DNA from: Scilla litardierei
Lineage: Eukaryota > Streptophyta > Magnoliopsida > Asparagales > Asparagaceae
Assembly (NCBI GenBank): GCA_030789695.1
Contig: CM061135.1
Location: 113,220,301 to 113,284,300, forward strand
Direction of reading: 5' to 3'
Length of the DNA stretch: 64,000 bases
The notes beneath the pieces are model-generated. The model saw nothing but the letters and a program-made list of their open reading frames with translations, made no database searches and had not been told where the DNA came from. Each line of letters begins with the position of its first letter. Position 1 is the stretch's first letter. This document shows positions 1-64,000 of the stretch, piece after piece. A program made the translations under genes and the position numbers.

Positions 1-3000
1 TGGGAGGGACTCTTGTTGGATGCTAGCGTTTGTAACAATGGGCCTTGGTTAGTGGGTGGCGATTTTAACAATGTTCTATACACTGATGATAAAATTGGAG
101 GCCGATCTCTGGAGGATTGTATGGTCATAGATTTTTATGCTTGTATTAAAGGCTGCCAACTACAGGAGCTCAAGAGCTTGGGGTCTAATTTTAGTTGGTG
201 TAATAGCCGGAAAGGAGAAGCTAGAGTGGCGGCTCATCTTGACCGAAGTTTTTGCATTGCGGAGTGGATACACAAACTTGCGGAATCTTATACCCATTAT
301 CTTGACCCTAACACTAGCGATCACTCTCCGATGGTGGTGTATCTTCACTCCCAGGTATTATCTAACCCTAAGCCCTTTAAATTCTTTAATTATTGGACTA
401 AATGCCCGGGTTATAAAGATGTTATGGAGAAGAATTGGTCTGTGGGTATTGTTGGCTCTCATATGTACTCATTATCCCTTAAACTAAAGAGGCTTAAGCA
501 AAAGCTCCGGATTTGGGCGGCAGACTTGCATGCCTCCAATCAGGTGATTGCGTTGCGGAATAAACTGGAGACACTACGCAGTGACCCCACTATTAATCAC
601 CTTCCCTCTCTTCAAGAGGAGGAACAGAAGCTTCTTAAAGATCTGTCTTTAGCCATGAGTCTAGAGGAAGATATGTACCGTCAAAAAAGCAGACAAGACT
701 GGCTCTCCTTGGGTGATAGAAATACTAAATTTTTTTACAATTCTATGAAGATTAGGGAAAGTTACAATAATATTGGACATTTGGTGGATGCTACAGGTGT
801 GAAAAGTAAAACATATGAGGTGTTAAAGGTCGAGGCACCAGCTTATTTTGAAAAGCTTTACAATCAGGATTCTTACATGGCCAGTTTTCCTAAACTTGTT
901 CCAAAGCACATTTTATCTGGGGAGGCAGCTGCTTGGCTTGATAGGAGGGTTTCTGATGAGGAGATTAAAGAGCTGTGTTCCAAATTGGGCCCGACAAGGC
1001 CTCAGGACCTGATGGATTTAATGGATATTTCTTCCAACAAAATTGGCACATCCTGGCCTCAGAGGTTAATGCTGCTGTTAAATCTTTTTTCCGCTCAGGT
1101 TATATGTTGAGACAAATTAATCATACCTTTCTGACACTTGTCCCTAAAAAGCTAAATGCCTCTAGTCTATCTGATTACAGGCCCATTGCCTGTTGTAATT
1201 TCCTGTACAAAATTATTAGTAAAATAATTTGTAACAGGATTAAGGTGGTCATCCATGAATTGATCTCTCCTAACCAGGCCGCTTTCCTGAAAGAAAGGTT
1301 GTTATCTGACTCATGTCTTCTTGCCCATGAACATATTAGAGATTTCAGTAACCCCATGGGGGGAAATGTTGCCTTAAATTGGATCTGCAGAAAGCTTTTG
1401 ATACGGTAAACCGGGAGTTTATTTATTATTTCCTTGGCCAGATGGGGTTTTCTACTACTTTTATTGGCTGGATTCGGCAATGTATATCAACGACAAGCTT
1501 CTCTGTGATGATAAATGGATCCCCGGAGGGATTTTTCACGGGTAACAGAGGTATTCGCCAAGGTGATCCATTATCACCATATTTATTCGTCATCATCATG
1601 GAGGCATTTTCTGTCCTAATGGCTAAATTTATTACTCGGCGCTTTATTGATCCTTTGAGACGATCAGGTACTATCTCCCACCTTCTATTCACCGATGACC
1701 TACTTGTATTTTGCCGGGCTAACAAAAGAAGTTTTTTGGGTCTAAAATCAATTCTCCTTGAGTTCTCAAATTATACTGGTTTGCAAGTTAATTGGGACAA
1801 GAGTTCGGCTATATTCAGTAAAGGAGCAACCTCAAAACAAGAACTAGCTAACTATCTGGGCATTCGGCTTGCGTCCACTATTACCACCTATTTGGGTTTT
1901 CCCCTATCTTCAAAGTACCCTAAGACGCCGATGTATGGCAGACTGGTGGATAAATGTAAGAAACGATTAATGGGTTGGTCCTCTTCTTTATTATCCATCT
2001 CTGGACGCATTGAACTTGTCAGGTCTGTGATTTATGGTATGGTTGCATTCTGGATGCAAGCCTTCAGAATCCCCCCACTATTTTGCGCACTATCACATCT
2101 GAATGCAGGAGGTTTATTTGGTGAAATTCGAGGGCATGGGCGTGGAAGGATATTTGTACTCCAAAACATGAGGGTGGAGTTGGAATCAGACTACTGGATG
2201 ATCTAAATGTGGCTTCAGGAATTAGAATTACCTAGAGATATTTAACTTCAGATAGCGTCTGGGCGGACCAAATGAAGGCAAGGTATGACAAAGGGGGTGA
2301 ATTTTTTGCGGCGAAGGAACAGGTTACGCAATCTGGAACATGGAAACATATGCTGAAATGCCGAAATATTTCACAGAAATTAATTAGAAGAAAGGTGAGA
2401 GATGGTAATTCTACTTTATTTTGGCATGATAATTGGCTTGCCTGTGGGCCATTAAACCACTTATACGATGTTCCCGCTGGTGCTTCGATGAAGAAAGTTC
2501 ATGAATACTGGAATGCGGGCTCTTGGATAGATGATCCGGCTATTCTACCTATTAAGCCGTTGCTACAGGGCATCTCGCTGAGGCCTGGGTCTGACCGATG
2601 GGAGTGGCTTCCTGGGGATACTTTCAAGTTTAGCCAAGCCTGGGAAGGAGTGCGGAATCCTGGTACATCCTTCCCTTTCCATAAACTAGTTTGGTTTCGC
2701 AATCATATACCTAAGATGTCCTTAACGCTCCTTCGAGCTTTCAGAGGAAAATTGCTCACTAGAAATTTGCTATGTAAATGGGATCAGAACTCTCCTTCTA
2801 ACTGTGTTCTGTGTGCTGACAATGTGGAGGAAAATGTAGGGCATTTATTTTTTGAATGCGGCTACTCTCGTTACATTTTTATGAGAGCTTTGTTAAAGCT
2901 CAATATCCATTCCCATATTGGGTTATCTCTGGAAGAGGTCGGGAGCTACTTCCTTGCGCATTATGGTGGGAAAAGTGTTCAAAGTGTGCTGGCAAAAACT

Positions 3001-3192
3001 GTTCTTTCGGCTGCGGTGTGGCACATCTGGAGGGAGAGGAACAAGAGAATCTTTGAAAATGAGGAAAGAGCAAAGACAATACTCTTTAAGGCGATTATTG
3101 CAGATGCGAGGGTGGCTATGAGTGACCAAGAGACCTCTAGTGATGGGGAAGCTTCTGTGTTGTCCAACTGGACTTTCAGAGATAATGGCTGA
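1..3192 (+). pseudogene. LINE-1 ORF2 (endonuclease, reverse transcriptase, zf-RVT), frameshifted
   Basis: The reading frame is open from base 1. The endonuclease C-terminal half shows VGGDFN near base 55 and TSDHS near base 315. Reverse transcriptase follows with IPKM-type palm sequences, QGDPLSPY near 1560 and the catalytic FTDDLLVF near 1690. The last part (2272-3192) is a zf-RVT domain with a CVLCADN...H...C zinc pattern and an IWRERN tail. The frame changes near 970 (one base lost), near 1374 and near 2078, and a gap with stops separates 2206 from 2272. Comparison with LINE-2 places each break. The TGA at 3190-3192 is the natural end. The product would nick target DNA and prime cDNA synthesis in the nucleus; this copy cannot make it. 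Confidence 0.88.
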
Positions 3193-3445
3193 GCTATTCG
3201 GATTTTTATTTTATTTTAGCTTTTCTCTGAATCTTTTTGATGTTCCTTTTATGTCTCTGGTATGTGGGTTTATTTTGGAGTTTCCAAGCCTGATGGTTAG
3301 GGGGTGATTAGAAGAGGGACCTCTAGTGGGGAGTGACGACGCTAGTGTCCTATCCTCTCCCTATTGTTCCCTCTTTCCGATCACCTTCCTATTTTTGTAT
3401 GTACATTCTTGTATATTACATTAATCAATAAATGAGCAGATTACT

Positions 3446-3449
<4 letters not shown>

Positions 3450-3481
<32 letters not shown>
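3450..3481. repeat. (TA)n microsatellite, LINE-1 tail
   Basis: About 16 perfect TA repeats follow directly after the LINE-1 3' untranslated region, which ends with an AATAAA-like sequence. The position fits the simple-repeat 3' tail that many plant LINEs carry. Confidence 0.9.
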
Positions 3482-3484
<3 letters not shown>

Positions 3485-4881
3485 AATTAGTCTTGGTAAT
3501 ATAGTCTTGTTAGAATCTGTAAGTTGTTAGTTTAATAATTAGTTGTTAAAAGATCAGTAGGTTAGTATTAATATAATGTTAATATGAATAATGTTAGTAA
3601 TGAGATGTTTTGCTATTAGTTAGTAAACCGGTTAATAATATTAGCTTATAATATGATTCTATTAGTGTAAACGGTTAGTCTCATACGCAAATCTATATGC
3701 CACAGATAAATTGCGTCTTCCCCCACAATCACCGGGACATCCACCATCGCCTCCAGGCAAGTATTTATTGTAATTGAATGTTAGGACAAACTGCTTAATC
3801 TGATGCTAAAACTTTATTTTGAACATGCACGTAAACTTAGTAACCAAACTGCATGCTCTTACAATGCATGTTGCAATTGATTAAAATGGACATTTTATGT
3901 TAATGCTTCTTTGATTAAAGAACAACTTTTCTCTGCATGTCATCAATTGAACCAAAACGAAACAGGGGGTAGGACACAACCCTCAAAACATAATGAGAAC
4001 CCATCGATTACAGATGGAAAGGAAACTAGTCGGTGACTGGTTATGACACTTGGGTGGGATTGGTCCATAGTAGTAGGACGTAGATGTAGCTTGACCACCT
4101 TACAGCTCTACCTCCATACCACACCAATAGAGGCAAGCATCTTGGCCATTTTCCTGGTTAGGGATAGCAAGAAGCGTCACGATAAACCCCTGATGATAGG
4201 GTGCATCAAGTACATACTACCAACCCGGACATGGACTTATCACGAGCACAAACAACTGAATACTCAATATACAACTGCTTTACTTTTTGAACTGCAATTT
4301 GTTTATGCTCGTACTTTACTTTTATGCACTTATTACTCATAAATGTGTACTAACGCTCTTTTGTTCTTTTCCAAGTTGTTCCTTATTTCATTACTTTAAA
4401 TATCTTGCCGAGCCATTCGCTGACATATATTTCAATGTAATTGTGAAATATATGTTAGGTTCAAAGACCGATTACATTGAGGACTCCGCTTCTGAGAATC
4501 TTATCTTTGAGGACGATCCTACTTACCGGAGTTATGAGGACACTGAGGTCCTCCCTGCTGAAGAATAGAGAGAGCTGTCTTACTTCTTTTCATTAGTATT
4601 ATTTGTAGCTTGCAGGCGTGTTTGCATTTCTATAAATTGTACTACCATGCAAGGCCTAACTACTTTGTGTACTTATTTTGAAAACTTTGGAATAAAAGTG
4701 AATTAAATATTTATGCTATTCTGATAATATTCGCATGCAAGAAACTGGCCTAACTAAATAAACGCTTATTGTGCTTAAGTCAAAGCAGAAAGAAATGAAT
4801 AAAAGTAATTCTTCTTTGCATTAAGCACATGAGACCCGCTTGTGTCTTCGCTCTCAAGTATAATGGAAAGCGGGCGTGACA
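3482..4881 (+). mobile_element. Decayed Tekay-like gypsy LTR fragment (Gypsy-D)
   Basis: No protein domain is present. The right edge ends in the same kind of terminus as the Gypsy-A and LARD-1 LTRs (GCGGG..GTGACA followed by GGTTTT). A CAG-GCAAGT block at 3754-3761 resembles the one at the start of the stem-loop region in the other LTRs. A hairpin at 4423-4455 and an acidic micro-ORF at 4452-4568 lie at the equivalent place near the LTR end. The AT-rich start (3482-3710) resembles 62500-62760 of Gypsy-E. The left edge is undefined. I infer an old LTR of a related family, cut on the right by the truncated Athila-C LTR. Confidence 0.55.
4452..4568 (+). CDS. Acidic micro-ORF near LTR end (38 aa), Gypsy-D
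   Basis: An ATG at 4452 opens a 38-residue frame ending in TAG. It starts Met-Leu-Gly and is rich in Asp and Glu. It sits at the same place as the 33-35 residue micro-ORFs of LARD-1 (23980) and Gypsy-A (16375, 32919): just after a hairpin whose 3' arm contains the ATG, and shortly before the LTR end. Its sequence is much more diverged but keeps the ML start, length and acidity. Function is unknown. It may be a leader peptide of the genomic RNA, or chance. Confidence 0.3.
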   Translation: MLGSKTDYIEDSASENLIFEDDPTYRSYEDTEVLPAEE

Positions 4882-4887
4882 GGTTTT

Positions 4888-5776
4888 AGAGATACCAATA
4901 TCGATTACAAGCTTCAATAATAAAATCAAGATCCAAGTCTTTAATCTCTCGTCAAATGCAATCTCTAAACTAAAACTATAACCTTGAAAATAAAAGCATG
5001 GAATCTCTCCGTAGGTTGCCTCTAGATCTGACTATTTATATATGCCCAAAAAGATGCAAAAATCCTGATAATTCTGCCCCTTGTCGGCCTCAAACCCTAG
5101 TTTGCAATCTGGGCTAACGGTGCCACTCGGCTGAGTGAACAGCTAACTCGGTCGAGTAAGGAATCTGCATCGAAATCGAAATATAAGCATTCTGGGCTCC
5201 TCAGACCACTCGGCCGAGTAGTCTTCTCACTCGGTCGAGTGGAGTTTCTACTCGGTTGAGTGGAGTCTCCTACAGATCCTCCAAAAAACAAAGAAGTGTC
5301 AAAGATTTTCTTCATAAAATTTTGCTCCACTCGGTTGAGTGGAATCCTCACTCGGTCAAGTGGAAATTCTCACTCGGTCATGTACATTTCAGCTCTCAAT
5401 CATGCTTAATTTGTCGTATCAGCTTCACCTAGTCGCTTCACTCGGTCGAGTGAGCAGCCTCACTCGACCGAGTAGCATGTAAATCTTCTTAAAACTCCTT
5501 CTTGCTTCCTCGTTGATTTGTTTGCCTCTCTTCCTCTTCTACTCATCCTCCAGTGCCGTTATCTCTCCGATATCGTCATCAATGATGCTTCGGGACGTGT
5601 GTATGTGCTCATGGCTCCAAATCGCTCCCGATTGCTCTATATCTCCTGAAATCAGACGAAACCAAGAAATAGTAAAAGGTATCGCGAAATCGTCGTATAA
5701 TCGTGAAAATTGCGATATGAGCAATCGAAATAGCATGCAAAAATGCAGAAATAAATTGTAAAATATGAGCCTATCA
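4888..5776 (-). repeat. Athila-C 3' LTR, truncated
   Basis: On the minus strand the LTR begins TGATAGGCTCATATTT at 5776, right after the polypurine tract. It matches the other LTR (44198 downwards) over about 690 bases. It carries an array of ACTCGG(T/C)CGAGT motifs (5118-5480). Downstream on the minus strand is a TATA box (complement of 5032-5042). Sequence continues as plausible R/U5 to about 4888, where it breaks into Gypsy-D. The right-hand copy lacks the TATA segment, so the two copies have suffered different deletions. Confidence 0.75.
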
Positions 5777-5815
5777 AACCCCCCCAAGCTTACCTCTTAC
5801 TCGTCCTCAAGGAAG
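5777..5815 (-). other. Athila-C polypurine tract and upstream hairpin
   Basis: On the minus strand an imperfect hairpin with an AGGA loop (5815-5796) is followed by AAGCTTGGGGGGGTT (5791-5777) and then the LTR start TG. The polypurine tract primes plus-strand DNA synthesis. The same hairpin-then-tract order is seen before the 3' LTRs of Athila-A, Athila-B, Gypsy-A and LARD-1. Confidence 0.8.
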
Positions 5816-7319
5816 ATGAGTAAAAAGTGAACTTGGCGAATAAAAATAATGATAAATCAAAGAAGATGAAAAATAAGATGAAGATGAGAAAGTGCTAGAT
5901 CATTCTCTCAGAACTCGGATTTGCTTACTCAAATAGCACGAGCTTCGAATAAGAAACATAACTAAAGCTTTTATTTCGATATCACATCATATGGGTACAT
6001 TTGATAGAAAAAACTAAGAACAACGTGAATCGTCTGAAATATGAAATCATTTTAGAATCAATCATCGTCTGAGGTATATAAAATGATATACGTGATTATA
6101 GACAACACACTTTTCAATTGACTGCTTCTAATTGGAGTATAAAAGATATCACACATTTCAAATCAGAAAGAATAGAAAGAGATGGTTTTGATGAATTTCA
6201 TGCCGATTTTTCATTTCATAGAATTCGTTGTACTCTAAGTCATCTCCCTAAGTATCAGAAATTACCTAGCGTAGGTCGGCATGCACATATAGGTTGCCAC
6301 TCTCTCACACGTCATTGGATCCCCTCCCCCAAGCTTATCTATAAGCATGGTGGCATCAAATAGAAAATGCAAATTTTTCCCATATATTTTTGTAGCTCCA
6401 TATGAATAAAAAGGAGAATAAGAAATAAGAAGGGATTGTGTATATACAATAGAACTTTCTTTTTTTTCTTTTCTCTTATATATATATATATATACACATG
6501 AACAATCCCAAATAAAGATACAAAGATAGAAAAATTTTCTTTTCTTTTGAGATTTTGGGATTCATGGAGCTTATGCTTTTTAGCATGGAGAAGATGCAAA
6601 TATAAGACTCACTAAAGGGGAGATTCACCAATGACTATAAGTACACCAATGACTATAAGTATAGAAATGATTTTCAAGATTTGTGGAGAAAGAATATAAG
6701 ATAACGCTCGGTTCACTCTTTTACATGTGTACACCAACTTCAGCAGGTTAATATAATCTACTCAGTTTGATATCAAAAAGTAAACTAATCTAATCATATC
6801 AAACGACAATCAAATCATTCAACCTAGAATTTTAATACACAATTCATGCAAAAAGAAGTGATAATAATGTACAAAGCAGTACTCCAAGTATAGGCAATCA
6901 ATGCGTGAAGATTGGTGTGTTTTCTATAAAGAGTATACAATACTGTAATTCCCAAACTTAGCCAATGCTAAAATTCATTCATAAACAAATAAAACACGAT
7001 GGAAGTTCTTTTCTTAAATGCACGGCAATATATCGCATATGACATTAGAAATAAAAAAACAATAGCATGGAAAGAGATATGTGCATAAGAGTAAAGCGAC
7101 TCCAATCTATAATCATCATATGGAATTCATCTCTAGAAAGAAAATAAAAGAAATAAAGATAAAATATAGACTAACTATACACATGCAAAACACTCCAAAA
7201 ATAAAGAAAACATGATGCATGTAAATAAAAATGAAAAAGGGCGTGGAAATAAGTGAAAAATAAAGAAAAGCGAAAAATAAAGATAAAAATGAAGAAAATA
7301 AAAAATGTGTGTACACTCA
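5816..7319. other. Athila-C 3' untranslated region, AT-rich
   Basis: About 1.5 kb with no coding signal. It is AT-rich, with a (TA)n stretch at 6477-6494 and purine-rich runs of AAATAAAGA type around 7140-7300. By position it equals the region between ORF1 and the polypurine tract in Athila-A (53034-54310). Confidence 0.6.
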
Positions 7320-7355
7320 CTCCCCCAAGCTAAACATCACATTGTCCTCAATGTG
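7320..7355 (-). other. Athila-C internal hairpin plus G-tract (second PPT-like module)
   Basis: On the minus strand CACATTG-AGGA-CAATGTG (7355-7338) forms a 7-bp hairpin with the same AGGA loop as the element's real polypurine module. It is followed by TTTAGCTTGGGGGAG ending at 7320. The module lies about 1.5 kb before the terminal polypurine tract. It could act as a central polypurine tract, which is inference. Confidence 0.6.
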
Positions 7356-7639
7356 CGAAGTGTGGCACAAGGACATATAAGATAAGGGTGGGTGGGTGAG
7401 GTTGCATGTATGATGCAAAAATAAAAGAAAATAAAGAAAATAAAAGATGATGATGTATAAAAATGGTATATGCAAACAAGCATGCAAAGTGATGAATGGA
7501 TGCATCATGGTAAATGATATATGCAAGGTGGATATAAGATGGTGGCCCAGAAATACATACTCTCTCCCAAACTGATATATATAGTGCCCTGCAAAATGGT
7601 GAAGACAGACGGGCAAACAAAATAATGGGGTGAGGGGTG

Positions 7640-9720
7640 AGGCAAAAATATGACAGGCATCAAAAGTACGTGCCTAAACGGTGGTGCAGCGTCTCCCTGC
7701 GGTGGGGGCGGTGGGGGCGGTGGCACAGACTGCTGAAGGGCAAATTGTGTTGCCGACTGCTGCTGCTGCTGCAGGTGCTGAAGAATCTGGTTCAGCGTAA
7801 GCTGAATACCAGTAATCATGTCGACACGGGCCTGGTGGGCAGCAATGGCAACTGTGAGAGCCCTAAAATCCACTCTAAGCCTGCTTACTGCCGTCTCGAC
7901 TACGCCAGGGTGAATTTAAGGATGTCGGGAGCAGATGTAGAGGGTCGAACAGGAGGTTGGGTGGGGGTGTCTCACTCGGCTTCCAAAAACAAGTGGGGCC
8001 ACTATCAAGTGTGTGCGCGGTGCGGAGCTCACAACAAGACACTCAGCCTTGAGTGGAGGCTGAGACGTAGGAACACTCTCAGAAGTGTGTGCAGCGCTGA
8101 GGAGGATTGGACATCAGCATAATATGAGGCAGGCGGAGAGGTTGTGGCAACAGCTGTGGTAATAGACACCATGACGCTCTTGGTATATGCGGCGGAGACA
8201 GAGACAGAGGCATCGACAGCTGGGGAGGTCATGAAATCAACAAAGAATGACTCCCTAGGAGTCGAAAAATCAGGGGTGGATAGGGTCTCGGTGGTCACGG
8301 AGGAAGAAGGCTCGCCACTCTCAAAGGTCAAGGGGTCGTGCTCTCAAAGCTCATATACGAAACGGGATCTACTCTCAGTGGTACAGAAGAGGCGGTGGGA
8401 ACAGACACATTAACGGAAGAGCTCTCGACATGAGCAGAAGTGTGGACAGATGTGCCAGGCTCGGGGATCAGATTAGAGCAGGCTAAGGAATCTAGATCTC
8501 AGGGGGCAAGAGGGTCAAGAAGGGGCTCTTGCTGGTCGCCATCGGGTTCTAGCACGTAGACAGCTAGGATTAGGACGTCCATCTGGGGCCTCCACTCCCC
8601 ACCTGCAGGTCCAATGTGGGTTCGAGCGGGACTTGGAAGCACCATATAATCTGCAGAAAACAGACCCTGTAGCCAGACCCAATGTCGTTGACCATATGTG
8701 CAGAGCATCTTCATACGGGCCAATACATCGATAGATAGTGAAGTAGGGCCCGTAGGATGATGCAAACCTGCAGGAAGCTCAATCTCAACAATGGGATCTA
8801 GGAGGGTAATCAGACCACCAAAACATATCGCCTTCCTAGAGGCGACCATGGAAACAATGCGATCTAAATACCACCTAGCTATATCTATAGAAATGGCAGG
8901 GACTAAGACATCCACATCACCCTCTAAGGCTCTCTCCCTAGTCATCGCGTAGAGTATGAAGAGCTCTGGTGTGGACAACATCCCAACCTCTTGCCTGGCT
9001 AAAATGGTAGTCGCCAAAAGGCACTGTGCAATCCGTAGGCAAGGGTGGACTATGGAGGAGGCCTTGGCCCGGCTAGGGTCAAAGTGGTGCGTGCCAGTGA
9101 TCGTTTCCCATAAAGCATTAGAAGTAAATACAGACGGGGTGTGGTGCATGGGACCGTAAGCTCGGTCGGGGTCTGCGACAGTGGGCCAGTAAAAGTAAGC
9201 TCGGAGCATGTCATGCAAAATCTCGCACTCACGATCCTTTAGCCTAAAAGAATATCCCCTGGGAGTCCTACGAATAGAACTCAAGACCTCGAGAGTTGGT
9301 CAGACAAAGGTGTCCATCGATACCGACAGAAATTTGTACCACCCCACGTTGTCATACAACTCGAGCAGGCCCTGTAGTACCCCAAGATTCTCGAGTGTGT
9401 CGATATGCACAAACCTAGTGGGTACGATATGACGCTTGGAGAGCCCCTCAAATTTAACGCGGTGTGCGTCATCTCTGATGGTGATCCCAAGCGTGTCGAT
9501 CACAGGGGTAGGCTGTGCTGGTGGGGGTGGAATAGGTGCAATGGAATCTGGGAGTGTGGGAGGTGGATAGTTATGCGGTGGGGACTCTGCTCTAGAGGAA
9601 GTAGGGCCAAGGTCACCGGTCTTCTTCTGCTTGGCAGCGGGCTCCCGCGCGCTAGGCCTAGTGCAGCGTGGGGTGCGTGGAGGCTTGAGTAGATGCCGTG
9701 AGACGTGCAGCAGTCACAAG
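7640..9720 (-). pseudogene. Athila ORF1 (post-pol, env-position) protein, broken
   Basis: The minus-strand frame encodes a protein of the Athila ORF-1 family, which lies after pol in Athila elements and has no established function; some authors compare its position to env. The best block (9503-8499) has a core rich in hydrophobic segments that ends in DQQEPLLDPLAP. A TGA at 9302-9300 interrupts it in frame and looks like a CGA-to-TGA change. The N-terminal part (about 9720-9500) is Pro/Ser-rich. The C-terminal part (8331-8029 and 7873-7640) continues in shifted frames with Ser/Thr-rich, Gln-rich and poly-Pro stretches. I see no clear signal peptide. The true start is uncertain because the leader may be spliced. 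Confidence 0.7.
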
Positions 9721-10193
9721 GTGCTCAAAATAAAATAAGGAACGAGTGTACCAAGCACGATGCGACTTCACGCAAGCAAAATGAGCGAGAGGCACCTCCC
9801 TTAAGCTCTGAATCAGTATATGATCTCCCCTAAGCTATCTTGTAGCACAAAGAAGCTTAATTAGCATTAAAATTCATCCAATTGTGGGGTTAATCAAGAG
9901 TAATAGGCGATAAATAGGGTTGAAATAGGAATGGGCTTGGATTTGGGCTTACGAATATGGTAGGAGAAGAAGGGGGTGAAATAGGGCTCAAGGGGGCGGT
10001 GATCGCCGGTCGAGCAGTGCCTGAGGTGGCGTTGGAGGTGGTGCCATCGTCGACGGGGGCGGCATCCACGGGTAAGTGGGTGGCACGGCTCGGGTGAGTT
10101 GGGGCTTCGTTCGAGCGAGTCGTGATTTAGGAGGAAGGGGAAACAACTTAGGGGATTTGGTGATTTTCTGATTTGGGCGAGTTTAAGTTGAGG
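9721..10193 (-). other. Athila-C ORF1 leader
   Basis: This lies between the internal TATA box and recognisable ORF1 coding sequence. The first part is C-rich and lacks clear coding. Possible GTAAG donor-like and AG acceptor-like sites occur, as in the leader of Athila-A ORF1. Nothing else is seen. Confidence 0.4.
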
Positions 10194-10600
10194 ATTTTAT
10201 AGGGTGGCCTGCTTTAAGTCACTCGGCCGAGTGATGATCGTCGCTCGGTCGAGTAGACCAATCGACGAAAATTTTGAATTTTGTCGCATCGGTTGAGTCG
10301 AGTGACTCGGCCGAGTGGTTCGGGTCACTCGGGCGAGTGACAAGTTCCACTCGGTCGAGTGACAAATAGAAACAGAGTGATAATTTTTCGAGTTTCTGCT
10401 ACAGTCTCCTACTCGGTTGAGTAGAAATAGTCACTCGGTTGAGTGAACTAATCTACTCGGCCGAGTAAATAGGCCTCACAAGGCATTTTTAGAGCATTTG
10501 ACCTAGAATTCACTCGGCTGAGTGGCATATAATTTTCAGAGAGGGGGTTTGAGGCTTCCATATACAGTATCCCACTCGGTCGAGTGAGATATTCACTCGG
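10194..10600 (-). promoter_or_regulatory. Athila-C internal LTR-like promoter: motif array plus TATA box
   Basis: An array of ACTCGG(T/C)CGAGT-type motifs (10600-10210) is the same motif set as in this element's LTRs. On the minus strand it is followed by TATAAAAT (complement of 10194-10201) and then the ORF1 leader. The LTR has the same order of array then TATA box. Athila-A has the same arrangement at 51430-51808. I infer a separate promoter for ORF1. Confidence 0.5.
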
Positions 10601-10879
10601 CCGAGTGAGATGCTCCTTTCAGCTCCAAACTCTCTGTTTTCTTTCAACTCATGTTTCTTCATCTCCCATCAGTTTCTTCCTTCCTTTAGTGTTTAACCGC
10701 GTCCCTGGAGCAGCTCTCCCTCGCTATGGCTACCCTTCATTGAATGGTTTTTTTCGTATCTTCTTCCTGCAATGAAAAACGTTGCATGTTGTCAGATTTT
10801 TATTAGACTCTTGACTCTTTAAGCTTTAAAATTTTAAAACTAAAATGAAAACTAAAATTCAACTAAAAGAACTAAGATA

Positions 10880-11044
10880 GAACATCGGGTTGCCTCCCGA
10901 TAAGCACTCGTTTAAGGTCATCAGCTCGACCCCTTAAGATTTCTTTGTTTAGCACATGATGTTCTGCGCATAGAAGATGCATGTGTCAAACTTCTCGGGG
11001 AGGCCGTGAGGGTTCAGATGTTGTGCTTCGTCTTGCTTGGCCTC
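10880..11044 (-). other. Athila-C protease/spacer junction where pol is missing
   Basis: On the minus strand the end of the protease frame (11045) is followed by a GTCGAGCTGATGACCTTAA block and GGGAGGCAACCC (10898-10887). The same block in Athila-A (51258-51306) also follows the protease directly. In complete Athila elements this signature closes pol, so reverse transcriptase to integrase has been removed between two conserved borders. Confidence 0.6.
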
Positions 11045-12217
11045 CTAAAAGTATGCTTCCTCTATAATGATGGTGGGGGATGACTCCCCCAAGATTTTGT
11101 TCTTGGCTTCCTTTGGCTTTCTAGGCGGTGAAGATGTGTTTGCCAGTGGTGCTTTCTTTCTTTGCTTCACCGTAGAGAGCTTACAGAACTCTCTAATCCT
11201 TACGACATCATCATAGTTCTCCTCTTCCTCGGTGAGAGGATCCGGTGTATCTCCAATTGGAGCGTCATCTTTAGAAATTGGCACTCCATCAAAACTGTCC
11301 GAGTGCAAAGCTCCAATGGCATATGGCATGGCTTCATCGATGACCTCGTCAAGGAGGTCCACATAGTCGCCTTCCTCCAGCGAGGATCTATTCTTCATGT
11401 CTCGTGGGAGGTGGAACTCGACTTCAATATTACCAACGTTGAGTGACAACATTCCCTCCCTCACGTCAACAATAACTCCAGCTATAGCTAAGAAGGGGTG
11501 ACCAAGTATAAGAGATGTATCACCCTCTTCTTTCACGTCCATGATGACAAATTCACATGGTATGCATAGTCCTCCCTGTATTTGCAATGGCACGTTCTCG
11601 GGGATCCCCACCGGCATAGTAATCTGCCCATCAGACGAGTTGAATCTTCATATTCGTGGCCTTGAGGTCGGTCCCTGTATTGAGTTTCTTGAACAAGGTA
11701 AGAGGCATGAGGCTCACGCTCGCACCCAAATCTACCAAAGCTTTTTGTAGGGGGACTCCACCAAGAGTGCATGGAATCCTAAAACTTCCGGGATCCTTTA
11801 GCTTCTTCAGCAACTTTTCTTCATTAATGAACCAAGTACCTTGTTTGGCGAGCATGATCTCCTTTATTCTTTGAGAAACTTCGCATATGTTGGGATTTCA
11901 ATAATTGCATCAAGGAACAGAATGTTCAAGCTAATACCTCTCAAGTACTACAGAAATTTGGCAAAATTTTCTCCAATTTGGCCTTTGCCAACCGTTAACG
12001 AAATGGTACCGGTGGCGTATATGTTCACTCCTTCTGAGGCTCATCAATTTCAGATTTTTCTTCATTGTTTGTTGTCACCATGGGCTCCTTCTCTTCATTA
12101 CTTCCCTCTTTATCAACCGGTGCTTCATCCTTTGAGCTTCTAGTTTGGACCATGATGGGAGTGGTGTCCTTCCTGCCTTTAGTAGTAACTGCCACCACTG
12201 CATTGATGTGGCCGGTG
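11045..12217 (-). pseudogene. Athila-C gag C-terminus and aspartic protease, broken
   Basis: Minus-strand continuation of gag after the Athila-B insertion. The gag end (12217-12025) is followed by a retropepsin-like domain: LVDLGASVSLMP near 11740 is the active-site strand (Athila proteases have DLG rather than DTG), and LGHPFLAIAGVIVDV near 11480 is the second conserved block. Frameshifts and stops occur between 12025 and 11855 and near 11640. The C-terminal tail (11300-11045) is acidic and ends in a pro-rich, Lys-rich segment. The protease would cut the Gag polyprotein. No reverse transcriptase follows. Confidence 0.8.
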
Positions 12218-12222
12218 TTGCT

Positions 12223-14222
12223 TGATGTGCGTTTATATTTTATATATTCACGGACGTCTTCTTCGTGATTTTCCGCCGTTTTCCGTTGTTTCATACCCGT
12301 TCTTTTGTGATTTTTAGTTTTCGTTCACTTCTTTGTGTTTTTGTGTAAATGCAGGAGATTTCCAGCATTGGGGACATATAAAGAAGATATCATGAGTCCT
12401 CGGATCAACAGGAGGAGTCACGCGCGATCCAGAGGGTCAAACGATGAAGATTGCTATTTTTCAGCCCTCAACCGATCAGTTGGACACAGCCAACCAATTG
12501 GGTGATGCACGCGTGTTCGACCCAGGCATGAGCTGAAGTGAAGAGCGGCTCACTCGATCGGTTCAGCGATCGGGTGAGATCGACACAGCTCTCTGTCTTT
12601 CGAGCTTAATTCCAACCGATCGGGTGATATCTCACCCGATCGGTTCATCTGAAGCTGAAGTTTTCCAAACGATGACCTGGTCACACCACCTGTTCTCCTC
12701 AATGACCGGTTGATGCTTTTGAAGCCCGATGTCCAAACCGACTGTCATCTCACCCGATCGGTTGACACTTCAACCGACCGGGTGGCCTTTTCTCCCCCTT
12801 TCATGCATTGCTGCTCATTCATTGAAGATCTGCTATCATTCCAGATGGATTTTGGGTGATCTTATATTTTTCTAGCGTCGGCATCGTCGTTAGCTTTCCA
12901 ACTATAGGTCGCATGCCCAAATCCGATTTTTCTACATTTTTCTGGAATTTTCTGAGTGCAGCTGTGTGCTGAAAGTGGGTGCTGTCTGGATTTCCAGTTC
13001 AACCGATCGGTTGGTGTCCGGGTGGCCATCTGGGTGAGCCAATTTTCAGCAGCTGAAGTCTCTGTTTATTCCCACCCGATCGGGTGGGCCTGTTTTGATA
13101 GTTTTAATGGGTTTTCTGTACCCGAACCGTTGGGGTTGGGGGGGGGGGGGGTTATTTATATGAGTTTGGGGCACGACTTGGAGGAGGATCTCCCCCATTT
13201 TTGGAGCAGTTTTTCTCCCCTTTCTTGGGAGTTTTAGGTTAGGTTAGATTAGGGTTTTATCTTCCAATAAACGTTGTAATGGATTGATGGGTTCAATTGC
13301 AAGCTAAGTATTTCTTTCTCTTGTTTCCAATTACTTTGTGTTGTTTTCATTTTGCTCGATGGTGAATGTGTGTTTGTCACTTTTATTGATTTCTATTATG
13401 TTCTTCACCATTGAGTAGTATTTGATGAAACCTAATACGGGTTATGGTAGGATTGATGCTTGGGATTTACGTTTGACTTGATTGCATGGTATGTGTTCGA
13501 TGGAATGTGTCAATGGGGATTTCTAGCAATCTGAGTCCAATTCGTTTGGCAACACACTAGTTGTGTTGGGGATTGGGGTCCGGTGTCTTGTCCAGTCAAG
13601 ATCCGCTTCGATGTATTGCTAGAAATCACATTCGACCTATTTGGCCATTAGGGTTACGCGGGGGTGTTTCATTGTCATTGGCGGGAGAGACCACCTCTGA
13701 TCATCGGGCTAAGGGGGATAAACTTGGCGGTTGACTCCCTAGCCATAGGTCATGCCCCTAGCATAGACATCGAGTCCTCGCGCGTGGGAACGGCTTGGAC
13801 GAAATGTTGGGATTTATCATTGTGGCCTTAATCCTCCCAGTTGCGGAAGGTGTTAATGGACATGGGAATGCCCACCATCCGAAACTGGTAGACCTAGCGC
13901 ACTAGGCATCGACCGCAATATCGGGCCATGGTCGCTAGGTACCACCTTTTGGGGCAATGTCTCACCCTGGGTCAAGTCAAATGCCAAGTGTCATGAGTGC
14001 TCTAGCCCGTGTTAGCGGGGATTCATTTCGTGTCTTTTTATTTCTTCTGTTTATTTCTACACTTCCACACATGTTATCCGGGTAGCTAGCACACAACCTA
14101 GGCGAGGCTAGTAGCCATTCAAGCCATCCACCTCCCTGAGTTCGATAAACCCGCACCCTACACTAACCGTGCACTTGCGGTAAAACGACACCGCGCCCAT
14201 ACCGTAAACGGGGCGCCGGTCA
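12223..14222 (+). repeat. Athila-B 5' LTR
   Basis: A 2000-bp LTR, TGATGTGCG...CCGGTCA. U3 carries an array of CCGATCGG hairpins (about 12470-13095), including a perfect inverted repeat with 14-bp arms near 12613-12644. A G-run and a TATTTATATG box (13153-13162) follow, then a T-rich leader. It differs from the 3' copy by many substitutions and by loss of repeat units near 13080, where the 3' copy has extra CCGATCGGGTGGGCC units. Confidence 0.92.
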
Positions 14223-14228
14223 AGTTTT

Positions 14229-14246
14229 TGGCACCGTTGCCGGGGA
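14229..14246 (+). other. Primer-binding site, tRNA-Asp type (Athila-B)
   Basis: TGGCACCGTTGCCGGGGA lies 6 bases after the LTR. It is complementary to the 3' end of plant tRNA-Asp with one mismatch, as is typical of Athila elements. Confidence 0.85.
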
Positions 14247-14365
14247 GACATTTGGTTTGATATTAGCTTAGCTTGGGTTCGTTAGACTACGCTCATAAAA
14301 AACAAATACAATAACCGAGAAATTTTTTCTCCCACCGTTCTATTATCTTTTTGTTATTCTCTTGT

Positions 14366-16826
14366 TGTAACGACTGCTTTTCATGTATATGGATTTATTA
14401 TAATATAATATATGTTTTGGTGGATTTTCTCCTCTTGTGTGGTTTTCGTCTCCGTAGATTTCATTTTCGATCGATTCGTCGTATTTTCTCGTTTCTTCCT
14501 TAGGATTGTCGATTTCGAAGTATGTCACTCGTGACGGACTTCATAACGGTCGTATCTTACTATTAGATCAAGCCTAGGAGTCTTAGGAATCGATCCCGGG
14601 GCCCCGCGCTCCGTATCGGAACTTTTGTGCTCATTAGCCGGTATAAGATGGGGCACCGACCGACTAGATGACGATCCAGTCGGTCGGCAATCCTTCTTGG
14701 ACCGACTAGTTGGCTTTCTAAAATTATTCAGGAGTTACTGTTTATCGTTAGTCGGTCTAAGAACGTTGGTTGACCGACTAGGTTACAAACTAGTCGGTCA
14801 GCAATGCTTCTTTAACCGACTAACACATCATCTTAATCTTAGTTGAGCTACTGTTTACTCTTAGTCGGTCTAAGAACATTCATCGACCGACTAGATGCTA
14901 AACTAGTCGGTCAGTATTTTTTCATGGACCGACTAACTCTAAAATCCTATTTTAGTTCAGGAGTTACTGTTTGCACTTAGTCGGTCTGCGTTGGTCGACC
15001 GACCGACTAGTTGCCAAACTAGTCGGTCAGTGGTTGCTCTTTGACCGACTAACCAGTGTTGAAACCCTAATTTTTGGGCAGCCGCCAGCCCATCCAATTT
15101 AAACCCAACCCAAACGATTTCATCTTCTCCAACACGACCCAAAACCCTAAAATCTTCCCCCTTGAGCCCCCATCTTCCTCCAAGCTTCATTTCTCCATTC
15201 CAAGCCCTAGAATCATCATCCAAACCATCCATCCACTCTATCTACCTCTCATCTTCCCCAAAATCTCATCAAATCCATCAAAATCCCCAAATCCCCCAAA
15301 AACCCTAGTTTCCCCAAACTTCTCCAATCTTTTCCAGATCTGATCCTAGGGTTCCCCGGAGTGTTCCTTCCGTCTCCTCTCTGTAAGAAATCGATCTACC
15401 GTTGTTTTCATAACCTATTTATATTATTTATGAAACCCTAATAAATTTCATGTTGTTTGTTGATTGTTCCCCCAAAACAGCGATTTCCCCGTAGATTGGC
15501 ATCCGTGTGACGAAGTGGTCGTCATCCCCGGTGCTAGGCAAGTGAAACTTGCCACCTAGGGTTTAGGCCATGTTTTAGGCCATTTTCTTATAGTAGGCGT
15601 AAAAGAGGCTAGGCGACGAAATGATACTCGCCTAGGCGCAAATTGGGGAACTAGCTTGACAACGAAGCTAGTTCCGACATTTAGCATGTTGCACAATTTC
15701 CATGTCATGTTTACTTTCCATTAACGGTACGCAAATTAATTGTCATGTCATTGCATCCTTTAAGTATTTCTGTGAATGGGTAGCTTTGCTACAATGCTTG
15801 TGTTCCTGGCTCGTGTTCCAGAAGCGGGCCATGTGTTGGTTGATAGCCAATGCCCGAATTGCGTGTTTCCGGCTAGGTGCACCCCTACGCCAAATGTTTA
15901 AGAATGCGAGCACATGTGCGGGGCAACCCCAGGCTCACTAGCTGAGTTCATTGTGCGGGGACCCTGGCTCCATTACGTGTGGGTATTGGGGGTAAGAGTT
16001 AAGCGACCAATCAACTGGGAGTCTGCCCGATCAGCAACTGCAGTGGTAAGGCGTAAACTCTTGGGTTTGGGGTAGTTGTTAAGCGGCCACTCAGCGAATG
16101 TGAAACCATTCAGCTGTAAGGCGTAAACATCTACAAACGACGTGAATAGTGAATCGATTGAGATTGATAGTAGCTTGGCTACTCTAGTCTTGTCTTGTCC
16201 CGATAATTGTTCTCTTGTACTACTTGTCTTGCCATGTTTCAATTGTGCACTCAGGTTATAACTGCCATGTCATGCATACTAAACTGCTAGGTTGCTAGTT
16301 GCCTTACTTTCAGTTTTCTTGCCCAAGTCATTTAGACTTGCTGACATGTGCCCCTTTACTCTTTTGGGTGACACATGTTAGATCCTGAGCCTGAGTACCT
16401 TGTTGAGGACGAGGTGTTTGCAGACGCCGAGCCCGAGCTTGTGTTTGACGGGGAGTATGTGGACACTGGGGACCAGTCCTAGTGTCTTCGTTGTGTTTTA
16501 CTTTTGTTAGACAGTTGTTTTGTTATCGGTGCGTAGCACCCATACTTTGTTATGTCGTTTCTTTTGTTGGCCTTGTTCTGGGCCTTTAGACTCTTTTCTT
16601 TTAGCCTGGTGGCTTTTCTGGATGTTGGACTTATTTTCTTGTTGGACAATTTATGAGATGTGAGATTTTATTTCAGTCACTGCTTGTGTTATTATTGTTA
16701 TTCCGTTGTGGTTACAGGGACCTGATTATGTATTTTTGACGCTTATCGGGTTTGGGGCTTCACAGCTCCACTCTCGTGCGGACCTTTTCACGTCTCGCCT
16801 CCATTTTAGGGAAGCGGGTCGTGACA
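14366..16826 (+). repeat. Gypsy-A 5' LTR
   Basis: A 2461-bp LTR, TGTAACGACTGC...CGTGACA, exactly the same length as the copy at 30910-33370 and nearly identical to it. U3 holds an array of GACCGACTAG/CTAGTCGGTC hairpins (14648-15052). A TTTAAA box lies near 15099. Then come a GTAAGA...ACAG intron-like segment (15383-15480), three stem-loops (15537-15553, 15609-15635, 15647-15675), a hairpin at 16344-16378 and the acidic micro-ORF. The flanking base run before it is CTTGT, but no matching right-hand duplication survives. Confidence 0.93.
16375..16482 (+). CDS. Acidic micro-ORF near LTR end (35 aa), Gypsy-A
   Basis: ATG to TAG, 35 residues. The N-terminus is MLDPEPE, the middle is rich in Glu, Asp and Val, and the C-terminus is VDTGDQS. 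The LARD-1 LTR encodes a 33-residue relative with the same first seven residues and the same VDTGDQ end. Between the two families at least seven codons differ only at the third base, which suggests selection on the peptide. The ATG sits in the 3' arm of a hairpin. No known family is recognised. It would lie in the genomic RNA leader if transcription starts in the usual U3/R position. Confidence 0.4.
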   Translation: MLDPEPEYLVEDEVFADAEPELVFDGEYVDTGDQS

Positions 16827-16969
16827 GGTTTTGTTGGTGGCCCATGCAGGTCCTTCTGTAACTGCGATTTTTGGAATAGCGATAATAATATTAGAATGTC
16901 CAATAAATTGAGTTCGACGTCCGAGTCATAAGCTATGAGTCTAATCTGATTCGTTTTCTGTGTCACTAG
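16827..16969 (+). other. Gypsy-A leader and presumed primer site
   Basis: The first 27 bases after the LTR (16827-16853) are identical in both Gypsy-A copies and in LARD-1. They contain TGGTGGCCCATGC, which begins with TGG as primer sites do. I cannot match it to a tRNA 3' end, and it is not the usual initiator-Met site. TCACTAG directly before the gag ATG could also be a splice acceptor. Confidence 0.5.
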
Positions 16970-18101
16970 ATGGCAGGAAGACGTTTCACCCGTGGTGGGG
17001 GTAGTGGCGCGGTCCCTCATGATGAGGAGCCTGAGCGGGAACCCACCAGCGGTGAGATGATGCGGATGATGCTCCAGATGATGCAAGTGCAGCAGGGCGT
17101 GCTTTTGCAAGTCCAGAATGCTCCACTTGCTCGAGCCGCCCAGGCTCTTTCGGATGCCCCTCACTCTGAGCCAGGAGCAAAGCAATTTCGGGAGCTGGGT
17201 CCCGCATATTTTGATGGTTCTGAGGGTCCTCTGGCTGCCGATGAGTGGATTCAGAACATTGAGGACAATCTGAAGATGGCCAAGATCACCCCGGCTGGAT
17301 GGGTTGATTTGGCGAAGAGGCAACTCAAGGATAATGCTCGGAATTGGTGGGATGCGGAAGAGAAGATGTTGGTGGAGCCGGTAGCTTGGGCTACCTTCAA
17401 GGCTAGATTTGAGGGTGAGTTCTTTCCGAAGGCTGCCAGGGAGGAGATGCTGCAGCGTTTTATCGATTTGAAGCAAGGGAACTCGTCGGTGGACCTATAT
17501 CACCAAGAGTTCATGAGGCTGAGTCGGTTTACACCAAAGATGGTGCAGGACGCTGAGGAGAGAGCTCAGAGGTTCCTGCAGGGGCTTGCTTCGGAGCTTC
17601 AGAGTTTTGTGACCTCTTCTAACCGGGAGTCTTATCAGAAGGTTCTGGTAGCAGCTAAGAGGCAGGAGCTGCTCGTGAACCAGAGGAAGGGGTCTGTTGT
17701 TGGTGCTGGGAAGAGGCCTGTGGAACAGGCGAGAGCTGTGGTTAGACCTGGATTCAGGCCTAATCAGTCTGCTCAGTTTAAGAGGCCAGGAGGGCCTATT
17801 CTGAAGTTTTGCCATTTCTGTGGTAAGTCTGGCCACATCAAGGATCAGTGTCGGAAGTTTTTGGGCCAGTGCCTGGTTTGCGGTGATGCTTCTCATGCCG
17901 CGAAGGATTGTCGGCATGCGAATCAGCTGCGGAGGGCTCCTGTTGCAGCACAGCCGTTGCAGCAGCGAGCGTCTGTTCCTGCTGGCCGTGGAGCAGCTCT
18001 TGTTCCGTAGAGGCAGGCTTTTCAGCAGGCTGTTCCGCCGAGGAGGCATGCTTTTCTGATGACTGCTGCGGAGAGCGAGGCTGTGGATGAGGTTATCGCA
18101 G
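16970..18101 (+). pseudogene. gag: Gypsy-A copy 1 gag (nucleocapsid), with in-frame TAG
   Basis: The start ATG at 16970 begins an Arg/Gly-rich N-terminus. A retrotransposon gag domain follows (residues about 65-235, with AYFDGSEGPLAADEWI and a FFPKAAREEM block). Two CCHC zinc knuckles close it, CHFCGKSGHIKDQC and CLVCGDASHAAKDC, which bind the genomic RNA. A Gln-rich linker then runs into a TAG at 18008-18010, beyond which the frame stays open for about 90 bases to an intron-like donor at 18102. The TAG is also present in copy 2, so it predates their separation. It may be a CAG-to-TAG change or a suppressed stop between gag and pol. Otherwise gag is full length. Confidence 0.85.
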
Positions 18102-18214
18102 GTAGTCCTCAATCTAGCTGTTACTTTCCTAGCTGGTTTGATTGTTAGATTATGTTGTTTGCTTGAACATGGTTGTTTGCTAGACTAGGGTTTGATTGTT
18201 AATTGCTTGATTAG
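18102..18214 (+). other. Putative 113-bp GT-AG intron between gag and protease (copy 1)
   Basis: The segment starts GTAGTCC, ends TTGATTAG, is T-rich and has several stops in frame. Removing it joins GCA-G to GT-GTG, and the frame passes from gag into protease exactly, keeping the expected ARVLFDSGA protease start. The same 113-bp segment is at 34646-34758 in copy 2. Splicing is inferred from sequence only. Confidence 0.55.
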
Positions 18215-21200
18215 GTGTGATTTTGGTTTGCACATTTCCTGCACGAGTCCTCTTTGACTCTGGTGCATAGATGTGCATTATTTCTCGGAGCTTCGTGGAG
18301 AGGCATTCCTTGTCGACGTCCCCTCTTCCCAAGAGTTGGAACATCGTTACAGGGAATGGCGTGGTCTCGGTGCATCGTGGTTGCAATTCTTGCTCGTTGG
18401 TGGTCTGTGGACATGAGCTTTTTGCTGATTTCATTGTCAACGACATCATCAACTATGATGCAGTTCTTGGGATGGACTGGCTTGCGAGCTTCTATGCTAC
18501 GATTGACTGCAGGAGGAAGAAGGTGGTGTTCGAGATTCCCGGACATCCAGTATTTGAGTTCAGTCATGGTAGCAGTTCGCTTGGTCCTGTCAGATTTCGG
18601 GCCAGGCCGGTGGAGGCTGTGGCTATGCAGATGGAGCTGGAGTTGCCAGCTGTGGTGCGAGATTTTGGCGACGTCTTCCCCGAGGAGATGTCTGGTTTGC
18701 CGCCTGATCGGGCTTTGGAATTTTCTATCGATCTTGTTCCAGGTGCGCAGCCGATTTCGAAGGCGCCGTATCGTATGGCACCTGCAGAATTGGAAGAGTT
18801 GCGGAAGCAATTGGATGAGCTTTTGCAGAAGGGTTATATTAATCCTAGCGTGTCTCCGTGGGGAGCCCCGGTGTTGCTGGTGAAAAAGAAAGATGGTTCG
18901 CGTCGCATGTGCGTGGATTACCAGGAGTTGAATGCGGTGACCATTAAGAATAAATACCCGTTGCCTCGCATCGATGATATTTTTGATCAGCTTGGAGGTT
19001 CGCGGGTGTTTTCAAAATTGGATTTGAGGAGTGGTTACCATCAGTTGAAGGTGAAGAAGGATGATGTTCCGAAGACAGCGTTCAGGACGAAGTATGGACA
19101 CTATGAGTTTGTGGTTATGCCTTTCGACGTAACTAACGCGCCCGCAGTTTTCATGAATCTGATGAACCTAATTTTCTACGACTTTTTGGATAAGTTTGTC
19201 GTTATCTTTATTGACGACATTCTGATCTATTCCAAGTCGGAGGAAGAGCATGCCTCGCACTTAAGGACGGTGTTGGAGATTTTGAGGAAGCATCGTTTGT
19301 ATGCTAAGTTTTCGAAGTGCGAGTTTTGGCTGGATCGAGTTGCTTTTCTCGGGCATGTGGTGACTGGAGATGGTATTTCAGTGGATCCCGAGAAGATTAG
19401 GGCCATCAGGGAGTGGCCTGTTCCGTCGTCTGCGTCTGAGATTCGGAGTTTCCTTGGACTTGCTGGTTATTATCGGCGATTCATTAAGGACTTTTCTCGT
19501 ATTGCTGAGCCGATGACCAGGTTGACGCGGAAGGATGTTGCTTTTGTTTGGTCGGGTGATTGTGAGAGTGCTTTTGGTGTTCTGAAGGAGAGGTTGACGA
19601 CTGCCCCTATTCTTGTTGTGCCTGATCGCAGCGGTGGATTTGAGATCTTTTGCGATGCTTCTGGCAAGGGTCTCGGTTGTGTGTTGCATCAGCACAGGCA
19701 TGTTGTGGCGTATGCGTCTCATCAGCTTAAGGTTCATGAGAAGAATTACCCGACGCATGATTTGGAGTTGGCTGCCGTTGTGTTTGCTCTTAAGATTTGG
19801 AGGCACTTCCTGCTGAGTGAGAAAGTGAATATTTTCACCGATCACAAAAGCTTGAAGTATATTTTCACTCAGAAGGAGCTCAACATGCGACAGCGTCGAT
19901 GGTTGGAGCTTATGGCGGATTATGAGATTGATTTGCAGTTTCACCTTGGCAAGGTGAATGTGGTTCCGGATGCTTTGAGTAGGCTTCCAGCGGTGATGAT
20001 TTTGACCTCGCAGTGGAGATTGCAGCAGGATTTTTGCGAGTCTGGTGTGGAGATTGTTCTTCCTGGGGAGGCTTCGTCGTTGATGTACATGCAGGTACAG
20101 TCGACGATCATGGATCGGATTAAGGCTGGTCAGGCTGAGGATCCGAAGCTGGTGAAGATTCGAGAGAAGGTGGAAGCCGGTCTGCGGACTGACTTTTTGA
20201 TTCATGAGGATGGCTCGCTGAGGTTCGGAGCCAGGTTGTGTGTGCCAGCTGGGGATATCAGAGAGGAGTTGATGGTGGAGGCACATAGTTCGCCGTATTC
20301 TGTGCATCCTGGTGGCACCAAGATGTACCAGGATCTCCGTCTAAATTATTGGTGGCATGGTATGAAGAGGAGCGTGGCTCGGAGTGTAGCCAAGTGCTTG
20401 GTTTGCCAGCAAGTGAAGGCGGAGCATCAGCGTACGGCCGGGTTGCTACAACCGCTTCCGATTCCGGAGTGGAAATGGCAACACATCACTATGGATTTCG
20501 TGACTGGACTACCTCGGTGTCCGAAGCAGAATGACGTGATTTGGGTGATCGTAGATCGATTGACCAAATCCGCGCACTTTATTCCGTTCCGAGTGGGACA
20601 GTCCACTGAGGCGCTAGCGAGGAGATATATGGAGGTAAACTTCTTTTACTCTCCGTTTTATTTCCTTTTCTTAGTTTGGATAGTGATGTAACGTGAATCG
20701 TGCAGGAGGTTGTGCGACTTCATGGAGTCCCCGTGAGTATCGTGTCTGACAGAGACACGAGGTTCACATCTCAGTTCTGGTAGAGTTTGCAGAAGAGCTT
20801 GGGTACGCGTCTGAGTTTCAGCATGGCGTACCATCCGCAGACGGATGGCCAGTCCGAGAGGACGATTCAGATTTTGGAAGACATGCTGAGGGCGTGCATG
20901 TTGGATTTCAAGGGTTCGTGGGAGGACCATCTGCATTTGGTGGAGTTCTCTTACAACAACAGCTTCCAGGCGAGTATTGGCATGGCGCCATTCGTCGCTC
21001 TTTATGGGAGGAAATGTCGATCGCCATTGAGTTGTGATGACGTTGGTGATCGGGAGTTGTTGGGACCTGAGATGATCGTGGAGGCCGTGGATATCGTCAG
21101 GAATATTCGGGAGAGGTTGAGAATTGCTCAGGACCGTTTTAAGCATTGGGCGGATGCTAAACGTCGTCCTTTGGAGTTTCAGCCGGGCGACCATGTGTTC

Positions 21201-21569
21201 TTGAAGATTTCCCCGAATCGTGGTGTGATTCGTTTTGGGAAGCGTGGAAAGTTGAGCCCGCGATACATTGGACCGTTTGATGTTTTGGAGAGGGTTGGCG
21301 AGGTAGCTTATCGCTTGGCCTTGCCGCCGTCTTTGGAAGGAGTTCACAATGTTTTCCATGTGTCGCAGCTTCGTCGATACATTAGCGATCTGTCTCATAC
21401 GATGGATTTTTCGAAGATTACCGTTCGCCCCGATATGACGTATGACCAGCATCCAGTGCAGATTCTGGACAGGCGTCAGAAATCGATTCGGAACAAGATT
21501 GTCAATCTTGTGAGGGTGATGTGGCGACACGGCTCACCTGGAGAGTCTACTTGGGAGAATGAGGATGAG
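18215..21569 (+). pseudogene. pol: Gypsy-A copy 1 pol: protease, RT, RNase H, integrase, chromodomain (5' part)
   Basis: Domains in order: aspartic protease (VLFDSGA near 18240, AVLGMDW near 18465); reverse transcriptase (VDYQELN near 18915, catalytic FIDDILIYS near 19210); RNase H ([12 protein letters not shown], then [12 protein letters not shown]); integrase with an HHCC zinc finger (HPGGTKM...CLVCQQ), the first catalytic Asp in MDFVTGLP and the second in SDRDTRF; then a chromodomain beginning HPVQILDRR near 21450. This order and the chromodomain mark a Tekay-type chromovirus. Stops at 18268-18270 (TAG, protease) and 20781-20783 (TAG, integrase) disable it. VDYQELN has Gln where copy 2 has Arg. 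LARD-1 splits the chromodomain at 21569; the last codons are at 30825-30863. Confidence 0.9.
20635..20705 (+). other. Putative 71-bp GT-AG intron inside integrase (copy 1)
   Basis: The segment starts GTAAAC and ends GTGCAG, is T-rich with a TAACG branch-like sequence, and has stops in the pol frame. Its removal joins ATG-GAG to GAG-GTT-GTG and restores the integrase frame before the LHGVP block. 71 is not a multiple of three, so the frame change depends on its removal. Copy 2 has the same segment at 37179-37249. Confidence 0.6.
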
Positions 21570-24413
21570 TGTAACGACCACTTTTCGTCGTACGTTTTTC
21601 GTGCACGTGCTTTTGGCCGTGCACGTGTTTGTTTGGACTTTGTTCGTTTGTGAACACTTTTGTGCGATATGCCGTTGTGAACGTCTCTGAGAGTATTAAA
21701 TAGTGGCACTATTTTGGAACGACGTTTCTCGAGTCGTTTTTCCACAATTTAAACTTACTCGATGAGACGTGACGATTTTCACTTTTGACGGGAGACGTTT
21801 CTATTTTTAGTTTCGTCGTCCGACGTCGAAATTGAGATCCGTCTTCGTAGATAGCTCACATTCGTCGCCACGATCACCACGATATTTATTTTATAATTTT
21901 TGGAGTTCATTTGACCACTTTTATAATTTTTACAATTTTTATATTATTTGTAATAATTAATTTATAAATTATTTTCGGCCAAATAAAATTTATTTGAGTT
22001 TTAAACGTTTTAAAGAATTTTTGAGCCAATTTCCAGCTCATTTGGACCAGGTCAAACCCTTGGATGAGTTGGAGTAATTGAATTTCAAATTTTAAATCTT
22101 TTTGAACTTCTAATCCTATTAGATTTAGCCCTAGACCAAGTCAACCCATCTACACTATATAAGCAACCCCTAGCAAGACCTATTTTCCAAAGAAATTAGC
22201 CCTAGCCTCCTCCAAAACCAAAATTGGACGTTGCGACGATTCGTCGCAACGTTGCGACGTTCAGCAGCCGCACGACCGAGAGAACGGGCTTCGTTCCCCC
22301 GCTCCGACCGCTGGCCGCCCCCGCACCAAGCTTGGCCCGCATCGCTGCACAGCCGCTCCGCTCAATTCTTCCGCACCGACCGAAGGGAGCTCTCGGTCAG
22401 ACCGAGAGCTCAAGCGCCCGCTCCGCACCCAGTCGCCCGCCGCTCCTTTGCAATGCTCGCACCCCGCTCCGACCGAGAGGACCAATCGATCTGACCGGCC
22501 CGCTCCACCGCTCCGCATCGCAACCCCCGCTCCGCTGCAGCCCAAGCGTCTGACCGAGGCGCCCGACCGGTCTGACCGATAGGGACCCTCGCACCAAGCC
22601 TCGCCCCGCAGCCGCTGCACACCCCAACGTCGCAGCCCCCGCATTTTGAGCGCACGACCGAGAGATTCCCCCGCATTGGCTGTGTACGACCGAGAGCCAC
22701 TCGTCGCAACCCCACATCCGTCGCACCACTTGCCTCCGTGGGCCCCCCAAGTTCTCCAGAGTTATTGTGGGTCCCCCAAAGGTCCCTAGGACTACTGTGG
22801 GCCCCACCTAGGTGCGTTCTCTTCGACGACTTGCCGCGTACGACGTCGTCGCACGTCGTAGCCCGTCGTCGCACGTGTGAGCTTTGGAATCTGGAATCGT
22901 CGCCCCGGTTGATGCTCTGAATTCTCCAGCGAGGAAACTAAATTGGAATCTGGACTTGGAGCGCGTTCTTCTATTCCAACCCCCGGCGTCGCTACCCGAC
23001 GCCGGTGTAGCTTTCGCGTCGTGTTGAGGTAACGTTTTGCACCCCAAGGACCCCCAACCCAATTGCATGCTAATCAAGACTAAAATCAGTATTTTTAAAG
23101 TATTTTAAATGTTTTAAATTCACTAATCAAGATTAATAATATGGACTTTAGGCCGGTGGACTTGTGCACGTAGTAATTGTGATTTTTGGACTCATTGGAC
23201 GGTGTGCTCAGACGTCGTGCTTGCAGGCAAGTGAAACTTGCCAACTCTTGTGTAGGGCCATGTTTTTAGGCCACTTTCTTGTTCCTAGCGTAAAAGAGAC
23301 TAGTCAGTGAAATGATAGCTGGCTAGACGCCTACTTTATCTAGTTTGACAACGAAACTAGATCCGTCACCTAAATGATCTAGCTTGACAACGAAGCTAGA
23401 TCCAACCCTTAAACTTGTCATTCATGCATGCTAAACTGTCACGTTTACTTTTCTTACCTGTACGCTTTACTACTTGCCATGCCATGTCATCCATGCATTG
23501 AATGTCGCATTGGTAGCACACGCTACACTACTTGTCCTTGTACTCCCTTGACTGGCTAGGTGCACCCCTAGACCAGCAAGATAAAACACTTCCTGGCTCG
23601 TGTTCCAGAAGCGAGCATTCCCGTTCGGGGGTAAGGCCCTGGCTCGACACACGTGGAGGGGTAGGGATAAACGATCACTTGAGCTTAGGAGTTGGCCCGC
23701 GCAGCCACTCTAGCCAAAAGGCGGAATCTCTGTGCACGAGGTGCTTACTTTCCTTGTCTTGTACTTGTCTTGTGAATGATTCATGTAATACTTGTCATCC
23801 ATGCCATGCCATGCTCGTACTTTACTTTACTTTATTTTACCTGCTGCACTCATACTTTAACTGTCATGTCATCGTATCATGCTAGAACTGCTAGGTTGCT
23901 CTACTTGTACCTACTTTCAGTTTCCTTGCAGAAGTCATCCAGACTTGCTGACATGTGCCCCTTTCTCTTTGGGTGTCACATGTTAGACCCTGAGCCAGAG
24001 ATAGTTGTTGAGGTCGAGGTAGTTGCTGACACTGAGCCTACGTTCGTCGAGGAGTTCGTGGACACCGGAGACCAGTTTTAGAGACTGTTGGCGTTGCTTT
24101 TGCTTTAGGTTGCTGTTAGATGTCGGTGCTTGCACCATTACTTATTGTTGTACTTGTACTTTTGTTGGCCATGCTCGGCCTCTTTAGTCTCTTAGCCTGG
24201 TGGCTTTTCTGCGATGTTGGAATTTATATTTATGGATATTCTGAGATTATTCTTTTGTCTCATTTCATTATTATTATCTTGTTTCGCTCGCGTTGCAAGG
24301 ACCTGCAGTTTTAAATTTGATTGACGCTTATCGGACTTGCAGCTTTGTAGCTTCAAGTCTGAGCGGACCTTCTCACGCTTCGCCTCCACGTTTTTGGGAA
24401 GCGGGGCGTGATA
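21570..24413 (+). repeat. LARD-1 5' LTR
   Basis: U3 is AT-rich, with a TATATAA box at 22156-22162. A GC-rich leader follows (22220-22980) with CCGAGAG/CTCTCGG motifs, including a near-perfect palindrome with 12-bp arms and a one-base centre (22387-22411). Then come a hairpin (22983-23005), an intron-like GAG-GTAACG...TTGCAG segment (23029-23226), stem-loops (23226-23242, 23300-23326, 23338-23362, 23376-23402), a hairpin at 23951-23983 and the acidic micro-ORF. Open frames in the GC-rich part are low-complexity and not supported as genes. Confidence 0.92.
23980..24081 (+). CDS. Acidic micro-ORF near LTR end (33 aa), LARD-1
   Basis: ATG to TAG. It shares MLDPEPE and VDTGDQ with the Gypsy-A micro-ORF while the middle differs in length by two codons. 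Codon differences are concentrated at third positions. In the 3' LTR copy (30369 onwards) one base is lost after the third codon and further changes follow, so only the 5' copy is intact. Confidence 0.4.
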   Translation: MLDPEPEIVVEVEVVADTEPTFVEEFVDTGDQF

Positions 24414-27400
24414 GGTTTTGTTGGTGGCCCATGCAGGTCCAGTCTTGCAATTGCGAATTAACGAAACAACGATAATAACGGAATGTCCATTAAATAAATT
24501 GCAACATCCGAGTCAGAAGCCCTGAATCTAGTCATTTCCCTATGTCCCTAGGTGGTAGAGACTTAGTTAGACGTCTATGCTTGCTAGTTAAGGGCCTCTG
24601 TTTGTTAGTTAGACTCCCTGTCAGCCATTGATTCAATCTTCGTAGGAGTTACCTTAGTGGTCCTTGTTTACCCTTTACCATATTAGACTTCTAGGATTTT
24701 CCTTTGGTCGTTCGCTTGGGTTCATCGATTTCGGACCCGGCTGAACGCATTTCATTACCGCCTAGCTCCTTAGAGGTCTTAGCGCTTAGTTTTTAATCTT
24801 TAGTTGGTCGACCGTAGGTGTTTCCGTAGACTTCCTGATTCATATCCTAGGAGTATGAATGTTTTGATCATCCGACCAATTTCCTTGCCTCGATTCACGA
24901 GATCGCCTCATGACGATCGTCGTCAATTTTCGAACCTCTCCATTATGAATTTTGAAACTCTTGAAAGTATTTTTCGAACATCCTCCTTTCCGAAGTTTAA
25001 TTTTGATCCAAATTTCAATGCATGTATACTTATACTTCATCCCCCTTCGTTGATTTAAAATTTTTAAAACGTTGTCGGAATTTCTGAATACTAGTTTATA
25101 GTATTTCCCCAGCCTATGTTTTTCGTACTTGCGTAAATGTGTCGTTCCTTCATATAGTAATTTTATTCTGAACCGTACTTTTATTTTGCTCAGTTCGATT
25201 TATAATTTTCCCTCCTGATTTATGCCATTTGAATAATACATCGTGTTTCATATACTTTTCAAGACACATGGAATTTCAGTTTTCAGCAAGTTGGTCGTTC
25301 TCGCTATTTCAGATTTTTGCAAAATTACTATTTTCATAACCACTTCCTGATTTAGACCCTCCATGATTTGATTTTAAAGACTTGCTATTCGATTTCGATA
25401 ATTCTACTACTAAGATAATATTATTTTTCCGTGCACCATACATACTTTTAGAATAATTTCTAAACTAAATTGAATTTCAATTATTTTTATATCCGTACCA
25501 GGCTCGTTGTTCTTGTATGCTAAGAGCTTTGTGTAAATCAGTTTTAATTTTTGTACACCCTGGTTCTCTAAAAAGTAGTTTCAATATTGATTATTTTAAA
25601 TTTCTCCATAGCCTAAAAGTTTTGAAAGCATTTAACACGAGTTTAAATTTTTCCGTTACTTGATTTCATTCTTCGACTTTCCAAAACTTTTGACAACATT
25701 ATATTAAAATTTCTGACGTATAAATTTTCTAAAACCACGTCCTTAATATTCGTGTAAATGATTTTTGCTTCCTTTTAAAATTTATTTTTTGCCAATAAAA
25801 CATTTTCTCTTATTACGAATATTCGACTCAAACTTATTTCAACTTGCTTTATCGATCTTCAAATATTTTATACAGATGAGGAATTCCAATTTTTTTGAAG
25901 TACAACGGTTTTCAAAATCCATGTATTTTAGCCCCTGCTATTTACCCTCTTTTCTTTTTCCCCTCCTATATAAGCATCACTACATCTTCCTTTTCCCTCA
26001 ACCTAAACACCACCATTGAGCCAATGTTTCCCCTAACCAAGCTGTCTCCTTGTATTCGTCCCATCTGAACTCGTGCTTATCGATCCTTCTCTCGTCACAC
26101 TTTCGAACTCCCCCTATTGCTTAGGCTTAAGTGTCCGTCAATGTCTGTGTCAACTCTTAATTGTTAGTAGACCCTTGGACCTTTGTGAAGTGTCGTAGTG
26201 CACGTACCCAAGTTGTGTACGTAGGCTTGAATGAGGTTGCCCCCATAGTATATTAATGCTTGCCTATTGTGTGATATATTTATATATATATACATACTCG
26301 GAGTTATTTGGGATATTATGGAGTTGTTTAGGTGTTATTATTTATATATTTGGGTGTAGTTAGCTATACTATACTAGGGATGCATGTGTATATAAGAGTT
26401 AGCGTTGAAATGTCTAATGGAGTGTATGGAGTTAAAGATACTTATAATGGTTGAAATAAATGATTGGTAAAGCTATGTGTGTGTTAGTAGTGATAATAAT
26501 AATAGTACGTATGGTTAAGAGGGTAGGCCTATTATGTGATCTATATGTTAGCACGTATGAGTGTGTGCTCATACGTGGGTATGTATTGTGTTTAGACGTA
26601 AGTAGTTATGTTTTGTTGCCTGAGTATATAGGTGATATACATATGGCAGTAGGAGTGTAATTTTGATTGGTATTGCTTGCTTTTCGGGATGTTGCATGCG
26701 TGCATACCGTGAGGTATACACGACTATTGCACATCTTAATTATGTACGTATAGATGTGTTAGTATACTAATTATAGGCAGTAGGCTATGGTGTGAATATA
26801 TATATGTTACATGGGTGTGACTATACGATGAATACGTATGCATGTATTAGGGAGTGTATTATAAATGTATATGTACTGATGACTGTATTACTATTAGTAT
26901 GGTATATAAATTGATTTAACTATGTGAGAATTGCCTGAATAAATATTAAGTGTGATTGATTTATGGAATGTATATGGTTGTATTGGTAGATGTATATACA
27001 TTGGAGTGGTGCTGGTATATGTGTAAATGCCGTGTTACGAATATTCTGATATGTGTACTGAGTCTCACTCAAGCTTGAGTGGGTATACTCTAAGTATATT
27101 GAATGTATGTTTGTAATATAGCGATGTTTGATGTATGTATAGTGATAGGAGTGTTTGTGCCTGGTTGTGTTACGCACATGATTGTGGGTCGCTACACCAG
27201 TATATAGTTATAGGTGTTGGTCTTGTGGTATAGCTAATTATTAAGGACTTGCTCGTGTGAACGTATGTGTACTAGCTAAAACTAGGTGTGTATGTGTGCT
27301 AGTTATATAATGGTATGATTGGTGTATGAAAATGAAATGTTAGCGTGTATGGGTGTGCACCATGCACGGGTAGGTATGTGCTTAGTTATAGGTATTGATG

Positions 27401-27985
27401 ACTATGATATATGTGGCGTGTCGTAAATACAGTTATAGGACCGTATGCGATGAGAATATATGGTGAACTATTTGCATGTATTTGAATGACTATATATTGT
27501 GAAATTATAGAAGTGGTGAGTGTATATTATATATGGTGAATTTGATTTAATAGTGGTATGGTGTGACTATATGTGTTGAGATGTTTTGTATTGGATGAAT
27601 ATTAGAGGGTAGTATACCCTTGATGTTTGTGCATAGGTAGCTACATATAGGTAGAGCAATGATTGTATTGGCTAAGTGTGAGACTATCCTTATATAAGTA
27701 TCTGAACTATTGTTTTGTGAGTAGCAGTTATATAAGGGATGTATGATATATCTGATTGAAATACATGTATAAAGTTGACGGACTATAATAGGTATTAATG
27801 TATAACGTAGGTGAATGTATATATATACATGTTGGTAGTGTTAATGTTTGACTACCTAGTGCATATATAAGCACTTGTAATGACTATACCTGGTTGAATT
27901 ATTATATGACTTGATTGGGGTAGTTATTAGAGCGACTAGATATATTAGAAAGTCCGAGGACGGACTTTATTCTAAGGTGGGGGGA
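24414..27985 (+). other. LARD-1 internal region, non-coding
   Basis: No element domain is visible. The first 27 bases are the Gypsy-A primer-site region. 24600-26020 is T-rich. 25967-25973 is a TATATAA box followed by a C/T-rich leader-like stretch and an ATG at 26024 with only a short frame. 26200-27940 is rich in TATG/GTGT repeats and poor in C on the plus strand. The last 40 bases are a perfect AAAGTCCG-AGGA-CGGACTTT hairpin (27949-27968) and the polypurine tract. The origin of the interior is unknown. Confidence 0.75.
25967..25973 (+). promoter_or_regulatory. TATA box with promoter-like context inside LARD-1
   Basis: TATATAA is flanked by CCCTCC upstream and GCATCAC downstream, followed by a pyrimidine-rich then A/C-rich leader, as in ordinary plant gene promoters. 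It is about 1.55 kb inside the element, away from either LTR. It could be a captured host promoter. Confidence 0.35.
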
Positions 27986-30819
27986 TGTAACGACCACTTT
28001 TCGTGGTACGGTGTTCGTGCACGTGCTTTTGTCCGTGCACGTGTTTGTTTTAGACTTTGTTTGTTTGTGAACACTTTCGTGCGATATGCCGTTGTGAACG
28101 TCTCTGAGAGTATTAAATAGTGGCACTATTTTGGAACGACGTTTCTCGAGTCGTTTTTCCACAATTTAAACTTACTCGATGAGACGTGACGATTTTCACT
28201 TTTGACGGGAGACGTTTCTATTTTTAGTTTCGTCGTCCGACGTCAAAATTGAGATCCGTCTTCGTAGATAGCTCACATTCGTCGCCACGATCACCACGAT
28301 ATTTATTTTATAATTTTTGGAGTTCATTTGACCACTTTTATAATTTTTACAATTTTTATATTATTTTTAATAATTAATTTATAAATTATTTTCGGCCAAA
28401 TAAAATTTATTTGAGTTTTAAACGCTTTAAAGAATTTTTGAGCCAATTTCCAGCTCATTTGGACCAGGTCAAACCCTTGGATGAGTTGGAGTAATTGAAT
28501 TTCAAATTTTAAATCTTTTTGAACTTCTAATCCTATTAGATTTAGCCCTAGACCAAGTCAACCCATCTAAACTATATAAGCAACCCCTAGCAAGACCAAT
28601 TTTCCAAAGAAATTAGCCCTAGCCTCCTCCAAAACCAAAATTGGACGTTGCGACGATTCGTCGCAACGTTGCGACGTTCAGCAGCCGCACGACCGAGAGA
28701 ACGGGCTCCGTTCCCCCGCTCCGACCGCTGGCCGCCCCCGCACCAAGCTTGGCCCGCATCACTGCACAGCCGCTCCGCTCAATTCTTCCGCACCGACCGA
28801 AGGGAGCTCTCGGTCAGACCGAGAGCTCAAGCGCCCGCTCCGCACCCAGTCGCCCGCCGCTCCTTTGCAATGCTCGCACCCCGCTCCGACCGAGAGGACC
28901 AATCGATCTGACCGGCCCGCTCCACTGCTCTGCATCGCAACCCCCGCTCCGCTGCAGCCCAAGCGTCTGACCGAGGTGCCCGACCGGTCTGACCGATAGG
29001 GACCCTCGCACCAAGCCTCGCCCCGCAGCCGCTGCACACCCCAACGTCGCAGCCCCCGCATTTTGAGCGCACGACCGAGAGATTCCCCCGCATTGGCTGT
29101 GTACGACCGAGAGCCACTCGTCGCAACCCCACATCCGTCGCACCACTTGCCTCCGTGGGCCCCCCAAGTTCTCCAGAGTTATTATGGGTCCCCCAAAGGT
29201 CCCTAGGACTACTGTGGGCCCCACCTAGGTGCGTTCTCTTCGACGACTTGCCGCGTACGACGTCGTCGCACGTCGTAGCCCGTCGTCGCACGTGCGAGCT
29301 TTGGAATCTGGAATCGTCGCCCGGGTTGATGCTCTGAACTTTCCAGCGAGGAAACTATATTGGAATCAGGACTTGGAGCGCGTTCTCTTATTCCAACCCC
29401 CGGCGTCGCTACCCGACGCCGGTGTAGCTTTCGCGTCGTGTTGAGGTAACGCTTTGCACCCTTAGGACCACCAACCAAATTGCATGCTAATCAAGACTAA
29501 AATCAGTATTTTTAAAGTATTTTAAATGTTTTAAATTCACTAATCAAGATTAATAATATGGACTTTAGGCCGGTGGACTTGTGCACGTAGTAATTGTGAT
29601 TTTTGGACTCATTGGATGGTGTGCTCAGACGTCGTGCTTGCAGGCAAGTGAAACTTGCCAACACTTGTGTAGGGCCATGTTTTTAGGCCACTTTCTTGTT
29701 CCTAGCGTAAAAGAGACTAGTCAGTGAAATGATAGCTGGCTAGACGCCTACTTGATCTAGTTTGACAACGAAACTAGATCCGTCACCTAAATGATCTAGC
29801 TTGACAACGAAGTTAGATCCAACCCTTAAACTTGTCATTCATGCATGCTAAACTGTCACGTTTACTTTTCTTACCTGTACGCTTTACTACTTGCCATGCC
29901 ATGTCATCCATGCATTGAATGTCGCATTGGTAGCACACGCTACTCTACTTGTCCTTGTACTCCCTTGACTGGCTAGGTGCACCCCTAGACCAGCAAGGTA
30001 AAACACTTCCTGGCTCGTGTTCCAGAAGCGAGCATTACCGTTCGGGGGTAAGGCCCTGGCTCGACACACGTGGAGGGGTAGGGATAAACGTTCACTTGAG
30101 CTTAGGAGTGGCCTGATCCGCCCTCTAGCCAAAAGATGGAATCCCTGTGCACGAGGTGCTTACTTTCCTTGTCTCGTACTTGACTTGTGAATGCCATGCC
30201 ATGCTCGTACTTTACTTTACTTTACTTTACCTGTTGCACTCATACTTTAAACTGCCATGTCATTGCATTCATGTTAGAACTGCTAGGTTGCTTTACCTAC
30301 TTTCAGTTTCCTTGCACAAGTCTCTTGTAGACTTGCTGACATGTGCCCCTTGCTCTTTTGGGTGTCACATGTTAGACCTGAGCCAGAGATCGTTGCTGCG
30401 TACGTGATGTGTTGCTGACGCTGAGTCTGAGTCCATGATTGCCCAGGAGGATTTTGGTGGACACCGGTGACCATTCTTTGAGTCCTTGTTGAGCTCTATT
30501 TTGTTTTAGGCCTTTTGTTAGTTATTGGTGCGTAGCACCGTTGTTTTGTACTTTGTGGTTTTGTTGGCCATGTTTGGGCCTTTAGTCTCTTTTCTTTTAG
30601 CCTGGTGGCTTTTCTGCGATGTTGGAAACTTATTTTATGGATATTCTGAGATGTCTCTTTTGTCTCATTTAATTATTGTTATCTTTGTTTCGTTCGCGTT
30701 GCAAGGACCTGCAGTTTTAAATTTGATTGACGCTTATCGGACTTAAAGCTTTGTAGCTTCAAGTCCGAGCGGACCTTCTCACGCTTCGCCTCCATATTTT
30801 TGGGAAGCGGGGCGTGACA
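27986..30819 (+). repeat. LARD-1 3' LTR
   Basis: It matches 21570-24413 almost base for base. It differs by scattered substitutions and small indels, mostly in the last 700 bases (30110-30480), where the micro-ORF is frameshifted. TATATAA is at 28573-28579. The stem-loops are kept at 29643-29659, 29717-29743, 29754-29780 and 29793-29819; in the last a C-to-T change leaves a G-U pair. It ends GTGACA, followed by the ATGAG duplication. Confidence 0.92.
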
Positions 30820-30824
30820 ATGAG

Positions 30825-30909
30825 ATGCGAGAGCGTTTCCCACTTTTGTTTCCGGACTCGTGAGTATTTGGAAATTCCGAGGACGGAATTTTTCTTAAGT
30901 TGGGGAGGA
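30825..30909 (+). other. Gypsy-A copy 1: end of pol, hairpin and polypurine tract
   Basis: The pol frame resumes after LARD-1 with the last chromodomain residues (MRERFPLLFPDS) and a TGA at 30861-30863. A perfect 8-bp hairpin with AGGA loop (30872-30891) and AAGTTGGGGAGGA follow, ending at the LTR start TG at 30910. Confidence 0.88.
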
Positions 30910-33370
30910 TGTAACGACTGCTTTTCATGTATCTGGATTTATTATAATATAATATATGTTTTGGTGGATTTTCTCCTCTTGTGTGGTTTTCGTCTCCGTA
31001 GATTTCATTTTCGATCGATTCGTCATATTTTCTCGTTTCTTCCTTAGGATTGTCGATTTCGAAGTATGTCACTCGTGACGGACTTCATAACGGTTGTATC
31101 TTACTATTAGATCAAGCCTAGGAGTCTTAGGAATCAATCCCGGGGCCCCGCGCTCCGTATCGGAACTTTTGTGCTCATTAGCCGGTATAAGACGGGGCAC
31201 CGACCGACTAGTTGACGATCCAGTCGGTCGGCAATCCTTCTTGGACCGACTAGTTGGCTTTCTAAAATTATTCAGGAGTCACTGTTTATCGTTAGTCGGT
31301 CTAAGAACGTTGGTTGACCGACTAGGTTGCAAACTAGTCGGTCAGCAATGCTTCTTTAACCGACTAACACATCATCTTAATCTTAGTTGAGCTACTGTTT
31401 ACTCTTAGTCGGTCTAAGAACATTCATCGACCGACTAGATGCTAAACTAGTCGGTCAGTATTTGTTCATGGACCGACTAACTCTAAAATCCTATTTTCGT
31501 TCAGGAGTTACTGTTTGCACTTAGTCGGTCTGCGTTGGTCGACCGACCGACTAGTTGCCAAACTAGTCGGTCAGTGGTTGCTCTTTGACCGACTAACCAG
31601 TGTTGAAACCCTAATTTCTGGGCAGCCGCCAGCCCATCCTATTTAAACCCAACCCAAACGATTTCATCTTCTCCAACACGACCCAAAACCCTAAAATCTT
31701 CCCCCTTGAGCCCCCATCTTCCTCCAAGCTTCATTTCTCCATTCCAAGCCCTAGAATCATCATCCAAACCATCCATCCACTCTATCTACCTCTCATCTTC
31801 CCCAAAATCTCATCAAATCCATCAAAATCCCCAAATCCCCCAAAAACCCTAGTTTCCCCAAACTTCTCCAATCTTTTCCAGATCTGATCCTAGGGTTCCC
31901 CGGAGTGTTCCTTCCGTCTCCTCTCTGTAAGAAATCGATCTACCGTTGTTTTCATAACCTATTTATATTATTTATGAAACCCTAATAAATTTCATGTTGT
32001 TAGTTGATTGTTCCCCCAAAACAGCGATTTCCCCGTAGATTGGCATCCGTGTGACGAAGTGGTCGTCATCCCCGGTGCTAGGCAAGTGAAACTTGCCACC
32101 TAAGGTTTAGGCCATGTTTTAGGCCATTTTCTTATAGTAGGCGTAAAAGAGGCTAGGCGACAAAATGATACTCGCCTAGGCGCAAATTGGGGAACTAGCT
32201 TGACAACGAAGCTAGTTCCGACATTTAGCATGTTGCACAATTTCCATGTCATGTTTACTTTCCATTAACGGTACGCAAATTAATTGTCATGTCATTGCAT
32301 CCTTTAAGTATTTCTGTGAATGGGTAGCTTTGCTACAATGCTTGTGTTCCTGGCTCGTGTTCCAGAAGCGGGCCATGTGTTGGTTGATAGCCAATGCCCG
32401 AATTACGTGTTTCCGGCTAGGTGCACCCCTACGCCAAATGTTTAAGAATGCGAGCTCATGTGCGGGGCAACCCCAGGCTCACTAGCTGAGTTCATTGTGC
32501 GGGGACCCTGGCTCCATTACGTGTGGGTATTGGGGGTAAGAGTTAAGCGACCAATCAACTGGGAGTCTGCCCGATCAGCAACTGCAGTGGTAAGGCGTAA
32601 ACTCTTAGGTTTGGGGTAGTTGTTAAGCGGCCACTCAGCAAATGTGAAACCATTCAGCTGTAAGGCGTAAACATCTACAAACGACGTGAATAGTGAATCG
32701 ATTGAGATTGATAGTAGCTTGGCTACTCTAGTCTTGTCTTGTCCCGATAATTGTTCTCTTGTACAACTTGTCTTGCCATGTTTCAATTGTGCACTCAGGT
32801 TATAACTGCCATGTCATGCATACTAAACTGCTAGGTTGCTAGTTGCCTTACTTTCAGTTTCCTTGCCCAAGTCATTTAGACTTGCTGACATTTGCCCCTT
32901 TACTCTTTTGGGTGACACATGTTAGATCCTGAGCCTGAGTACCTTGTTGAGGACGAGGTGTTTGCAGACGCCGAGCCCGAGCTTGTGTTTGACGGGGAGT
33001 ACGTGGACACTGGGGACCAGTCCTAGTGTCTTCGTTGTGTTTTACTTTTGTTAGACAGTTGTTTTGTTATTGGTGCGTAGCACCCATACTTTGTTATGTC
33101 GTTTCTTTTGTTGGCCTTGTTCTGGGCCTTTAGACTCTTTTCTTTTAGCCTGGTGGCTTTTCTGGATGTTGGACTTATTTTCTTGTTGGACAATTTATGA
33201 GATGTGAGATTTTATTTCAGTCTCTGCTTATGTTATTATTGTTATTCCGTTGTGGTTACAGGGACCTGATTATGTATTTTTGACGCTTATCGGGTTTGGG
33301 GCTTCACAGCTCCACTCTCGTGCGGACCTTTTCACGTCTCGCCTCCATTTTAGGGAAGCGGGTCGTGACA
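30910..33370 (+). repeat. Gypsy-A middle LTR (shared by copies 1 and 2)
   Basis: 2461 bp, the same length as 14366-16826, with few differences. It is the 3' LTR of copy 1 and at the same time the 5' LTR of copy 2. TATTTAAA is at 31640-31647. The stem-loop at 32153-32179 has one loop change. The 5' arm of the hairpin before the micro-ORF has one change (ACATTTG). Confidence 0.92.
32919..33026 (+). CDS. Acidic micro-ORF near LTR end (35 aa), Gypsy-A middle LTR
   Basis: Intact, and identical in predicted protein to the copy at 16375-16482. The two LTRs differ by one silent base inside it (TAT/TAC). See that entry for features. Confidence 0.4.
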   Translation: MLDPEPEYLVEDEVFADAEPELVFDGEYVDTGDQS

Positions 33371-33513
33371 GGTTTTGTTGGTGGCCCATGCAGGTCCTTC
33401 TGTAACTGCGATTTTTGGAAGAGCGATAATAATATTAGAATGTCCAATAAATTGAGTTCGACGTCCGAGTCATAAGCTATGAGTCTAATCTGATTCGTTT
33501 TCTGTGTCACTAG

Positions 33514-34645
33514 ATGACAGGAAGACGTTTCACCCGTGGTGGGGGTAGTGGCGCGGTCCCTCATGATGAGGAGCCTGAGCGGGAACCCACCAGCGGTGAG
33601 ATGATGCGGATGATGCTCCAGATGATGCAAGTGCAGCAGGGCGTGCTTTTGCAAGTCCAGAATGCTCCACTTGCTCGAGCCGCCCGGGCTCTTTCGGATG
33701 CCCCTCGCTCTGAGCCAGGAGCGAAGCAATTTCGGGAGCTGGGTCCCGCATATTTTGATGGTTCTGAGGGTCCTCTGGCTGCCGATGAGTGGATTCGGAA
33801 CATTGAGGACAATCTGAAGATGGCCAAGATCACCCCGGCTGGATGGGTTGATTTGGCGAAGAGGCAACTCAAGGATAATGCTCGGAATTGGTGGGATGCG
33901 GAAGAGAAGATGTTGGTGGAGCCGGTAGCTTGGGCTACCTTCAAGGCTAGATTTGAGGGTGAGTTCTTTCCGAAGGCTGCCAGGGAGGAGATGCTGCAGC
34001 GTTTTATCGATTTGAAGCAAGGGAACTCGTCGGTGGACCTATATCACCAAGAGTTCATGAGGCTGAGTCGGTTTGCACCAAAGATGGTGCAGGACGCTGA
34101 GGAGAGAGCTCAGAGGTTCCTGCAGGGGCTTGCTTCGGAGCTCCAGAGTTTTGTGACCTCTTCTAACCGGGAGTCTTATCAGAAGGTTCTGGTAGCAGCT
34201 AAGAGGCAGGAGCTGCTCGTGAACCAGAGGAAGGGGTCTGTTATTGGTGCTGGGAAGAGGCCTGTGGAACAGGGGAGAGCAGTGGTTAGACCTGGATTCA
34301 GGCCTAATCAGTCTGCTCAGTTTAAGAGGCCAGGAGGGCCTATTCTGAAGTTTTGCCATTTCTGCGGTATGTCTGGCCACATCAAGGATCAGTGTCGGAA
34401 GTTTTTGGGCCAGTGCCTGGTTTGCGGTGATGCTTCTCATGCCGCGAAGGATTGTCGGCATGCGAATCAGCTGCGGAGGGCTCCTGTTGCAGCACAGCCG
34501 TTGCAGCAGTGAGCGTCTGTTCCTGCTGGCCGTGGAGCAGCTCTTGTTCCGTAGAGGCAGGCTTTTCAGCAGGCTGTTCCGCCGAGGAGGCATGCTTTTC
34601 TGATGACTGCTGCGGAGAGCGAGGCTGTGGATGAGGTTATCGCAG
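33514..34645 (+). pseudogene. gag: Gypsy-A copy 2 gag, two premature stops
   Basis: Same gag as copy 1 with a few substitutions (for example Ala-to-Thr at residue 2 and a Lys-to-Met in the first zinc knuckle). Stops are TGA at 34510-34512 (CGA in copy 1, a C-to-T change at CpG) and the shared TAG at 34552-34554. The frame is then open to the intron-like donor at 34646. The gag domain and both CCHC knuckles are present. Confidence 0.85.
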
Positions 34646-34758
34646 GTAGTCCTCAATCTAGCTGTTACTTTCCTAGCTGGTTTGATTGTTAGATTATGTT
34701 GTTTGCTTGAACATGGTTGTTTGCTAGACTAGGGTTTGATTGTTAATTGCTTGATTAG
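34646..34758 (+). other. Putative 113-bp GT-AG intron between gag and protease (copy 2)
   Basis: Identical in length and borders to 18102-18214. Removal places gag and protease in one frame. Confidence 0.55.
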
Positions 34759-37700
34759 GTGTGATTTTGGTTTGCACATTTCCTGCACGAGTCCTCTTTG
34801 ACTCTGGTGCATCGATGTGCATTATTTCTCGGAGCTTCATGGAGAGGCATTCCTTGTCGACGTCCCCTCTTCCCAAGAGTTGGAACATCGTTACAGGGAA
34901 TGGCGTGGTCTCGGTGCATCGTGGTTGCAATTCTTGCTCGTTGGTGGTCTGTTGACATGAGCTTTTTGCTGATTTCATTATCAACGACATCATCAACTAT
35001 GATGCAGTTCTTGGGATGGACTGGCTTGCGAGCTTCTATGCTACGATTGACTGCAGGAGGAAGAAGGTGGTGTTTGAGATTCCCGGACATCCAGTATTTG
35101 AGTTCAGTCGTGGTAGCAGTTCGCTTGGTCCTGTCAGATTTCGGGCCAGGCCGGTGGAGGCTGTGGCTATGCAGATGGAGCTGGAGTTGCCAGCTGTGGT
35201 GCGAGATTTTGGCGACGTCTTCCCCGAGGAGATGTCTGGTTTGCCGCCTGATCGGGCTTTGGAATTTTCTATCGATCTTGTTCCAGGTGCGCAGCCGATT
35301 TCGAAGGCGCCGTATCGTATGGCACCTGCAGAATTGGAAGAGTTGCGGAAGCAATTGGATGAGCTTTTGCAGAAGGGTTATATTAATCCTAGCGTGTCTC
35401 CGTGGGGAGCCCCGGTGTTGCTGGTGAAGAAGAAAGATGGTTCGCGTCGCATGTGCGTGGATTACCGGGAGTTGAATGCGGTGACCATTAAGAATAAATA
35501 CCCGTTGCCTCGCATCGATGATATTTTTGATCAGCTTGGAGGTTCGCGGGTGTTTTCAAAATTGGATTTGAGGAGTGGTTACCATCAGTTGAAGGTGAAG
35601 AAGGATGATGTTCCGAAGACAGCGTTCAGGACGAAGTATGGACACTATGAGTTTGTGGTTATGCCTTTCGACGTAACTAACGCGCCCGCAGTTTTCATGA
35701 ATCTGATGAACCTGATTTTCTACGACTTTTTGGATAAGTTTTTCGTTATCTTTATTGACGACATTCTGATCTATTCCAAGTCGGAGGAAGAGCATGCCTC
35801 GCACTTAAGGACGGTGTTGGAGATTTTGAGGAAGCATCGTTTGTATGCTAAGTTTTCGAAGTGCGAGTTTTGGCTGGATCGAGTTGCTTTTCTCGGGCAT
35901 GTGGTGACTGGAGATGGTATTTCAGTGGATCCCGAGAAGATTAGGGCCATCAGGGAGTGGCCTGTTCCGTCGTCTGCGTCTGAGATTCGGAGTTTCCTTG
36001 GACTTGCTGGTTATTATCGGCGATTCATTAAGGACTTTTCTCGTATTGCTGAGCCGATGACCAGGTTAACGCGGAAGGATGTTGCTTTTGTTTGGTCGGG
36101 TGATTGTGAGAGTGCTTTTGGTGTTCTGAAGGAGAGGTTGACGACTGCCCCTATTCTTGTTGTGCCTGATCGCAGCGGTGGATTTGAGATCTTTTGCGAT
36201 GCTTCTGGCAAGGGTCTCGGTTGTGTATTGCATCAGCACGGGCATGTTGTGGCGTATGCGTCTCATCAGCTTAAGGTTCATGAGAAGAATTACCCGACGC
36301 ATGATTTGGAGTTGGCTGCCGTTGTGTTTGCTCTTAAGATTTGGAGGCACTTCCTGCTGAGTGAGAAAGTGAAGATTTTCACCGATCACAAAAGCTTGAA
36401 GTATATTTTCACTCAGAAGGAGCTCAACATGCGACAGCGTCGATGGTTGGAGCTTATGGCGGATTATGAGATTGATTTGCAGTTTCACCCTGGCAAGGTG
36501 AATGTGGTTCCGGATGCTTTGAGTAGGCTTCCAGCGGTGATGATTTTGACCTCGCAGTGGAGATTGCAGCAGGATTTTTGCGAGTCTGGTGTGGAGATTG
36601 TTCTTCCTGGGGAGGCTTCGTCGTTGATGTACATGCAGGTACAGTCGACGATCGTGAATCGGATTAAGGCTGGCCAGGCTGAGGATCCGAAGCTGGTGAA
36701 GATTCGAGAGAAGGTGGAAGCCGGTCTGCGGACTGACTTTTTGATTCATGAGGATGGCTCGCTGAGGTTCGGAGCCAGGTTGTGTGTGCCAGCTGGGGAT
36801 ATCAGAGAGGAGTTGATGGTGGAGGCACACAGTTCGCCGTATTCTGTGCATCCTGGTGGCACCAAGATGTACCAGGATCTCCGTCTAAATTATTGGTGGC
36901 ATGGTATGAAGAGGAGCGTGGCTCGGAGTGTAGCCAAGTGCTTGGTTTGCCAGCAAGTGAAGGCGGAGCATCAGCGTACGGCCGGGTTGCTACAACCGAT
37001 TCCGATTCCGGAGTGGAAATGGCAACACATCACTATGGATTTCGTGACTGGACTACCTCGGAGTCCGAAGCAGAATGACGCGATTTGGGTGATCGTAGAT
37101 CGATTGACCAAATCCGCGCACTTTATTCCGTTCCGAGTGGGACAGTCCACTGAGGCGCTAGCGAGGAGATATATGGAGGTAAACTTCTTTTACTCTCCGT
37201 TTTATTTCCTTTTCCTAGTTTGGATAGTGATGTAACGTGAATCGTGCAGGAGGTTGTGCGACTTCATGGAGTCCCCATGAGTATCGTGTCTGACAGAGAC
37301 ACGAGGTTCACATCTCAGTTCTGGCAGAGTTTGCAGAAGAGCTTGGGTACGCGTCTGAGTTTCAGCACGGCGTACCATCCGCAGACGGATGGCCAGTCCG
37401 AGAGGACGATTCAGATTTTGGAAGACATGCTGAGGGCGTGCATGTTGGATTTCAAGGGTTCGTGGGAGGACCATCTGCATTTGGTGGAGTTCTCTTACAA
37501 CAACAGCTTCCAGGCGAGTATTGGCATGGCGCCATTCGCCGCTCTTTATGGGAGGAAATGTCGATCGCCATTGAGTTGGGATGACGTTGGTGATCGGGAG
37601 TTGTTGGGACCTGAGATGATCGTGGAGGCCGTGGATATCGTCAGGAATATTCGGGAGAGGTTGAGAATTGCTCAGGACCGTTTTAAGCATTGGGCGGATG

Positions 37701-38091
37701 CTAAACGTCGTCCTTTGGAGTTTCAGCCGGGCGACCATGTGTTCTTGAAGATTTCCCCGAATCGTGGTGTGATTCGTTTTGGGAAGCGTGGAAAGTTGAG
37801 CCCGCGATACATTGGACCGTTTGACGTTTTGGAGAGGGTTGGCGAGGTAGCTTATCGCTTGGCCTTGCCGCCGTCTTTGGAAGGAGTTCACAATGTTTTC
37901 CATGTGTCGCAGCTTCGTCGATACATTAGCGATCTGTCTCATACGGTGGATTTTTCGGAGATTACCGTTCGCCCCGATATGACGTATGACCAGCATCCAG
38001 TGCAGATTCTGGACAGGCGTCAGAAATCGATTCGGAACAAGATTGTCAATCTTGTGAGGGTGATGTGGCGACACGGCTCAACTGGAGAGTC
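34759..38091 (+). pseudogene. pol: Gypsy-A copy 2 pol, truncated in the chromodomain
   Basis: Protease, reverse transcriptase, RNase H and integrase are as in copy 1. The protease has a TGA at 34953-34955 (GGA in copy 1) but keeps Ser where copy 1 has a stop. RT from 35016 is open through VDYRELN and FIDDILIYS to the integrase core, and the integrase second exon (37250-38091) has Gln where copy 1 has TAG. Sequence ends inside the chromodomain at GGAGAGTC (38091), where it breaks into Athila-B 3' sequence. The chromodomain end, polypurine tract and third LTR are missing. Confidence 0.9.
37179..37249 (+). other. Putative 71-bp GT-AG intron inside integrase (copy 2)
   Basis: GTAAAC...GTGCAG, with the same length and borders as 20635-20705 and one base difference in the body. 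Both copies need its removal for an open integrase. Confidence 0.6.
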
Positions 38092-39110
38092 ATGCTTCGA
38101 TTATCATACCTGTCCTAGGAATGGCCCCTAGATTATCATGCTTCGATTTGAATATGTGGTATTTGCTTCCAATGTCTGCTTCTATATGCATGAATATTTT
38201 ATATCATATATTTCAATTCACATGTTTCGGGATTGCACAATTAGGACTAGGATAACCCATTTAGCTTATGATCTGATTAGCGAAAAATCTCCTTTGCCCA
38301 AGTGTTTAGAATCCAATTTCTTTTTTATTTTACTTGGTGCAAATCCCCTCGTCGTGTACCGTTCTCCCACTTGGGAGAGTACACATGTATATATCCCAAA
38401 CTCCAAAATTACAAAAAAGAGAGATAAGAAAAACCCAAAAAAGAAAAGAAAAGAGAAAAAGAAAAAATATGTATAGCCAAAAATCCAAAAAAATACAAAT
38501 ACGCAAAACCAAAAAAAATTCCCGTGTGAATATTTTTCCTATCTACCGAGAATAAAGGGAAGGCGAGAGTTTGCACCGAGTGTTCTACTCCACACCTTCT
38601 CAATCTCCATCGTTTTCGAACACACTTGGCATTGGGACTTTCTAGCAATTATCTTGGCAATAGTGTGGTGATTTCTAGTCCCTAGCTGTAGAGTCCACGA
38701 TACATGATACGCTTCAATTCTCATACTTTTCTTATGCATGCTTGAGCTATATTTCACCGCTATTTCGAATCGAATCGATATTTGGGTCATTCCTTGGGTA
38801 TGTGTATATGGAGCTTTATTGCACAATGTAGATAGTGACACCGTCTGCTAGCACACGACCACACTCACTCGCGCTTCATCGCATGGGCCCACGACACTTG
38901 TATGGACTCGTATTCCTTGGTTTAGTGTTGTGATTTGTCGCATTCTTGCTTAGTGTGGTGTGTTTGATTTTGTGGCTCTGACGGGCGATTTAGGATTTTG
39001 CTTTCTTTTTCTGTTTCTCTCTCTCTATCTATCTCTCTCTATTTTCCCTCCGAGCTCCTACTCTCACTCGTCTTCCTCGAGGACGAGGAAGGGTTTAACT
39101 TGGGGGATTT
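38092..39110 (+). other. Athila-B 3' interior: junction filler, untranslated region, hairpin and polypurine tract
   Basis: 38092-38107 repeats a sequence found 45 bases downstream and looks like filler at the break with Gypsy-A. From 38108 the sequence aligns with 53329-54322 of Athila-A. It includes a long purine-only stretch (about 38410-38468) and ends with CTTCCTCG-AGGA-CGAGGAAG (39072-39091) and the tract CTTGGGGGATTT. No coding is seen. Confidence 0.8.
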
Positions 39111-41162
39111 TGACTTGCGTTTATATTTTATATATTCACGCACGTCTTCTTCATGATTTTCCGTCGTTTTCCGTTGTTTCATACCCATTCTTTTGTGATT
39201 TTTAGTTTTCGTTCACTTCTTTGTGTTTTGTGTAAATGCAGGAGATTTCCAGCGTTGGGGACATATAAAGAAGATATCATGAGTCCTCGGATCAACAGGA
39301 GGAGTCACGCGCGATCCAGAGGGTCAAACGACGAAGATTGCTATTTTTCAGCCCTCAACCGATCGGTTGGACACAGCCAACTGATCGGTGATGCACGCAT
39401 GTTCGACCCAGGCATGAGCTGAAGTGAAGAGCGGCTCACCCGATCGGTTCAGCGATCGGGTGAGATCGACACAGCTCTCTGTCTTTCGAGCTTAATTCCA
39501 ACCGATCGGGTGATATCTCACCCGATCGGTTCATCTGAAGCTGAAGTTTCCCAAACGACGACCCGGTCATGCCACCCGTTCTCCTCAGCGACCGGTTGAT
39601 GCTTTTGAAGCCCGATGTCCAAAGTGACTGTCAGATCACCCGATCGGTTGACACTTCAACAGACCGGGTGGCCTTTTCTTCCCCTTTCACGCATTACTGC
39701 TCATTCATTGAAGATCTACTATCATTCCAGAGGGATTTTGGGTGATCTCTTATTTTTCGACATCGGCATCGTCGTTAGCTTTCCAACGATAGGTCGCATG
39801 CCCAAATCCAATTTTTCTACATTTTTCTGGAATTTTCTGAGCACAGCTGTGTGCTGAAAGTGGGTGATGTCTGGATTTCCGGTTCAACCGATCGGTTGGC
39901 CATCCGGGTGGCCGTCCGGGTGAGCCAATTTTCAGCAGCTGAAGTCTCTGTTTATTCCCACCCAATCGGGTGATCTTCCACCCGATCGGGTGGGCCTATT
40001 TTGACAGTTTTAGTTCACCCGATCGGGTGGGCCTGTTTTGACAGTTTTAGTGGGTTTTCTGGACCCGAACGTTGGGGTTTGGGGGGGTTATTTATATGAG
40101 TTTGGGCACGACTTGGAGGATGATCTCCCCCATTTTTTGAGCAGTTTTTCTCCCCTTCCTTGGGAGTTTTAGGTTAGGTTAGATTAGGGTTTTATCCTAC
40201 AATAAACCTTGTAATGGATTGATGGGTTTAATTGCAAGCTAAGTATTTCTTTCTCTTGTTTCCCATTACTTTGTGTTGTTTTCATTTTGCTCGATGGTGA
40301 ATGTGTGTTTGTCACTTTTATTGATTTCTATCATGTTCTTCACCATTGAGTAGTATTTAATGAACCCTAATACGGGTTAGGGTAGGATTGATGCTTGGAA
40401 TTTACGTTTGACTTGATTGCATGGTATGTGTTCGATGGAATGTGTCAATGGGGATTTCTAGCAATCTGAGTCCAATTCGTTTGGCAACACACTAGTTGTG
40501 TTGGGGATTGGGGTCCGGTGTCTTGTCCAGTCAAGATCTGCTTCGATGTATTGCTAGAAATCACATTCGACCTATTTGGCCATTAGGGTTACGCGGGGGT
40601 GTTTTATTGTCATTGGCGGGAGAAAGACCGCCTCTGACCATCAGGCCAAGGGGGAATAAACTTGGCGTTTGACTCCCTAGCCATAGCTCACACCCCTAGC
40701 GTAGACATCGAGTCCTTGCGCGTGGGAACGGCTTGGACGAAATGTTGGGATTTATCATTGTGGCCTTAATGCTCCCGGTTGCGGAAGGTGTTAATGGACA
40801 TGTCATTGCCCACCGTCCGAAACTGGGTAGACCTAGCGTACTAGGCATCGACCGCAATATTGGGCCATGGACGCTAGGTACCACCTTTTGGTGGCAATGT
40901 CTCACCCTGGGTCAAGTCAAATGCCAAGTGTCATGAGTGCTCTAGCCCGTGTTTGTGGGGATTCATTTCGTGTCTTTTTATTTCTTCTCTTTATTTCTAC
41001 ACTTCCACCCATATTATCCGCGTAGCTAGCACACAACCTAGGTGAGGCTAGTAGCCATTCAATCCATCCACCTCCCTGAGTTCGATAAACCTGCACCCTA
41101 CACTAACCGTGCACTTGTGGTAAAACGACACCGCGCTCATACCGTAAACGGGGCGTCGGTCA
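39111..41162 (+). repeat. Athila-B 3' LTR
   Basis: 2052 bp, TGACTTGCG...GTCGGTCA. The CCGATCGG array is at about 39356-40035, with extra repeat units compared with the 5' LTR. It is followed by the TTGCT duplication and then by the interrupted gag of Athila-C. Confidence 0.92.
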
Positions 41163-41167
41163 TTGCT

Positions 41168-42630
41168 CCTAGGATTTGGCTCTGGTTTGGCCGACAATTG
41201 ATGTTGGGCCTTATTAAGCAAGGAAATCTGTTCCGCCAATTGCGCCACTATAGTATTGAGACTATCTTGGCCCGCCGCCAATCTTGCATTGATTTTCTTC
41301 TGCTTGACCATAAATTCTTCAAATCTAATCTGATGCTCTGACCTCTGTGGTGTCGACGGTAAATTTTGGGGCCTCCATCCTTGATTGATTCCGAGGGGTC
41401 TATAAGGCCCCAGTTGTTGCCTCTGCTGGAATTGTTGTTGTTGCGGCAGTCTTTGTTGGTATGGTTATAATTAAGGTGGCAGCTGGGCTTGTTGTGGTGG
41501 TGGTGGTTGTTGTTGAGGAGGGGTTAAGGCTCCACTGTTGTTAGCATTTGGAAACCCGGGGTGACTCTTCCAAACTGGATTCACCCAAGATCCATTATTA
41601 ACTCCACCTTGAACATACTAAACTTGCTCCATAGCTTCCTCACTAGCCTCACCGCCAACATACATAACTTGGCCTTGCCAATCATTAGATGTAGATGTGT
41701 CAGGTGCAACAAGAGGCTCGCATAACTTCTTCGCAAGTCTCTCTACCACTCTAGATAGAGAGTCAAACTTCGTCGCTAACTCTGCCACTGCCTTTGCTTC
41801 GTAGATGCTTGCCAGCTTCACTGATGATGATGTTTGGCCCCTCTCATCAGCACACTGCTGATTGTTAGATGCCATCTCCTCTAATAACGTCGTAGCATCC
41901 TCTGGCATCTTTGACAATATATCTCCATTGGCGGTGGCATTAATGATCATCTTTGTATCCGCCCTTAGGCCATTGTAAAAACTGTGCACGAGCTCCCAAT
42001 CATCGATGTTATGGTGGGGATATTAGTGTTGTAGACATTTGAAGCGCTTCCACACCACATATAAAGGTTCTTGGAGGGCCCCTGCTTAAAAGACATCAAT
42101 GAATTTCTTATCTTCATTGTCTTCGATGGCAGATAGAACTTGTTGACGAATGTGCTTGCCAGCTCGTCCTAAGTAGTGAAGGTGCCATGTGCTTGCGTCC
42201 TCAACCAATATTGAGCGTTATCTCGGAGAGTGAAGGGGAAAAGGCGCAGATGGATGGCGTCCTCCAATACATTGGGGATATGAAAAGCGGTGCCCTTCGC
42301 CAAGAACATCTGGAGATGGTAATGCAGATTTTCATGTGCATTCTAATAGAAGGGGTCTTGTTACATCAGCACAATAAGCCCTATCTTCAGCTCGAAATTC
42401 TTATTTGGCGGTAACTCCAGCATGAGTATGGAAGATGTAGTAGCCGAGTTGTTTGGAGTAAGCCTAACCCGGATGGAAATATACCTAACGGGCCTTCGGT
42501 GAACATTCTCCTCTGCCATTTGATCTTCCTCTAGAATCTGTCTCTTTTCTGCTCTTAATCTCCTTGTCATGCGCTCGATCTCGGGATTAAATAATATATC
42601 CTCCTCAGTCGCCCATGATCGCGTGTACAT
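41168..42630 (-). pseudogene. gag: Athila-C gag, broken
   Basis: The minus-strand N-terminus (42630-42364) begins with an NPEIER block typical of Athila Gag. A retrotransposon gag domain follows in several frames (LFPFTLRDNA-like near 42230, SFYNGLRADTKM at 41985-41950, EMASNNQQ near 41870). Then come a Gln/Pro-rich stretch (41560-41400) and a coiled-coil-like segment (41310-41200). Stops occur at 42363, 42160, 42075 and near 41470. Athila-B interrupts it at NPRSN; reading continues at 12217. Gag forms the virus-like particle; this copy cannot. Confidence 0.82.
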
Positions 42631-42730
42631 GCACAGAAAAAGAGACTAGCGTTATCACAATATAGGAATAAAAAGGAAATAAAGAAAATGAAAATGAAAT
42701 AGCTAAGTAAAGATGTAGAAAATCGTAGCC

Positions 42731-42748
42731 TCCCCTGTAATGGCGCCA
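42731..42748 (-). other. Primer-binding site, degenerate tRNA-Asp type (Athila-C)
   Basis: On the minus strand TGGCGCCATTACAGGGGA starts 6 bases after the LTR end. It matches the plant tRNA-Asp complement at 15 of 18 positions. Confidence 0.75.
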
Positions 42749-42754
42749 AAAACT

Positions 42755-44198
42755 TGGTTGTCTCGAAATACAACTCTGGAAAAAATGTAGTTTTACTGCA
42801 AGCGCACGATCTAGTGGCAAGAGGATATCGATCACGGGGAGGAACTAATGATGGTAATCTATATGATTTACTAAGCTATTCGTGGAAATTTAGTTTTGAA
42901 AGAGTTGATGTCACAATCATTCAAGTATCGATGTAAATTCAATATATAAAAATGTCTAGGGCTTGGGAATCCCCACTATAGATCTCAAGTAATCTTTGAA
43001 AATTATGAATCTCAATATTACTAAACTTGGGTTTAAGGTGAACTTGTCGTAACTAAATAGAGTACCAACGCACGCTCTTGCGCTATGCAAGTCTATAGCA
43101 ATCTAAACTAGAGCCTCGCTCTCTCGCAAGACTAGTTCAAAATACTAGCATTAAGATCGACAATTAGTTCTAATCCCGACTCAAGCTCACTCTCGTGCAA
43201 CTTAAGTTCGGATCTAGATTGTGATAGTTCGTACTCGTTTCACCATCGTGTAAACGAATATAAGTATAGAAATATAATAAAGATGCTATCTTTGGTCACT
43301 CTCGCACACTAAATCTAGTGAATCTTGATTATATATCTAAATCAAATAGCTAGAACTCCCATAGATCAAGATCCTCTCTCGAGCTCTCAAGATCCAATAG
43401 AAATCCCTATCTATCCATAGTAATCCAATCATAATATAACATTTAGCAATTCTAGCAACATTGAAATCCAACTAATATCACAAATCTTACTTTAGATCGG
43501 CCTCAAACCCTAGTTTGCAATCTGGGCTGACGGTGCCACTCGACGGAGTGAATAGCTCACTCGGTCGAGTGAGGAATCCACTTCAAAATCAGAATATCAG
43601 CATTCTGGGATCCTCAGACCACTCGATCGAGTAGTCTGCTCATTCAGTCGAGTGGAGTTTGTACTCGGTAGAGTGGAGTCTCCTGCAGATCCTCCAAAAA
43701 ACAAAGAAGTGTCAAAGATTTTCTTCACAAAATTTTGATCCACTCGGTCGATTGGAATCCTCACTCGGTCGAGTGGAAATTATCTCTTTGATGAGTACAT
43801 TTTAGCTCTCAATCAGGCTTGGTTCGTCGCATCAGCTTCACTAGATCGAGTGAGCCGCTTCACTCGGTTGAGTAAGCCCCTTCACTCGGCCGAGTAGCCT
43901 GTAAATCTTCTCAAAAATCCTTCTTCTTGCTTCCTCGTTGATTTCTTTGCCTCTCTTCCTCTTCTACTCATTCTCCAGCACCGTTAGCTCTCCATTATCG
44001 TCATCAATGATGCTTCGGGACATGTGTATGTGCTTATGGCTCCAAATTTCTCCCGATTGCTCCATATCTCCGGAAATCAGACAATACCAAGAAATAGTAA
44101 AAAGTATCGCGAAATCATCATATAATCGTGCATATTGCGATATGAGCAATCATGGCAAGCAAAAATGCAGAAATAAAGTGTAAAATATGAGCCTATCA
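42755..44198 (-). repeat. Athila-C 5' LTR
   Basis: Minus strand from TGATAGGC (44198) to ...ACAACCA (42755), 1444 bp. The CTCGGTCGAG array is at 43541-43900. The TATA-containing part seen in the other LTR is missing here. U5 is rich in GCGAGAG/TTGCACGAG-type runs (43000-43320). It is strongly diverged from 4888-5776, which marks great age. Confidence 0.8.
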
Positions 44199-44893
44199 GC
44201 AGTATCCTTTGTAACTCACTCTCAAGACCTGACGGACATTTCATATGACAACAAAATGAAATGTCCATCAGCGAGGGTTAGTCCCCAAGTATGTCCCCAT
44301 AATAAAAGAATAATCATACATATAAGAAGGACATAAGGCAAAGCATAACATGAGTATGATATGAGCATAATGAATGCATAGTATGAGCATAGTATAAGCA
44401 AAGCATGCACATGTCAAGTAACATATGTAAAAACTGAGAACGACATGTGATAAAAGGACTGAATAAGATATTCATGGCAATACTTTTGTGACAACATGTT
44501 CTAGTGTTAAGTCTATGTCTGAGGGCATATTATGTAACTAAAATGCACAGTACCATCGAGAGCTCTCCGTGGCGCTACTTATCGATCCCTTTCCATAGGC
44601 GACGGTCAAGTACTTTTCTCCACTTAGTGTGAGTGGAGATAAAGTTGTAATGTGGATCCAGTCACTCCATTGCACTCTGTGACATCTGGACTATCCCAAT
44701 CCCATGTGTCAAGTTAAGTGCCAGGTCCATCATTCGTGTTACATCAAAGATAGTAAGCATATCGGTATGGTTCCATCGGTCATACGTTACAGTTGCATCA
44801 TATCAGATGCATCTAGCATATCCATCAGTGTCTCATGAGTTCATGCATAAGTTTAACATAATTTTATGGCAAGTGATAAGTAGCCAATTCTAT
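44199..44893. other. LTR-like remnant between Athila-C and LINE-2
   Basis: No coding. It begins with a 14-bp hairpin (44231-44269, one mismatch) whose loop contains GACAAC, the same loop core as the third stem-loop of the Gypsy-A and LARD-1 LTRs. A run of ATGAGCATA-type repeats follows (44340-44410). I infer a piece of another related LTR on the plus strand. Both edges are cut. Confidence 0.35.
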
Positions 44894-45128
44894 ATTTTTT
44901 TGGAGAATATGCTTTGCATCTTTATTGATACTAGAAAAAAAGTACAAGACTCTAGGGAGGAAGAAGGATGTTTGTAAGGCGGGGAAAGAGCACATGCTCC
45001 ATCACCCCCAACCAAAACAAGCACCTTTCGCTATCCAAAGAGCAAAATAGAAACAAAGATTACAATATCAACAACCTAAAGGATCAACCCCCAGTTTGAA
45101 GGGGGGAGCTCTCACCACCGTCAAGATT

Positions 45129-46694
45129 TCAATCCACATGTCTCAAGGCAATTCTAACATCCTCAGCTATATCCTTAAATAGAGCCGTCTGCCTCTGATT
45201 ACTACCTTCAAATATTCTCCTGTTTCGCTCCCTCCAAATGTGCCAAGTCATCACAGCTAAGAGAGTCTTGGCCAATCTTCCTATGTTGTCCTTCCAATGA
45301 TAATGAGTGAGTATCATATTCCCCATTCCTGCTAAAGAGGACGACAGAGCAGAAGTGAACCCCATTTTAAGGAAGCTACTGCAAAGGAGATAGTTAGAAT
45401 AACTACACTCTAAAAATATATGATCCAAATTTTCATGAACATTATCAGAACATAGAACACAAAAAGGTGAAGTAGGCACTCCCCATTGTACGAGCTTATC
45501 ACGGGTAAGCAGTTTCCTGTGGAAAGCTCGTAATAACGTGATAGCCATCTTGGGGATGTGCCCATGAAACCAGACAACCTTGTGAAAGGGAAATAGAGGT
45601 TTTATAGCCCTAGTCCTAGACCAGGCATCTCGCAAGGAGGGGGACTTGGAGACCCAAGATCAAGAGTCATCACCAGAAGATAAAGTCACTGTGTCAATCA
45701 AGTGCTGCATAGTTATAAGGGAGCTGGAGTCCGCCCAACCCACATCAGTCCAATAATCCCTAACCATATACCCCTCCTCCCCAGCAGCAACCTCATAAGT
45801 GTCATTAAGAGGCACACTAGGAAGCTAATTATCATACCAGAAAAGAGTAGAAGACCCATCTCTGACAATGTGTTGGGTGAGCTTCTTAGTAAATTCACGA
45901 CAATGCAAGATGAATTTCCAAGTTTCGGATTTCATAAGATGCGCCTTAGCAAGAAATAAGCCAGTATTACCCATATAATGGTTTCTCATATAGGAAGCCC
46001 AGATCCCCCCATGTGTAAGCATACGCCAAGTCAACTTAACGCCATATGCATTATTCAAATCAGAGAAACTTCTAAGCCCCACTCCTCCTTCTTGCTTTGG
46101 AACACATATATCATCCCAAGCCCAAAGATGATTTCTCCCCCAAATGAATCCCCTGCATATGGAAGTAAGAGAGCGCAAAACGGACTTAGGCATACGGAAA
46201 GCCTGCATCCAGAACACAACCATGCCATAGATAACTGATTTGACAAGCTCAATACGGCTAGCAATGGATAATAAGGATGAGGACCATCCCTGCAACCTGC
46301 TTTTGCATCTATCAATCAGACGGCTATACATAGAGGCATTATGATATTTAGCAGAGAGTGGAAGGCCCAAGTATGTAGATAGGGATTGCACCCTCTTAAT
46401 GCCCAAGATTTCAGCAAGGATACCAGCACCCCTGACCCCCTTGCTAAAAATACTAGCGTTTTTGCTCCAATTAACCTCAAGCCCAGAGTAGGACTCAAAA
46501 GTGGAGAGCAGATCTCTCAGACTCTTAAAGGAATCCTAATTAGCATGACAAAACACCAACAAGTCATCAACGAAGAGGAGATGGGTAACTGCCCCCATTC
46601 TTTTCATAGGCCTAATACTGCAGGTGGCATTGGCCTTAGCCATAAGTAAGGAGAAGGCTTCCATAACAATCACAGAGAGATATGGCGATAGTGG
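45129..46694 (-). pseudogene. LINE-2 ORF2, 3' half (RT end and zf-RVT)
   Basis: On the minus strand DPLSPYLSVIVMEAF continues the RT interrupted at 55919. LLFVDDLLVF near 46580 is the catalytic motif, followed a few residues on by an in-frame TAG. WMQAFRMP and a long thumb/connection region run to 45825. After stops near 45820 and 45660 the zf-RVT domain (45635-45129) shows CVLCSDN...H...C and an IWRERNRR tail. The product would be part of the LINE replicase. Confidence 0.87.
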
Positions 46695-46699
46695 ATCTC

Positions 46700-48292
46700 T
46701 GATGTGCTTTTATATTTCATATATTCACGCACGTCTTCTTTTGTGTTTTCCGCTGTTTTCCACCGTCTTGTATTCGTTTTCTCGTGTTTTCTTGTTCTCT
46801 TTCAATTTTCCATATTTTTGTATATTTGCAGGAGTTTACCGGTGTAGGGGACATAAAACGACTATATCATGAGTCCCCAGAGCAACGAGAGGAGTCACGC
46901 GTGATCCAGGGGGTCAAACGATGAAGATCGCATCTTTCAGCCGCTCACCCGACCGGTTGGTCACTTCCAACCGATCGGGTGGTGCACGCGTGCACAACCC
47001 GGACACAAGCTGAAGCGGGCGGAAAGTCAACCGATCGGTTCAGAGGCCGGTTCACAACGCCCCAACTCTCTGGAATTTGATGCTGAATGCCAACCGATCG
47101 GGTGACCTTCACCCGATCGGTTCACCTATAGCCAATTCTCCGAAGCCAAGACACGAAGAGCTCAACCGACTGGTTCACCCGACGGCACAAAGATCCAACC
47201 GATCGGCTTCAACCCTCAACCGACCGTGCCATATGACCGGGTGAAGTCTCGTGCTGAACTGCTGAAGAAACGAAGCAGGTCACCCGATCGGTTGACTTTT
47301 CAACCGATCGGGTGATATCGTATTCTATATATAGGACCCCTAGGTTTTCCAGAAACGAGAGTTGTTATTTTTTGCTGTTTTTTCTCTCTCTTGACGGCTG
47401 TAATTTTTCAGATATTTGTAAGTTTTTCGATCTTTGTTAAACTTTAATATAGTGTTATTAGCATTGCTCTTAATGCTTTTCAATCGCTTGATCATGTTTT
47501 TAACGGTCGATTTTGGTTTAGATCGCTTTTTAGTAAATATGTGTGAGTAGTTCCCAAATCTGGGATTTTGGTGGAAACCCCTTCGTGGGTTCTCCCCGAT
47601 GCGTCCATAGGGCTAGGAAATCGATAGGGATTAGGAATCTACCGGTTACGTGGGGTGTTTTATTATCATCGGCGGGAAAAAGACCGCCTTTGACCGTTGG
47701 GCCAAGGGGGAAGAAACTTGGCGGTTGACCCCTAGCCATAGCTCATGCCCTTAGCGTAAACGTCGAATCCTAGCGAGAGAGAGCGGCAGGACGAGATGTT
47801 GGGAGTTATCATTGCGAGCTTAGTGCTCCCGGAGTCGGTCAGTGTTAATGGACATGGGAATGCCCACTGACCGAACCCGGGAAGTCTGGCGTATCATCCT
47901 GGGCACCGACCAGAATATCGGGCCCATGGGACGCTGGTACCACTCTTAGAGGCAACATCTCACCATTAGACCCTAATTCCGATCGCTATCCTACCCGTAG
48001 GCCGTATCGGCGAGAATCGCACGATTGGGTGGAAACCAAAGTCTCGGGTTTTCCCTTCATATTGTTTATCCTTCGCATTCCATTTTCCGTGACAACCCAT
48101 CATCTGATTTGGGCTATCTCGCCCATGGGGTGAATCCTATCCTTCTTGACACAAGCACAACCACGCCTCCCTGAGTTCGACCCCCAAGCCACACTACAAC
48201 ACCGTGCGCTTGCGGTTATAAATATTAAAATCTCACGCCCCCAATTATGTATTGCACACATCTGACGTGCAAAACATGGGGGGGGGGGGTCA
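46700..48292 (+). repeat. Athila-A 5' LTR
   Basis: 1593 bp, TGATGTGC...GGGGTCA. The array of CCGATCGG motifs (46943-47330) includes a perfect hairpin with 14-bp arms and a 3-base loop (47092-47122). A TATATATA box at 47326-47333 directly follows the array. A 12-base G-run precedes the LTR end. Confidence 0.93.
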
Positions 48293-48299
48293 AGCTTTA

Positions 48300-48317
48300 T
48301 GGCGCCGTTGCCGGGGA
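48300..48317 (+). other. Primer-binding site for tRNA-Asp (Athila-A)
   Basis: TGGCGCCGTTGCCGGGGA is a perfect 18-base complement of the 3' end of plant tRNA-Asp, 7 bases after the LTR. It primes minus-strand cDNA. Confidence 0.93.
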
Positions 48318-48500
48318 GGCAACGTGCTTGTTATTCTAGGATTTCATGAACCCTTGAGTCTAGTTAATATCCCCATCTCGCGATAATTTTCACATTCTTC
48401 TTTTTCCATTTCTATTTTATTTTATTTTATTATTATTATTATTTTTTATTTTTATCTCTTTCTTTCCCACTTTTCGCTTCACATGTGTTTGTTGTTTTTA

Positions 48501-50206
48501 ATGCGCAGGAGTTCAAGAAGTCTCGACGACTTGATTCCCGGTGATCCGGAGATAAACGCCACCCTAAGGCGTCTTGCCGCAGAGAAGCGAAGAAGAGAAG
48601 AGCCAGAAACCATGGGGAGAACACCCCACCTCACAAGTCCTTGCTGGAGTACTCGATGCCATCCATCGAGTCCACCTCCGCCATCCGTCCTCCTGCTATT
48701 ACGGCGCAATGCTTTGAGCTTAAGCCGTCTTTGGTGACGTGGATCCAGCAGGATCAATTCTCGGGGGCACCCATGGAGAGCCCCATTGAACATTTGGACT
48801 CCTTATTGAAGAAATGTGACACCTTTCGGATAAATGGTGTCACAACTGAGGCAATCCGTCTGAAGCTGTTCCCCTTCTCTCTGCGAGATAAGGCCAAGCT
48901 GTGGCTTAGGGGGAAGGACCCGAACACATTCAACACCTGGGAGAAGCTTTCAAATGCTTTCCTGACAAAGTTCTTTCCTCCGGGGAAGACCATGAAGCTG
49001 AGGAGTGAGATCTCCTCCTTGTCCCAGGCCAGCCATGAGTCTCTGCATGAAGCCTGGACCAGATACACGGAAATGCAGCGGAGATGTCCCCACCATGAGC
49101 TCCCCAAGTTGCAGATCATAAATCTGTTTTATAATGGATTGAGGGACGATTTAAAATCCTCCATGGACGCCGCGTCTGGAGGGTCCTTTATGTCGAGAAG
49201 TGAAGAAGATGCTGGACAGATTCTGGAAAATATGGCATCAAACAATGAGCGGTGGTGTGACGAGAGAGGCATACCTAGATCTGGGGGTATCCACAGGGTC
49301 GAGGACGTCGACAAATTATCTAGCAAGTTTGACTTGCTGTCGACCCAGATCTCCACATTGATGGTAGGAGCCGGTGGTGCCGGTACACAACATATTGCGG
49401 CGGTGGAAACCGAAGTCTTTGGAGAATTCGACGGTGGCGACATCTCACCACCGTTGGACCAAGCGAGCGCACTATTTTACAATCCTACGGGGAATGCGCC
49501 TTTTCCACCACGAATCAACTCCAATTCGGCTTATTCTCTGAACAACCGAAACCACCCCAACCTTAGCTACTGGGCACCGTATCAGCAGCAGACTCCTCAG
49601 CAGCAGCAGCAGCAGCTAGTATATCAGCCGCCCAGACAACAACCGCAACAGTTTCAGCAGCAGCAGCCTCCACAACAATATCAGCAATACCCCCAAAGGA
49701 ACCCGCAACCCATTCAGCAGCAGCATCATCATCAATTTGGTCAGGAGAGGGCCATCTCTCCGGTTGAGTCCCTTTTGACTCAATACATAACCAACCAGGA
49801 GAAGATAAATCTGAAGCTGGAAATGGGGAAGAGGGTGATTACCGACCAAGTGACCCAACTGGGGTTACAAGTGGTGAACCTTCAAAGATCGCAGAATCAA
49901 TTGCTGCCACAACCGGAAGTGAACCCGAGGGGGGTGAATCAGACCTTGGCGCTCATGCAAGAGCATGCTAACGTGTCCGCTATCGTCTTGAGGAGCGAAA
50001 CACAAATCCCCACAAGAGTGCCCGCCAAGGAACCGGAAGCACCGTTGGTCGCAGAGCGACCAATTGAAAAATTGAATGACGCCGGTGCTTCGTCGTCAAA
50101 GCCAACTACTCCGGAGGGAGTCCATGAAGAGGAGAAGAAAGAGGATGAGGAAGGGAACCTCAGAGTTTTCAAGCCCGTTGTGCCTTTTCCACAACGGCTT
50201 GCCTAA
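48501..50206 (+). pseudogene. gag: Athila-A gag, one frameshift and a terminal TAA
   Basis: The N-terminal block (DLIPGDPEINATLRRL) reads from an ATG at 48501, though that ATG lies in a TTTTTAATGCGCAG context that could be a splice acceptor. One base is lost in the G-run near 48613, after which the frame from 48641 is open for 521 codons. The gag domain spans residues about 25-190 (LFPFSLRDKAKLWL, FLTKFFPPGKTMKL, FYNGLRDDLK). A poly-Gln stretch coded by CAG runs (49590-49730) and an acidic Lys/Glu-rich tail follow. TAA at 50204-50206 separates it from protease in the same frame. I see no zinc knuckle. Confidence 0.87.
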
Positions 50207-51244
50207 GCCAAGATAGACGAGAAGTATGGCAAATTCTTTGCTATGGTCAAGGATCTAAGCTTGCAAATCCCCTTCCTCGAAGCTATCGAGACGATTCCCT
50301 CCTACGCCAAATTTTTGAAGGACGTGGTGACAAGAGGATCCAGAAAGGAGAAGGTCGTATTAACGGCGGAGTGTAGTGCCCTCATTCAGTGCGGAAATCC
50401 GCCCAAGCTTAAAGACCCGGGAAGTTTCTCCATCCCTTGTTCGATTGGGGAAGTGCGAATCCAGAGGGCGCTCGTCGATCTAGGTGCGAGCGTCAGTTTA
50501 ATGCCCCTATCGCTATACAAGAGAATAGGGATGGGAGACTTGGAGCCCACGGGTATGACACTTCAATTAGCCGACAGATCGGTTAAATACCAGGTGGGAG
50601 TAGTATACGACCTCCCCGTTGATGTGAGTGGAGTGCAAGTGCCGGTGGATTTTGTGGTGATGGACATGCTAGAAGATAAGCATACCCCTATTATCCTTGG
50701 ACAACCCTTTATGGAAACCGCCGGTGTGATAATAGACATGAAGAAGGGAAAGCTTTCCCTTAATGTGGGCAACAAAAAAGTCAAGTTCGACTTAGGGTTG
50801 TCGATGAAGCACACAGATCCCCCGGATGATCCTAGTATCAGTATGCTAGAGAACAAAGAAGATAGAGTTGTGGAAGCAAGCTCCTGGGAGGTTCTTTCAA
50901 GAAATCCCCCCAATAGCTTGGGAGACCATGGAGAGAAAGTTGGCTCACCAAAGGAAGAAGTTGCTAATGAGGTGGTCGCCCAACGTGTGATCCCTCCTGA
51001 ATTCCCAAAAGCTCATCCTACGAGGAGAAAAGGCAAAGAGCCCATGTGGCTCACCGGAGATGAGGTCCGGATCCTTAAACGAGTGACGGTGGATGCCAAT
51101 ATGAGGGAGAAGCCCCCGGACCTCGTCAACAAAGGGAGAGTCATTGAGCTAGTTTTCTTGTCGCCACCGACTGCACCAAAAGCTACCAGCTGTGAAGATG
51201 AAGCGATGCCAGACTTTGGGCATCACCAGTATCGCCCACCTTGA
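50207..51244 (+). pseudogene. Athila-A aspartic protease, gag-pro in frame after one stop
   Basis: The frame is the same as gag; only the TAA at 50204 divides them. RALVDLGASVSLMP near 50470 is the active-site strand in the Athila form (DLG), and IILGQPFMETAGVIIDM near 50690 is the second conserved strand. An acidic tail follows and ends at TGA 51242-51244. There is no RT after it: the next block (51258-51306) is the GGGAGGCAACCC signature that closes pol in complete Athila elements. Protease would release Gag proteins in the particle. Confidence 0.85.
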
Positions 51245-51429
51245 ACATCATCTACGGGCGTCGAGCTAACGATGTTAAACAAAAGCGCTTCATGGGAGGC
51301 AACCCATGCTCTAAACCTTTGTTTCCAATTTTTAGGACTATTTTTAACTTTATTTCATCTATTTTAATAAATAAATCCAGCCGCAAGAACTTCCGTTGAG
51401 GGACTTAGGCCATATGTGGACTTTTGCAG

Positions 51430-51808
51430 AAAACAAGGCCGCAACCGATCGGGTTATAACTCAACCGATCGGTTGGGATGTTTCAGCTGCTGTCCGTATC
51501 AGTCACTCAACGAACCGATCGGGTGAAGACATGTGAGACCGGTTGGCAGACCGGGTGAACTAGGGCTGAAGTCTCGGGAAATTTTTAGATTTTGTCAACC
51601 GATTGGGTGATGAGAAGCATGATCGGTTGATAGACCGGGTGAACTGGGGCTGAAGTCTCGGGAAAATTTGTGGAGCGGCCAACCGATCGGGTGAGTTATC
51701 AACCGACCGGTTCGCCTGTAGCGTCTCTTCAGCTGAAAATCTCGACCAATAAGTCAACCGATCGGGTGACAACTCACCCGATCGGTTGGACTTAAATCCT
51801 ATAAATAA
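51430..51808 (+). promoter_or_regulatory. Athila-A internal LTR-like promoter: CCGATCGG array plus TATA box
   Basis: The array of CCGATCGG motifs (51443-51790) matches the LTR array in kind, including a perfect hairpin with 14-bp arms (51754-51785). TATAAATAA at 51800-51808 follows within 20 bases, then a C/T-rich leader leads to ORF1. The LTR has the same array-then-TATA order. Its role as a promoter of ORF1 is inferred. Confidence 0.55.
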
Positions 51809-52243
51809 ACCCCCGCCCCGACCGTTCATTCCCCCCTCGCCCGATTTCGAATTCCGATTGCCGTTTCGACTCCTCCTCCATCGCCCGACCTCGTTCTTCC
51901 TCTCAACCGATCCAAAACCCACCCTAATCGATCTCTCCCCTCTCCTTTTCCATCTCTCCATCGATTTCTCCCCTTCCTCTTCGATTTCGCCCGCACACAA
52001 AGCCCTAATTTTCTCCCATCCCCCCATTTTCGAAATTTGCTGAAAGGATTCGCCACGGCTTCACACGTGTTCCTGTTGCGTTGCATTGGGGCGTCTACGA
52101 GCAAAGATTTTCATCTCAATTGGGTAACTTCGCTCCTTAGATCAATTTTTTATTTTGCCCTAGAATTTCATTTTGCTCGTTTGCCGTGTTCGTGTGTATT
52201 CATCGTATTTTGCATACACACACACACACACGACTCCTGCACA

Positions 52244-52723
52244 ATGCCTCCTCACCGAACTAAACCCACCAATGCCAACACATCCAACCCTAGACCCACC
52301 CATCACGCTCGTCGCACACAATCCCCCACCCAATCCACCACCACCAATTCATCCACCACCCCACGCCCCTCTGATGCCGTTTACATTGGCGATACCGAAT
52401 ACCAGGTGTCATTCTATGACGACGACCAAGCCGACCGGTTCATGTCCATGCTCCTCCTAGCAGGAGTTGGTGGTCAGGCAACTCAGCAGTCACTCGAGCG
52501 TGACCTACTAGTCCTTCAAAGCCTCATTCGTCACATTCGCACTGACTCACCCGATGTTTCCAAACTTCACATCCCACCCCCACCACTCCTGGTCCTCAGC
52601 ACAGGCTCCCATCACCACCCCCAGAGGGTGGTGCCTCTGCTTGATATATTCCCATCCAGCTTTCGCCTCCCCCTATTTTTAGTGCCCATAGGTCTTTACG
52701 GGGTACTTCTTTACCACAGCTAG
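52244..52723 (+). CDS. Athila-A short ORF1 (159 aa)
   Basis: ATG at 52244, TAG at 52721. The N-terminus is Pro/Thr/Ser-rich and basic (MPPHRTKPTNANTSNPRP), the middle is acidic and hydrophobic (DDDQADRFMSMLLLAGVGG), and the C-terminus is hydrophobic. Position and composition suggest the remnant of the Athila ORF1 protein, reduced to about a quarter of its usual length. A leader intron is possible (GGTAACTTCGC donor-like near 52122). (CA)n at 52213-52230 lies just upstream. Function unknown. Confidence 0.45.
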   Translation: MPPHRTKPTNANTSNPRPTHHARRTQSPTQSTTTNSSTTPRPSDAVYIGDTEYQVSFYDDDQADRFMSMLLLAGVGGQATQQSLERDLLVLQSLIRHIRTDSPDVSKLHIPPPPLLVLSTGSHHHPQRVVPLLDIFPSSFRLPLFLVPIGLYGVLLYHS

Positions 52724-52995
52724 GGGGAGGACCCATTCACGCTTCAGCTCCCTTCTTTATTATTTTTATGTGTGATGTCGTGTGTCGTTTTTCTTTGTGT
52801 GTTTGTTTATTTGCTGTGCCGTGTGATTTTCTCTTATTTATTTATTTTATTTTCTGTTTATATGTCATGTGGTGTGAATTTTTTATTTTTATTCTTATTT
52901 TCAGTTTCGTTTGTGTGCTTTTCTTGTCTTTCTTATCTTTTTGTGTCTGTGCGTATTCCCCCCCATAGTCATTGCCCTCCCGTATTTAACTCTTA

Positions 52996-53033
52996 TTGCA
53001 TTGAGGGCAATGCAAACTGCAGCTTGGGGGAGT
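52996..53033 (+). other. Athila-A internal hairpin plus G-tract (second PPT-like module)
   Basis: TTGCATTG-AGGG-CAATGCAA is a perfect 8-bp hairpin (52996-53015), followed by AGCTTGGGGGAGT. It mirrors the terminal module 1.3 kb downstream and the minus-strand module of Athila-C at 7355-7320. Confidence 0.6.
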
Positions 53034-54322
53034 CACACTTCGTGCGCCATTTGTCTCTTTTTCTTCGTTATTTGAGTCGTTTTTCTCCGTGTTTTTCTTT
53101 TTCTTTTTTCTTTCCTTCTTTTTCATCTCTTTCTCCTAGGGATGAACCCTATGATGAATTGCCACAAAATCACACACACCTAGCATGACATCGATAATCA
53201 CATTCACTAACCCTAGGATATCGAGTCCTCTTGCATTTCATGCATCGTGGGTCCACTTAGCTTTTTGTGAGCCGTGCGTCGTGCCTAGCTGTTTGATGTG
53301 TTTCTACTTTGTGATTGTGTTTTATATACCTGTCCAGGAATGACCCCTAGATTATCATGCTTTGATTTGAATATGCGGTATTTTTTTCTCCTGTCTGCTT
53401 CTGCTTGCTATATATATATATCGTATACTTCATTTCGCATGTGTCTGGATTCCACAATTAAGGACTAGGATAACCCATTTAGCCCATGCTCTAATTAGCG
53501 AGAATAGTTTCATTTGCCCAAGTGTTTAGATTCCGATTTCTTTTTTATTTTACTTGGTGCAAATCCCCTCGTCGTGTACCGTTCTCACACTTGGGAGAGT
53601 ACACATGTGTATAGCCAAAAATCCAAAAATTCAAAAAAAAGGAGAAAAGAAAAGAAAAACCCAAAAAGAAAAGAAAAGAAAAAATTGTATAGCTAAAGAG
53701 CCAAAAAAAATATACATATATCCAAAACCCAAAAAAATATATGAGTGTGAATATTTTCCTACTTACCGAGAATAAAGGGAAGGCGAGAGTTTGCACCGAG
53801 TGTTCTACTCCACATCATCTCAACCCCCATCGTTTTCGAAAACACTTGGCTTAGGAAATTTTTAGCTATTATCTAGGCTATAGTGTGGTGATTTCCTTAA
53901 CCCAAGCTGTGGAGTCCATGACACATGATGCATTTCTATTCTCATACTCTTCTCTTGCATGCTTGAGCCATATATTCACCACTTATTTCAAATTGAATTG
54001 ATATTTGGGTCATTTCTTGGATTTGTGTATATCGAGCTTTATTGCACATCGTAGATAGTGACACCGACTGCTAGCACATGACCACACTCACTCGCGCTTC
54101 ATGGCATGGGCCCACGGCAATTGTCTGGACGCGTATTCCTTGGTTTAGAGATGTGATTTGGCATTTGTTAGCTTGGTGTGTGTTTTTTATTTTGCTGGCT
54201 CTGACGGGCGATTTAGGATTTTTGTTTTCTCCTTTCCTCTCTTCCTCTCTATTTTCTTCCTCCGAGCTCCTACTCTCACTCGTCTTCCTCGAGGACGAGG
54301 AAGGGTTCAGCTTGGGGGATTT
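53034..54322 (+). other. Athila-A 3' untranslated region, hairpin and polypurine tract
   Basis: No coding. It contains T-rich runs (53040-53140), a (TA)n at 53411-53422, a purine-rich stretch (53628-53690), and near the end CTTCCTCG-AGGA-CGAGGAAG (54284-54303) and the polypurine tract AGCTTGGGGGATTT (54309-54322). It aligns with 38108-39110 of Athila-B. Confidence 0.8.
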
Positions 54323-55913
54323 TGACGTGCGTTTATATTTCATATATTCACACATGTCTTCTTTTGTGTTTTCCGCTGCTTTCCACCGTCTTGTATTCGT
54401 TTTCTCGTGTTTTCTTGTTTTCTTTCACTTTTCTGTGTTTTTGTATATTTGCAGGAGTTTACCGATGTAGGGGACATAAAACGACTATATCATGAGTCCC
54501 CGGAGCAACGGGAGGAGTCACGTGTGATCCAGGAGGTCAAACAACGAAGATCGCATCTTTCTGCCCCTTACCCGACCGGTTGGTCACTTCCAACCGATCG
54601 GGTGATGCACGCGTGCACCACCCGGACACAAGCTGAAGCGGGTGGAAAGTCAACCGGTCGGTTCAGAGGCCGGTTCACAATGCCCCAATTCTCTGGAATT
54701 TGATGCTGAATGCCAACCGATCGGGTGACCTTCACCCGATCGGTTCACCTGTAGCCAATTCTTTAAAGCCAAGACACGGAGAGCTCAACCGACCGGTTAA
54801 CCCGACGGCACGAAGATCCAACCGATCAGCTTCAACCCTCAACCGACCGTGCCATATGACCGGGTGAAGTCCCGTGCTGAACTGCCGAAGAAACAAAGCA
54901 GGTCACCCGATCAGTTGACTTTTCAACCGATCGGGTGATATCGTATTCTATATATAAGACCCCTAGGTTTTCCAGAAACGAGAGTTGTTATTTTTTGCTG
55001 TTTTTTCTCTCTCTTGACGGCTGTAATTTTTCAGATATTTGTAAGTTTTCCGATCTTTGTTAAACTTTAATATAGTGTTATTACCATTGCTCTTAATGCT
55101 TTTCAATCGCTTGATCATGTTTTTAACGGTCAATTTTGGTTTAGATCGCTTTTTAGTAAATATGTGTGAGTAGTTCCCAAATCTAGGATTTTGGTGAAAA
55201 CCCCTTCGTGGGTTCTTCCTGATGCGTCCATAGGGCTAGGAAATCGATAGGGATTAGGAATCTACCGGTTACACGGGGTGTTTTATTTTCATCGGCGGGA
55301 AAAAGACCGCCTTTGACCGTTGGGCCAAGGGGGAATAAACTTGGCGGTTGACCCCCTAGCCATAGCTCACGCCCTTAGCGTAGACGTCGAATCCTAGCGT
55401 GCGGGAGCGGCATGACGAGACGTTGGGAGTTATTATTGCGAGCTTAGTGCTCCTGGAGTCGGTCAATGTTAATGGACATGGGAATGCCCACTGACTGAAC
55501 CCGGGAAGTCTGGCGTATCATCCTGGGCACCGACCGGAATATCGGGCCCATGGGACATTGGTACCACTCTTAGAGGCAACGTCTCACCATTAGACCCTAA
55601 TTCCAATCGCTATCCTACCCGTAGGCCGTATCGGCGAGAATCACACAATAGGGTGGAAACCAAAGTCCCAGGTTTTCCCTTCATATTGTTTATCCCTCGC
55701 ATTCCATTTTCCGTGACAACCCATCATCCGATTCGGGCTAGCTCGCACATGTGGTGAATCCTATCCTTCTTGACACAAGCACAATCACGCCTCCCTGAGT
55801 TCGACCCCCAAGCCACACTACAACACTGTGCGCTTGTGGTTATAAATATTTAAATCTCACTCCCCCAATTATGTATTGCACACATCTGACGCGCAAAACA
55901 CGGGCGGGCGTCA
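54323..55913 (+). repeat. Athila-A 3' LTR
   Basis: 1591 bp, TGACGTGCG...GGGCGTCA. It differs from the 5' LTR at scattered sites (several in the first 80 bases). The TATATATAA box at 54949-54957 follows the CCGATCGG array (54566-54945). Confidence 0.93.
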
Positions 55914-55918
55914 ATCTC

Positions 55919-57839
55919 CCTGCCTCAGCCCCCTATTAGATTGAAACATGCCATATGGGTAACCACTAATCATACCAGAGAATGAAGGAGTAGAAATACA
56001 TTCACACATACAACTGATGAATTTATGCTTGAATCCCATTCGATGGAGCATGAAATAGACAAATTCTCTGTTAACACTATCAAAAGCTTTCCTCAAATCT
56101 AATTTGAGACAGGCCCGGCCACCCATAGGATTATTAAAATCCCTAATATGTTCGTGCGCAAGAAAGGCGCAATCAGCGAGTAACCGGTCATGCAAAAAGG
56201 CGGCTTGATTTGGCGATATGAGCTCAATAACCGCTTTTTTCAGCCGATTGCAGAGAATTTTGCTGATGATTTTGTATAAAATATTACAACAGGCTATGGG
56301 CCTGTAATCACCAAGCTCAGAAGCATTGGCATTCTTAGGGATAAGAGTTAAGAAGGTGTGATTGATTTGACGAAACAACTTCCCCGACTTGAAGAAATTA
56401 AGAATAGCAATGGTGACATCATTCCCAATAGTATCCCACGAATTCTGATAAAAGAAACCATTGAAACCATCAGGGCCAGGGGCCTTATCCACCCCAATTT
56501 GAAAGACAGCATTTTTAACCTCCTCAGCCAAAACCGGCCTTTCAACCCAATCAGCAGCCGTATTTGTGAGAATTCTTTTAGCAGTGAGGCAAGGAAAGAC
56601 TCTCCAGTAGTCATTCTGATTATACAGATTAGCATAAAATTCAGGGGCTTCAACTTTCAGTTTTTCAATGGAATTGTTACGAGAACCATCAGAGGCAATG
56701 AGATGACCAAGATTATTACGACTCTGTCTAGTCCTCATAGCAGTATAAAAGAACAGGGAATTACAATCCCCAAGAATCAACCAATCTTGTCTATTCTTCT
56801 GCCTAAGATTGGATTCCTCAATGTCAATAGCTTCAGCAAGCTGATTGATTAAGGTACGTTCTTTTCTTTGTAACTCATCACAAGAACCCAGATTAGGGTT
56901 ACTCTGAATAGTGGCAAGCTCTGAACGAAATTTAGACACATCATTAGCCTCTATGAAGGCAGATCCAAACCTCTTAAGACCCCTTTTCAGGTTCTTAAGT
57001 TTAGCAACCAGCCGTATCATGGGGCAGCAATTGACCCTAATATGCCAATGCTCCTTCAACACACTAGGATACTCCGCACTACGATGCCAGTCATTAAAAA
57101 ATTTGAAAGGCTTAGGACCAGTATCACCAGGCTGATGAGTGCAGATAATAAGAGTGGAGTGATCGCTAGTGCCACCATCAATATATTCACAGTAAGAATA
57201 TGTGAGGATATTCATCCACATATTATTGTAGAAGGACCTATTAAGAGTGGCAGTAATACGGCGTTGCCCTATATTACGATTATTCCAGCTCAGAGTGTTG
57301 CCAACAGTCTTAAGCTCGATGAGAGCACTGGCATTAATGCAATCATTAAACTCATCAACCATAGACCCTTTAACCGCTCTACCACCAACTTTATCCATAG
57401 CATATCTGACACAATTGAAGTCTCCCCCGACGATCCAGGGGGAATTTTTAAACTTGTCGGCACTGGAGACAATATCATCCCAAAGAGTTCTACGCTCTTG
57501 ATAGGAATTGGACGCGTAAAAAATGGTAGCAACCATAACAAATCCCGCAGCATTCCTACAATTCAAGGATATGTGCTGAGCCGTCATGTCTTCGACCACA
57601 CAATTCCAAACATCGGGGTCATACATGATAAAAATACGTCCATTACGATGCACACTGCAATTGTTGATTGATAACCACTTCTTAGGAAAGCATTTGGCAA
57701 TTCTATGGCCATTATTCTCAGTGACCTTGGTTTCAATAAGCCCAACCAGAGAGGTCACATATTTCTGAAAACGATCTTTAAGCTCTCGACGTCTAGTGAC
57801 GCTATTAAGCCCCCGAGTATTCCAAATAAACAAGGTCAT
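55919..57839 (-). pseudogene. LINE-2 ORF2, 5' half (endonuclease and RT start)
   Basis: The minus-strand ATG at 57839 opens with FIWNTRGLNS, the start of an L1-type endonuclease. VGGDFN near 57420 and GTSDHS near 57160 are further endonuclease motifs. RT begins near 56520 with KAPGPDGFNGFF and continues through DYRPIACCN and LDLRKAFDSVNREF to RQGD, where Athila-A enters. This half is open throughout (642 codons), so the disabling changes are in the 3' half. Confidence 0.9.
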
Positions 57840-57926
57840 TGATCGTAGTTAGTGGGGGGGAGGCGCTCACCCTCCCTATTAATTCTTGAACTCTTCCGAG
57901 TACCCTTAATCGAAACTGCCCCTCCC

Positions 57927-59640
57927 TTATTTTGGTTTTTTTTTCTTCCCCTTACTGTTCTGTTTCAACAGCTCTTGCTCAATCAACCAGGCTTCATTAA
58001 CAACAGTCATTTCAATGGGCTCATCATCCGATTCCACTTCGTCCCAAAGGTCAAGCAAGGATCCCCCCAACCGAGAATAGCCTAGGGCACTAAAGGGGTT
58101 ATCGACTTTAATACTGTTCTCGGTGATGGTATTTTTAATAGCCCGTGAGATAGGCGGCGAGAGATGTGAGTTCTGCGGTGGCTTAGAGTTTTCCGAGCCC
58201 ATCCCCAAGCAGACCCCTGACCCCCCCAATATTATTAGGCATCTGTAAAAGGCTCTCTTTGCTACACGGGCCTCCACTTGCCCCACAACCGCTAGACGCA
58301 GCTAGCTCTCCATCCTTACTATACATTTCCTTATTCTGGGGCTCCTTATTATTTACATACCCCTTCCCTTCAGTTGCAGCCAAAACAGTGGCTATACATT
58401 TGTCCCCACTGCTAGCTTCAGTTCCGCTATCCGGTTGCTGTCTGCTCGGTTCTTTCCTTCCTGTGTCCTCATCCCCTTTCCCCCATTACAATTCTCATTG
58501 CAGCTGGCCTCAGCCTGCTCATTACAAACCCCATTTTCCTCCCCTATATTACAAGGCTCTCCAGCCCCTATAGTCCCAACATCGTCCCTATGATCCCCAA
58601 CATTGGGATCCATATTACAAACTGCCCCTATACATTTTTCGCTTCCCCTATCCTTTTTACAGTTCTCCGACATAACAAAACCACATCCAACAGCATCCCC
58701 CAACTTGGGGTCATTACAAACTCCGACAGCCAGGGCTTCCATCCCCTTACAATTTACAGACATAAAACTCTCCTCCCCAGCAACAGGTTGACTCGAAGAA
58801 GAAGCGATCGAGGAATTCATTACATCACTTACATTTTGGCGGCCAATCTCCGAGACATTTGAATCCTTCAGCAACTCATCCAGGTCCCCCGTACCATTGA
58901 TGCCGGTGATAGTTTCCTCACTCTTGCTGACCGGATGCACATCGCCAATGCCAACAACTCTAGCTTTAGAAGAACACTGTTGAACCAGGTGCCCAAAACA
59001 CTTGCAATTGGTACACCGAGGAGGCTTCCCCTCGTACCTAACATCGACTTCGAAGGATTCGCTGTCTTTGACCTGAGCTACAACAATCTGCGGTAGCTCA
59101 TGTTCAGCAGATATCTTGACCAGACACCGAGAGAAGGACATCCTCTCCATGGTGGCCGTGGCTCTGTCCAAGAAAATAGGATATCCCAATACACTAGTTA
59201 TAGAATTCAAAATCTTTAACGACCAAAATTTCAGAGGAAGGTTGGGGAGCTGTACCCATATAGGGGCGGAGGATAACATATCCCTCTCAAAAACCAAGTC
59301 CGGTGCCCAGCGCTGAATCACGACCAGCCTACCATCGAACATCCATGGCCCCCGTATAGAACTCCATCGCTGTCGACCCTATCTTTGAACCAGAAGAAGA
59401 AGAAACTGTTCTCTCTTGAGAAGATCGACATACCATGCTTCTTCCAAGTTCTGATGGCCCACGCCTTCATTTGACTGTAGAAAGGAACGTCTCCAAGCAC
59501 ATAAGCGACCAGCGTGTTCTCCCAGGAGCTAGCAGCTTCATCAATGGCCTCCTGTTATAGAACAGCAATGGGAGTCCCTGTTTCATCAAAAATTGGAGGA
59601 ATATAACTCATCTCCAAAGAATCAGCAATCTTCCTCTTGT
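57927..59640 (-). pseudogene. LINE-2 ORF1 (Gag-like, DUF4283 and CCHC)
   Basis: The minus-strand N-terminal part (59640-59500) has an in-frame TAA near 59556. The DUF4283-type domain runs from about 59500 to 59200 with a frameshift near 59340 (IRTWKKHG, then MFDGRLVVIQRWAPD). A zinc knuckle CTNCKCFGHLVQQC lies near 59010. A Ser/Glu/Cys-rich linker follows (58950-58392). The tail (58286-57927) is in another frame and ends in a Lys-rich stretch just before ORF2. ORF1 proteins of plant LINEs bind the element RNA. Confidence 0.8.
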
Positions 59641-59650
59641 TAGTGCACAC

Positions 59651-60903
59651 TGTTGAGTATTGGACTCCCCGGATTTGGTTTTGGATGATGAGCAAACATA
59701 AATATATCATGAACTAACAATTTGTGAGCGCAGTTATGGAGATCGTCGCCAAATTCACGAGAACAACAAAAGCGACGTCTCAAGACTTCTCAATGTGCGT
59801 GATCGTGTGCCTGGAGCTTCGTTGAAGCTCAATGAGCAATATTGAAGTCAAGAAGAATGAAGATTGAAGCTTTGAAGACGGATCGCTAAGGTTTATTTTA
59901 TAGTCTTTTAGCTTTGATCTATAGAATGTTAAGCTTTGAGTAATTCTTACATTTCTATCTTCATTTCGCTCATATCGTAGCTCTAGGATCTTAGTACAAG
60001 TTCATTCTAACTTCCTCGAAGCATCGCGCTTCGATTCGGACTTGTTTGTGCATGTTAGTTGGTACAAGAATAAGTACTGACCGACTAGATGGTGATTTAG
60101 TCGGTCAGCAACTCTTCTTGGACCGACTAGTTTGATTCCTTAATTTCTTGGACTTTACTGTTTACAGTTAGTCGGTCTACGTTGACTCACCGACCGACTA
60201 GTTTGTGAACTAGTCGGTCAGTGATGCTTCTTTGACCGACTAGTTGTGACTTACTGTTCATACTAAATTTCTCCTAAGCTACTGTTTATCGTTAGTCGGT
60301 CTAAGAACGTTTGGTGACCGACTAGTTGTTGATCTAGTCGGTCAACATTTGTTCTTGGACCGACTAAATCATTTGTATTCAGACTATTTGTTTTTGACTC
60401 TTAGTCGGTCTAAGTTTATTGACCGACCGACTAGTTGTGAAACTAGTCGGTCAGAAAGTCTTCTTGGACCGACTAGTTATCTAGGTCTGAAATCTTCATC
60501 TGTTCGCTGTTCACCTCTTAGTCGGTCCATGTTGTCTCACCGACCGACTAGTTGATGAACTAGTCGGTCAGTGGTTGTTCTTTGACCGACTAGTCTGCTT
60601 CAGATTTAGATCCGTTGGAGTTTTGAAAGCGACGTTTCTCTCTCCATTTTCCCTTGATCCTTTAAATACCTGAAGGGGTTATTTCATAGGATCTAAGGCT
60701 GCTATTTCAGAGTTCTATTGATTCAAAGAGAAGTTTTCAACTCTCATCTTCAAGCTCTCCCATTCTCAAGAATCTCTCCCTCACTCTTATTCCTCAAGAG
60801 AGATTCATTGATTGTGAGCCTTCCAAGCCAAGGGCTTGATTCTAGGTCATCCATCTCATCCCTAGGCTTCCATTGCTGGTCATCTTCTTGAAGCTAGGGT
60901 TTA
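59651..60903 (+). repeat. LTR-F: probable Copia-type LTR fragment
   Basis: It starts TGTTGAGTATTGGACTCC next to the LINE-2 5' end, a start that resembles Copia LTRs. U3 carries an array of GACCGACTAG/CTAGTCGGTC hairpins (60078-60595), homologous to the array in the Gypsy-A LTR. A TTTAAATA box (60661-60668) and a leader-like C/T-rich stretch follow. Homology ends near 60903, so U5 is lost. The Copia assignment rests on the first bases only. Confidence 0.5.
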
Positions 60904-61430
60904 ACGGCCTGTTTTCGGACCAATTTGAATTTTGTGTGTGTGCACAGCAATTAGGTCTGTGCGTAAAGTGATTTGGTCTGTGTGCATAGCAGATGTCGTC
61001 TGTGCACGCAGTAGGACCCTAGAACCTTTGCTTGAACCTATAGATAGCCTCCGTGACTCGTGTCCGACTTGGGAACACGTGTCAACCCAAGCCAACACCT
61101 CGTTCACACTGGAATTGCTATATGCACCGACCGTTTGAACAACACGCTATACACGCAAATCGACGGGCGATTCTGAGACAAACCACACGTACATGACAGT
61201 ACTTATGCCAGGAACCTGTAGGCGACCCCCCGTAGACCAGTGAGACCCCGCGTGCACGAACAGAACGCGTATCTCGGCAGTATCACGCGTATTGATCCGA
61301 TACGGCATTTTCCGCTGTATCAGCATAACCAGACCCAACCAACCCCGCACACATGTGCACTTGGGTGTCTCGGAGCTCTGTGCATGCCCCGGACCCATGC
61401 CTCAATGCACATGCACGTAACGCACATGCA
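60904..61430. other. Unassigned repeat-rich segment
   Basis: Three imperfect GGTCTGTGC(G/A)-type repeats occur at 60950-61015. CACACGTACATGAC and GCGTAT-rich sequence follow. No coding and no recognisable element border is seen. Confidence 0.4.
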
Positions 61431-63441
61431 AACCCTAGGTTTCACTTTGATTTATCCCCAAATAATTAGTTAATAATAAGTTACATCTGAATAATTGGTT
61501 CAGCCACTTTTTCTCTCCATGACCGCGCACACACACAGGTGAGAGAGAGAGGTACCGGCTTATTTTCTTAAAAACAATTTTTTTTTACCTAAGACCTATA
61601 ACCCTAGGTCACCCACGATAGTCTTCACGTGCTGTCTCTTGAACCCTCACCCATTCATTTTAGAAACCCTAGGTATACATGTAAATATACCTAATATGGG
61701 GACCCACGCCCTACAGCCTTTTTGAACCCTAGTCGTTTTAAACCACAACCTAGGCAATTTATTTCACAGAGCTGCTCCTCATCGCGATGTCTATTGCGCC
61801 GCCACCCGCTCTTCTACATTCGACGTCGCCTCCTCCCATCAAGACCACCCTGTCCCTGCCCCGACCAGCCCCCGTCGGACTTCCTCCGACCAAACCCGGG
61901 TCCCGCCGCCGCCTGTGATCAAGACCCACGCGCGGCAACTTCTGCGCGTTTCTCCCCGCCCCGAGACCCCGACGCCGGCGCCCCCCCTCAATCCTCCGAC
62001 CTCCTCCCGCCCATCGCGGCCCCTCAGCAGCCCGCAACCGCTGCCCACGGCGCCGACCGGCCTCCTCTTATCTGCCCGTCACCGGAAACTGCCGCGACAG
62101 GCCGCTCATCTTGTGCCTACCACCCTCGCAGCCATCCCAAGCTGCTGATCCTGCTGCCTCACGTCTTCCCCCAGTGTGGCCCGCACCGTCCAACTACTCG
62201 TCGCTCCGGCGGGCTTCTTCCTCCTCGAACCAGGCCGAACACCCCCACACCCTCTTCTAAAACTGCTGAGCGCCGACCCTCACCATCTCCGGATTCTCTC
62301 CCATCACCGAGCCTGGCCGGTGCTCCCTTGCCCACCGTCGGAACAGATGCTGCCATGAGAACAACTCCCCGCGAGCAAGCGAGCAACGTGAACAATTAGG
62401 CAAGTACTTTACGTACACGTTAATAGTAGGTGTGTATGATACGCATATTATTATGCAAGGGTGGACCACGTGAACGGTTTGTGGACTTCAATCATTATAT
62501 AGGTATAGTTATATAAGCTTATTATATTATGATATGTGAGAATTGGTCACAGTTTAATTTTGTAAGTTATATTACATCTGTAAGTTATCTAACATCATAC
62601 AACTTATAATATTGGGTTTGTTTGATAACAGTACAATGATTAGTAAGACTTTAATGTTATTAGCTGAATCGCGATTAACTTAAATAACACGAATCCATGT
62701 CGCAGATAAGATACGGTTCCCTTGCAACCCGTTACCGTTTCCGAGTCGACGCCGTTACCTTACCCGATACCGAAATCCAACTCCTGACGTCGCTACCCGA
62801 CGTCAGTGTAGCTTTCGCACCGTGTTGAGGTAATGTTTTGCACTCTTAGGACCCCCCAACCCAACCCTGTTTAAACAAGATAAAAATCGGTATTCTGGTT
62901 GTCTGATAATTCACTAATGAAGATAACTTAAATTGGGACTGTAGGCTGGTGACCCAAAGCGGGCCCAGTTAATCTGGCTTATATTATGACGTTGCCTGTG
63001 GATGTTAGAGTGCATGATTGTGATGATAGGATTATCATACAGGTTCTGTAGATCCGTTGGTTGACCCAGACCCTGCTGGACTACATCCTTGTCGGAATCT
63101 TTCAGGCAAGGAATGAGACTTTAGTTACTGCTTTTATACTTTTCTAGAATTGATGTTAGAACTGCTAGATTTATTTCTGCAAAATACTTGAAAATGATCA
63201 CATGTTACTTTCTGCTCGAACCCACTTTTAAAATGCAACTTAAACCTCACATGCTAATTAATAAGCCGGACATTATAATTGCGTGGATCTTTGTAGAAGA
63301 TCACTGGCGTGGGCCTCTCCTATACGGAGGTTGGCACTACTCTTGTGGAGCGTCTGCTGGATAGCCCAGAGACGGCTCGCTTACGGACTTGTGGAACGTT
63401 TGCTGGCTCGTCCAGGAATGTCTCACTTATGGATAGTTAAT

Positions 63442-63655
63442 CGATGACGGGGGGTGACCATTGAGAACTGGTGCTCCCCAGCTTTGGCTCACCCGTGACT
63501 GGTGCGCTCCGGTATGATACGTAGTATCATTCATGATTAATGATTTGTTTCGGATCGACGACGGGGGTGACCATTGAGAACTGGTGCTCCCCAGCTTTGG
63601 TTCACCCGTGACTGGTGCGCTCCGGTATGATACACCGTATCATTCGTGATCCTTG
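63442..63655 (+). repeat. Tandem duplication, about 114 bp, two units
   Basis: Units start at 63442 and 63556 and share GGTGACCATTGAGAACTGG and a following block. Each contains a small ATGATAC-NNN-GTATCAT hairpin with a different centre. Confidence 0.85.
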
Positions 63656-63874
63656 TCTTGTCTCGTGTCTAGATGGAGCGTTTGTTGGCTCGTGTCCATA
63701 ACACAAACGACTCGCGGGTGGGGTAGGACAAAAGAGTCTAGCTGGGCCTGGGGGGGTAGCTCCCCTCCCGCCTACGCAGCTTGAGTCCTTAGGCTTTATC
63801 TTTGTATCGCAGTTGGTGCACTCCTGTTTGCTTCGCAGGGATGCATTCCGGTCATTTGACCTTTTCTAGACTTG

Positions 63875-63976
63875 GACAATCTGACCAGATGGACACCCCT
63901 GGCAGATTGATAGAACTACATGAACAACTCTTAGACGATCTGACTAGATGGACACCCCTAGCAGATCGATTAGAAT
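63875..63976 (+). repeat. Tandem duplication, about 59 bp, two units
   Basis: Units start at 63875 (GACAATCTGACCAGATGG) and 63934 (GACGATCTGACTAGATGG) and share ACACCCCT and AGAT(T/C)GAT. They are separated by an unrelated stretch. Confidence 0.75.
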
Positions 63977-64000
63977 AACCATTACTTGTTTCCTGCTTTC

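Follow-up and report, generated by a model that had tools for sequence, protein, structure and literature searches.

Does a frame of a few dozen codons inside the long terminal repeats (LTRs) of plant retrotransposons encode a peptide kept by selection, or is it a by-product of neighbouring signals? The locus that raises this question lies in Scilla litardierei, in a 64,000-nucleotide stretch of contig CM061135.1 (the window). The answer proposed here is a tentative one, namely a small leader gene whose weak start codon would be gated by a hairpin.

Elements and LTRs

Gypsy-A has the gene content and gene order of a Ty3/gypsy element, with Retrotrans_gag, RVP_2, RVT_1, RT_RNaseH and Integrase_H2C2 all above cut-off. 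Its Chromo match (E 0.0019, 18.5 bits against a cut-off of 25.1) lies in a stretch interrupted by LARD-1, which is inserted in the end of this putative chromodomain and flanked on either side by ATGAG. The first and second Gypsy-A LTRs are called A (or A1) and A2, the 5' and 3' LTRs of LARD-1 are called L5 and L3, and Gypsy-D is called D.

14366..16826, + strand: first Gypsy-A LTR (TGTAACG...CGTGACA)
16970..18010, + strand: gag of Gypsy-A, 346 aa
21570..24413, + strand: LARD-1 5' LTR, with ATGAG immediately before
22156..22163, + strand: candidate promoter box of LARD-1, TATATAAG
27986..30819, + strand: LARD-1 3' LTR, with ATGAG immediately after
30910..33370, + strand: second Gypsy-A LTR

The two Gypsy-A LTRs are identical at 2438 of 2464 columns, free of gaps (14366-16829 against 30910-33373). 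They are part of a tandem LTR-body-LTR-body arrangement at 14366-38091, with 7182 bases matching at 99.0% and LARD-1 nested in the first body. In the LARD-1 pair, 55-60 of 60 columns agree per segment up to 23669; beyond that point (23669-24413 against about 30084-30819) agreement is 36-57 of 60 in full segments. This pattern suggests that the R/U5 part of LARD-1 is a product of conversion or a mosaic, despite the ATGAG at both ends.

Immediately 3' of three LTRs (16827-16860, 24414-24440 and 4882-4900) GGTTTT is present each time, and inspection by eye found no primer site of the tRNA-Met type there; at the primer-site place after the Gypsy-A LTR, GGTTTTGTTGGTGG is read by eye, not TGGTATCAGAGC. 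A tRNA-Met primer site is described as usual in chromoviruses (PMC6317226). A further LTR-like family (E) occupies 60025-64000 and combines the upstream repeats of Gypsy-A with a stretch of LARD-1 LTR (62776-62951); the window stops short of the place where its hairpin would be expected. The repeats, of about 114 bases and partly palindromic (CCGACTAG...CTAGTCGGTC), lie in the upstream LTR part, at 14624-15071 and 60045-60612. Plant Metaviridae LTRs are reported as not modellable in a survey of LTR structure, owing to length variation (PMC3601003).

A short acidic frame recurring in the LTRs

The preliminary description of this DNA had noted a frame of 33-35 codons in Gypsy-A and LARD-1, differing in length by whole codons. 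It was recovered at 16375-16482 (35 codons) and 23980-24081 (33 codons), the difference being two codons. The second Gypsy-A copy and the hairpin treated below are additions to that finding.

16375..16482, + strand: Gypsy-A micro-ORF in the first LTR, ATG...TAG, 35 codons and stop
32919..33026, + strand: Gypsy-A micro-ORF in the second LTR, same peptide, one synonymous difference
23980..24081, + strand: micro-ORF of the LARD-1 5' LTR, 33 codons and stop
30369..30407, + strand: decayed frame of the LARD-1 3' LTR, stop after 12 codons
4452..4568, + strand: acidic ML frame of Gypsy-D, 38 codons

The frame is thus open in four of the five copies within the window and broken in L3. The A1 and A2 micro-ORFs are a single synonymous base apart, and this pair carries little information. 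From an earlier ATG the same frame is open farther 5' in Gypsy-D (87 codons) and in LARD-1 (101 codons); ML is taken as the common start because a TGA stands two codons ahead of the micro-ORF ATG in Gypsy-A. The 5' LTR of LARD-1 had been said to keep the frame after the loss of all other genes. The LARD-1 interior does contain no listed frame of at least 150 aa and the L5 frame is intact, but the frame of the 3' LTR stops after 12 codons. The Gypsy-D frame had been presented as a diverged copy: a 38-codon acidic ML frame is present at 4452-4568, but when aligned to those of A and L5, its peptide scores no higher than random reorderings of its own residues (P 0.40 and 0.54). Sequence homology of the Gypsy-D peptide, alignable only by composition, is unsupported; what speaks for a diverged copy is its place, its hairpin, the ML start and the acidic composition.

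Acidity sets these frames apart. Counting every in-frame ATG on either strand, the window has 258 frames of 30-45 codons from ATG to stop, and the five with the largest net negative charge are A1, A2, D, and L5 with two nested starts. When the sequences were shuffled with dinucleotides preserved (20,000 shuffles), 11%, 13% and 6% stayed open, with a charge near neutral; the observed acidity was reached by none of the open shuffles for A or L5 and by 0.08% for D. The predicted structure of the A peptide, from an alignment of two, has no secondary structure (mean pLDDT 68, pTM 0.13), and the micropeptide is probably disordered. Pfam matched none of three peptides. A protein search with the micropeptide returned no match in a database that is nearly without plant elements, so that this result is little informative; in the same database the Gag query found four proteins at E <= 0.001, the best 51% identical.

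Codon-level constraint

Across 33 aligned codons of A and L5, 15 are identical, 8 differ synonymously and 10 nonsynonymously, in line with the earlier count of at least seven codons changed only in the third base. The 25 differences in 99 bases fall 6, 6 and 13 on codon positions 1, 2 and 3. With pS 0.591 and pN 0.161, pN/pS is 0.27 (bootstrap 95% range 0.13-0.52 from 1792 usable of 2000 resamples) and dN/dS is 0.16, whereas pN exceeds pS in the other two frames (pS 0.144 and pN 0.227; pS 0.230 and pN 0.271). Despite the 25 base changes 23 of 33 residues are kept; when the changes were placed at random, 0.5% of 20,000 trials kept as many. Of 209 segments of 33 codons that lack a stop in Gypsy-A, taken from either strand of the aligned stretch, the four with the lowest pN/pS all belong to the micro-ORF frame; when segments with stops are included (861), the twelve lowest also belong to it, each overlapping the micro-ORF, and the exact start ranks 17th. 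The changes between A and L5 thus resemble those of a selected gene more than those of chance.

The comparisons with L3 differ, with little constraint against A (pS 0.366, pN 0.249) and none against L5 (pS 0.123, pN 0.213). The simplest reading of these values would be a frame that A and L5 have maintained while it decayed in L3, and the coding signal is carried by one comparison, A with L5. The earlier suggestion of a leader peptide or upstream ORF (uORF) is partly supported, by the constraint between the intact, diverged copies in A and L5.

An exonic splicing enhancer rich in purines (GAG/GAC) could yield an acidic frame by chance. GAGGAC-type words in A and D and splice-like sequences 5' of the hairpin are consistent with it. 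An enhancer is not expected to show codon phase, however, and third positions account for 13 of the 25 A-L5 differences; the low pN/pS is confined to the micro-ORF frame and the splice sites score weakly. We regard an enhancer as quite improbable.

Constraint on amino acids also bears on the kind of function. A uORF that matters only by its presence needs no such constraint, which favours a function of the peptide over a mere uORF. A uORF acting in cis through its product is a different matter: the nascent acidic peptide would stall or destabilise the ribosome and so restrain Gag synthesis on the genomic RNA, on the model of plant conserved-peptide uORFs or of intrinsic ribosome destabilisation. 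The codon-level constraint between A and L5 would fit this, as would the position of the micro-ORF 5' of gag and the distribution of the most similar residues, which lie at the two peptide ends (7 of 7 N-terminal residues, and VDTGDQ close to the C-terminus, A with L5); interruption of translation by consecutive acidic residues is reported for bacteria and also for eukaryotes (PMC9718836). Yet the longest acidic run, in A and D, is three residues, nine more ATGs precede gag, and a brake in cis would not be expected to be lost alone while its hairpin is kept, as happened in L3. Such a cis-acting peptide appears unlikely.

A hairpin around the start codon

Each of the five LTRs contains a hairpin bounded by the same two short motifs.

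16341..16381, + strand: hairpin of the first Gypsy-A LTR, CTGACAT...ATGTTAG, ATG in the 3' arm
32885..32925, + strand: hairpin of the second Gypsy-A LTR, one broken pair, 5'-arm ATG lost
23948..23986, + strand: hairpin of the LARD-1 5' LTR
30336..30375, + strand: hairpin of the LARD-1 3' LTR, stem intact
4420..4458, + strand: hairpin of Gypsy-D, upper stem different in sequence

The window contains five instances of CTGACAT followed by 25-27 bases and ATGTTAG, where 0.04 would be expected, for a pattern derived from these same copies, and the micro-ORF start codon falls within the 3' arm in all five LTRs. Fold z-scores are -3.37 (A1), -1.50 (A2), -2.25 (L5), -1.73 (L3) and -3.57 (D). In the five-sequence alignment 97.1% of cells pair. 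Changes on both sides occur at three stem pairs, all in Gypsy-D, and two both-side pairs remain in a control with the partner slid by +2; 9 of 14 stem pairs are invariant, and the number of further pair types was matched or exceeded in 483 of 500 shuffles. In these five related sequences, stem covariation may be taken as supportive, not conclusive. The start context is poor in all five (C or T at -3, T at +4). An extra ATG, with G at -3, stands in the 5' arm of A1, L5 and L3; it is lost in A2 and absent in D. An Rfam search of 14300-17000 gave three matches at E <= 1, all far under the gathering scores.

Among A, L5 and L3 the arms are invariant at 29 of 30 positions and the rest of the frame at 60 of 101; the positions that follow directly are invariant at 59 of 118, and those 5' of the hairpin at 43 of 55. 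Within the R/U5 part, conservation over 30 bases is highest (29 of 30 among the same three) in the TTTTAGCCTGGTGGCTTTTCTG region at 16597-16630. In L3 the stem is intact although the frame is broken, so that hairpin and peptide appear separable.

The hairpin might then be all that matters, as a packaging, dimer or processing signal, with the frame a relic or a by-product of neighbouring sequence. The broken frame beside an intact hairpin in L3, the conservation of the arms beyond that of the frame and the missing coding constraint between L5 and L3 all point this way, but the synonymous excess between A and L5 is limited to the micro-ORF frame, and the acidity of A, L5 and D is well past that of the shuffles. 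We judge a hairpin alone to be as improbable as the cis-acting peptide. That conserved stretches exist also upstream of the hairpin and at 16597-16630 is counted against a micropeptide.

Leader context and splicing

The micro-ORF may plausibly be placed in a transcribed leader. TATATAAG at 22156 is 1.8 kb 5' of the LARD-1 micro-ORF, and a transcript starting there would therefore hold the micro-ORF far downstream. Gypsy-A has 20 ATGs between 15050 and the micro-ORF and 9 between the micro-ORF and gag; plain scanning therefore cannot serve both the micro-ORF and gag, which counts against a leader gene unless splicing removes part of the leader or its start lies farther 3'. Splicing would resolve this ATG load and is left as an idea. 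Branch-point-like and acceptor-like sequences do occur 5' of the hairpin:

16277..16313, + strand: splice-acceptor-like stretch ahead of the hairpin, TACTAAAC...TTACTTTCAG, low score, an idea only

With a splice-site matrix, no donor or acceptor above threshold was found in Gypsy-A or LARD-1. Nor does the presumed first exon contain significantly few ATGs (P 0.235 in A1, 0.266 in A2, 0.057 in L5 and 0.060 in family E). The spliced-leader model, which TACTAAAC and TTACTTTCAG had prompted, was downgraded on account of the weak site scores and the non-significant ATG shortage.

A related proposal would make the micro-ORF an alternative first exon of gag that supplies an acidic Gag N-terminus. It draws on TTTTCTGTGTCACTAG immediately 5' of the gag ATG. 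Against it, the frame is closed by a stop in A, A2, L5 and D, LARD-1 is without gag, and the splice-site matrix places no donor above threshold in Gypsy-A; with no such donor the N-terminal exon was put aside, and we hold it to be very improbable.

Comparison with known systems

Plant conserved-peptide uORFs (CPuORFs) are short frames before a main frame whose amino acids are constrained. Constraint of this kind is found here between A and L5 only (dN/dS 0.16) and not with L3; CPuORFs moreover lie in an mRNA leader and repress the main frame, whereas for the micro-ORF a transcript, stalling and an effect on gag are hypothetical. The shunt layout of plant pararetroviruses places the end of a short frame a few bases ahead of a long hairpin. 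The micro-ORF is arranged differently, as it begins in the 3' arm of the hairpin and continues downstream; what is alike is a reverse-transcribing element with a long leader, a short frame and a hairpin (PMC5902531).

Extra ORFs of plant LTR retrotransposons are likewise additional sense-strand frames beside gag-pol (PMC7264820, PMC6317226, PMC11728184). One survey set a lower limit of 250 codons for frames outside the polyprotein (PMC6317226) and another a minimum_length of 300 (PMC11728184). According to a review, most additional ORFs are situated between pol and the 3' LTR, and neither 'in the LTR' nor 'within the LTR' was matched in its text (PMC7264820). The micro-ORF differs in having 33-38 codons, below the 250-codon limit (PMC6317226), and in lying inside the LTR. 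ORF0 of rice Retrosat2, RIRE3 and RIRE8 is an extra frame 5' of gag-pol in elements with long LTRs, and the LTRs of RIRE8/Retrosat2 terminate in GGGCGTGACA, as does that of Gypsy-D (PMC3485330). For Retrosat2, ORF0 is described as a frame of its own ahead of gag-pol, with folded models, and by this description it is set apart from the micro-ORF (PMC3485330). No description of a micro-ORF inside the LTR of a plant element was found among the matches listed, which comprised titles and the starts of abstracts, with subscription journals largely outside coverage.

In wider searches, viral contigs gave no relative of the pol and no hairpin pattern, and 4 of 46 pattern-matching stretches in genome contigs encode a relative. 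The sole relative reaching an LTR end by eye, L003, has neither ATGTTAG nor a frame of 20-60 codons with an acidic excess of at least 5; it is weak evidence, being a different element with its LTR cut by the contig start. L001, L002 and L003 are short contigs filed as bacterial, with gypsy pol proteins 52-60% identical to that of Gypsy-A, and they look like plant contamination.

A proposed hairpin-gated leader micropeptide

The explanation that we favour, though at somewhat less than an even chance, is a leader micro-gene for an acidic, probably disordered micropeptide whose weak start codon is gated by the hairpin. The frames, the codon constraint in one comparison, the acidity, and the hairpin with its survival without the frame are observed, and from these we infer transcription and translation. 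The R/U5 part of the LTRs would be the site of the micro-gene. There the hairpin with its invariant ends (CTGACAT and ATGTTAG) would mask an AUG of poor context, and ribosomes opening it would make an acidic, probably disordered peptide of 33-38 residues. The peptide perhaps serves the element as a trans-acting accessory factor and may have a basic partner, for instance Gag or histones; in cis the hairpin could limit initiation on RNA destined for packaging. It is most likely the peptide itself that works, because the amino acids and not just an open frame are kept between A and L5, and the hairpin would have a separate RNA or DNA function, because the stem survives in L3. The preference for a trans-acting micropeptide with hairpin gating over a cis uORF, a hairpin-only function, an enhancer and a gag exon is held with moderate confidence at best, since one comparison carries the coding signal.

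A broader proposal, which we consider doubtful, is that plant gypsy LTRs hold an unrecognised gene for a trans-acting accessory micropeptide, its start codon locked by a hairpin, which gene-less relatives such as LARD-1 carry or shed. As LTRs have been treated as regulatory DNA and surveys skip such short frames, a selected LTR micropeptide could have escaped notice. If true, it would provide a way into the question of how the RNA of plant retrotransposons is divided between translation and packaging.
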